IMG/VR virus record: IMGVR_UViG_3300020205_003639
Span: 1 to 37,941 of that record
Origin: a virus
Strand: one strand, 5' to 3'
DNA length: 37,941 nucleotides
Within the stretch, counting starts at the first letter, position 1. Each line of letters starts with the position of its first letter. The translations under genes and the position numbers were made by a program. Under the pieces are notes generated by a model, which was not told the origin of the DNA, made no database searches, and saw only the letters and a list, made by a program, of their open reading frames with translations. Of this stretch, positions 1 to 37,941 are shown in pieces.

Positions 1-99
1 GTGGCCAGAAATAAGAAAAAAAATAGAAGGGCATAAATTTCCAAACGGAAGAATAAGAAAATTAGGCTACCAAAACAGCGGCTTTTATTGGAAAAAAGA
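1..99. repeat. Terminal direct repeat, copy 1 (circular overlap)
   Basis: These 99 bases are identical to 37843-37941. An exact repeat at both ends of a contig, inside a coding region, is the usual sign of a circular molecule assembled with a fixed overlap. The unique genome length would then be 37,842 bp. A true phage terminal redundancy cannot be excluded, but the plasmid replicon favours a circle. Confidence 0.92.
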
Positions 100-136
100 A
101 GATATTATTAATTTTTTAAAATCTAACGAGGGGTGA
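1..136 (+). CDS. 3' part of the junction-spanning HTH-like gene
   Basis: This is the C-terminal end of the gene that starts at 37538. Joined across the circle (37538-37842 plus 1-136) it encodes 146 aa and stops with TGA at 134-136, three bases before the next start. This part includes a segment resembling an excisionase/AlpA-type winged helix, with a tyrosine/tryptophan-rich turn and a final helix of the kind 'KEDIINFLKS'. It is not a separate gene: in a circular map it is continuous with the 37538 entry. Confidence 0.85.
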   Translation, partial: WPEIRKKIEGHKFPNGRIRKLGYQNSGFYWKKEDIINFLKSNEG

Positions 137-139
137 TTT

Positions 140-562
140 ATGGGTGATGTAATAGATTTTTGCGATAAAAGGCGCGAAGAATGCGAGCAAGAGGAAACAA
201 AAAGCCCTGAAGATATCGCTACACTTTTAAATTTATCAAAAGAGATATCTTTCGATGTTTCGTTAAAAAATTATCTAACAGAAAATAATCTTTACACAAT
301 AGAAAATGGGCAAATAAAATATAACTATAATTTAGATTGGTGTTATTCAGATTTTGCCGAGTTTTTAAAAGACAGAGATAGAGCCTTATATAAATTACGA
401 ATTATTTCAAATCGTGGAGAGACTGTATTGTTTAAAGAATTCCCGCTACTTGTCGGATTTGAAGTTAATGAAGTTATTGAAATAGTAGCTCATGCTTTTA
501 ATTATTTAATTAATGAATTTAAAACAGATAGATTAATTAGAATAAAGGCGGGGCTTAATTAA
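140..562 (+). CDS. Hypothetical protein, 140 aa
   Basis: Family not recognised. The protein is acidic, with a charged N-terminus and no membrane segment or clear motif. Its start follows a strong ribosome binding site (GAGGGGTG), only 3 nt after the stop of the junction-spanning gene. Its stop overlaps the next start as TAATG, so the genes are probably translationally coupled. It lies in the early rightward operon upstream of the Q-like gene. Confidence 0.75.
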   Translation: MGDVIDFCDKRREECEQEETKSPEDIATLLNLSKEISFDVSLKNYLTENNLYTIENGQIKYNYNLDWCYSDFAEFLKDRDRALYKLRIISNRGETVLFKEFPLLVGFEVNEVIEIVAHAFNYLINEFKTDRLIRIKAGLN

Positions 563-915
563 TGACTTTTAATGAAGATGAAGGCGCGAAAATATGCGCG
601 GAAAGAATAAGTGCGGGAATAGATTTTGCGGTTGCTGTTATTAACCATTCAAACAAAGATTTTTATATTAGCTATGAAAAAATTGATCATAAAAACATAG
701 TGCACGGATGTTTTTTTGTTTCTTTTATTGCAAAAAACACTTTATCAGAAAAATTCTCTATCGCTAAAAAGGCGATACATAAAGACAGATCAAGCGAAGA
801 GGCGGAACATATAGCATCAGAAGCGCTAAGCATAGCAATAAAAGTAGCGAGAGAGAATAAGGAGTGGGGCGAAGAAGAGGTTAGGGAGTATCAATCTTTT
901 TTTCTAGGATATTAA
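562..915 (+). CDS. Hypothetical protein, 117 aa
   Basis: Family not recognised; soluble, with an alpha/beta look and a charged helical C-terminal half. Its start overlaps the upstream stop (TAATG). The last 33 nt (883-915) are an exact copy of 36937-36969, where the same DNA is read in other frames, so the final residues (EYQSFFLGY) may have been acquired with a mobile or recombining DNA segment. Confidence 0.7.
   Translation: MTFNEDEGAKICAERISAGIDFAVAVINHSNKDFYISYEKIDHKNIVHGCFFVSFIAKNTLSEKFSIAKKAIHKDRSSEEAEHIASEALSIAIKVARENKEWGEEEVREYQSFFLGY
883..915 (+). repeat. 33-bp direct repeat, copy 1
   Basis: Exact match to 36937-36969, beginning AGGGAGTATCAATC and ending CTAGGATATTAA. Here it forms the 3' end and stop codon of the 117-aa gene. 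On the circle the copies are about 1.79 kb apart and bracket the genes around the contig ends. Confidence 0.9.
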
Positions 916-940
916 CAGGATAACGAATTTACGCGGCACT

Positions 941-965
941 AAATGTAAATAAATACATTTGTAAA
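941..965. promoter_or_regulatory. AATACATTTGTAAA box with inverted repeat
   Basis: The 14-mer AATACATTTGTAAA at 952-965 recurs exactly at 1524-1537, just upstream of the proposed late promoter, and as a 12-base match at 24752-24763. Its core TACA-TT-TGTA has dyad symmetry. Here AAATGTA (941-947) and TACATTT (954-960) also form a 7-bp inverted repeat. It looks like a regulator binding site; the protein that binds it is unknown. Confidence 0.45.
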
Positions 966-983
966 TAAAAACTAGGGGGCTAT

Positions 984-1310
984 TTGAGCGCAGACTTAGA
1001 ATACATGCTGATGCAGTGGGCTTCTTGGGCTAAAACAGGCAACGTAAAATTATTTTATAGCTCACACGCTTGTTTTGCGATTATTAAAAGTAAGACATCT
1101 TTTTTTATATCTGAAGAACAAGCGCTTCAATTAGATAGAATAATAGCAGGGCTAGAGCGATCCCTAACCGATTTTGTTTTTAATTATTATATTCGAGGGC
1201 TATCAATAAGAAAAATAGCGCGGGGACTTCACATTGACGAGAAAAAAGTGATCATCATTAAATCTTGCGCACTGTGCGAAATTGAAAAAGGTTTAGGTTA
1301 TTTAAAATGA
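984..1310 (+). CDS. Antitermination protein Q-like
   Basis: The 108-aa protein resembles the Phage_antitermQ family. It has an N-terminal 'MQWASWAKTG'-type segment and a C-terminal helix-turn-helix-like region of the kind seen in family members (about residues 68-90, 'YYIRGLSIRKIARGL'). Family members bind near the late promoter and turn RNA polymerase into a terminator-resistant form. The start is TTG, chosen because AGGGGG sits just upstream. Context fits well: some 230 bp downstream lie a promoter and a strong terminator ahead of the whole late operon, as in lambda pR'-tR'. The assignment rests on motif pattern and position, not on a search. Confidence 0.7.
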   Translation: MSADLEYMLMQWASWAKTGNVKLFYSSHACFAIIKSKTSFFISEEQALQLDRIIAGLERSLTDFVFNYYIRGLSIRKIARGLHIDEKKVIIIKSCALCEIEKGLGYLK

Positions 1311-1510
1311 ACATCCTTAATAAACATTTTCCGATATCAAAAAACGAGCAGATAACTATAGATGAATATGCCAGAATAAAATCAAGCATAATCAGATGTT
1401 TTTATAATTTAGAAATAAAAGAAGACGAAGAAAACAAAGAAATAAAAAGGACTTTTGATGATTTTGAGAAAAGGCTTGAGCTTTCAATAGTCGTATATAA
1501 AGATAAATAA
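1307..1510 (+). CDS. Hypothetical protein, 67 aa
   Basis: Small, charged, probably helical protein of unrecognised family. It starts inside the stop of the Q-like gene (ATGA overlap), so it is probably co-translated with it and is the last gene before the late promoter. Confidence 0.65.
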   Translation: MNILNKHFPISKNEQITIDEYARIKSSIIRCFYNLEIKEDEENKEIKRTFDDFEKRLELSIVVYKDK

Positions 1511-1523
1511 ACATTATTACAAA

Positions 1524-1569
1524 AATACATTTGTAAAAAACTTGCATTCCGCACGTAATCAACTATTAT
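1524..1569 (+). promoter_or_regulatory. Probable late promoter (pR'-like)
   Basis: TTGCAT at 1542-1547 and TATTAT at 1564-1569 are separated by 16 nt. The box AATACATTTGTAAA (1524-1537) sits directly upstream of the -35. The predicted start near 1577 gives a leader of about 75 nt that ends at the terminator at 1623-1653. This suits control by an antiterminator. Confidence 0.55.
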
Positions 1570-1622
1570 TAGTTAGACTTGAAAAAGTAGCGTAAAAAAC
1601 TATTTTAAATGGTTCTTATAAC

Positions 1623-1653
1623 AAGGGCGGCAAACCACAACCGCCCTTTTTTT
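1623..1653 (+). terminator. Promoter-proximal terminator (tR'-like)
   Basis: AAGGGCGG (1623-1630) pairs with CCGCCCTT (1641-1648) around a 10-nt loop, followed by a run of T to 1653. It lies between the late promoter and the first late gene, so late transcription should require read-through, plausibly through the Q-like protein at 984-1310. Confidence 0.85.
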
Positions 1654-1695
1654 ATGCCTAAAATTTAACAAAATTTAAAGTCTGAGGTAGTAAGC

Positions 1696-2037
1696 GTGGA
1701 CGATAAACTTTTAACACAAATAATAAAAGAAGTATTTAAGAACCCAGCGTGGGCCATTTTAGCGCTAGTTTTTTTCGGGTATGCAGATCTTCGGAAAGTT
1801 CCTGAGTCGCTGGATTTTATACAAATTCAGGGCGTAGGATCGATAAAAGAAATAAAAAATGAATTGGTAGAGCTTAGAAAAGACGTTACCAGCTTAGAGC
1901 TAACAATTATTGATGAGTCAAATCAAATTAAAAAAGAGCAAGATTTACAGCATGAAAAAAGCGAAAGAATTATGGCCTACGTTGATGAGATACAAAAAAA
2001 AGTGGGCATCAAAACCGAGAGCCAGCGTAAGAATTAA
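1696..2037 (+). CDS. Small protein with membrane segment and coiled coil
   Basis: 113 aa, GTG start preceded by TGAGGTA. A hydrophobic stretch at about residues 18-29 ('WAILALVFFGYA') is followed by a long charged heptad-like region. This topology suits a lysis accessory protein (inner-membrane spanin or holin-like), and it is the first gene of the late operon. No sequence motif proves this. Its 3' end overlaps the next membrane-protein gene in another frame. Confidence 0.6.
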   Translation: MDDKLLTQIIKEVFKNPAWAILALVFFGYADLRKVPESLDFIQIQGVGSIKEIKNELVELRKDVTSLELTIIDESNQIKKEQDLQHEKSERIMAYVDEIQKKVGIKTESQRKN

Positions 2038-2170
2038 TGGTTTTTTAGATGATGCAATGCTTATTATTGGTGCGTATTTCGCTTTGTTATCGATAATAAT
2101 TTTGGCAATAGCAGTCAATATATATTATTTTTTTGATCTTTTTTTTGGCCGATTCTATGATAAAAGTTAA
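1952..2170 (+). CDS. Small membrane protein, possible holin
   Basis: About 72 aa from ATG 1952 (an in-frame start at 1985 is also possible; neither has a strong ribosome binding site). A basic N-terminus precedes one long hydrophobic segment ('MLIIGAYFALLSIIILAIAV') and a short tail. It overlaps the preceding gene by 86 nt in a different frame and the next by 14 nt. Nested small membrane genes are common in phage lysis cassettes. A holin role is inferred from topology and position only. Confidence 0.5.
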   Translation: MKKAKELWPTLMRYKKKWASKPRASVRINGFLDDAMLIIGAYFALLSIIILAIAVNIYYFFDLFFGRFYDKS

Positions 2171-2621
2171 AATAGAAAGAAATGAAGATACAGAAAGATT
2201 GACGCAAGTATTTTTAAGAAGAGAATACTTAAAAAATAAAACAGTAGGCCGCTTAAGTTTTAGCAAAGCTAATAAAATATTTAATTTTTGTACGCTAGAA
2301 AAGCCCTATAAAAATAATGAAAAAATGATTTCATGTATCCCGGAGGGTGAGTTTAAAGCTTCCAGATATTATTCTGAAAAGTTCGGCAATACATTTTCTA
2401 TTGATGTGATTAACCGCTCAGGAATTTTGCTACATTCTGCAAATTTTGTTTCGCAGCTTCACGGCTGTATTGCGCTGGGCGAGTTCTACGACTTCGATCA
2501 AAAAGAAGGGCTAAGCTTGAGGAATTCAAAAAAAGCCATATCGGAATTTGTAGAGAATTTTAAAATAAGTTCAGGCTTTATAATTAATATAAGTGAATAC
2601 AATGACACCTCAAAATCTTAA
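2157..2621 (+). CDS. DUF5675 family protein
   Basis: 154 aa from ATG 2157; a further-upstream start at 2133 lacks a ribosome binding site and lies inside the membrane-protein gene. Features typical of DUF5675 as I know it are visible: 'TVGRLSF', 'CTLEKP', 'CIPEGEF', a histidine in 'LLHSAN' and a cysteine in 'HGCIALGE'. The family often lies in phage lysis or tail-end modules. Its biochemical activity is not established. As no classical endolysin is evident in this genome, it could contribute to wall processing. Confidence 0.7.
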   Translation: MIKVKIERNEDTERLTQVFLRREYLKNKTVGRLSFSKANKIFNFCTLEKPYKNNEKMISCIPEGEFKASRYYSEKFGNTFSIDVINRSGILLHSANFVSQLHGCIALGEFYDFDQKEGLSLRNSKKAISEFVENFKISSGFIINISEYNDTSKS

Positions 2622-2778
2622 AAGCTTAAAAATGTTTTTTGCAAAAAAAATTATTGTTTCGATTGTTCGAGCCGCTAGAAAAAAAGATTTAATCAAAGGG
2701 TCTAGAAAAGACGATCTTATTTTAAGCGAAATTGAAAAATTATTAACAGATGAGAAAATAAACGATGGCAGTTTCTAG
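2602..2778 (+). CDS. Hypothetical protein, about 58 aa
   Basis: Basic small protein of unrecognised family. ATG 2602 was chosen over GTG 2593 (three codons earlier); neither has a strong ribosome binding site. It overlaps DUF5675 by 20 nt and the tailspike gene by 14 nt in different frames, so it is part of a tightly packed cluster. Confidence 0.5.
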   Translation: MTPQNLKSLKMFFAKKIIVSIVRAARKKDLIKGSRKDDLILSEIEKLLTDEKINDGSF

Positions 2779-5656
2779 TTTTAAATTCGTAAATTCTGGC
2801 GAGCAATTATTCAGAAAATATCCATTTTTATCATCTGATTATGTTTGGGTTTTGCTAGAAAGCACTTATTCGCCAAGCGGGGCACATGATTTATTTGCTG
2901 ATATTTCCGCGCACGTGTGCGGCGATTCGCAATATCTACACGTCGACGCCAGCGGAAAAGCTTTTACATCTGGCGGAGACCCTGATTGCGCTAACGTTTT
3001 ATTTGCAGCAGGATGCAGCGGAAAATATATCGCTCTATTAACAAAAAGCGGCGGAGCGCCTGATAAATTAGTTGGATTTTATGACGCAAACGTTGGACAA
3101 AATGAAAATTTAGTTTTTAACGTTGCGCTAAATATTAACGCGGGCGGCCTCGCTGATTATCAGATTGAAGGGTGGACTTATGGAGCGCCTCCGCCTCCGG
3201 TTGATCCGAATGACCCGCCCCCTTCCGGCGTTGTAACTGAAACAGTTATCACGCAATTTTCACGCGCAGCTACACCGACAAGCTACCCGCTGAATTTTTG
3301 CGTGCCTTACGCCAAGGGTGTGCTTGCGAGCAATTCTACATTCGCCCTGTATGATCAAAGCAACGTTAAAAAGCGCGCTCAATTTGACGCGTTTGAGCGC
3401 TGGGAAGACACCTCAATCAAAATGCTTCACGTGTGCACCGATACATCATTTAATGCACAAAAAACTTTTACTGTAAAATCCGGTGACTCGCAAAATTTTG
3501 CGAATGCTTGCACAGTTGTTACGGCGGGCGGAAATACAACAGTAAGTTTTAACGGTAATAATTACGTTACAAATAATTCTAATTTTAGCTTTTTAAACGG
3601 TTATGAAATATTTGCAGATGATGCTTTCACTAATTTAACTTATGAAAGCACAGGCCCAGCTACTACTACAGTAGTAGAAAACGGAGAAGTAAGGTGCGTA
3701 TTAAAAAGCACAGGCTCGCTAACAAACGGCGGAACAACTTTAATTAAATACATTTTAAGACAGTATTTTTACCCGCTGTCTAGTTGCGTAGAAGTAGAAT
3801 TAACGGTTGTTGATGACAGAGCAGAACCGGATTGCATGCACGTAAATACAATCAGCCCGAGCGGCGGCGCGCTAAAATTATCTATAAAAGAATACGGATT
3901 TAAAAAAACCGGCACATACAATAGATTATTCGCAGCGGGCGAAACAGCAAATCACGATCAAACAAGCACTAGCGATCTTTTATTAAAGCAAAATGGCAAT
4001 AAAAGATGGACTAACGCGAATTTTTGGGAAGGCCACACTTTTTCATATTCCGGAATTGGTGCAGCGGCAAAAGCAAAAGGCGCGTTCAGAACATACAAAA
4101 CAAGCGGCGAACAAAACGCTTTTTGTTTTAAAAACTTTTGGCGAGAATATCCGAATCAAGTGCAAGTCGGTCAAACGGGAGAAAAAATAAGCTTTCATTT
4201 TGTTGAAGGGCAAGCACACACAACATACCCTACTTTATCGACCGAATATTTGCGCCCCAATACTTTTTATAGTCCAACAAAAGGAATGCAAAAAACAACT
4301 AACTTATTATTTGTTTTATCGTCTGTTTCAGATGCGGAATTAATAGGCATAAATGATATTTTTAATTTATATGCACCGCTCGCGCTTCCTTCGTTGGATT
4401 ACATCAGAAGCACAAAAGTTTTTGGAGATTACAAACTTTCTAATAGCGCGACAACGACTTACGACAACAGAAAAAATAACAATATTAACGCCGCATTTTT
4501 TAACGGAATTGACGGAGGAGCGCCTCTTAAAAATTCGGTCCATTATGGTTGGCGAGATTTTGGTGATAGAGCGCGTGGCGGCTGGTCAAATACTGTAAAT
4601 ACAGTACGAATTCCGGGTTTTTATAATGGAACTCATGTGGGCGCGGATAAATTTTTATTGCAATACTTGCGCGGCGGAAATGAAAAATATTATTACTTAG
4701 CAGAAATAGAAACGCACCATGGTACAGATATAGATTTATATCATTGTGCGCGTAAAGGTTATTTTATGATAAATAACACGAACACCCCGATTGATTTACC
4801 GGCGGGGGAATTGAGCGCGGCGGGACATGACATTGTTGATCATATGTCAAGGAATATGCACATGGGGCACATGCACAGCTTTGCGTCATGTTCATTTTAT
4901 CTTTTACAAAAAAATTATCGATACAAAGACACGATAGAGCAGCAGAAAAACTGGGTAAGGACATTTTGGCAAAATTTCCCGCCAACGGGTACATATCCTT
5001 TAGTGCACATCGCAAACCCTGAAAACAGGTGGTGGCAAGACGCAGAGAGGGACACTGGATGGTTTCTTTATTCCGCGTGCAAATTTGCACATACAACAAA
5101 TGATGCGTCATATTACGATTCAACAATCCAAAAAATTATTGATTTTTTAATCATTTGGATAAAGTGCACAAAAGATCATTATATTAATTCCGCGGTTGTT
5201 GGGACCCACGATTTTTCGCAAGGCACAGGATATTGGTGGTTAGATCACCAGGCAAACATCCCTTCGACCATCATCGCAACAGGGTGCGGCCCTTGGCAGT
5301 GCGGATCAATTCTTGCCGGCTTAGCTTATGCACGAGATTTATCTATCAGATTTAATAAAACGCTTCCCGCTGATTTTTACGAAATGATACGCCAAGCAAT
5401 AACATACTTGGTGCAATGGGGAAGAAATGCAAACGGGCAATGGTTATACGTTGAGGGCGCTCCCGCCGTTGATTTTGCTCATCATTTAGCGTACGGGCTT
5501 GGTTATTGGGGCAATCATTTCCAAAATACGGCATGGTACAACATGGGCGCGGCAATTCACGCGGGAACTTTGGCGCTAACCTACCAAGATTCTAACGGAT
5601 ATTATGGTTATGAAGAAATAGAATTTCCGGCTCAATTTAAAATCTTTAACACTTAA
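2765..5656 (+). CDS. Tailspike with virion-anchor domain and lyase-like fold
   Basis: 963 aa. Residues 1 to about 136 form a small beta-rich domain related in pattern to the 143-aa protein at 5852-6283 (shared FKF...GE..., 'IS...C'), probably the virion attachment domain. A proline-rich linker follows ('YGAPPPPVDPNDPPPSG'). Residues of about 157-530 look like a RIFT/beta-barrel segment, and the Trp/His/Tyr-rich C-terminal part (about 600-963) looks like an alpha/alpha toroid. The whole resembles PcRGLX/YetA-type exo-polysaccharide lyases. The probable role is to bind and degrade host surface polysaccharide. The fold assignment comes from overall pattern; catalytic residues were not identified. 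Confidence 0.65.
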   Translation: MAVSSFKFVNSGEQLFRKYPFLSSDYVWVLLESTYSPSGAHDLFADISAHVCGDSQYLHVDASGKAFTSGGDPDCANVLFAAGCSGKYIALLTKSGGAPDKLVGFYDANVGQNENLVFNVALNINAGGLADYQIEGWTYGAPPPPVDPNDPPPSGVVTETVITQFSRAATPTSYPLNFCVPYAKGVLASNSTFALYDQSNVKKRAQFDAFERWEDTSIKMLHVCTDTSFNAQKTFTVKSGDSQNFANACTVVTAGGNTTVSFNGNNYVTNNSNFSFLNGYEIFADDAFTNLTYESTGPATTTVVENGEVRCVLKSTGSLTNGGTTLIKYILRQYFYPLSSCVEVELTVVDDRAEPDCMHVNTISPSGGALKLSIKEYGFKKTGTYNRLFAAGETANHDQTSTSDLLLKQNGNKRWTNANFWEGHTFSYSGIGAAAKAKGAFRTYKTSGEQNAFCFKNFWREYPNQVQVGQTGEKISFHFVEGQAHTTYPTLSTEYLRPNTFYSPTKGMQKTTNLLFVLSSVSDAELIGINDIFNLYAPLALPSLDYIRSTKVFGDYKLSNSATTTYDNRKNNNINAAFFNGIDGGAPLKNSVHYGWRDFGDRARGGWSNTVNTVRIPGFYNGTHVGADKFLLQYLRGGNEKYYYLAEIETHHGTDIDLYHCARKGYFMINNTNTPIDLPAGELSAAGHDIVDHMSRNMHMGHMHSFASCSFYLLQKNYRYKDTIEQQKNWVRTFWQNFPPTGTYPLVHIANPENRWWQDAERDTGWFLYSACKFAHTTNDASYYDSTIQKIIDFLIIWIKCTKDHYINSAVVGTHDFSQGTGYWWLDHQANIPSTIIATGCGPWQCGSILAGLAYARDLSIRFNKTLPADFYEMIRQAITYLVQWGRNANGQWLYVEGAPAVDFAHHLAYGLGYWGNHFQNTAWYNMGAAIHAGTLALTYQDSNGYYGYEEIEFPAQFKIFNT

Positions 5657-5688
5657 TTTTCAAGTAAAACAATTTTTTAATACAGCTT

Positions 5689-5714
5689 AAAAGCCTTTAA
5701 ATTAAGGCTTTTTT
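5689..5714 (+). terminator. Rho-independent terminator after tailspike
   Basis: AAAAGCCTT (5689-5697) pairs with AAGGCTTTT (5704-5712) around a 6-nt loop, ending in T's to 5714. It would separate the tailspike transcript from the following tail genes, or be read through by an antiterminated polymerase. The rest of 5657-5851 holds only poly-T tracts with interspersed C. Confidence 0.8.
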
Positions 5715-5851
5715 GCGTTCTATTGCCTAATTTTTTATTTAAATATTATTTTTAATTAATGAGTTATTTCATTAATGTAATTTTTATTTTTTAATATTTT
5801 TCTTTTTTTCTTTTTTTCTTTTTTCAATTTTTTTAAACGCGGGGAATAAAA

Positions 5852-6283
5852 ATGGCTCTGTTAAATATTGGTACTTTTAAATTTGCGAGCACGGGTGAGA
5901 CGCGTTTAAGAGAAATCGTTTACACGTCCACGGCTTGTTATTGGGCTTTAGTAACAAACGCTAAAACACCTTCTCAAGCTGATAACGTTTACTCCACTAT
6001 TTCAAGTTTTTTATGCGCTACGGGCGGCTATGCTCATCAAGTAGTTGGCGGTAAAGCTATTTTATCTACGGGCGCAATTGATGCTAATGATCCAGATTTT
6101 GGAACAGGGATGGTTGGAAAATTCGTTTATTTATTGACAGGCACAGCGGGAAGCCCTGGCGCTAATGATCGAATTATTGGGCATTATAATTTAGATACGA
6201 CTGTATCAACTAACGTTACAGTTAACGGCGCGATTATTTTAGATCCGCTAGGAATCGCAAGATTCGCAATTGCGACATGGTAA
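5852..6283 (+). CDS. Tail-associated protein related to tailspike anchor
   Basis: 143 aa. Its length and pattern match the first ~136 residues of the 963-aa tailspike, with shared 'FKF', 'GE', 'YWAL/YVWVLL' and 'IS..(L)C' positions. It may be a stand-alone capping or anchor protein of the tail tip or capsid, exchangeable with the tailspike N-terminus. The start follows GCGGGG. Relationship to the tailspike is from eye alignment. Confidence 0.6.
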   Translation: MALLNIGTFKFASTGETRLREIVYTSTACYWALVTNAKTPSQADNVYSTISSFLCATGGYAHQVVGGKAILSTGAIDANDPDFGTGMVGKFVYLLTGTAGSPGANDRIIGHYNLDTTVSTNVTVNGAIILDPLGIARFAIATW

Positions 6284-6369
6284 AAAAATAAAAATAATTT
6301 TCTGAATTTATTTTTTCTAATTCTCTAAAAATCAATTTCATTTTAAATAAAATTTAAAGGCATTTAAAT

Positions 6370-7251
6370 ATGTTAAGTAATTCTTTGCGTGCAAAAACAA
6401 CGACCACGGGTACAGGTCAATTGACGTTATCTCGTCGGGGTAGTTATCCGATGCCGTCAGATCATCCGTTATATTCCGCAATTAATGAAATGGAAATCGG
6501 CTACACAATAAAAAATTTATCGGGCGTGTCGATTGAAACGGGCGTGGGTACGATTGTAAGTAGCGGGACAATTTTGCAAAGATCTTATCCTAAGCAAACT
6601 TGGAATCCCTCAACTAACGCGCTTTTAATTGATAAAACATTATCACAAATAAATTTAACTGAATCAGAATATGACGTTGATTTTACTTTAAGCACATTTA
6701 ATTTTAATTCGTGTGACGCAATGGAAGGCGCAACAGTTCGCGCAATGATCCCCGATCAATTTATTGAATTAAGCTCTTCTACACTGCAAATTGACGCACT
6801 AAAAGTTTACTACATTCCATTTAGAAATAAATCACACGCAAAAATTACAGGGCTTTGCATTCGTCACGCAGGAACAGCCGCTGCTAGTTTTGTTGTCGGT
6901 ATTCACCAAAGAAAGCACAACGGACAGCCAGGAAAGCCAATTTATAAATCGGCAATTACTGCAATAGTAACAGCGGAAGGTATTAATTATTTTCCATTTT
7001 CTGGGGGCAGTAAAATTCTCGCAAATGGAGAATATTTTATATCAATGGTCTCAGACATCACCACTTTTTGCCAAAGATCTGCAAAACAATCTCCCGTATG
7101 GCTGGGGTTAAATGCAACAAATCACCTCTCCGCAGCTAATCAATATTTAACAGAAACAATTACCGGCACTATCGATATACCCGACACTTTGGGCACTTTA
7201 ACGCAAGTTGCACCGACTTACGTTCACCTTTTAGCGCCCTATTACGCCTAA
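6370..7251 (+). CDS. Putative tail fibre/tail tip protein, 293 aa
   Basis: Beta-rich, Thr/Ser-rich protein whose N-terminus ('RAKTTTTGTGQLTL') resembles N-termini of phage tail fibre-like structural proteins. No enzymatic motif is seen. It lies between two other tail-decoration genes in the late operon. The ribosome binding site is weak. Confidence 0.5.
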   Translation: MLSNSLRAKTTTTGTGQLTLSRRGSYPMPSDHPLYSAINEMEIGYTIKNLSGVSIETGVGTIVSSGTILQRSYPKQTWNPSTNALLIDKTLSQINLTESEYDVDFTLSTFNFNSCDAMEGATVRAMIPDQFIELSSSTLQIDALKVYYIPFRNKSHAKITGLCIRHAGTAAASFVVGIHQRKHNGQPGKPIYKSAITAIVTAEGINYFPFSGGSKILANGEYFISMVSDITTFCQRSAKQSPVWLGLNATNHLSAANQYLTETITGTIDIPDTLGTLTQVAPTYVHLLAPYYA

Positions 7252-7273
7252 TATTTTTTAAGGAATCAATTAA

Positions 7274-7969
7274 ATGATTTTAGGTAATTCAATTTTAGGA
7301 ACGACGGTTTTAGGGAGCGGGAGCGCTGCTGATTCGCTTGGTTTTGCGCCTTCAGCAGTTGTAACCGTTGTAACGTATGGCGGGACAACAGAAACGCAGG
7401 GTGAATATTCTGGCGGCGCTACAGGGCTTGATCCCGTCGCTGTAACCGGCGGCGCTGCCTCCGGCTTCACTAACGTTTTATTTTCTTTTTCTCCCGCTGT
7501 AATTAATTTAGTAGCGCAAAATTATTCTTATCAAATTAATTCAAATACATATACAACTTTTTCTCCTGCAATTTTAAATATTGTTGCGCAGCCGCTGGCA
7601 AGTAATTCTTATTCTGTAGCAGTTACCGCTTTTACGCCCGCAATTATTAATTTAATTGCGCAGGACATGCAGAAAATAGCGACAGATAACAAAATAATAA
7701 GTATTGCTCCAGCGTCCATCGGTTTTGCTTCTCATACGTATTCTACGCGAATTGTAGAAAGCTTTATAAGTGAATTTTCTCCCGCAATTATTAATTTATC
7801 TGGAATGGATTATTCATTTTCAGTTCCGACAAAAATTAACGGCTCCTTCCTCCCCGCTGAAATTAATTTGGGCGGGGTGGTTGCGAGGCACTCCACTTTT
7901 ATTCTCGGAAATCCTAAATACATTTTTGAGCTTAAAACAACGGTAAAAGTTGGCGAGTACGAAGTTTAA
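7274..7969 (+). CDS. Repeat-bearing structural protein, 231 aa
   Basis: Gly/Ala/Val-rich N-terminal region, then about six spaced copies of a short hydrophobic motif of the form F-(S/T)-P-A-x-I-N-L-x-A-Q, 22-40 residues apart; the fourth and sixth copies are degenerate. Such periodic beta motifs suggest a fibrous tail or decoration protein. Good ribosome binding site (AAGGA). Family not recognised. Confidence 0.6.
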   Translation: MILGNSILGTTVLGSGSAADSLGFAPSAVVTVVTYGGTTETQGEYSGGATGLDPVAVTGGAASGFTNVLFSFSPAVINLVAQNYSYQINSNTYTTFSPAILNIVAQPLASNSYSVAVTAFTPAIINLIAQDMQKIATDNKIISIAPASIGFASHTYSTRIVESFISEFSPAIINLSGMDYSFSVPTKINGSFLPAEINLGGVVARHSTFILGNPKYIFELKTTVKVGEYEV

Positions 7970-8005
7970 TTTTTTTTAATTTAATTATTTTTAGAGGGCG
8001 AGAAA

Positions 8006-8470
8006 ATGGCAGGCGAAAAATTCAAAGTTTTTAATAGTTTGATGGTTAAGACTTTCGACAACACAATACCAATGAATACGCTTCAATCAAGAAGCTATAA
8101 ATTAGCTTTATTCACTGGCGCAGGCAATGCAAGTGATTTAACCATCGCTACTTTTGGCAGCTTAACCGGCGAAATTGCAGCGCAAAACGGCTACCCCGCT
8201 GGCGGTATTGCAATTACCGGTTTAACTGTTACTCAGCCGGTTGCGGGTCAGTATTTAATTCGCGGCGTAGATGCTCAAATTCAAGCAGTAGGCGGTAATT
8301 TAGTATTTAGACACGCCGTTATTTATGACACCGCTACCGGCGCTTGCTGCTTTACGTCTCCCGTTAATATTGTCGGTGGTACTGCCGCAGATTTAACAGT
8401 CACGCAAAATAACTATTACATCGCACTTTTGAGCGCTGGATTTTTATTGTACGCAGCAAACAACGCTTAA
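8006..8470 (+). CDS. Putative virion decoration/tail protein, 154 aa
   Basis: Small beta-rich protein, Ala/Gly/Thr-rich, preceded by GAGGGCGAG. Its general shape (LALFTG near residue 35, an aromatic 'YIALL' near the C-terminus) resembles the other short structural proteins of this cluster. Exact function not recognised. It ends before a terminator. Confidence 0.5.
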   Translation: MAGEKFKVFNSLMVKTFDNTIPMNTLQSRSYKLALFTGAGNASDLTIATFGSLTGEIAAQNGYPAGGIAITGLTVTQPVAGQYLIRGVDAQIQAVGGNLVFRHAVIYDTATGACCFTSPVNIVGGTAADLTVTQNNYYIALLSAGFLLYAANNA

Positions 8471-8529
8471 CTTAAAATGTAATTTTTAGCATTTTATTTT
8501 TTGTTAGTTTGTTGTTTTGTTTTTAAATT

Positions 8530-8556
8530 AAAGGGGGATTTATTTTCCCCTTTTTT
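8530..8556 (+). terminator. Rho-independent terminator
   Basis: AAAGGGGGA (8530-8538) pairs with TTCCCCTTT (8545-8553) with a 6-nt loop, followed by T's to 8556. It separates the tail-decoration genes from the terminase and head genes. Confidence 0.75.
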
Positions 8557-8574
8557 ATTTTTAGGGCTTATTTT

Positions 8575-8865
8575 ATGCAATATTTAGACATCACAGAAGG
8601 CTCTAAAGATAATTATCACGTTCAATTTTTAGCCTCAGCATTATGCGTGCAAAAAAATACAACAATTGAAAAAGTGGTGTGGGAAACGGTAAACGGCGCA
8701 GACATCGCAGAAGTAGATAAGCGCGTAATTCAAGCGACCGAAAAGATTATAAATATTCATATCCAAGGATTGAAGCAAGGCGTGGCTTTATTCCATGGCT
8801 ATATTCATTTTTTAGATGCAACAATTGAAACTTTATGTGTCAGGCATCGCGGCGTGGATTGCTAG
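8575..8865 (+). CDS. Hypothetical protein, 96 aa
   Basis: Family not recognised. Mixed alpha/beta composition ending 'RHRGVDC', with an AGGGCTT ribosome binding site. It ends 1 nt before the next start (TAGAATG), suggesting coupling. It could be a small tail or packaging-related protein by position; nothing specific is visible. Confidence 0.6.
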   Translation: MQYLDITEGSKDNYHVQFLASALCVQKNTTIEKVVWETVNGADIAEVDKRVIQATEKIINIHIQGLKQGVALFHGYIHFLDATIETLCVRHRGVDC

Positions 8866-8866
8866 A

Positions 8867-9226
8867 ATGAACATTCCTTTAAAAGTTTTTGATCCAAGAT
8901 TTAAAATTTACGGTGAAAATCCTGACGAAGTTTTTATATATTTGGATCGCGATAACTCTGCAAAAATATCACTGCTTCACGAAGACGCTGTATTAACGTT
9001 AAAAGACGTTACAGAAATTGAGCTTATATTAGACGGCGTTAAGTATTTAAATTCACAAAATAAAATATTTAACTATTCGTCTAATGACGGATTTATTTTT
9101 ATAAATTTTAATTACTTTATGAAAATACAAAAAGGAAAGCACAAAATAAAAATTATTTTATATACAGAAAATCATAGGAAAGGGGCGGTGTGGGTAAACG
9201 ATAATATGATTTTTAACATACAATAA
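8867..9226 (+). CDS. Hypothetical protein, 119 aa
   Basis: ATG 8867 was chosen because it follows directly on the previous stop; an earlier in-frame ATG at 8816 would overlap the preceding gene by 50 nt. Beta-rich, with aromatic and Asn/Lys-rich segments. Family not recognised. Lies just upstream of the terminase genes. Confidence 0.6.
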   Translation: MNIPLKVFDPRFKIYGENPDEVFIYLDRDNSAKISLLHEDAVLTLKDVTEIELILDGVKYLNSQNKIFNYSSNDGFIFINFNYFMKIQKGKHKIKIILYTENHRKGAVWVNDNMIFNIQ

Positions 9227-9274
9227 AAAGCTTTTATATATTTATTAATTTTTGAAGAGAATTAAAAAAATTAT

Positions 9275-9733
9275 ATGCCAAAAAAAATGGAGATACATTT
9301 TACTGACGAGATGATTTTAGAAGTTCAAGAGATGTCTAAGCTTGGTTTGTCTTTTACTGAAATGGCCGGTTATTTAGGGATAAGCAGATACTCATTTTAT
9401 TTACATAAAAAGAAAAATAAGAAAATATCTGACGCAGTAAGAAAAGGCGCTTGCACTCTTATAAGAGAAGCATCAACGCAACTCTATAAGCTAATGCAAG
9501 AAGGAAATCTAAGAGCAATAGAAAAGATTTTAGAAAACAGAGCGCCTAAAACTTGGTGGCTTGGACGTTTTGCAGAGAAAGAAAAAGAGAAAACACAAGA
9601 GCAAATTCAGCCGCCTGTTTTCCTTGTTTCTGAAAAATACGCAGAAAAAGCAACGCCCAAAACTGCAAAAAAGCCTATTAAAAAGATTATTAAAAAACCT
9701 ATTAAAAAATTAAGTGCAAAAAAGAAAGTCTAA
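9275..9733 (+). CDS. terS: Terminase small subunit-like protein
   Basis: 152 aa. The N-terminal half has a helix-turn-helix of the kind used by small terminases (about residues 14-45: 'VQEMSKLGLSFTEMAGYLGI' then 'SRYSFYLHKK'). A helical oligomerisation-like region follows, with 'LYKLMQEGNLRAIEKILENR' and 'TWWLGRF'. The C-terminus is a lysine/proline-rich low-complexity tail. TerS recognises phage DNA and hands it to TerL, whose gene overlaps by 20 nt. Confidence 0.8.
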   Translation: MPKKMEIHFTDEMILEVQEMSKLGLSFTEMAGYLGISRYSFYLHKKKNKKISDAVRKGACTLIREASTQLYKLMQEGNLRAIEKILENRAPKTWWLGRFAEKEKEKTQEQIQPPVFLVSEKYAEKATPKTAKKPIKKIIKKPIKKLSAKKKV

Positions 9734-11171
9734 AAAATCAGAAGCGCCTAAGCATTATTTTCCTGCTCTGCATGAAAAACAAGAGTTCGGATTTTTTAGT
9801 GAAGCAAACGAAATTTTATACGGTGGCGCAGCCGGTGGCGGCAAGTCGCACCTAATAAGAATGATTGCGATATTTTTCTTATTTAAAATCGACGGCATAC
9901 AGATTTATCTTTTTAGAAGACATTTAAAAGATTTAGTTAAAAATCATTTAAACGGCGCTACAGGTTTTAGAGCTTTATTAAAACCTTGGGTAGATGCTAA
10001 GAAAATTAAAATCGACAGCGTAAAAAAAGAAATTAGATACGGCAATAGCTGTATTTTTTTATGTCATTGCAAAACAGAGCACTCGGTTTATGAGCATCAA
10101 GGTATTGAGTTTCACATTCTTTTAATTGATGAGCTTACCCATTTTACAAGCACAATTTATAAATATTTGCGCACAAGATTAAGATGCACAGGTATAAAAA
10201 TACCGCCTGAATTTAAAGATAAAATTCCTTTTATTTTCGCGGGCACAAACCCCGGGAATATTGGCCACAACTGGGTTAAGCAGACATTCGTTACACACGC
10301 CCCTAATTACGCTGTAGCACGCGCAGAGAAAGAGGATGGGGGGATGCTTCGGCAGTTTATTCCCGCGCTAATAACGGACAATCCCACGCTATTAAAAGAT
10401 GACCCGCATTACATCGACAGATTGCGCGGCAGTGGTAGCAAAAATTTAGTTAGGGCGCTCCTTCACGGGGACTGGAACATCATCGAGGGCGGCATGTTTG
10501 ACGATGTTTGGGACGATGACACGCACATTATCACACCATTCAGAATTCCGCGCTCTTGGCGAAAAGATCGCTCATTTGATTGGGGATCTTCAAAACCTTT
10601 TAGCGTGGGATTCTGGGCGGAATCAGACGGAACAGAAGTTGAAATTAAAAAAGGAATTTTCAGAACATTTCCGCGCGGCTCCCTTTTTAGAATTGGCGAA
10701 ATATACGGATGGAATGGAGAAGCCAACAAAGGATTAAAATTATCATCAAAAGAAATATGTAAATTAATAAAAAACTTTGAAGAAAAAAGCGGTTATAAAT
10801 TTGAAGCCGGCGTTGCTGATTCGTCGATATACGACACGCACGATAAGCACTCAGGAAGTATTGCCAATAGTTTTTTAGATGAGAATATCGAGTGGAAACG
10901 GGCGAATAAAAGCCCAGGCACTAGAATAATTGGGTGGGATTTAATCAGAGAAAGATTAAAAAACACCATAGAAAATTCAGACAGCCCGCATTTTTATGTG
11001 TTCGATAGTTGCACACAATTTAAAAGAACTTTCCCAGTTTTGCCGAGATCTGAAAAAAATCCCGATGACGTGGATACAGCGGCGGAGGATCACATCGGGG
11101 ACGAAACACGTTACAGAATTTTAGACACGCTCGACTCACTAACTATTTCAAAAATTAAACGCGGTATATGA
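9714..11171 (+). CDS. terL: Terminase large subunit
   Basis: 485 aa, GTG start. ATPase domain: Walker A 'GGAAGGGKS' at 37-45, Walker B 'ILLIDE' at 135-140 and motif III 'FAGTNPG' at 175-181. Nuclease domain: Asp289 in 'SFDWGSS', Asp369 in 'GVADSS' and a terminal acidic group near 459-463 ('EDHIGDETRY'). The enzyme drives DNA into the procapsid and cuts concatemers. Length is usual for the family. Its stop overlaps the portal start (ATGA). Confidence 0.93.
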   Translation: MQKRKSKKSEAPKHYFPALHEKQEFGFFSEANEILYGGAAGGGKSHLIRMIAIFFLFKIDGIQIYLFRRHLKDLVKNHLNGATGFRALLKPWVDAKKIKIDSVKKEIRYGNSCIFLCHCKTEHSVYEHQGIEFHILLIDELTHFTSTIYKYLRTRLRCTGIKIPPEFKDKIPFIFAGTNPGNIGHNWVKQTFVTHAPNYAVARAEKEDGGMLRQFIPALITDNPTLLKDDPHYIDRLRGSGSKNLVRALLHGDWNIIEGGMFDDVWDDDTHIITPFRIPRSWRKDRSFDWGSSKPFSVGFWAESDGTEVEIKKGIFRTFPRGSLFRIGEIYGWNGEANKGLKLSSKEICKLIKNFEEKSGYKFEAGVADSSIYDTHDKHSGSIANSFLDENIEWKRANKSPGTRIIGWDLIRERLKNTIENSDSPHFYVFDSCTQFKRTFPVLPRSEKNPDDVDTAAEDHIGDETRYRILDTLDSLTISKIKRGI

Positions 11172-12571
11172 TCGACATTTCAAAGCCAGAATTATTATAT
11201 AGTTATTATTTAAAAGACTGGAAAAAGTGTAGGGACGTTCGCGCAGGACAAAGAAAAATACACGAAGCCGGGGAGCTTTATCTTCCAAAATTAGGCGGCA
11301 TGGATGAAATAACAGGCCAAAAAGATTACCAAGAATTTAAGGCGAGAACTGTTTTTTATAATGCGACAGCGCGAAGCATGCAGGCTTTTAAAGGCTTATT
11401 ATTTAGAAAAGCGCCTTTAATTAAAAACCCCGACGCGTTAAGCGATTTTATAAAAGATTGCTCAAATACAGATAAAAGCCTTTTACAATTTGCGCGCTTT
11501 ATTGCTGATGAAGTTTTAACAGTTGGTCGCGCTGGAATTCTCGTTGATTATCCAGAAAAAAAAGACGATGAAATAAAAAACCTTGAGCAATTTCAATCTG
11601 AAAATGTGCGCCCTTATTTTTCTTTTTATCCTACTGAGAATATTCTAGAAATTAGAAAATCTAATATCGGAAATAGCTTATTAATTAGTTTTGTAAAATT
11701 AAAAGAAACTTTTACAGAATATAAAAATGAATTCGAGCACGAAGAAAAAGAGCAAATAAGAATTTTAGATTTAAGCGAATTAGGCTACAGACAAAGAATT
11801 TTTAGAAAGAAAAAAGAAAACAATAGAGAAGATTGGGCGTTATATAGCGAGATTTACCCCAAAATTGACGGAAGATTGATAGATAGAATACCTTTCTATG
11901 TTTTTAATTCTGACGCTGTAAACGACGAAATTAAGCCGCCTCCTTTGCTTGATTTAGTTGAGCTAAATATTAATCATTATCAATTCATGAGCAGTTACGC
12001 GCACGGCGTTTTTTACACCGGATTTCCTACGCCATATATTTTCGGCGTTTCATCAAAAGAAATTCCGCAAGGAATCGGATCACGCGAAATCTGGACTAGC
12101 ACAAATGAAAGCGCAAAAGCGGGAATGATTGAATTCACCGGAACAGGTTTATCTTGCGCTCGCGAATATTTAGAAGACCGTAAAAATGAAATGGCGGCTT
12201 TGGGCGCTAAATTTTTAGGCTCAGAAGTTAAAAAAAATGAAACAGCGCAAAAGGCAGAGCTAGATCAATTTAGCGAGTCTACATCACTGGCGAGCATTGC
12301 TGAATCAATATCCATCACACTAACAAAAGCGCTTAAATTCGCGGCAAAATGGATGCTGTTAGATGATTCTGAGTGCTTTATAGAATTAAATAAAGACTAC
12401 TTGCCGGAAAATTTATCACCCGAAATGATAAAAACTTTAAGTTACGAATTGCAAGCAGGTCATATTTCTTACTCGACATTTTTCGAGAATTTACAGCGCG
12501 GGGAAATCATTAATGCTCAAAAAACAAAAGAGGAAGAGCAGGACGAGTTAAGCGCTGAGATTATAAATTAA
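11168..12571 (+). CDS. Portal protein (DUF4055 family)
   Basis: 467 aa. The pattern matches DUF4055 portal proteins: N-terminal 'R.GQRKIHEAGELYLPKLGGM', 'RTVFYNATARSMQAFKGLLFRK', 'DEVLTVGRAGILVDYP', 'YPTENILEI' and a C-terminal helical region with 'SESTSLASIAESIS'. The portal forms the dodecameric ring through which TerL packages DNA. Order TerS-TerL-portal-gp7 is standard. Confidence 0.88.
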   Translation: MIDISKPELLYSYYLKDWKKCRDVRAGQRKIHEAGELYLPKLGGMDEITGQKDYQEFKARTVFYNATARSMQAFKGLLFRKAPLIKNPDALSDFIKDCSNTDKSLLQFARFIADEVLTVGRAGILVDYPEKKDDEIKNLEQFQSENVRPYFSFYPTENILEIRKSNIGNSLLISFVKLKETFTEYKNEFEHEEKEQIRILDLSELGYRQRIFRKKKENNREDWALYSEIYPKIDGRLIDRIPFYVFNSDAVNDEIKPPPLLDLVELNINHYQFMSSYAHGVFYTGFPTPYIFGVSSKEIPQGIGSREIWTSTNESAKAGMIEFTGTGLSCAREYLEDRKNEMAALGAKFLGSEVKKNETAQKAELDQFSESTSLASIAESISITLTKALKFAAKWMLLDDSECFIELNKDYLPENLSPEMIKTLSYELQAGHISYSTFFENLQRGEIINAQKTKEEEQDELSAEIIN

Positions 12572-13560
12572 TGGACGCAAAAATATATGATGCAATATTA
12601 ACGCATCATTTATATTTTGAAAGATATGAAAAGCACGTGACAAATGAATTTAAAAAAATATTTAAAATACTTTATTCAAGAGCAATTTCAGAATTAAATA
12701 ACGAAGAAATAACAACAAATAATCAAAAAAGATTATTGGCTTTTTTAAAAAATATTAAAACATTTGAAGAAGAATTCAGCCTAAAAACAAGCGCTAAAAT
12801 ATCAGAATTTATAGATGAGTTTGTTTTATACGAAACAGAAGCAGAGCCTTTTTTATTAGAAAATGCGACGCCTGAAGGAGTAGAAATAACAGGCTTCACA
12901 GCCGAAAAATTAGCGGCGGCAACGTCTGAATACATGCAGACGGGGCAAACAATAGCAGGAATGTTTAGCGCCCTCGAAAAATCAACGCTAGATTTTATTA
13001 GTAAAGAATCAGCTATAGGTTTTTTAAATGGCGAGACGACGCAGCAAATAATAAGGCGCTTAAAAGATCGAGAAATGGTTTCCGATCGGCATTTGTCGTC
13101 AACCGTAAGAACGTCATTAAATCATATTGCAAATCAAGCTAGAAGAATAATAGGTCAAGAAAATAGCGACGTTGTGAAATACGTGCAGTGGGTTTCTAGC
13201 CTTGATTTTAGGACGTCTGACATATGCAGATATAGAGATAACAAAAAATACAAATTAAACGAAAAAACACCATTCCCGCCTGCGCATATCAATTGTAGAA
13301 GCACGGTTGTTTATATCACCTATTTTGATGATTTAGAAAACGAAGCACCACGCGCAGCGCTAGGCGGAGAAGTAGATTCTAAAACTAATTATTATGATTT
13401 TTTAAAAAGACAAAAAAAATCAGTAATAGAAGACGTTCTAGGAAAAGAAAGAGCGCAATTATTTTTTTCTGGAAAATTAAAAGGCGAACAGTTGCACGCA
13501 CGAGACGGAAAAATGATGAGTATTGATGAATTAAAAATAAAATTTAAAGCGCTTTTCTAA
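12571..13560 (+). CDS. Minor head protein, Mu F/SPP1 gp7-like
   Basis: 329 aa. The C-terminal half shows the family signature: 'SSTVRTSLNHIANQAR', then 'VKYVQWVSSLDFRTSDICR' and 'PPAHINCRSTVVYI'. These proteins bind the portal and take part in head morphogenesis or DNA delivery. The start overlaps the portal stop (TAATG). Confidence 0.88.
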   Translation: MDAKIYDAILTHHLYFERYEKHVTNEFKKIFKILYSRAISELNNEEITTNNQKRLLAFLKNIKTFEEEFSLKTSAKISEFIDEFVLYETEAEPFLLENATPEGVEITGFTAEKLAAATSEYMQTGQTIAGMFSALEKSTLDFISKESAIGFLNGETTQQIIRRLKDREMVSDRHLSSTVRTSLNHIANQARRIIGQENSDVVKYVQWVSSLDFRTSDICRYRDNKKYKLNEKTPFPPAHINCRSTVVYITYFDDLENEAPRAALGGEVDSKTNYYDFLKRQKKSVIEDVLGKERAQLFFSGKLKGEQLHARDGKMMSIDELKIKFKALF

Positions 13561-13581
13561 ATTATTTTAAGGGGAATTTTT

Positions 13582-14193
13582 ATGAGTATGAAAGATATTT
13601 TATCAAAAATTGAAGGCTTAAATCCTGAGCTTTTAGAAAGAATAACAAAAGCGGCTGATGATTATAACGCGGGTTTAGTATCTAAGCGCGATGAGCTTAT
13701 GGATAAAATAAAAAGGAAAGAAAGCCCCGACAATTTCGCAGAATTAGAAGCGCTTAAAAAATTTAAAGAAGCAAAAGAAATAGAAGAATTAGAATCCAGA
13801 AAGCATTATGAAGAAGCAATTAAATTGCACGAAACAAAGTACAAAAAAGAAATTGAAAAATTAAGTGAATCTTTAAAATCTAAAGAAAGCGCTTATAACG
13901 AAATGATTTTTAATTCTGAAATTAGCAAAAAGTTCGATGAAATAAAAGTGAATCCGGCGACACGCGAAGCGTTAAGCGCTTTATTCAAGCAAAAATCCAA
14001 ACAATCAGAAAACGGTTTTTTAATCGATGAAAAACCGATTAATGATTTTTTTGGCGAATGGTCGAAATCAGAAACGGCGAAGCCTTTCATTTTAGCCCCG
14101 CAAAATTCCGGGGGTAATTCTCAGAGTCAAACGGCGAAGCCTCAAGACTCAAGCAACTTAACTCAATTAATAAATTCTCAATTAGGCAGATAA
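13582..14193 (+). CDS. Putative capsid scaffold protein
   Basis: 203 aa, highly charged, almost entirely coiled-coil-like from residue 20 to 130, with a Ser/Gln-rich C-terminus. Position directly before the major capsid gene and composition fit a scaffold protein that guides procapsid assembly. Strong ribosome binding site (AAGGGGAA). Confidence 0.8.
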   Translation: MSMKDILSKIEGLNPELLERITKAADDYNAGLVSKRDELMDKIKRKESPDNFAELEALKKFKEAKEIEELESRKHYEEAIKLHETKYKKEIEKLSESLKSKESAYNEMIFNSEISKKFDEIKVNPATREALSALFKQKSKQSENGFLIDEKPINDFFGEWSKSETAKPFILAPQNSGGNSQSQTAKPQDSSNLTQLINSQLGR

Positions 14194-14197
14194 AAAA

Positions 14198-15202
14198 ATG
14201 GCAACTTTTCTAACATCCGACGCGATCCGTCACGAATTATTCAGCGGCTATGTGCAGCAAGCATTGGTCCGAAACAGCTCTTTTTTAAATTCAGGAATAG
14301 TAACTACTGATCCAGATGTCGATGACGCCGCAAAGTCGTCACAGAGCGCAGAAGCACAAATTAAATTTATTACCGGATTAGATGGGGCATCAAAAATTGC
14401 AAGCGGCACAAGCGCAACACCAATAACTCCCAATAAATTAAGCACCGGCATTTACCGATGCGTTAAACATTTTAGAACGGAAGCATGGGAGCAGGCTCAG
14501 TTATCTAAATTTTTTGTTGGTAAAGACCCCCTTGCTGGAGTTGCCGCAGAGATTGCGAAATATTGGGACAAAGAAATTCAAAAAGTGCTGATTTCAACGG
14601 TCGTTGGCGTATTCGCTGATAACGCTGCAAATGACAGCGGAGACATGATTGTTAACGTTGCGACAGACGGCGCAGGCGCTGTGGGTTCGGGCGAAAAAAT
14701 TAGCTCTGGCTTAATTATTGACGCCATGGCAACTCTTGGTGATGCGATGGGCTTGGCGGGTATCGCTATGCATTCAACCGTGTATTACAACCTTTTAAGA
14801 CAACAATTAATCACGGTAGTCCCTGCATCCGAGCAGCGCGGTGAATTTTCTGTTTATCAGGGTAAATTTGTTATCGTAAATGATAACTTACCGGCGGTCG
14901 CAGGCACTAACAGGATTACCTATCACACATACCTTTTTGGGTTGGGCGCGGTTGCCTATGCTGACGGCGCACACCCTGAAGCCTTTGCCGATAAAATTGA
15001 CGAAGCGGCTTATAACGGGGCTGGATCTAAAATGATTATTTCGCGTAAAAACTTTGTGATCCATCCTCAAGGGTGGGAGTTCAAGAGCGTGTCAATCGGT
15101 GAAATATCTCCCTCAAATGTTGAGCTTGAAGAATCTCAACAGTGGGACAGAAAAGCACCGCGCAAATTGTGCAAAATTGCGTGTATCAAAACGAACGGCT
15201 AA
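14198..15202 (+). CDS. Major capsid protein
   Basis: 334 aa. Position after the scaffold, length, and sequence features fit an HK97-fold capsid protein: N-terminal 'RNSSFLNSG', 'GIYRCVKHFRTEAWEQA', 'AGVAAEIAKYWDKE', 'AIAMHSTVYYNLLRQQLI'-like helix (here 'GIAMHSTVYYNLL'), 'GKFVIVNDNLPA', 'YLFGLGAVAYADG', and a C-terminal 'FVIHPQGWEFKSVSIG'. It is followed at once by a terminator. Confidence 0.88.
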   Translation: MATFLTSDAIRHELFSGYVQQALVRNSSFLNSGIVTTDPDVDDAAKSSQSAEAQIKFITGLDGASKIASGTSATPITPNKLSTGIYRCVKHFRTEAWEQAQLSKFFVGKDPLAGVAAEIAKYWDKEIQKVLISTVVGVFADNAANDSGDMIVNVATDGAGAVGSGEKISSGLIIDAMATLGDAMGLAGIAMHSTVYYNLLRQQLITVVPASEQRGEFSVYQGKFVIVNDNLPAVAGTNRITYHTYLFGLGAVAYADGAHPEAFADKIDEAAYNGAGSKMIISRKNFVIHPQGWEFKSVSIGEISPSNVELEESQQWDRKAPRKLCKIACIKTNG

Positions 15203-15250
15203 TCAAAAAAGCCTTAATTTATAGCTAAAAACTGAATAAGTATTGGCTTG

Positions 15251-15286
15251 CCCGGTATTATTTACTCCTAATAATGCCGGGTTTTT
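15251..15286 (+). terminator. Rho-independent terminator after capsid gene
   Basis: CCCGGTATTATT (15251-15262) pairs over 12 bp (one G-T wobble) with AATAATGCCGGG (15270-15281), followed by TTTTT. A strong hairpin here probably limits downstream transcription, giving more capsid than tail mRNA, or stabilises the capsid mRNA 3' end. Confidence 0.88.
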
Positions 15287-15308
15287 AATTATTTTTTTAG
15301 GTGAAAAA

Positions 15309-15464
15309 ATGAAAGAAAAATTTTTATCTTTTGATGAAGTTATGAAATTTGAAAGAGAAATTAAAGAAAGAAATTTTTTAATTAAAAATGAAATTAAAGA
15401 ATCAGTCGAAGAAAATAAAATAGTTAAAGAAGTTAAAGAAGTTAAAGCCAAAAAAATTAAATGA
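15309..15464 (+). CDS. Small charged protein, 51 aa
   Basis: ATG 15309, preceded by AGGTG. The longer open frame from 15243 would pass through the terminator hairpin and is rejected. The product is almost wholly Lys/Glu with repeated 'VKEVK' near the end, coiled-coil-like. Its place between capsid and connector genes suggests a small head accessory protein. Confidence 0.65.
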   Translation: MKEKFLSFDEVMKFEREIKERNFLIKNEIKESVEENKIVKEVKEVKAKKIK

Positions 15465-15928
15465 TAAGTTTAAGCCCGACGATTACAGCTAATTCTTTTT
15501 GCACGATCGCAGAAGCTAATTTATATATAGATTCTAAGCTGAATAACTCAGAATGGGTTAGCGCGACGAATGAAGATAAAGAAAAGGCGCTCAAGTGTGC
15601 CGCTTTAAATATTTCTAATTACTTCGATTTTTTTGGAATTAAGAAAGAAGAAAATCAGGCTCTAGCATTTCCGAGAGTATCAGAATATTTTAATTCTGAT
15701 TATCCTATTTTTATTAAAAACGCATGCGCTGAATATGCGTTAATTTTATTAAAAAGCGGCGCGGTATCAAGTTCAAGTGAAGCAATAAAATCCATAAGTT
15801 TTTCAGGCATGAAAATGGATTTTAAAGACACAGGGAGCAAAGTATCAATTGAAGATTCTTTTCCTCAAGAAGTTTTTATTATCATTAAAAAATATATTAA
15901 AAGATCGCATAAGTTAACGAGATGCTAA
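15461..15928 (+). CDS. Head-tail connector, DnaT-like (DnaT_2) family
   Basis: 155 aa. The N-terminal pattern 'ANSFCTIAEANLYIDSKL' with 'W......KEKALKCAALNI' and 'ALAFPRV' is typical of the phage connector family often labelled 'DnaT-like ssDNA-binding protein', and equivalent by position to SPP1 gp15. Probable role: first ring below the portal. Overlaps its neighbours on both sides. Confidence 0.8.
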   Translation: MISLSPTITANSFCTIAEANLYIDSKLNNSEWVSATNEDKEKALKCAALNISNYFDFFGIKKEENQALAFPRVSEYFNSDYPIFIKNACAEYALILLKSGAVSSSSEAIKSISFSGMKMDFKDTGSKVSIEDSFPQEVFIIIKKYIKRSHKLTRC

Positions 15929-16272
15929 ATCATTTTAAATCCGCCATTGATAAGTTTTTTAATAACGCTGGGAGCCTCTTAAAGCCCGTTATTTTCAATT
16001 TAATGAATGATACGGTGTATGACGTTGCCTTGGATAAAAAAACTAAATCTAGCGATAAAATAAGCGTTAAGTGCTTATGCCTAGAAAAAGATGAAGCAAA
16101 CGAAAAACAATTAGGTATGACATCTAAAAAATTAGAAGTAATTTGTAGGGTTGCGGATTTTAAAAGAAGGATTCCTACCATTTTTGATTTTTTTGAATTT
16201 GAAAATAAAACTTACAACATCACAGAAATTATTAACGATAACGGCATTTATATAAACGTTAAGGGCGAGTAA
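15922..16272 (+). CDS. Putative head-tail adaptor/head closure protein
   Basis: 116 aa, alpha then beta composition with 'VYDVALDKK' and 'FDFFEFENKTYNITEII', resembling small head-closure proteins. Position between the DnaT_2-like connector and the HK97 gp10-like gene supports this. The family is not certain. Confidence 0.65.
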   Translation: MLNHFKSAIDKFFNNAGSLLKPVIFNLMNDTVYDVALDKKTKSSDKISVKCLCLEKDEANEKQLGMTSKKLEVICRVADFKRRIPTIFDFFEFENKTYNITEIINDNGIYINVKGE

Positions 16273-16673
16273 TGATTTCTATTAAAGCCTCCGGTTTTGA
16301 AAAAGTTAAAAATTCAATTGATGAAAAAGTGCGGAAAAGACACGTGGCTTGTATGCTTTTTTTAGACAGAAATTTAGTTAAGTCGACGCCGTGGGATACG
16401 GGGCGCGCACGATCAAATTGGATTGCGTCAATAAATGCCCCATCAAGATCACAATTAAATATGCAGAAACTAAGCAAAAAACAGAAGAAAAAAGGAATGT
16501 TTAAGGCGCATGAAAACAAAGGATTGATAGGGAATATAAAGCCTTATTCTGTTTCTTATATATCAAATAACATGCCTTACATTATTAAATTAAATAATGG
16601 ACACAGCCAGAAGAGGAGAAAAATAAATTGGATAGGCGACATAATAAAATCGGCGAGTAAAACTTTTTCATGA
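16272..16673 (+). CDS. Tail completion protein, HK97 gp10-like
   Basis: 133 aa. The signature region 'STPWDTGRARSNWIASIN' and, near the C-terminus, 'PYIIKLNNGHS' is typical of HK97 gp10-like proteins, which join tail to head. The start overlaps the preceding stop (TAATG), and its stop overlaps the next start (ATGA). Confidence 0.85.
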   Translation: MISIKASGFEKVKNSIDEKVRKRHVACMLFLDRNLVKSTPWDTGRARSNWIASINAPSRSQLNMQKLSKKQKKKGMFKAHENKGLIGNIKPYSVSYISNNMPYIIKLNNGHSQKRRKINWIGDIIKSASKTFS

Positions 16674-17056
16674 AATTTGAAGAAACAAGAGAGTTATTTT
16701 ATCAGTATTTTTTGAGAGAGTTTAATTTATGTGAGGTTGTTTTAGATAATCAAAAAGCAGAAATAAACCCACTCAAGCAATACATTTCTTTTTCAATTGA
16801 GGACTATAAAAAAGAGATTTTAGAAATAGGCTTCAATTCTTTTTTACTAACTGGGATTTTATCAATAACAGTCTACACGCCGGAAGGGGCGGGACTTTCT
16901 AAAAATTGGAAAATAATAGATAAACTTTCAGAGCTATTTTTTAATAAAAAAGTAGAAAATTTTTATTGCAAAGGGTTAGAGATAAATAACGCAGGATTTA
17001 ACGATACGTTTTTTTTATATTCAATCAAGATTCCTTTTGAAGGGGATTTTTTCTAG
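16670..17056 (+). CDS. Tail terminator-like protein (DUF4128-like)
   Basis: 128 aa. Alpha/beta arrangement with 'FSIED', 'GILSITVYTPEGAG' and 'FYCKGLEINNAGFNDTFFLYSIKIPF' suits the tail terminator family that caps the tail tube. It lies between the HK97 gp10-like gene and the tube gene, the usual place. Confidence 0.75.
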   Translation: MKFEETRELFYQYFLREFNLCEVVLDNQKAEINPLKQYISFSIEDYKKEILEIGFNSFLLTGILSITVYTPEGAGLSKNWKIIDKLSELFFNKKVENFYCKGLEINNAGFNDTFFLYSIKIPFEGDFF

Positions 17057-17087
17057 TTTTTTTAATTAATTTTAAAAGGTATTTTTT

Positions 17088-18017
17088 ATGGCGTCAGGCG
17101 ACCAAGTCACCCTCAAGTTTATTCCGGAAGTAACTTATGGCGTTACACCTACAAATTCTAGCTTGTGGAAATATTTAAGAATTACTAGCGAAGAATTTAA
17201 AGGCGAGCCCGTTACTGAGGAATCAGAAGAATTAGCAGGCAATGAATTAGGCGTAACCGAGATAATTGTGGCGGGTCAAAACGTTTCAGGCTCTATCGGT
17301 TTCGAGCTTAGTTACCTAACGTTTGATTGGGCAATGGAAGCGGCTATAGGCGGCACGTGGGCGTCAAATATTTTAAGCAACGGCGGCGCAAAAAGATCTT
17401 TCTCTTTTGAAAAACATCTGCCAGATATTGGCCGTTATTATTTGTATAAAGGAATGGTCGTATCCGGTCTAGATATTAAAATTGAAAAAAATAAAAGAAT
17501 CACGGGAACTATTAATTTTTCAGGTGCGCAAGTAGTGACGGGAACAACGTCAAGCGTTGGAAGCGGAACAGTACAAGCAATAAACGAAAATAAAATTTTT
17601 AGAGCGGGGTCAACAATAACAGGAATACAAATTGATGATGTAGCCGCCGACACTTTTGGCGTAAGAATTTCATCATTAGATATTAATCTTGCTGTTAATT
17701 CTGAGGCGGAACAAACGATCGATAAAGATTTTGCGACGGGCATTAATATTTTATCAATCAAGCCTGAATTAAGTTTTTCAACTTATTATGACAATGATAA
17801 TTTTTACTCAAAAAGTTTAGCGGGTAGTGAATTTAAGTTTGAAATCATACTGAATGACGGCGTAGGAAATGACTATTCGTTTTTATTTCCTGCATGCCAA
17901 TTCACAGGTGGCGCACCAGCTGGAGCAAGCAAAGGTAAATCAATAATGGGCGACTTTAAAGCTGTTGGAACTGTAGATTCTGGTTTGGGTTTATATATGC
18001 AAATCACGCGCGGCTAA
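17088..18017 (+). CDS. Major tail tube protein (Phage_tube_2-like)
   Basis: 309 aa. The opening 'VTLKFIPEVTYGVTPTN' with 'LRITSEEFKGEPVTEESEEL' and 'VSGSIGFELSYLTFDW' is characteristic of phage tail tube proteins of the Phage_tube_2 type. Beta-rich throughout. It forms the tube stacked by the tape measure. Confidence 0.88.
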   Translation: MASGDQVTLKFIPEVTYGVTPTNSSLWKYLRITSEEFKGEPVTEESEELAGNELGVTEIIVAGQNVSGSIGFELSYLTFDWAMEAAIGGTWASNILSNGGAKRSFSFEKHLPDIGRYYLYKGMVVSGLDIKIEKNKRITGTINFSGAQVVTGTTSSVGSGTVQAINENKIFRAGSTITGIQIDDVAADTFGVRISSLDINLAVNSEAEQTIDKDFATGINILSIKPELSFSTYYDNDNFYSKSLAGSEFKFEIILNDGVGNDYSFLFPACQFTGGAPAGASKGKSIMGDFKAVGTVDSGLGLYMQITRG

Positions 18018-18066
18018 TAAAAAAACAAAATAAAAGTTTTAATTTAATTAATTTTAGGGTAATAAA

Positions 18067-18468
18067 ATGAAGGGTATTGATAGTTTTTATGCGGATGATG
18101 TCAAAGCAAAAAAAGAAGGGGTAAAAGTTTTTATCCCGCATCTTGATGACCAGTTTATTTTAATTTCTGCTTTTGATTCTGCAAAAATTAACGACAAAAT
18201 AAGAAAAATAAAACATAACTTTTATGATGATGTAGAAAACCCGACGCAAGAAGAAAAAGCGTTATGCTTTAAAGCCGCGCTAATTGAAGAAATAATTAAG
18301 GGGTGGAATATTTACGAAGCAGGCGAGCTTTTAGAATTTAATGAAAAGAATTTAAAGCGCATTTTTTTAGATGAAAAATATGATAGGCTTTTAGATTTCG
18401 TCTTGAGCGAAGCTCAAAATCAAGAAAATTATAAATTAAAAGAAATAGAAGACGCAAAAAAAAAGTAG
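18067..18468 (+). CDS. Tail assembly chaperone (G-like)
   Basis: 133 aa, acidic and helical, between tail tube and tape measure genes. The last codons are GCA AAA AAA AAG TAG. The heptamer A-AAA-AAG at 18459-18465, directly before the stop, is the well-known dnaX-type -1 slippery sequence. Slippage joins this protein to the frame ending at 18782, giving a 238-aa GT-type product. Confidence 0.85.
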   Translation: MKGIDSFYADDVKAKKEGVKVFIPHLDDQFILISAFDSAKINDKIRKIKHNFYDDVENPTQEEKALCFKAALIEEIIKGWNIYEAGELLEFNEKNLKRIFLDEKYDRLLDFVLSEAQNQENYKLKEIEDAKKK

Positions 18469-18782
18469 GAAAGTATTTAAAAGATTATAAAGAATGGCAC
18501 GACAAATACGCAGAAACAAGCGGTGATATGGCTGGTTATGTCGATGTTAAGGGGCATACAGAATACGCAGAAATGACGGGTAATAAGTCCAGATTATTGC
18601 TAGATATGCCCTCGCTGGAATCTAAATATTCAGATATTTATCAAGCTTTTTTATTTTTGAGATCATGCAAAAAACATGATGAGCCTATTTCAATTTTAGA
18701 GATGACAGAATATTTAAAGTATTATTTTTTTGATTTTAATTATTTTTTTAGTGTAATAAAACATTTGGACGCATACAGATAG
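18465..18782 (+). CDS. Tail chaperone frameshift extension (T-like)
   Basis: This is the -1 frame region, read as join(18067..18465, 18465..18782), adding 105 aa. It begins 'VGKYLKDYKEWHDKYAETSG' and has no ribosome binding site at its first internal ATG (18528), which supports expression only by frameshift. Its stop is directly followed by the tape measure ATG. The GT fusion normally bridges G to the tape measure during tail assembly. Confidence 0.82.
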   Translation, partial: VGKYLKDYKEWHDKYAETSGDMAGYVDVKGHTEYAEMTGNKSRLLLDMPSLESKYSDIYQAFLFLRSCKKHDEPISILEMTEYLKYYFFDFNYFFSVIKHLDAYR

Positions 18783-20570
18783 ATGAATGAAAAAGTTGGA
18801 ATAGACATTGTTGTTAATTCTTCAGGAGCTAAAAAAGAAGCTGATTTATTAACGGGCGCTTTTACAAAATTATCTGGCGTCGTCGCTGGTTTTAGTGCGG
18901 CTGATTTTATCAAAGACCAAATAATGATGGCTGATAAAATGACGGGGCTTGAACAGAGAATAAAATACACCGTTAAAAGTTTTGAAGATTTTGAAAGTGC
19001 AATGGAATCTATTTCAGAAATATCATTGAAAACCGGCGCATCACTAGAAACGACGGGCAAGCTTTTTCTCTCAGTTGCAGAAGCAGCGCAGAATATGGGG
19101 CGCTCGCAAGGCGAGGCTTTGAAATTAGTAGACACGCTACAAAAAATAAAATTAGTTTATGGAATAAACGGTGACTCATTCAATAACGCCATCCAGCAAT
19201 TAGAGCAAAGCTTAGGCGCCGGGGTATTAAATGGCGACGAATTAAAAAGCATTTTAGAAAATGCGCGACCCATCGTTTCTGAAATCGCAAAAGGCTTAGG
19301 CGTTAGCGTCGGAAATATGAAGCAGCTAGGCGCAGAAGGGAAATTGACAACCGAAAAAGTTTTTGATGCGCTATTAAAAAGAACAGAAGATATAAACAAA
19401 AGACTGAAAGACGCGCCCACTTTAATAAGCGCAGAATGGGATAAATTAAAAGCTCAAATAGATCAAACAACAATACAATTAAATAAATTTTTAGGCGTAA
19501 CAGACAAAATAGCCGGAGCTATCGCAGGAATAAGAGAAAATTTTCAATACTTGCTAGACCCTAGTAAATTTATAAAATCATTAGACACATCTTCACAAAA
19601 AAATAATGAAGGCATTTCAAAAAAACTAGGCGCAGGGATGCCAGCAAAAGATTCAGGATTGCAAGAAGCTTTTAATAAAAATATTGCTGAAGAAGAAGCA
19701 AGAAAGCGAGCAGAATATGAAGAAAAAAACCCAGAAAAATTCACTGGGCGATCTAAAAACGAATTACTAGAAAAACAAAAAGGCGAGCTAGGGATTAAGC
19801 CAGATAATCAAGAAAATTTTACAGGCACAATTGACGGGATACTAAAAGACGCGGAAGAGAAAAGAGCGCAAAAAGAAAAAATAGACGCTGATAATTTAGA
19901 GCGTGATAGAGCGCAACTTGTCGCAAAAAATGAGTCTTTTGAAGCAATTATGCTTGAGTTCGACATAAAAGAACAAAACCGCCAAGCGATGAAATACGAA
20001 TCTGATAAATATTGGAAAGATCAAACTTATCAAGACGATTTGCAGCGATTTGATAGACATCAAGAAATGGTGCAATTTATTCACGATTATGAAAAAAAAT
20101 CGACTGTACAAAAAAACCAATTTTTAAAAGCTCAATCTTTAGACTTGTTAGCGCAAGCGGGAACTTTTAGCAAAAAAGCTTTTGCAGTTAGTAAGGCTTT
20201 AAATTTAGCGGATGCCGTTGTGCAAGGTTATGGCGCGGTGCAAAAAGCATATAATGCAGCGCCTCCGCCGTATGGCTTTGCTTTAGCAGCTATCGCCGCA
20301 GCAAGAACAGCGATACAAATTAAGGGCATAAAAGCCACGCAATTTGGCGGCGGCTCTTCTTATTCTCCCGCTACAGGCGGAAGTGCTGGCGGCATTTCTG
20401 ATCGCGTCGATTCATCAAAATTGGGTGATTCTAAAATTGAAGAAAAACGCGAAAAAAATATCACCATTCAGATCGCCGAAGGGAATTTATTCAGCGCAAA
20501 ATCAGTGCGAGAATTAATAAAAGCGATCAACGAAGAAACAGGAAATAACATAACTTTAAGCGCTGCATGA
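18783..20570 (+). CDS. Tape measure protein
   Basis: 595 aa. The N-terminal ~230 residues show the tape-measure N-terminal domain: 'ADKMTGLEQRIKY', 'LSVAEAAQNMGRSQGEALKLVDTLQK', 'LEQSLGAGVLNGDELKSILENARPI' and 'GVSVGNMKQLGAEGKLTTEKVFDAL'. The middle is a charged coiled coil. A Gly/Ala-rich helical patch near 480-520 could be the membrane-active region. Its length suggests a fairly short tail. Confidence 0.9.
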   Translation: MNEKVGIDIVVNSSGAKKEADLLTGAFTKLSGVVAGFSAADFIKDQIMMADKMTGLEQRIKYTVKSFEDFESAMESISEISLKTGASLETTGKLFLSVAEAAQNMGRSQGEALKLVDTLQKIKLVYGINGDSFNNAIQQLEQSLGAGVLNGDELKSILENARPIVSEIAKGLGVSVGNMKQLGAEGKLTTEKVFDALLKRTEDINKRLKDAPTLISAEWDKLKAQIDQTTIQLNKFLGVTDKIAGAIAGIRENFQYLLDPSKFIKSLDTSSQKNNEGISKKLGAGMPAKDSGLQEAFNKNIAEEEARKRAEYEEKNPEKFTGRSKNELLEKQKGELGIKPDNQENFTGTIDGILKDAEEKRAQKEKIDADNLERDRAQLVAKNESFEAIMLEFDIKEQNRQAMKYESDKYWKDQTYQDDLQRFDRHQEMVQFIHDYEKKSTVQKNQFLKAQSLDLLAQAGTFSKKAFAVSKALNLADAVVQGYGAVQKAYNAAPPPYGFALAAIAAARTAIQIKGIKATQFGGGSSYSPATGGSAGGISDRVDSSKLGDSKIEEKREKNITIQIAEGNLFSAKSVRELIKAINEETGNNITLSAA

Positions 20571-20582
20571 TTTTTTATTATT

Positions 20583-20676
20583 AATTATTATTGCTCTCGC
20601 ATCGCGAATAAACTCGAAAATGATCAAAAAATTGAGCAAAATCCAGTTTATTCGCGGGTAGGTGCCAATAATAATT
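20583..20676. repeat. Nested long inverted repeats
   Basis: Outer arms AATTATTATTG (20583-20593) and CAATAATAATT (20666-20676); inner arms CGCGAATAAACT (20603-20614) and AGTTTATTCGCG (20645-20656); 30-nt central loop. All arms match perfectly. It fills the gap between tape measure and distal tail genes. There is no T-run, so it does not look like a simple terminator. It may be an mRNA processing or stability element, or a protein or recombination site. Confidence 0.7.
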
Positions 20677-20717
20677 TTTATTCTGTATTAATATTTTTAT
20701 TTTTTTATTGGAAAATA

Positions 20718-21443
20718 ATGGGTTCAAAATTCGGCGTCCAAAATTATTTAAGAAGCGGAACAATAACCGCCGACCCTTCACTGAGCGGATTTGGCGCAGC
20801 TAACGCGCTTGATGGACGCACAAGCACGCACGCAGGATATGGCGCAGGATCGCGCACAATATCCTTTTCTTTCGCTTCTGCGCCCGTTGGCTATATTGCC
20901 CTTGGTAAAAACAATTTTGGCGATTCTGGGGCGTCTGTGAGCGTCTATGTCGGGGGAACGTTGCGCGGCACGCATACTTTTGCAAAAAATCAGGTTTACA
21001 TGTGGACTTTTGGCACTGTAACGGCTTCTAATTGTTCTTTTGTTATTTCTGCGGGCGCTAATTTTTTTGTGTGTGATTTTGCGTGCGGCCCTGTCATTGA
21101 ATTGCCGAAATTAATGCAAGTAGGTTTTGAGCCTGCGCGATTCTCAGACGATGATGAAATCATTGCTAATTACACACTAGCCAGCGAATTAAATGGCATC
21201 TCAGTAAGAGCAAAACCGAAAAGAACGACGATAGAAATAAAAGATGTTCATTTTTCTTGGTTTGATTCTAACTTTGAAACATTTATTAAATACTCGAAAA
21301 ATTATCCATTTTATTTTTTATTCGCGCCTGACGATAGGCCGAACGACGCGCTTTATTGCTGGTTAAATAAAAGCCTTGGAAGCGTGAAATACACTAAAAG
21401 AACTTATCAAAGCATATCGTTAAACGTCGAAGGATACACTTAA
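20718..21443 (+). CDS. Distal tail-like protein with discoidin-like N-terminus
   Basis: 241 aa. Residues of about 10-120 contain 'GFGAANALDGRTST' and a beta-sandwich pattern like F5/8 type C (discoidin) carbohydrate-binding modules. The C-terminal half ('FEPARFSDDDEIIANY', 'FIKYSKNYPFYFLFAPD') looks like a tail-tip structural domain. It follows the tape measure gene, the usual place for distal tail proteins. Confidence 0.65.
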   Translation: MGSKFGVQNYLRSGTITADPSLSGFGAANALDGRTSTHAGYGAGSRTISFSFASAPVGYIALGKNNFGDSGASVSVYVGGTLRGTHTFAKNQVYMWTFGTVTASNCSFVISAGANFFVCDFACGPVIELPKLMQVGFEPARFSDDDEIIANYTLASELNGISVRAKPKRTTIEIKDVHFSWFDSNFETFIKYSKNYPFYFLFAPDDRPNDALYCWLNKSLGSVKYTKRTYQSISLNVEGYT

Positions 21444-21444
21444 A

Positions 21445-23034
21445 ATGGCGTTTTTAGACGACGCTAAAAAAGGCGGAAGGGTCGCATTAACAATAGTTGA
21501 AATAGGGCTAGATAATAAATTAAGCCCCTCTGGAGTAGAACACCATTGTGATGGACAGGTGCCTTGGGGTCAAAGGTTTTTCGCTTCTGTTTCTGCTATT
21601 GATTTTGCGCCTACAAAATTAGTTTTTTTTGACGGGCTTTCACACGTCGGCCAGGTTTCAATAAGTTTTCAGGATTTCAATTATGGCGCTGGCGATTATT
21701 TTGCGCGTCTTTTTGCGATGAATCCTTTTTACTTTAATCGTGAAATAAAAATACATACAGGATATGTTCAGGACGGATTTAATTTTGCAAATTTTAGAAC
21801 GCGTTTATATTTTATTAAAAAGATGGATTACGATTGGGAATCTAGAAAATTAAAAATAACCGCTAAAGATTTATTTTCTAAAGTTGATGAAAAAGGCGTG
21901 ACTTTCCCCGACGAAAAAAGAGGGAAATTAAAAACAGATTTATCAATTTTTAGTCCAGGCTTTTTTTTATCATCATTTGCCGGGGTTTTCCCTGATGATA
22001 TTTTTGCAGGAGATCCGGCGGGGCACTACGTTATAGATAAAGAAATAATTTTAGTAACGTCACTGATCGGCCAGCTAGTTGTTTTTAGGGCGTCGAGCGG
22101 CACGCTACTAGAAGAGCATAAAGCGGGCGCTTTAATGCGTAAAATAAAGGTTTTTAACGATAGAAACCCTATAGACGCGCTTTATGATATTTTGGCAACT
22201 AGCGCAGGATTAAGCGCGCATATAGATCAAAATGATTGGAATTATATTCGAGACACTTACACGCTGGGGGACTATTTAAACGGCGTAATTTATAACCCGC
22301 TTTCAATAAAAGCGATAACTAAAAAAATATGTGAACAATTCGCTTTAAATATTTGGTGGGATGATGAATTACAAAAATTAAAAATTCAGGCAATCGGTTA
22401 TTCTTTGTCTGAGCCAAAAAAAATTAATTGGCAAGAAAATATTTTAAATACAGGGCATAGTTATTCCGTTGATATTCAAAAAGCGGTTACGCAAACGTGG
22501 TTTTATTACGATAAAATTGACTTAACAAAAGGCGACTCTTCCGAAAATTACGGCGCGTTATATATTTATTATGACGGAAATTTAGAAGGCGAAGCGGGAC
22601 ATAGGACAACAATAATTAGAAAACTTTATTCTGATTTGGTTGGTTCTGGCGGCCTTGGTGTAGCAGTAAAAACCACGTCTAGAATTATGGCGAGGCACAA
22701 GGAAGGGTATCAAGAAATTACTTTTAGGCTTGACGCAAAGGACACGGGCTTAAATGTCGGCGATGCGGTGGAAATAACGACAGTAATTATTCAGGACGCA
22801 AACGGAAATCCACTTTTAAGAAATTTTGAAGTAATTGAAAAAGAGCAGATAAGCGATACAGTTTGGCAATATAAGGCGAGCTACGCAGGGAAAACGCTTA
22901 CAGCAAGGCTTATTACACCAAATAATATGGGAAATTACGCGGCGGAAAGCGCAGAAAATAAAATTAAATATATGTTTATTAGTAATAATTCAGGCTTGAT
23001 GAATGACGCGAGCGAAGGCGGGACAATCGTTTAA
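21445..23034 (+). CDS. Tail tip/baseplate hub-like protein, 529 aa
   Basis: Its position after the distal tail gene, its length and alternating beta/alpha composition suggest the tail hub protein ('FFDGLSHVGQVSISFQDF', 'YFIKKMDYDWESRKLKITAKDLF', 'NWQENILNTGHSYSVDIQKAVTQ', 'FRLDAKDTGLNVGDAVEITT'). The last segment resembles hub C-terminal domains. No lytic domain is seen. Ribosome binding site AAGGA. Confidence 0.7.
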   Translation: MAFLDDAKKGGRVALTIVEIGLDNKLSPSGVEHHCDGQVPWGQRFFASVSAIDFAPTKLVFFDGLSHVGQVSISFQDFNYGAGDYFARLFAMNPFYFNREIKIHTGYVQDGFNFANFRTRLYFIKKMDYDWESRKLKITAKDLFSKVDEKGVTFPDEKRGKLKTDLSIFSPGFFLSSFAGVFPDDIFAGDPAGHYVIDKEIILVTSLIGQLVVFRASSGTLLEEHKAGALMRKIKVFNDRNPIDALYDILATSAGLSAHIDQNDWNYIRDTYTLGDYLNGVIYNPLSIKAITKKICEQFALNIWWDDELQKLKIQAIGYSLSEPKKINWQENILNTGHSYSVDIQKAVTQTWFYYDKIDLTKGDSSENYGALYIYYDGNLEGEAGHRTTIIRKLYSDLVGSGGLGVAVKTTSRIMARHKEGYQEITFRLDAKDTGLNVGDAVEITTVIIQDANGNPLLRNFEVIEKEQISDTVWQYKASYAGKTLTARLITPNNMGNYAAESAENKIKYMFISNNSGLMNDASEGGTIV

Positions 23035-23074
23035 TTTTTTATTTTTTATTTTTTATTTTTTATTTTTTATTTTT
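23034..23074 (+). repeat. ATTTTTT tandem repeat
   Basis: Five perfect 7-bp units and one partial, filling the short gap between the hub gene stop and the next ribosome binding site. Probably replication slippage or an AT-rich spacer. Confidence 0.9.
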
Positions 23075-23087
23075 AAAAAGGTGATTT

Positions 23088-23270
23088 ATGTCTGACTTTC
23101 CCAAAGTTATTTATTTTCCTAATTCAAATTCTTTCCGCGTCGTTGCAGAAGATTACGAGCTGAAAGGCCAAGAACAATTTTCTAATTATGAAACTTTAAG
23201 AAGCGACATTAAAGCCGCACTTGATGATTGCGGGTTATATAGCAGGATAAGCCCTAGTTGCGGCTGCTAA
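23088..23270 (+). CDS. Small hypothetical late protein, 60 aa
   Basis: Good ribosome binding site (AAGGTGA). Soluble, ending in 'SPSCGC'. Family not recognised. Its place in the tail region suggests a minor virion or assembly protein. Confidence 0.6.
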   Translation: MSDFPKVIYFPNSNSFRVVAEDYELKGQEQFSNYETLRSDIKAALDDCGLYSRISPSCGC

Positions 23271-23374
23271 AAAACATCTTGTTTTATAGTGTATTCTGCG
23301 CAGTGTATCGCGCAACGTTACGAGTTACATTAAATAAATAAAATATTAATTATTTTTTTTTAAGGAGAATAAAA

Positions 23375-23842
23375 ATGGGCTGGGCAACAATATCAGATCA
23401 GCAAGTTGATCCTGAAAGCCCCGTTACGTCATCGCTTGTAATTGCGCTACGAGATAATCCGATTGCGATTGCAAATGCTGATGCGGGGGCACCAAGAAAT
23501 AAATTATCTTCATTAGCCGAACCGCCTGTAAAAATGTTTGAAAGCGTAAACGGTCAAAACACGTTAACGATAAATCCTTTTGCTACAACGCCTGCAAACA
23601 CGATGATTTTATTAATTTCTGTCCAGTGCGCATTTGTTGGGGAATCCGGATCGTTCGACTACTCAGTAAGAATAGACGGAAATCATTTTCAGACAGTTGT
23701 TGTCGGTACCGGCAATCCTGTTACAGCGATTAAAGTTTTGCAACAAAGCAACGCTACGCACGTGGTGACAGGATGGCTCGGCGTAGCACCAGAAAATTTT
23801 AGCGATTCGTTTAAAGTGACTGTTACAGCGTTTGCCGCGTAA
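23375..23842 (+). CDS. Tail fibre-like protein, 155 aa
   Basis: The N-terminus 'MGWATISDQQVDPESPVTSS' followed by 'LVIALRDNPIAIANADAGAP' is a common opening of phage tail or host-interaction proteins. The remainder is a small beta sandwich-like domain. It ends the late operon. Ribosome binding site AAGGAGA. Confidence 0.7.
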   Translation: MGWATISDQQVDPESPVTSSLVIALRDNPIAIANADAGAPRNKLSSLAEPPVKMFESVNGQNTLTINPFATTPANTMILLISVQCAFVGESGSFDYSVRIDGNHFQTVVVGTGNPVTAIKVLQQSNATHVVTGWLGVAPENFSDSFKVTVTAFAA

Positions 23843-23995
23843 AAACTACTGTATAAGATTTTATCGTTAAAAATAAATTTGTTGACAAAAGCACAAGAGC
23901 CTAAAAAAGATCAATAAATGACCTGATTTAGGCGATAATACATCCAGTAATGGATAGTACTGGCGGTATGGACTAGGGGCCACCAATAAAGAGAT

Positions 23996-24022
23996 GAACT
24001 ACTAAGAAATTATTAGTAGTTC
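23996..24022. terminator. Bidirectional hairpin between convergent operons
   Basis: GAACTACTAA (23996-24005) pairs perfectly with TTAGTAGTTC (24013-24022) around 7 nt. It lies between the last late gene (plus) and the XRE gene (minus), where a terminator is expected, but the T-runs are poor. The rest of 23843-24036 has small inverted repeats (e.g. CCTAAA 23900/TTTAGG 23927; ATCCA-GTAA-TGGAT 23942) and no credible gene. Confidence 0.5.
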
Positions 24023-24036
24023 GCCATTTATATGAT

Positions 24037-24207
24037 TTATTTTTGCCCCGTTTTTATCTTAAAAAGCTCCCATGTTGCGGAATCAATTTTCCTACCCCCC
24101 GCCTCGTATCGCTGCCATGTGCGCAATTGTTTTGATACTATCTCGGCTGCTTGCGTTTGAGTCAGCCCAGCGTTAAGCCGGGCTGATTTTATTGTTATTG
24201 CGTCCAT
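24037..24207 (-). CDS. Small XRE-type HTH regulator (Aca-like position)
   Basis: 56 aa. Start ATG at 24207, preceded by GGAGGAAAGGA. It is almost entirely a Cro/XRE helix-turn-helix: 'ARLNAGLTQTQAAEIVS' then 'LRTWQRYEAGGRKID' and 'WELFKIKTG'. It is the second gene of a two-gene operon behind an unknown 125-aa protein. Small HTH genes downstream of anti-CRISPR genes (aca) repress their own promoter; the palindrome inside the promoter at 24659-24675 fits this. Its base composition is visibly less AT-rich than its neighbours, hinting at transfer. It could also be an ordinary phage Cro-like regulator. Confidence 0.8.
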   Translation of the reverse strand: MDAITIKSARLNAGLTQTQAAEIVSKQLRTWQRYEAGGRKIDSATWELFKIKTGQK

Positions 24208-24230
24208 TCTTTCCTTTCCTCCGCCTTAAT

Positions 24231-24608
24231 CTAAAAAACGTATATTATCTTAGCGCCAGTTAAAATCACCTCGTTTGCGTCTTGCCCGTACTCAATCGCC
24301 CGACCTGCCACGATACATTTTTGGCCGTCGTAGATGCTAGACACGCTCATGGCCCACTCTAAGCCCTCTACAGTATCCTCGATTGTGCAATAGCTTAAGG
24401 CTATCGCGCAAGTACCGCCAAGCTTGGCGCTGGTGGCGCACCCATCCACCCAGTTTCTTGATTTTGGCGCAGCTTGCCCAACTTTTATTTTTTTTATCAT
24501 TTTGGTGTTTTTAGGGTTGGGGGTCATCGACCTAACCCCGAAAAATTGAAACCCTTCCGAGTATGCTGAGGCCATTGCTGTATTTATTGCTTCTAAATTA
24601 ATCTCCAT
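24231..24608 (-). CDS. Unknown 125-aa protein, candidate anti-CRISPR by context
   Basis: Family not recognised. Soluble, with five cysteines, beta-rich C-terminus and no catalytic motif. Strong ribosome binding site (AGGGGATG). It ends 23 nt before the XRE gene and shares its promoter. Less AT-rich than surrounding genes. An anti-CRISPR role is guilt by association only: order (unknown gene, then small HTH gene), an operator-like palindrome in the promoter, and closeness to a CRISPR-mimic RNA locus. A toxin or other accessory role is possible. Confidence 0.65.
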   Translation of the reverse strand: MEINLEAINTAMASAYSEGFQFFGVRSMTPNPKNTKMIKKIKVGQAAPKSRNWVDGCATSAKLGGTCAIALSYCTIEDTVEGLEWAMSVSSIYDGQKCIVAGRAIEYGQDANEVILTGAKIIYVF

Positions 24609-24654
24609 GACTCATCCCCTATATTTCGTTTAGATCATCTCTCTGCATGTAGTA

Positions 24655-24683
24655 ATAATACGACCATCGGTCGTACTAGTCAA
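24655..24683 (-). promoter_or_regulatory. Promoter with operator palindrome for the acr/aca-like operon
   Basis: On the minus strand TTGACT (24683-24678) and TATTAT (24660-24655) are exactly 17 nt apart. The spacer is nearly filled by the palindrome TACGACC-ATC-GGTCGTA (24659-24675). A dimeric HTH protein bound there would block the polymerase. Likely autoregulation by the 56-aa XRE protein. Confidence 0.75.
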
Positions 24684-24725
24684 CACTTTTTTTACATTTT
24701 TACAAAATATTTTTTTACATTTTAT

Positions 24726-24754
24726 TTGACACGACGACCAGAGGGCGCTAAAAT
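24726..24754 (+). promoter_or_regulatory. Consensus promoter firing toward the rep 3' end
   Basis: TTGACA (24726-24731), 17 nt, TAAAAT (24749-24754). The spacer holds CGACGACC, resembling the half-site of the neighbouring operator, and the -10 overlaps an AATACATTTGT box. No plus-strand gene follows, so the transcript is probably a small RNA running antisense into the rep 3' end. Confidence 0.6.
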
Positions 24755-24803
24755 ACATTTGTGTTCATAATGTATGCGTCGTCGTCGTCGTTTTACATTC
24801 GCC

Positions 24804-24830
24804 ACTCAGTAACCGCCAAAGTTACTGAGT
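24804..24830. ncRNA. Hairpin between promoter and rep 3' end
   Basis: ACTCAGTAAC (24804-24813) pairs perfectly with GTTACTGAGT (24821-24830) around a 7-nt loop. It lies just after the rep stop on the minus strand and inside the transcript predicted from 24726-24754 on the plus strand. A CGT triplet run (24777-24791) precedes it. It may be the rep mRNA 3' structure or part of a countertranscript. No T-run follows on either strand. Confidence 0.5.
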
Positions 24831-24844
24831 AGCACTCTTCTGAT

Positions 24845-25702
24845 TTAATGCTTCGCCTTTTCTATTCTCCGCTGTTCTCTCGCGCTTATCTCTGCAATAA
24901 GATCCTCGTAGCTCTTCTCCTTCTTTTTTTCTTCCTTCTTATTTTCTTCCAAAACATTATTTTCTTTTTTTACTATTTTCTTTTTTGTTTTTTCTTCTGT
25001 TTTGTTCATTTCATTTTTTTCTATTTTGAAATTTAAAGCCGTTACTTTTCGCCCTTCTTTTTCTTGCGTGTAGTCAACTTTAATATCACTAAAATCATTA
25101 ATCTGTTTTTTGGCTACATCAACGACGCGCCTTTTAAAATTAAAATAATCAGGGTATTCATTTTCGATTTCTAGCATGTTTTTTAGGTCTAAAATTTCAA
25201 GCGTCCTGCTTCCTATTTGTAAATTTTGTCTTAGCAGCTCGTAAAGCCTTACCGCGTGCGTACTGCTCATCTTCCCTATTTGGGAAAGACGGTAGGGCGT
25301 GAATTCCTTATCTAAATCTTTAATAAACGGCAATATTTCAGGAGCAAAAATAAGCTTAAGATGCCCAGCCGCATCAATATAACTTTGCATTGAGATCCAT
25401 CTGCTTTCTTTTATCTCTTGCTTGTTCGTCGTCCCGTCCTTTTCTCTTATTTTTACTGTGCGCAAATATAATGTTTTTAACGCCGTCTTTAACTGTTCGT
25501 AAACGCAATCTTTCCCCGTGCCGAACTGTTCAGCGAATTCGAGCGCAATAATTCTGACGGGATTAATAGCAGACAAGCCTTCGCCACTTTCTCTGCTTTT
25601 GCATATCGCGTACAAAATTATTTGCTGCTCGATTAGCGTCAGTCGATAGCTTGCCTCAACTAATCGATTACTTTTAACTACCAGATCATTCCTTTTTTTC
25701 AT
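24845..25702 (-). CDS. Plasmid replication initiator, Rep_3/RepB family
   Basis: 285 aa. The N-terminal pattern is that of Rep_3 initiators: 'VVKSNRLVEASYRLTLIEQQ' with 'IILYAICKSR', then 'WISMQSYIDAAGHLKLIFAPE', 'TPYRLSQIGKMSSTHAVRLYELL' (recognition winged helix) and 'YPDYFNFKRRVVDVAKKQIN'. The C-terminus is a charged low-complexity tail. Such proteins bind iterons to open the origin. Four iterons lie 117 bp upstream of its start. Ribosome binding site GAGGAAATT. Confidence 0.93.
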   Translation of the reverse strand: MKKRNDLVVKSNRLVEASYRLTLIEQQIILYAICKSRESGEGLSAINPVRIIALEFAEQFGTGKDCVYEQLKTALKTLYLRTVKIREKDGTTNKQEIKESRWISMQSYIDAAGHLKLIFAPEILPFIKDLDKEFTPYRLSQIGKMSSTHAVRLYELLRQNLQIGSRTLEILDLKNMLEIENEYPDYFNFKRRVVDVAKKQINDFSDIKVDYTQEKEGRKVTALNFKIEKNEMNKTEEKTKKKIVKKENNVLEENKKEEKKKEKSYEDLIAEISAREQRRIEKAKH

Positions 25703-25747
25703 AATTTCCTCATTTTTTAAAAATTAAAACACGCCTCTTTCCCTCGA

Positions 25748-25791
25748 TTTTATCATAAGAAACATATTTATTTTTGTTTTTTATGATAAAA
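25748..25791. promoter_or_regulatory. Inverted repeat upstream of rep, likely operator
   Basis: TTTTATCATAA (25748-25758) and TTATGATAAAA (25781-25791) are perfect 11-bp arms 22 bp apart, between the rep start and the iterons. A minus-strand TATAAT (25804-25799) sits just outside. Initiators of this family often repress their own promoter through such inverted repeats. Confidence 0.6.
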
Positions 25792-25818
25792 AAATACAAT
25801 TATAATTATGTTCGCAAA

Positions 25819-25902
25819 GCACTAAATTTGTACGTAGTTAGCACTAAATTTGTACGTAGTTAGCACTAAATTTGTACGTAGTTAGCACTAAATTTGTACG
25901 TA
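25819..25902. repeat. Iterons of the replication origin
   Basis: Three perfect 22-bp tandem copies (25819-25840, 25841-25862, 25863-25884) and an 18-bp fourth (25885-25902). The unit begins GCACTAAATTTGTACGTAG. They flank the Rep_3 gene and are followed by a very AT-rich stretch to about 26150, a good candidate for the melting region. The 471-bp gap 25703-26173 holds no other gene. Confidence 0.95.
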
Positions 25903-26173
25903 TATGACATTGCAAGCCATTGATTTTAAAAGGTTTATAGCCGCCTAAAACTCTTAAAACTCTTAAAAATATTTAAAAAAGATAAAACCTTAATTCTTTT
26001 TTTTAAGACAAAACCAAAACCGAAGACAAAACTCAATAAGAAAAACCTTTTTACTTTTAACCTATTTTTTATTTTTTGTTTTTTTGATAAAAAATGATGT
26101 TAATTTTTTTAATTAAATCTACAATTGTAAAAAGACGAAAGATCGTTTTTTAATCATCATAGGAAATGGCGTT

Positions 26174-26803
26174 ATGATATACGCGTTTTGTAATAAAAAG
26201 GGCGGGGTTGGAAAAACCACGCTAGCGCTCAATTTTGCAGCGTTTCTAGCTAAAAAAGGTCAAAAGATTTTAGTTATTGATGCAGACGAGCAGGGTAGCG
26301 CTCTCGATTGCTCTTTGGCGCGTCAAGAAGCACCGATTTTGACGACGATCGGACTTCCCCGAGCAAATCTACACGAACAAATCAAAACGCTAAAAACGGG
26401 CTATAATAGCGTGATCATTGATACCCCCGCAGGCGATAGCGACATTACAGAATCAGCTATGACAGCTGCTAATGTCGTTATAATACCAGTTCAGGCGTCT
26501 TGCTTAGACTCATGGGCGACCCATGACATAATAAAAACAGCGGAAAAAATAAAGATTTTTAATAAAAAACTAAAATGTTTTTTTGTTATTAATCGACAAA
26601 TAAAAAACACATTTTTGGCGAGAGGAATCAAAGATTGTTTAGTTGATTACTCGGCCACAATTTTAGATTCTCAAGTAACCGGCCGCGTTACATACGCCGA
26701 AACTTTTGCTCGCGGGCATTCTGTTTTTGATGACGTTAAAAACACGGTCGCTATAAATGAGATTAGCGAGCTATCAGAGGAAATTTTAAGGAGATCGAAA
26801 TGA
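26174..26803 (+). CDS. parA: ParA family partition ATPase (small, type Ib)
   Basis: 209 aa. Deviant Walker A 'KKGGVGKTT' at residues 8-16, Walker A' 'VIDADEQGS' near 33-41 and 'VIIDTPAG' near 80-87. No N-terminal HTH, so this is the short ParF-like class, which relies on a separate small DNA-binding partner. It segregates the extrachromosomal prophage. The ribosome binding site is AGGAAA; the stop overlaps the partner's start (ATGA). Confidence 0.95.
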   Translation: MIYAFCNKKGGVGKTTLALNFAAFLAKKGQKILVIDADEQGSALDCSLARQEAPILTTIGLPRANLHEQIKTLKTGYNSVIIDTPAGDSDITESAMTAANVVIIPVQASCLDSWATHDIIKTAEKIKIFNKKLKCFFVINRQIKNTFLARGIKDCLVDYSATILDSQVTGRVTYAETFARGHSVFDDVKNTVAINEISELSEEILRRSK

Positions 26804-27096
26804 CGACTAAAGATTCAGTTTTTACAGCAAAACCAGCAAAAAAAGAGAGCGCTTCTAGCGCTAAAAGCATTTCTATTGAAAATGTAGATACCAACGAGTG
26901 GGCTAAAACAATAGAAAAAAATCTTGCTAAAAAGCAAAAAGTTCAAAGAATTTATAGGCTAACTATGGAGATCTCGCCAAGCCTACACGCGAGAATTAAA
27001 GCACATTGCGCAGCGGGAAACAAAAAAATAAAGGAAGAGGTTACCGAGATTTTAGAGGCTCATTACGCTAAAAATAGAGTAGTTAAATTTGATTAA
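26800..27096 (+). CDS. Ribbon-helix-helix partition partner (ParG/ParB-like)
   Basis: 98 aa. A flexible basic N-terminus is followed by a C-terminal ribbon-helix-helix pattern ('YRLTMEISPSLHARIKAHCA', 'KKIKEEVTEILEAHYAKN'). Overlaps parA by 4 nt, with AAGGAG upstream. Such partners bind centromere repeats and stimulate ParA. Candidate binding repeats lie directly downstream (27085-27145). Confidence 0.85.
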   Translation: MTTKDSVFTAKPAKKESASSAKSISIENVDTNEWAKTIEKNLAKKQKVQRIYRLTMEISPSLHARIKAHCAAGNKKIKEEVTEILEAHYAKNRVVKFD

Positions 27097-27145
27097 AAAA
27101 TAAATTTGACTAATAAAATCAATGCGGGATGACAAATTTAATCAA
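27085..27145. repeat. AAATTTGATTAA-type repeats, possible parS
   Basis: AAATTTGATTAA (27085-27096, overlapping the stop), AAATTTGACTAA (27102-27113) and AAATTTAATCAA (27134-27145). Short degenerate direct repeats next to an RHH partner gene are typical of type Ib centromeres, although these usually lie upstream of parA. They also precede the promoter of the mini-array RNA, so the RHH protein might repress it. Confidence 0.45.
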
Positions 27146-27165
27146 TAATAATTGTTTTTTTGTAT

Positions 27166-27171
27166 TATAAT
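27166..27171 (+). promoter_or_regulatory. -10 element of the CRISPR-mimic RNA
   Basis: Perfect TATAAT preceded by a T-rich stretch. No good -35 is seen at the right distance (the best is TCAATA near 27142). Transcription would begin near 27178, where the 5' strand of a long closing stem starts. Confidence 0.55.
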
Positions 27172-27282
27172 GGATGCGCGGGGTGGGCGATCTCGTGCAC
27201 AGAGATACAGCGAAGCGCTTTTTGTGTGGCCATAAATTCTGATAGCAAAAACTTGGTGCAAATCCAAGAGAAATCCACCCCG

Positions 27283-27370
27283 CTTTACTGCTGCACAAGC
27301 AGCTTAGAAAGCCGAAGATGTCGGTTTTTCCGACAAGTTCACGTTCACTGCGCGCGCAGTCAGCTTCTAT
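27283..27370 (+). CRISPR. Type I-F-like mini-array: 28-32-28
   Basis: Repeat 1 (27283-27310) has stem CTGCT-GCACA-AGCAG and then CTTAGAAA, the type I-F crRNA 5' handle. Compared with the usual I-F repeat (…CTGCC…GGCAG CTTAGAAA), the C-G pair at the top of the stem became T-A, so pairing is kept. By eye it matches 24 of 28 positions. Spacer 27311-27342 is exactly 32 nt, the I-F norm. Repeat 2 (27343-27370) begins GTTCACTGC, has a CTGCGC/GCGCAG self-complementary stem and a decayed 3' end (CAGCTTCTAT), as terminal repeats often do. The period is exactly 60. Confidence 0.88.
27319..27335 (+). other. Hairpin inside the I-F-like spacer
   Basis: TGTCGG (27319-27324) pairs perfectly with CCGACA (27330-27335) around TTTTT. 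The spacer would fold on itself rather than stay available as a guide. Confidence 0.85.
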
Positions 27371-27459
27371 AGTTCCCCGCTTATGTGGGGATGTTCCGCC
27401 TTCAGATTATGACTATATTCATTTATAGTCACGTTCCCCGCGCAAGCGGGGATTGCTTA
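27370..27459 (+). CRISPR. Type I-E-like mini-array: 29-32-29
   Basis: Repeat 1 (27370-27398) carries GTTCCCCGC, stem CCCCGC-TTAT-GTGGGG (one G-U pair) and the 3' handle-like ATGTTCCG, compared with the I-E handle ATGAACCG/ATAAACCG. Spacer 27399-27430 is 32 nt. Repeat 2 (27431-27459) has a perfect stem CCCCGC-GCAA-GCGGGG with a GNRA-type loop and a decayed end. The period is exactly 61, the I-E norm. It abuts the I-F-like unit without a gap. Confidence 0.88.
27410..27431 (+). other. Hairpin inside the I-E-like spacer
   Basis: TGACTATA (27410-27417) pairs perfectly over 8 bp with TATAGTCA (27424-27431) around TTCATT. As in the other unit, the spacer is self-complementary. Confidence 0.88.
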
Positions 27460-27470
27460 CAATAAAACAT

Positions 27471-27668
27471 TTAACAATTATTTAAATATTCTTGAGCCTT
27501 TCTTTTTGATACTCTCACCGCTTTTCTTGTTCCGTATAGCGAAAAATCTATTTTATTTTTCATTAAAAATTCAACCTGCCTTGTTTTTTTGCTATATCCG
27601 GTCAGCTTCTGGAGGTCGTCATCGCTTAAAAAGACATCAAATACATCATCGTGCATAGCGCTACCCAT
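27471..27668 (-). CDS. DUF4224-like small protein, copy B
   Basis: 65 aa, AGGAG upstream. Contains 'FLSDDDLQKLTGYSKKTRQV' and 'VRVSKRKAQEYL', a pattern close to DUF4224 (LS..EL..LTGY....Q...L...GI). Paralogue of the next gene. Its stop lies 12 nt from the last I-E-like repeat, in convergent orientation. The biochemical role of the family is unknown to me. Confidence 0.8.
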   Translation of the reverse strand: MGSAMHDDVFDVFLSDDDLQKLTGYSKKTRQVEFLMKNKIDFSLYGTRKAVRVSKRKAQEYLNNC

Positions 27669-27685
27669 ATTGTATGCTCCTAAAA

Positions 27686-27889
27686 TTATTCTGTCTTTTG
27701 ATTGAAGTTTTTATCTAAAAACTCTTGAGCTATCTTTTTAGATACTTTCGGCGTTTTTCGGTACCCGCCGACAATGTACGGGATGCCTAATTCTTGCAAT
27801 TTTTCGCACTGTTTGTGCTTCTGCTTGTATCCCGTCAAAAATTCAAGCTCTTCACTGCTCAAATAATCGTCAAATTTTAACCCCGTCAT
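27686..27889 (-). CDS. DUF4224-like small protein, copy A
   Basis: 67 aa, AAGGAG upstream. 'YLSSEELEFLTGYKQKHKQC', 'EKLQELGIPYIVGGYRKTPK' and 'SKKIAQEFLDK' give a clearer DUF4224-type pattern. Lies 17 nt upstream of its paralogue in the same operon. Possibly a small DNA-binding protein, from size and charge. Confidence 0.82.
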   Translation of the reverse strand: MTGLKFDDYLSSEELEFLTGYKQKHKQCEKLQELGIPYIVGGYRKTPKVSKKIAQEFLDKNFNQKTE

Positions 27890-27966
27890 TTAGCGCTCCT
27901 TTTTAATTTCTGCACTTATTTGCAAGATTATAACAAATAAGCACAGATTTTTTAGATTTTTATGAT

Positions 27967-28140
27967 TTACTGCTTTTTAAATAATTCTTGGCCGTTGAAT
28001 TCTTGGCGCTCCACTATATATTTTTCGATCTTTTTGATATCAACTTCTAGCGAGTCTGTTTTTTTAATGTTTGTATAAAAAGCAAGAAAACAAAACGTTA
28101 CACCAACAATCATCAACCATCCGTCAATACTGATTTTCAT
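27967..28140 (-). CDS. Small single-span membrane protein, 57 aa
   Basis: ATG at 28140, AAGGAG upstream. One hydrophobic segment near residues 8-22 ('LMIVGVTFCFLAFY') and a charged helical C-terminus. Topology recalls lysis accessory or superinfection-exclusion proteins; no family recognised. Confidence 0.65.
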   Translation of the reverse strand: MKISIDGWLMIVGVTFCFLAFYTNIKKTDSLEVDIKKIEKYIVERQEFNGQELFKKQ

Positions 28141-28150
28141 AAAAAACTCC

Positions 28151-28312
28151 TTATTTTATAGACCTAATGAACATTTCATAATTAATTTCATTCCGAAGAT
28201 TCTCTACTTTTTTAGTGTGCGCCTTTGTTTGTGTGATAATAAAAACCGAACACAAAACAACAACTAAAACAAAAAAATTATTTTTTATAAACTCAAAAAT
28301 TAAATTAAACAT
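28151..28312 (-). CDS. Small single-span membrane protein, 53 aa
   Basis: ATG at 28312, weak GGA upstream. Hydrophobic segment near residues 13-27 ('FFVLVVVLCSVFIIT'), then a basic helical tail. It ends 11 nt before the next small membrane gene; the two probably form a pair. Confidence 0.62.
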   Translation of the reverse strand: MFNLIFEFIKNNFFVLVVVLCSVFIITQTKAHTKKVENLRNEINYEMFIRSIK

Positions 28313-28342
28313 ATGTAAAAATTCCTTTTTAAATTTTTGTAA

Positions 28343-28366
28343 TTTAGCGCTTTTGAGGGCGCTAAA
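28343..28366. other. Hairpin in leftward operon
   Basis: TTTAGCGC (28343-28350) pairs with GCGCTAAA (28359-28366) around 8 nt, between the SSB-like gene and the small membrane genes. There is no T-run on the minus strand, so it is likelier an attenuator or processing site than a full terminator. Confidence 0.45.
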
Positions 28367-28384
28367 AACGGTTATTAATTCAGA

Positions 28385-29023
28385 TTAAAAGGGGATATCA
28401 TCATAATCATTTGTTTTTTCTGGCTTCTGAAATACTGACGTAATGCCGACGGAAGACGATTCTTTTATATATAGCTCAGGCTCAATCTTGGGTTGCGACA
28501 AGTATTTTTCTATCGTTAATTGGACGATAGCCGCGGGTAATTTAGCGATAGCCTCAGAAGCCGTTAATTTTGTTAGAGGGTCGAAAATCTTTTCGATATC
28601 AAGCTTTATTTTGCCGTTATAATCATTAATCCCCGACTTTAAACAAAGGCCAATTTTTTTATTAATTAATTCAGGGTAAATAATAGCCTCCACATCCGTT
28701 TCCATTTTTAATTCAGCGCTGTATTTTTTTATACGCCCGCCTTTTTCAGTGATGCATCTATTTTTAGTTACAAAAAGAAGGGCTTGCACCTGCTTTTCCA
28801 TAAAGCTTTTTTTGCCATCTTTTTGCGTATGCCAAAGAGAAAGATTTTTTGCTTCTGCGCCATCGTCTCTTTTGAAAGAGATCTTTAGCGCAACCGCCCC
28901 TGATGCGGAGATTTCTTTCCAGGCTTGCGTTATCTCCCCACAAAAGCACCCGCTTTCTTTTATATAAAGCGCCTTTTCTTCAGCGTCTGAAGATGCCGCC
29001 GCTGTCATGTCTAAAGTAATCAT
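28385..29023 (-). CDS. SSB-like phage protein with DDIPF tip
   Basis: 212 aa. The C-terminus ends 'NDYDDIPF', essentially the acidic tip by which bacterial SSB recruits partner proteins. The body is an OB-like/DUF669-like beta domain with many Lys residues. Probably binds single-stranded DNA during phage replication and recombination, acting with the Sak4-like ATPase of the same operon. Confidence 0.72.
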   Translation of the reverse strand: MITLDMTAAASSDAEEKALYIKESGCFCGEITQAWKEISASGAVALKISFKRDDGAEAKNLSLWHTQKDGKKSFMEKQVQALLFVTKNRCITEKGGRIKKYSAELKMETDVEAIIYPELINKKIGLCLKSGINDYNGKIKLDIEKIFDPLTKLTASEAIAKLPAAIVQLTIEKYLSQPKIEPELYIKESSSVGITSVFQKPEKTNDYDDIPF

Positions 29024-29106
29024 AAAAACTCCATAAAATAAAAAATTAATTAATTAAAAAACATTTTAAATCAAAAAACAAAAACTACATTTTAACATAA
29101 AACTTA

Positions 29107-29244
29107 TTAGTCTTCGCTGTCATCGTCCTCCCTGCACTCTGCGTTATTCTGATTGCTTCTTGGGTCGTCGTTAAAAAAATAATCGTTCTCAACTTCCCCC
29201 GCATATACCAGCCAAAAAGTAACATCGTTATAAAATAAATCCAT
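29107..29244 (-). CDS. Small acidic protein, 45 aa
   Basis: ATG at 29244 with GGATAAGG upstream. The N-terminal half is aromatic ('FYNDVTFWLVYAG') and the C-terminal half very acidic ('EDDDSED'). Too short for most gene finders. Family not recognised; small acidic proteins are sometimes DNA mimics. Confidence 0.5.
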   Translation of the reverse strand: MDLFYNDVTFWLVYAGEVENDYFFNDDPRSNQNNAECREDDDSED

Positions 29245-29259
29245 TAGCCTTATCCTTTT

Positions 29260-29322
29260 TTAAACAAAAAATAATCCTACGAAAAAAGAAACAAATAAAA
29301 ATAAAAAAATCAGAACATCCAT
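29260..29322 (-). CDS. Tiny membrane peptide, 20 aa
   Basis: ATG at 29322 behind GAGGAAATT. Almost wholly hydrophobic ('FLFLFVSFFVGLFF'). The clear ribosome binding site is the main support. Confidence 0.4.
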   Translation of the reverse strand: MDVLIFLFLFVSFFVGLFFV

Positions 29323-29401
29323 TTTAATTTCCTCTATTTAATTTACTAAAAACAAACAAACACCAATAAACACATAAAAACAAAAACACAAAACTACATT
29401 T

Positions 29402-29665
29402 TTATTCACTAAAATCTCCTTTATATTCCTTTAGCTCCCCGAATTTCAATACAAAATATCTTTTAAATTGTGCGGGTATTTTAAATCTAGCGAACCCACG
29501 CCTAAAATTATAGAAATATTTATTTTTTGTTATGTCGCTTTTTATTTCATCGCTACGAGTCATAACAACAATAAAAAAGCCATCGAAATAACAATCCATG
29601 AACTTTTGAAAATCCATTCTTTTAAGCCTAATCATGCTTAAATATATATCGGCGTTAACGTCCAT
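29402..29665 (-). CDS. Hypothetical protein, 87 aa
   Basis: Basic, aromatic-rich ('NKYFYNFRRGFARFKIPAQF'). It has an AGGAGG-like ribosome binding site and follows the Gp157 gene with 15 nt spacing. Family not recognised. Confidence 0.6.
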   Translation of the reverse strand: MDVNADIYLSMIRLKRMDFQKFMDCYFDGFFIVVMTRSDEIKSDITKNKYFYNFRRGFARFKIPAQFKRYFVLKFGELKEYKGDFSE

Positions 29666-29680
29666 ATTTTCAGCCTCCTA

Positions 29681-30181
29681 TTATTTTATTTCCAATCTTG
29701 AGCCTTCTTTTAATTCCGCGCCAAGCACCGTAAATCCGTTTTTTAGCCTCTCTTTTATCAGTGTTTTATCGTAGGTTTTATCAATTCTTATTTTCCAGAA
29801 ATCTTCGTCTAGCAAAGTTTCATCATAAATATTCACGGACGCGGGATTTTTTTTAATTGAAATGTCGAAAAAATCCCCTTCAATTTTAGGCAAACCAATC
29901 TTATCCATAGCGCTAAAAATCAACCTTTCTATTTTTTCTATTCTTATCTCTTCTTTTTTCCTTTTTTCATAAAGTCTTTTTTCTTCTTTTTTTATTGCCT
30001 CAGCTTTAGCCTCTGAGTTTTTAATAAAATGCGCTAAATTAATCGCTCTTTTTTTTAGATCACCCTCTACGCTCTCCATCGTGTCTAAAAATGTTTGCTC
30101 GTCAATTTCTCCCGCTTCCATTTTCTCGAAAAGATCGCATAAAATCACATCATAATTTTCTGCTACTGTATAAATATTCAT
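29681..30181 (-). CDS. Siphovirus Gp157 family protein
   Basis: 166 aa. N-terminal helical bundle with 'EIDEQTFLDTMESVEGDLKK', a central coiled coil and a C-terminal beta region 'FDISIKKNPASVNIYDETLL' with 'KTLIKERLKNG' fit Gp157. The family lies in phage recombination and replication operons, and its streptococcal member has been linked to phage resistance. Here it sits between the Sak4-like ATPase and SSB-like genes. Confidence 0.85.
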   Translation of the reverse strand: MNIYTVAENYDVILCDLFEKMEAGEIDEQTFLDTMESVEGDLKKRAINLAHFIKNSEAKAEAIKKEEKRLYEKRKKEEIRIEKIERLIFSAMDKIGLPKIEGDFFDISIKKNPASVNIYDETLLDEDFWKIRIDKTYDKTLIKERLKNGFTVLGAELKEGSRLEIK

Positions 30182-30260
30182 TTTAAAATCCTTGTAAAAA
30201 AATAATTAAAGTTAAAAATCATTTGTAAAATTGCTAATTTTTACAAAAATAAAAAAATAT

Positions 30261-30479
30261 CTAATCTCTGTAATTTGGCGAAGAAAGAAACTCATCGCTT
30301 ATTTGATCGATAAAGTGCCTTAAAAGCCACGCTCTGCTCTCGTTAAGTTTATTAATGCCAGCTTGTAAAACCCCCCACCTTTCTTCGTGCGCGCAATCAT
30401 TTTGTTCTGTTCCTAGCTGACAAATAACATCATCAAAAACAAGAATCATTTCCTCAGTTTTATTTTTTGGCGCTCTCAT
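30261..30479 (-). CDS. Hypothetical protein, 72 aa
   Basis: Soluble, helical. It starts 3 nt after the Sak4-like gene stop on the same strand, so translation is probably coupled. Family not recognised. Confidence 0.62.
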   Translation of the reverse strand: MRAPKNKTEEMILVFDDVICQLGTEQNDCAHEERWGVLQAGINKLNESRAWLLRHFIDQISDEFLSSPNYRD

Positions 30480-30482
30480 TTT

Positions 30483-31124
30483 TTATCCCTCCGCGTAATA
30501 GCTGGTTATTGCGTCATCAACCAGCTTTAAATCATTATCGATACGCTCAGACGCGAACATTTCCTCGGGGCTTTTAACAGTATTAAATCCGTTTGAAGTA
30601 GTCTCAAAAAAATGACCTTGACCGTCTTTTGCGCATCTTAAAACCGTCGTAAAAAAACCCTCTATTGCTATCTGCCCTCGACCAAATTTACCCCCAGCTT
30701 TTACGCATACAAAACCGTCATCTTCTTTTTCCGTATGAGCTAAAAAGTAAAATCTTTTTTTGCTTGCGGCGCATTTTGTTAAAATCGGTACAATTTTTTG
30801 TGCAATATCTTTAAAAATTTTAAATGAGTCTTTTTTAGATCCGACGGGTTGCGCGTCAAGTAAACGCTCGTATCTAAGAGTCATCTCAAGTATGTAAAAC
30901 TGCAAATCATCTATGATATAGATAGACCTCCCTCCATCTTTTTTAACTATCTCGTCAAGCCAAAAATTTAACTTGTCAAAGTCTTCGACTAGGCTTTGAG
31001 TAAATTTATTTTTAAAGGGTAGCGACTTAATGACCGGGCATAAAACCGCCGTATCCGCGGGGTCAAGGTTTTTAATTGAGCGGGTTTTCCCGCTTCCGCT
31101 CTCTCCTAATATTAAAGTAATCAT
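30483..31124 (-). CDS. Sak4-like RecA-fold ATPase (AAA_24)
   Basis: 213 aa from ATG 31124; an ATG at 31139 is in frame but GAGGA lies between the two with ideal spacing for the second. Walker A 'GESGSGKT', Walker B 'IYIIDD' and 'RFYFLAHTE' fit the phage nucleotide-binding AAA_24/Sak4 group. Sak4 proteins promote single-strand annealing or exchange and work with SSB; the SSB-like gene is in the same operon. Confidence 0.85.
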   Translation of the reverse strand: MITLILGESGSGKTRSIKNLDPADTAVLCPVIKSLPFKNKFTQSLVEDFDKLNFWLDEIVKKDGGRSIYIIDDLQFYILEMTLRYERLLDAQPVGSKKDSFKIFKDIAQKIVPILTKCAASKKRFYFLAHTEKEDDGFVCVKAGGKFGRGQIAIEGFFTTVLRCAKDGQGHFFETTSNGFNTVKSPEEMFASERIDNDLKLVDDAITSYYAEG

Positions 31125-31135
31125 AAAATTCATCC

Positions 31136-31201
31136 TCATTTTTTAATTAAAACAAAAACACATAAACACAAAATAACAACCACGACGGCTTTATTTTCCA
31201 T
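31136..31201 (-). CDS. Tiny membrane peptide, 21 aa
   Basis: ATG at 31201 behind GGAGGAAAT, the best ribosome binding site of the region. Hydrophobic core 'VVVVILCLCVFVLI' and Lys-Lys end. It overlaps the first possible start of the Sak4-like gene, so it may be a leader peptide or a true microprotein. Confidence 0.45.
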   Translation of the reverse strand: MENKAVVVVILCLCVFVLIKK

Positions 31202-31576
31202 AAAATTTCCTCCATGAAACAAATAAAAGTTACAAATTTACATAACATAAAAAAGCTTTTTCTATTTTTGCGCTTATTATCAATAGCACAAAAAGAATTT
31301 TTCACCACCACATCTAATGGCATTTTAGGTGGCGGCTTTTACTCTTTTAAAGAACTTTGCAGCGTTGTTTGCTGCGATAAGTTGAATATTAGCAACAACT
31401 TTTTAACAATGCAACATCTTTTTTTATTTTTTTATTTATTATCTTTTTCTTTCTTTTTTTCATTTGTTCACGCATTATGTATAAGCGAGCACATAAGGCG
31501 CTCAACTATTGTTCAATCGTGATATTGTGGCGGCATTGTTTTTTATATTATTTTATTAACTAAAGAGGATTTTTTT
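31202..31576. promoter_or_regulatory. Divergent control region of the early operons
   Basis: 375 bp between leftward and rightward early operons, expected to hold both promoters. Visible structure: GCAGC-7 nt-GCTGC near 31360, and AAGTTG (31379-31384)/CAACTT (31396-31401). I see no convincing -35/-10 pair and no repressor gene. A 102-aa open frame here lacks a ribosome binding site and is not called. Confidence 0.4.
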
Positions 31577-32509
31577 ATGCACTATTTTAAGCTGGACATC
31601 AAAGCGACACGAGAGAAAACCTTGTGGATGAGCGAGGAGGAGCTAGGGTTTTACATGAAAATATTGTGGTTTTATTATGCCAGCGAAAGCCCGATTAAAG
31701 ATAATTTGGAGGAAATTTTTGAAATATTGAAAACAAAAAACAAGAAAAAAAAATTAATTATTGAAAAAATATTTTTAAAAAATTTTACGAAATCTGATGA
31801 TTTTTTTATTGATCAAAAAATTGAGGATGAGATCAAAAAGTACAAGGAAAACAAGGAGATAAACAAGAAAAACGGGCTAGCACATAAGAAAAGTAGCAGC
31901 GAAGATGGGAAGCGGATCGCTTGCGAAGCGCTAAGCGAAACTGAAGCGGATGGCAATCCGAATATATTAATCTATGAATCTATTAATCTATTAAATAAAG
32001 AATATAAGAATAAGATTAATACAAATACAAATACAGAAAACGAAGAGGAAGAGGAATTCAATAAACATATAACGCGCGCGGGCGACCCCCCTCGCGGCGT
32101 GTACGTGTATGTCGAAGAACCTATGGTTGCTAAAAAACCTAGGGCTGTTAAAAAAATTATTGATCGCCCGAATCACGTGAGCGAGGACGTTTGGGATGAG
32201 TTCGCGATAGTTGCAAAAAATAAAAAATATGTAATAACTAAAATAGGACTAGAAAAAATAGAGCGAGAAGCAGAGGCCGCAAACATCACGCTAAACGACG
32301 CTTTAAAAATTTGCGTAGAACGTGGGTGGAAAAGTTTTGAAGCCGAGTGGATTTTAAAAAATCACGCGGGGGCGGTTGGCGAAATGAAAAGAAATTTTAA
32401 AGGGGATTTTATTGGCATGAGTCATCACGATTCATTGATGCTAGAAAACGAAATGGCGATTCAGGAGGCTGTGAGGTTATTTAATTTGCGCGAAGGCATC
32501 GAGAAATAA
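31577..32509 (+). CDS. DUF1376 replication-like protein
   Basis: 310 aa. The N-terminus 'YFKLDIKATREKTLWMSEEE' and 'GFYMKILWFYYASESPI' is the DUF1376 (YdaU-like) signature. A charged linker follows, and the C-terminal domain ends 'CVERGWKSFEAEWIL', as in phage primosomal or O-like proteins. Probably helps load the host helicase at the phage origin. Ribosome binding site AGAGGAT. Confidence 0.82.
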   Translation: MHYFKLDIKATREKTLWMSEEELGFYMKILWFYYASESPIKDNLEEIFEILKTKNKKKKLIIEKIFLKNFTKSDDFFIDQKIEDEIKKYKENKEINKKNGLAHKKSSSEDGKRIACEALSETEADGNPNILIYESINLLNKEYKNKINTNTNTENEEEEEFNKHITRAGDPPRGVYVYVEEPMVAKKPRAVKKIIDRPNHVSEDVWDEFAIVAKNKKYVITKIGLEKIEREAEAANITLNDALKICVERGWKSFEAEWILKNHAGAVGEMKRNFKGDFIGMSHHDSLMLENEMAIQEAVRLFNLREGIEK

Positions 32510-32546
32510 TTAAATTTAATTAAATTTTTGAGAGGGATTTTAAAAA

Positions 32547-33200
32547 ATGAAAACTTTTGATTTTGAAGAATTTTGCAGGCGCTTAAATTTGGTCATGATT
32601 ATTTATGATAAAAAATTAGCGCCCGAGGTTTTAACAATTTATTTTGATGCGCTAAAAAACTTTGAGCTTTCGCAGATCGTTGTTGCGTTAGCTCAATACA
32701 CACAGGACGCGGAAAAAGGAATGTTTGCGCCCAAGCCCGCGGATATATTCCGATTAATCGGCGGCACACAGACAGATCAAGCAAATGTTGCATGGGGAAA
32801 ACTATACCGCGCAATTTCTGAAATTGGCGCTTATCAGGATGTTATTTTTGATGATGCGTGCATTCATGCGGCGGTCAGAGATTTAGGCGGCTGGACGCAT
32901 ATTTGTGAATCTGATTATGACCAAATCAGTTTTATACAAAACAAATTTATTAAAATTTATACAGCGTATAAAAATCAGGTCGATTTTAAATACCCAAAAA
33001 AATTAGTTGGTTATCGCTCGACTGATTCCGATTATGTGCGCCAAGGGTTACAAATCCCTTCACCGAAATATTTTGGGGACGAACGACGAGCGCGAGAAGT
33101 CGAAAAAATCGCGGCGGTCAACGAGGGTGTTTTTTCGTCAGTGTCACAACTCGCAGACGCAGCAACCAAGAATCTTCTTTTTCAAGAATTTGGCTTTTAA
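32547..33200 (+). CDS. DUF6475-like protein, putative helicase loader
   Basis: 217 aa. 'FARPKPADIFRLIGG'-type motif (here 'FAPKPADIFRLIGG'), 'AWGKLYRAISEIGAYQDVIF' with 'DACIHAAVRDLGGW' fits DUF6475, found next to DUF1376-type proteins in phages of gammaproteobacteria. By position it is the lambda P counterpart. Function is inferred. Confidence 0.75.
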   Translation: MKTFDFEEFCRRLNLVMIIYDKKLAPEVLTIYFDALKNFELSQIVVALAQYTQDAEKGMFAPKPADIFRLIGGTQTDQANVAWGKLYRAISEIGAYQDVIFDDACIHAAVRDLGGWTHICESDYDQISFIQNKFIKIYTAYKNQVDFKYPKKLVGYRSTDSDYVRQGLQIPSPKYFGDERRAREVEKIAAVNEGVFSSVSQLADAATKNLLFQEFGF

Positions 33201-33269
33201 TCCATGTCTTTTTATTAATCTATATCATCCTATGGTTTTATATAGAAAACGCCTAAAAACCACCTTAAC

Positions 33270-33297
33270 GCTCGCTTAAATTGATTTTTAAGCGGGC
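33270..33297 (+). terminator. Hairpin after the replication genes
   Basis: GCTCGCTTAAA (33270-33280) pairs with TTTAAGCGGGC (33287-33297; one T-G wobble), followed by TTCTC. Probably a weak terminator closing the DUF1376-DUF6475 operon. Confidence 0.55.
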
Positions 33298-33348
33298 TTC
33301 TCAATGTAAAAATGTACAAAAATAACAAAAAACAAAAGCGGTTAAAGT

Positions 33349-33378
33349 TTGATCGTTTATTTTTCGGCTTGCTATATA
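33349..33378 (+). promoter_or_regulatory. Possible promoter of the csrA operon
   Basis: TTGATC (33349-33354), 18 nt, TATATA (33373-33378), followed by GTGCAC. The inverted CGGCTT/AAGCCG around it (33365-33370 and about 33395-33400) could be an operator. The remainder of 33298-33577 is AT-rich and shows no gene. Confidence 0.4.
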
Positions 33379-33577
33379 TAGTGCACAGTAAAAAGCCGGT
33401 TGAGCAAACTAAAAAATCAACTTTTTAATCAAAAAAATCAAGTAAAAAAATAATTAAAAAATAAATTGTTATTTTGTAATTAAAAAAATAAATGAAAAAA
33501 ATCAAAAATTAATTTGTAAAAATATAAATATAAACTAAAATTAATAGGCGCAAAAAAGAAGTTTTAAGGAGTAAAAA

Positions 33578-33745
33578 ATGGCTTTGCATTTAGAAAGAAA
33601 GATAGGACAAAGAATTTTTATAGGCGAGAATATTATTATCACGCTTAAATCTATTAATGGAAATCGAGCCTCAATATCAATAGATGCACCTAAAAGCATC
33701 TTGATTCTTCGCGAAGAAGTCGACCCGGGGGAGATATTCTTATGA
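33578..33745 (+). CDS. csrA: CsrA-like RNA-binding translational regulator
   Basis: 55 aa, ATG 33578, AAGGAG upstream. Aligned by eye with E. coli CsrA: 'LERKIGQRIFIGENIIITL', 'GNRASISIDAPKSILILREE'. The two residues critical for RNA binding (Leu4 and Arg44) correspond to Leu5 and Arg45, both present. CsrA binds GGA-containing leader RNAs and changes their translation or stability. The copy could redirect host metabolism or regulate phage genes, nearly all of which have GGA in their ribosome binding sites. Overlaps the next gene by ATGA. Confidence 0.9.
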   Translation: MALHLERKIGQRIFIGENIIITLKSINGNRASISIDAPKSILILREEVDPGEIFL

Positions 33746-34089
33746 AAAATAAACCTATCAATCTAATTTTCGGCGCTGAATTAATCGATGACTATATAAA
33801 TAATAAATATAAAAAGCACTTTAAAAGCAACGAAGAATTTCGATCAACAATAAAGATTTTATTAGCTGATTTCGCGGGCGATATAGACGAAAAAGCCGCT
33901 GTTTTGCTGTATTTAAGTGGTTTTTCATCGGAAGAGATCGCTAAAATTAATCATATAAATATAACCGTAATTAAAATCATTTTAAATATGTTTTTAGAGC
34001 ATATTTGCTTCAGTTTAATGGTTCATATGCGGAAAGATTTTGAAGCCTATTTTGACGAAATAAACGAATTGTACAAAGTCGCTGCATAG
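33742..34089 (+). CDS. HTH-containing hypothetical protein, 115 aa
   Basis: A central helix-turn-helix-like stretch, 'LSGFSSEEIAKINHINITVI', recalls sigma region 4 or LuxR-type helices. Follows csrA in an overlapping pair, so the two probably act in one regulatory circuit. Family not recognised. Confidence 0.65.
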   Translation: MKNKPINLIFGAELIDDYINNKYKKHFKSNEEFRSTIKILLADFAGDIDEKAAVLLYLSGFSSEEIAKINHINITVIKIILNMFLEHICFSLMVHMRKDFEAYFDEINELYKVAA

Positions 34090-34346
34090 TGCGAAGACAC
34101 CGCACAGACTCTAATCAAAAACAGATTGTAGATGATTTAAGGGCGTGTGGGGTGTCTGTATTTTCTACGTCTCAAGTAGATAATTTTGTTGATTTAATCG
34201 CGGGTTTTAGAGGATTAAATTATTTATTGGAAGTGAAGAGCGAGAAAGGGAAATTAAGCGATAAACAAATTAAATTAAGGGATGAATGGGCAGGAAGAAT
34301 AATTATAGTTAGATCGATAAATGATTTTTTTGATAATTTAAAATAG
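34089..34346 (+). CDS. Small VRR-NUC-like nuclease
   Basis: 85 aa, GTG start within the preceding stop (TAGTG). 'NFVDLIAGFRGLNYLLEVKS' with 'KLSDKQIKLRDEW' gives the D...E-x-K pattern of the PD-(D/E)XK VRR-NUC group. Such small proteins often resolve branched DNA in phage replication. Complete for the minimal family. Confidence 0.75.
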   Translation: MRRHRTDSNQKQIVDDLRACGVSVFSTSQVDNFVDLIAGFRGLNYLLEVKSEKGKLSDKQIKLRDEWAGRIIIVRSINDFFDNLK

Positions 34347-34357
34347 GAGATTTTATT

Positions 34358-34651
34358 ATGATTTTTGGAGCAAAGTCGATTATAGAAAGTTTTATTAAGA
34401 CCAGTAAATGCGCCGATGCTGGAAGTCACCGCGTGATATTAGATTTAATCGATGAAGATAAAATAACTTATTCCGTGACGTTCTTTTTTAAAGATGATGC
34501 AATATCTTTCACCGTAAAATATTTAGAAGAAAAAATATATGACTCTTACGATCACAGAAAAGCAGACATTAAAAAGCATGAGCTGCTTGGGTGCGTTTTG
34601 AGCGCACACGACATGATAGAAGAGCATTCTCAATCTGGAAAGATCAGTTAA
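34358..34651 (+). CDS. Hypothetical protein, 97 aa
   Basis: Alpha/beta, soluble, family not recognised. Strong ribosome binding site AGGAGATTTTATT, repeated almost identically before the next gene, which suggests a duplicated translation-start module. Confidence 0.65.
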   Translation: MIFGAKSIIESFIKTSKCADAGSHRVILDLIDEDKITYSVTFFFKDDAISFTVKYLEEKIYDSYDHRKADIKKHELLGCVLSAHDMIEEHSQSGKIS

Positions 34652-34669
34652 AAATAAGGAGATTTTATT

Positions 34670-34990
34670 ATGAAAAGAAAATATTACACAGCAAGACAGA
34701 AAAAAGACGCGCTAGAAAAATATAGAAGTACAAGCGCGGCAGCGGCAGCAATAGAAACCGGCATTTCGAGGCACACCATTAAAAAATGGGCGCAATTAGA
34801 TAATAGAGGCGAGACGCTAACAACGTCATATTTTAATGTTGATGAAAACGGCTATGAAATTGAAAATGAAAATAAAAACATTATGAGCGATGAAGAAAAA
34901 CAAAAATATAGAAAAGAGATTCTGGCGAGAATGCTTAAATGGGCGACTAACGCATCTTTTGAAGAAGAATTAAAAGGGGTTCAATTATGA
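34670..34990 (+). CDS. HTH protein, 106 aa
   Basis: N-terminal 'YYTARQKKDALEKYRSTSAA' with 'AAIETGISRHTIKKWAQ' is a Psq/transposase-type helix-turn-helix. The rest is acidic and helical. Probably a small DNA-binding regulator. Overlaps the DUF6378 gene (ATGA). Confidence 0.7.
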   Translation: MKRKYYTARQKKDALEKYRSTSAAAAAIETGISRHTIKKWAQLDNRGETLTTSYFNVDENGYEIENENKNIMSDEEKQKYRKEILARMLKWATNASFEEELKGVQL

Positions 34991-35259
34991 AAATAGACGA
35001 AGTTTTAAAAGAAAGAGAAAAAACTTATGGTGATTTTGCCTCATTTTCTTTTGTTTCTCAAAGCCTAAAAAAGCTCACAAATTTAGGATGCTTGGACGAT
35101 TATCAACAAGAAGCGCTAGACATGATTTTACATAAAATCGCGAGAATAATTAATGGTGATGCGTCACATATTGATAGCTGGCGAGATATTGCAGGCTATG
35201 CAACGCTTGCACAAAACATTTTAGAAAACAAAGAGAAGGAAGCGGCGCGGGATGATTAA
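34987..35259 (+). CDS. DUF6378 family protein
   Basis: 90 aa. 'VLKEREKTYGDFASF', 'QQEALDMILHKIARIINGD' and 'IDSWRDIAGYATL' match the DUF6378 pattern found in many phages, distantly MazG-like in its helices. May act on nucleotides; not proven. Confidence 0.82.
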   Translation: MKIDEVLKEREKTYGDFASFSFVSQSLKKLTNLGCLDDYQQEALDMILHKIARIINGDASHIDSWRDIAGYATLAQNILENKEKEAARDD

Positions 35260-35680
35260 AAAACACGGCTGGACGCTCATTTTGTGCTTATTTTTAAGCG
35301 CAGACACTCAAGCTATAGAAAGCATCACCATGGAAGTTTTAAGCGTTAAAAGCGTATATGACGGCGATACATTTAGAGTAGATCTAAAAGATTCAGGTAA
35401 CGATTTTTTTACTAAAAATATTCCTGTTAGAATTTTAGGAATAGATGCGCCTGAAATTCGCGGCAAGTGTTTGTCAGAAAAAAATAAAGCCATAAAATCG
35501 AGAGACTATTTAAGAAAAATATTATCAGGTGAAAAAATAGTTTTAAAAAATGTCGGTCATGATAAATATTTCAGATTATTAGCAGATGTTTATGTGGATG
35601 AAAAAAGCGTGAAAGATTTAATGTTAAAAAATAATTTTGCGGGGGAATATAATGGAAGTAAAAAAATTAGTTGGTGCTGA
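35252..35680 (+). CDS. Exported staphylococcal nuclease-like protein (SNase)
   Basis: 142 aa. A signal peptide spans residues 1-21 ('WTLILCLFLSADTQA'). The SNase core keeps all key residues: Asp37 and Asp39 in 'YDGDTF', Arg60, Asp65 and Glu68 in 'VRILGIDAPE', and Arg108 in 'KYFRLL'. The product should leave the cytoplasm and degrade DNA in the periplasm or outside. An exported nuclease on a phage could block competing DNA entry or recover nucleotides. Start overlaps DUF6378. Confidence 0.88.
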   Translation: MIKKHGWTLILCLFLSADTQAIESITMEVLSVKSVYDGDTFRVDLKDSGNDFFTKNIPVRILGIDAPEIRGKCLSEKNKAIKSRDYLRKILSGEKIVLKNVGHDKYFRLLADVYVDEKSVKDLMLKNNFAGEYNGSKKISWC

Positions 35681-35710
35681 CGTTTATAGGAAATATTAAT
35701 GGAGTCGAAA

Positions 35711-36064
35711 ATGATTGATTATAACTTTGAATTTAAAGCAACAAAAGAAGATAACGAAACTTTTTTAAAAGAGATTGAGGCAATTAAATCGTTTCACGAT
35801 TCTAGATTTTCTAGAACCACAAATTTTTCTTATGAATTTATAATCTTAAAAATCATAGTAAAAAAATATCAAATAGAAAAAGAAAGCGCTAGAGCGTGGT
35901 TACATATGGAGAACAACAAAACAAAAGAATTTTTGCAAATTACTTTTAGCGTTAATGATTTATGCTCTTTTTTATCTTTGGATGAGCTTGTGAATAATGC
36001 GCTTAAATATTTTAGGGAAAATAAAGCCGAAAACTATAGAAATTTTTTTGAAGGGATTAACTAA
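35711..36064 (+). CDS. Hypothetical protein, 117 aa
   Basis: Start ATG 35711, because GGAG at 35700 is well spaced for it; ATG 35699 is in frame but lacks a site. Helical, with 'ATKEDNETFLKEIEAI'. Family not recognised. Confidence 0.62.
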   Translation: MIDYNFEFKATKEDNETFLKEIEAIKSFHDSRFSRTTNFSYEFIILKIIVKKYQIEKESARAWLHMENNKTKEFLQITFSVNDLCSFLSLDELVNNALKYFRENKAENYRNFFEGIN

Positions 36065-36067
36065 AAA

Positions 36068-36304
36068 ATGATTGACATAGAAAAACACGCTAAGCACGAA
36101 AAAGCCTGCTCAATTATCGGAAAAACTTTAATTTTTGGTGATTTCTTTTTTCCTTGGCAAGACGGAAAATCAATTAAAGTTTCAAGGTCTGAAGATTATA
36201 GCGGGGGCTTTACAGCAGACGTCTTTATTTTAGATGATCTGCTTTACACTAATTTTTTTGCGACAGCAAAATATTTGTATAATTATTTAATTTTAAAGGT
36301 TTAA
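36068..36304 (+). CDS. Hypothetical protein, 78 aa
   Basis: Aromatic-rich small protein, ends 2 nt before the next start. Family not recognised. Confidence 0.58.
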   Translation: MIDIEKHAKHEKACSIIGKTLIFGDFFFPWQDGKSIKVSRSEDYSGGFTADVFILDDLLYTNFFATAKYLYNYLILKV

Positions 36305-36306
36305 AA

Positions 36307-36411
36307 ATGATTGATTTTGATGATAATTTTTTAAGAACTTCAGATGTAATTTCGTATCTAAAAATATCGAGATCAACCCTAATTAATCTTATCAAGTATC
36401 GTGATTATTAA
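36307..36411 (+). CDS. Short AlpA/excisionase-type HTH fragment, 34 aa
   Basis: 'FLRTSDVISYLKISRSTLIN' is a typical opening of AlpA/Xis-like winged-helix proteins, which normally run to 55-75 aa. Here a TAA cuts it after 'KYRDY'. It is either a truncated relic or a minimal protein. Confidence 0.5.
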   Translation: MIDFDDNFLRTSDVISYLKISRSTLINLIKYRDY

Positions 36412-36435
36412 TTTTTAATTTAAAGAGGAAAATAT

Positions 36436-36759
36436 ATGTACAAATCAAGCTCAAAGAAAATCACAAACGGTAAAGTTATTATGTCGTCTGAAGTTAAAGC
36501 GGCAACTAATGATTTTTTTCACGGGATATATGCGCAAAGAGTAAAATTAAGCTCACCTAGACGAGACCCTTCATTTATTTTTGAGGATTGCGCTGAATTT
36601 TGCAGGCTACACGCAAAATCATTTGATAATTTTTGCAGCTCAAAATTAAATGATGAAATAGAAGCGGAAAAATCAAGAAAAATAAAAGTTGATATTTTAT
36701 CAAAGCTAAATATTGAACAGCTTAATCAAGTGGCAACATTTTATAATATTAATATTTAA
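36436..36759 (+). CDS. Hypothetical protein, 107 aa
   Basis: AGAGGAAA upstream. Basic N-terminus then helical. Family not recognised. Confidence 0.65.
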   Translation: MYKSSSKKITNGKVIMSSEVKAATNDFFHGIYAQRVKLSSPRRDPSFIFEDCAEFCRLHAKSFDNFCSSKLNDEIEAEKSRKIKVDILSKLNIEQLNQVATFYNINI

Positions 36760-36781
36760 TATTTTTTAAAGGAGTTTTAAA

Positions 36782-36961
36782 ATGCAGCGAATAAAGCTAG
36801 ATGGATTTTCAGACGAAGAAATGAAATCAACGGTTGAAAATTCTTTTTTGGCTTGTTACGACGAAGATGGGCTAATTGTCAGCGTAGCAAAAAATGAGGC
36901 GAAAATTGATAAAAATCATAGAGGAAACAGCAAGCGAGGGAGTATCAATCTTTTTTTCTAG
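36782..36961 (+). CDS. Hypothetical protein, 59 aa
   Basis: AAGGAG upstream of ATG 36782. Its last codons lie inside the 33-bp repeat (36937-36969), which supplies the TAG stop. Overlaps the next open frame by 68 nt. Confidence 0.6.
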   Translation: MQRIKLDGFSDEEMKSTVENSFLACYDEDGLIVSVAKNEAKIDKNHRGNSKRGSINLFF

Positions 36962-37127
36962 GATATTAAAAAGCAGGCCATCAATAATTAGTTCAGGTTT
37001 TTGGGAAGGAAGGGCAGAGCAAGCAAAAAAGCACGGCATTAAAATAAAGGTTATCAAAGAATCGGATAAGGGTGGTAATGAGCAAAGCATTAGTTTTATT
37101 AGTTTTGACGAGTTAAAGGATATTTAA
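36894..37127 (+). CDS. Hypothetical protein, up to 77 aa
   Basis: Open from ATG 36894 (no ribosome binding site) or TTG 36906 (GAGG at the right distance). Basic; 'SGFWEGRAEQAKKHGIKIKV' in the middle. It reads the 33-bp repeat in a third frame. The long overlap with the previous gene lowers confidence. Confidence 0.5.
   Translation: MRRKLIKIIEETASEGVSIFFSRILKSRPSIISSGFWEGRAEQAKKHGIKIKVIKESDKGGNEQSISFISFDELKDI
36937..36969 (+). repeat. 33-bp direct repeat, copy 2
   Basis: Exact copy of 883-915. Spans the end of the 59-aa gene and lies inside the overlapping 77-aa frame. Confidence 0.9.
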
Positions 37128-37128
37128 G

Positions 37129-37479
37129 ATGGACGTTTTCACAGTTTCTTGTTTTGAGCAGTTATTTAAAGAATCCAAGGATGAGGTTAGCTTATTCAGA
37201 AAGTTTGATTTTATGGGCTACACCGCTGAAATTTATTTTGGGAATTTTGGTGGAGGGTTATCTTTTAATGTAAAAAAAGATTCATCATTAATTTTCGGGA
37301 GGGGAATAGGTGGACTAAATAAAAATACCGGCTTTGATTATTTAATTGAGATAATAACATTTCACTTAAAAAGAACAATATCAAGAACAGACCACAACGC
37401 CGATAAATTAGTTTTAGAAAAATTATTAATTGAATTAAATGGCAAGGCAGAAAAGGAATTAATTAATGAGCATCATTGA
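37129..37479 (+). CDS. Hypothetical protein, 116 aa
   Basis: AAGGATA upstream. Alpha/beta with glycine-rich 'IYFGNFGGGLSFNV'. Family not recognised. Lies within the segment bracketed by the 33-bp repeats. Confidence 0.65.
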   Translation: MDVFTVSCFEQLFKESKDEVSLFRKFDFMGYTAEIYFGNFGGGLSFNVKKDSSLIFGRGIGGLNKNTGFDYLIEIITFHLKRTISRTDHNADKLVLEKLLIELNGKAEKELINEHH

Positions 37480-37531
37480 AGAGCTTGACGCCTGGCTTTC
37501 ATTATTTAAATTAAGATTAAAAAGGAGTTGA
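37466..37531 (+). CDS. Possible 21-aa peptide
   Basis: ATG 37466 with AAGGAA upstream; overlaps the previous gene's end and contains the ribosome binding site of the next gene. May be a leader peptide or chance. Confidence 0.3.
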   Translation: MSIIEELDAWLSLFKLRLKRS

Positions 37532-37537
37532 TAAAAA

Positions 37538-37941
37538 ATGAAAATGAGATATGGCGCGCTTAAAAAGCCAGAGATACCAAAAGATTTTTATACAAGAAAA
37601 GAAGCAATAAAAGCCTTAAATACATGCGCTACAATTTTCGCGGACAAAATAAATGGACGGCTTAAATATTCCATAGTTTTAAAAAGAAGCGACGGCTACA
37701 AAATTAAAATTTTTAACGTAAAAGAAATTGACGAGCTGGCGCAAAAAATTAAAAAAGAAAAAGAGGAAGCGAAGGAAGCTGAGAAAAAATTCTTGAATGA
37801 TCATTTTATAATAGATTCACTCGTTTCGTTTTTAGGAATAAAGTGGCCAGAAATAAGAAAAAAAATAGAAGGGCATAAATTTCCAAACGGAAGAATAAGA
37901 AAATTAGGCTACCAAAACAGCGGCTTTTATTGGAAAAAAGA
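37538..37941 (+). CDS. Junction-spanning HTH-like protein, 5' part (146 aa in the circle)
   Basis: ATG 37538, AAGGAG upstream. On the circle it continues at base 1 and stops at 136. The N-terminal 'DFYTRKEAIKALN' segment resembles an excisionase-type HTH and a second similar segment lies near the C-terminus, separated by a coiled coil ('IKKEKEEAKEAEKKF'). Possibly a two-HTH DNA-binding regulator. Confidence 0.75.
   Translation, partial: MKMRYGALKKPEIPKDFYTRKEAIKALNTCATIFADKINGRLKYSIVLKRSDGYKIKIFNVKEIDELAQKIKKEKEEAKEAEKKFLNDHFIIDSLVSFLGIKWPEIRKKIEGHKFPNGRIRKLGYQNSGFYWKK
37843..37941. repeat. Terminal direct repeat, copy 2 (circular overlap)
   Basis: Identical to 1-99. The length of 99 is a common assembler k-mer value, which supports an assembly overlap rather than biological redundancy. 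Confidence 0.92.

Follow-up and report, generated by a model that had tools for sequence, protein, structure and literature searches.

A candidate RNA anti-CRISPR combining type I-F and type I-E repeat mimics in a cas-less phage-plasmid

The 37.9-kb virus record IMGVR_UViG_3300020205_003639 (37,941 nucleotides, analysed over its whole length and hereafter called the window) carries, within a short stretch, sequences that resemble the repeats of two CRISPR subtypes, which raises the question of what such repeats do in a virus that has no cas gene. A first-pass annotation had described at positions 27283–27461 a 28-32-28 repeat-spacer-repeat unit of type I-F directly abutting a 29-32-29 unit of type I-E, and had proposed a dual decoy. 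We suggest that the locus is probably one small non-coding RNA gene (approximately 27178–27460) whose product works as a composite RNA anti-CRISPR directed at both type I-F and type I-E systems and that, judging from the sequences available for comparison, this composite form of RNA anti-CRISPR is most likely new.

Genomic setting of the locus

The record ends in a 99-bp direct repeat at its termini, and the element is therefore considered to be circular. Protein profile scans identified terminase, portal, capsid and tape measure genes in the window, as well as a Rep_3/RepM initiator and a ParA partition ATPase; since phage structural genes and replication/partition genes occur together, the element can reasonably be called a phage-plasmid. 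No cas gene was found among the 56 proteins (open reading frame list and PADLOC, Pfam, NCBIfam and PHROGs scans), and the only two Cas-named PADLOC matches, Cas12k (E = 0.008) and Csn2 (E = 0.009), were dismissed as noise, so that the earlier description of a cas-less phage-plasmid is confirmed. The locus is intergenic, being located between the gene of a 98-amino-acid ParA partner, which follows parA and ends at 27096, and a convergent DUF4224/excisionase-like gene (27471–27668, minus strand). The latter is one of two adjoining small DUF4224/excisionase-like genes (27471–27889, minus strand), apparently paralogous and convergent with the RNA. The GC content at 27178–27460 is 50%, against 35.5% in the whole window and 21% in the 80 bases upstream, a contrast that an RNA gene would be expected to show in an AT-rich genome.

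The nearest phage, G001 (L005), shows approximately 88% nucleotide identity over window positions 17065–24907, which comprise much of the structural module, whereas its replication region differs and has neither ParA nor the decoy locus. Because G001 shares the structural module without the locus, the decoy appears to travel with the replication/partition part. From position 24907 onward a module swap relative to G001 was observed, in which only the window side has RepM/ParA and the decoy RNA. Sequence searches retrieved no relatives of the locus, and relatives sought via RepB, the ParA partner and ParA yielded nothing useful. The plasmid and RepM matches point to Gammaproteobacteria, in which type I-F and type I-E systems are both common.

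Repeat mimics and their arrangement

The window was searched with Rfam and with two covariance models of our own, R1, built from 40 I-E repeats of viral and bacterial contigs, and R2, built from 20 I-F repeats; both were run with filters off, and their E-values, obtained from short calibrations, are rough. R1 is conservative, since its repeats were selected with a strict pattern. The tandem I-F and I-E mimics were recovered where the first-pass annotation had placed them, three of the four repeats being detected by covariance models, far beyond chance, and the periods are exactly 60 and 61 nt, as it had also claimed.

The first I-F repeat mimic (27283–27310, plus strand) is matched by Rfam CRISPR-DR4 (RF01317; 39.9 bits with a gathering threshold of 35, E = 6.5e-6 for the whole window) and by R2 (43.3 bits, E = 2.2e-10, with no other match below E = 2.5). 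Its 8-nt handle CTTAGAAA is intact (27303–27310), which places the predicted Cas6f cut after 27302. It is followed by the 32 nt of pseudo-spacer 1 (TGTCGG-TTTTT-CCGACA, 27311–27342, plus strand) and by a degenerate terminal I-F repeat (27343–27370, plus strand) that escapes both Rfam and R2. We nevertheless count this second copy as real, because nine exact bases, GTTCACTGC, unique in the window, lie in perfect register exactly 60 nt after the first copy, and because a hairpin with a 5-bp stem and a 4-nt loop is present (ACTGC-GCGC-GCAGT, 27347–27360). Past GTTCACTGC the copy has diverged, CTTCTATA replaces the handle, and the hairpin, deviating from the Cas6f consensus, may stay uncut by Cas6f. 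The 28-32-28 description thus holds for the first repeat, the 32 nt and the period of 60, and should otherwise read as repeat, 32 nt and degenerate terminal repeat, given the divergence of a second copy that the models do not detect.

The first I-E repeat mimic (27370–27398, plus strand, stem CCCCGC/GUGGGG) scores 32.7 bits with R1 (E = 1.3e-9) and carries the handle ATGTTCCG at 27391–27398, with a predicted Cas6e cut after 27390. Beyond the 32 nt of pseudo-spacer 2 (GACTATA-TTCATT-TATAGTC, 27399–27430, plus strand), the terminal I-E repeat (27431–27459, plus strand) is detected by R1 at 27435–27453 (22.2 bits, E = 1.1e-5); its hairpin CCCCGC-GCAA-GCGGGG (27436–27451) is intact exactly 61 nt beyond the first copy, and its handle is lost. 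Of the 29-32-29 unit, a full first repeat and the hairpin of the second therefore stand, and the handle of the second does not. By coordinate arithmetic, a cut after 27451 would release a 61-nt I-E crRNA-like product (27391–27451). Each half of the locus is laid out like a single crRNA unit, with handle, 32 nt and hairpin; only the terminal copies have lost their handles, and neither unit requires these. This layout, the self-folding spacers and the structured 5′ domain described below go beyond what had first been noticed.

Among the I-E repeats that we collected, only a minority carry the handle ATGTTCCG. The I-E stem-plus-handle pattern also occurs in bacterial genomes, several of which have multiple copies at multiples of approximately 61 nt. 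On chromosomes, I-E repeats that carry ATGTTCCG come mostly from Actinobacteria; these were considered and rejected as evidence of the host, because the phage is AT-rich and has gammaproteobacterial plasmid proteins. Given this minority handle and the degenerate terminal I-F repeat, invisible to the I-F model, one half may be inactive in a given host, and both features would suit a decoy directed against one system only, the other half being a decayed remnant or an RNA stabiliser. We regard such a one-sided function as quite unlikely, as the first I-F and the first I-E repeat are both strong, with intact handles, and two structured 32-nt bodies would be unexpected of a remnant.

The pairing-preserving stem changes that the first-pass annotation had read as a sign of selection on RNA structure are present (C-G to T-A relative to the I-F consensus, and a G-U pair in I-E), as differences of a single sequence from a consensus and not as covariation. 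A further possibility is that the locus works at the DNA level, for instance as a partition centromere or an operator, and that the resemblance of its palindromes to CRISPR repeats is fortuitous. In favour of this, parA and the 98-amino-acid partner gene lie immediately upstream, and partition sites are often palindromic. However, the match spans whole repeats, including handles and exact periods, the G-U pair of the first I-E stem keeps the pairing in RNA and breaks the symmetry in DNA, and the locus has the GC content of an RNA gene, at 50% compared with 21% upstream of it, which makes a partition site a very improbable reading. As RNA, the whole segment folds much more stably than shuffled sequence (z −5.45), and pairing between the two I-E hairpins is possible when it is folded at full length, as in any array with palindromic repeats.

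Self-folding bodies and the 5′ domain

Both pseudo-spacers are self-complementary. Pseudo-spacer 1 folds with −12.1 kcal/mol (z −3.7), and for pseudo-spacer 2 a z of −4.6 was obtained over 27399–27432. When compared with 312 spacers from arrays of at least five hairpins in the same viral and bacterial loci, each of the two folds better for its composition than 311, a single array spacer folding as well in either case, and the joint chance of two such structured spacers is approximately 1e-5, if they are independent. Viral mini-units in general show no more than a marginal tendency towards structured spacers (z < −2 in 4 of 41, compared with 9 of 312 array spacers, p = 0.05). A search of 50,697 phage records, not exhaustive, returned no credible protospacer for either pseudo-spacer, and in the window, in its nearest relative G001 and in 3 Mb of loci the best matches were no better than those of shuffled controls.

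These results bear on whether the locus is rather a pair of one-spacer CRISPR mini-arrays, borrowing the host I-F and I-E machinery against competing phages or plasmids. Virus-borne mini-arrays that play such a part have been documented (PMC11656645, citing Medvedeva et al. 2019); they have repeats identical to those of the host, and most of their spacers target related viruses. The locus is like them in being short and cas-less and in its natural spacing, and real crRNAs could be made from it, given its 60- and 61-nt periods, its 32-nt bodies and the intact handles of the first copies. In contrast to them, the repeats within each pair are unequal, the second ones lacking handles, and no match to a mobile element was found for the spacers in the phage records and other sequences searched. 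Self-folding bodies of a kind seen in so few array spacers, together with the absence of a credible protospacer in those sequences, argue against a targeting mini-array, which we deem unlikely, and for a decoy.

The decoy gene seems to begin well before its first repeat: the interval in the first-pass annotation is correct as far as it goes, and the feature extends upstream of it, to about 27178. A −10 box, TATAAT, is predicted from reading of the sequence at 27166–27171 (plus strand), perfect in itself and accompanied by a weak −35, and is missing from the promoter-scan list because the −35 fails; transcription would start near 27178. A perfect 9-bp helix (27178–27186 with 27275–27283) begins at this predicted start and closes a structured 5′ domain (27178–27283, plus strand; folding z −2.4 over 27177–27283); the helix ends at 27283, the base at which the I-F repeat begins. 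At the other end, no intrinsic terminator was found after the locus on the plus strand.

Inside the 5′ domain there is a T-arm-like hairpin (CTTGG-TGCAAAT-CCAAG, 27252–27268), for which only one of 176 upstream segments tested, L183, has a comparable motif. In L183 (715–908, minus strand) a solitary I-F repeat directly follows a tRNA-like structure with a perfect acceptor helix and a T-arm, interrupted by approximately 117 nt and found only with an intron search and a relaxed threshold. A tRNA, or an intron-bearing tRNA, was rejected for the 5′ domain of the window, where ARAGORN at default settings reported none with or without introns; relaxed settings gave noise in many segments. A cobalamin riboswitch, suggested by the motifs GGTGCAAATCC and CCCCGC shared by eye, was likewise rejected, as RF00174 gave no match at E ≤ 10 in a search that was positive in control genomes.

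Proposed action and comparison with other loci

Cas6f binds and cuts the phage-encoded I-F repeat mimic RacrIF1, which associates with Cas6f/Cas7f, nucleates a Cas6f-Cas7f filament without Cas5f and Cas8f, and prevents Cascade from assembling; the viral I-E repeat mimics RacrIE1 and RacrIE2 inhibit a P. aeruginosa I-E system, and a non-targeting crRNA alone lowers interference (PMC10651486). The locus shares with RacrIF1 and other I-F Racrs a phage-encoded, intergenic I-F mimic without cas genes, whose hairpin and handle are of the kind used by Cas6f, and differs from these solitary repeats in its handle, 32 nt and hairpin unit, its self-folding body and the joined I-E unit. With RacrIE1 and RacrIE2 it has a viral I-E repeat mimic in common, but its I-E unit comes after an I-F unit on what is predicted to be a single transcript. 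The locus therefore mimics, in sequence and structure, repeats of known subtypes (Rfam and our own covariance models) and lies between genes on a mobile element that has no cas genes. It is not a solitary repeat unit in the sense of SRUFinder, and we class it as a Racr-like variant, outside the original definition of a Racr, because further hairpins lie 60 and 61 nt away. The SRUFinder search dropped tandem matches, that is, repeats with neighbours within 100 bp (PMC10651486), a filter that would explain why the design is absent from the published catalogue.

The dual RNA decoy proposed at first pass is the best explanation of a locus that is intergenic, cas-less, equipped with two intact first handles and without a found target, all obtained by computation together with the repeats, their spacing and the self-folding bodies, although the completeness of the units had been overstated. 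The course of transcription, processing, assembly and inhibition that we infer would be as follows. The transcript would begin with the closed, stable 5′ domain; in a I-F host, Cas6f would bind the first hairpin and cut after 27302, and in a I-E host Cas6e would cut after 27390 and 27451. The products would be crRNA-like decoys (5′ handle, 32-nt body and 3′ hairpin) and a Cas6f-bound upstream product, and the decoys would occupy Cas6 and Cascade subunits. As each 32-nt body is self-folding and has no known match, the resulting complexes would find no target and real crRNAs would be outcompeted; the effect could come from the upstream product, as in RacrIF1, or from complete guide-blocked crRNA units. 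Tentatively, and with some doubt, we propose that one transcript presents a decoy for two subtypes with the guide region as a hairpin, so that Cascades assemble on RNA unable to pair with DNA; inhibition by guide self-folding is a mode not described in the literature cited here. If working in this manner, one short RNA would block two Cascade types and be the RNA counterpart of AcrIE4-F7, a fused protein that acts on Cas8 and is aimed at I-E and I-F (PMC8887544); the pair of target systems addressed by one phage product is the same, and, one being a protein and the other an RNA, this is an analogy only. It would also widen the Racr class, defined on solitary repeats, to decoys that resemble an entire crRNA, and the self-folding bodies suggest a simple and testable way in which a phage might employ complete crRNA units and yet target nothing.

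We surveyed IMG/VR for similar loci and obtained 93 stretches with I-F repeats and at least 120 with I-E repeats; variant stems were missed, since exact patterns for the commonest stems were used. The exact design, two hairpins at the natural period with the last handle lost, is present in five I-F and at least ten I-E loci, including the repeat-spacer-hairpin units of L130 and L156 (I-F) and of L215 and L326 (I-E). A complete repeat-spacer-hairpin unit is therefore not unusual in itself, contrary to the first impression, since single-subtype units of the same design recur. They share with the window a full repeat with handle, the natural period and a handle-less terminal hairpin, terminal handle loss being common among them, and differ from it in having one subtype and, mostly, unstructured spacers. 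L215 (1938–2034, minus strand), an I-E unit with a hairpin spacer (z −5.2) and a handle-less terminal repeat followed by a terminator-like hairpin, is, among the loci listed, the closest parallel to the I-E half. Besides solitary repeats, clusters of two to four mimics are common in these IMG/VR loci (L120–L210 and L211–L330), often with a spacing of 40–50 nt in place of 60/61 and often ending in a handle-less hairpin; the published solitary-repeat filter would exclude them.

The joining of two subtypes, which had also been called unusual, was indeed found nowhere else: among the matches listed from IMG/VR, no I-F locus had a nearby I-E repeat and no I-E locus a nearby I-F repeat, and the open-licence literature gave no report of a two-subtype RNA anti-CRISPR. 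On these sequence comparisons, two subtypes in one compact locus are unique within the collections searched, metagenome contigs not being among them. A looser I-F plus I-E pattern retrieved 72 stretches, mostly terminators or coding sequence and none with credible handles, the window scoring 16 of 21 and the next best 8; a string match to both subtypes in L002 lies inside a coding region and was set aside as chance. The nearest case to the joining seen in the window is L252, which has five tandem I-E-like hairpins at a spacing of approximately 49–50 nt (2450–2675) and, approximately 1.9 kb from this block, a separate I-F hairpin with a truncated handle (4597–4625). The presence of two subtypes in one phage is thus not unique, as L252 carries both in separate loci.
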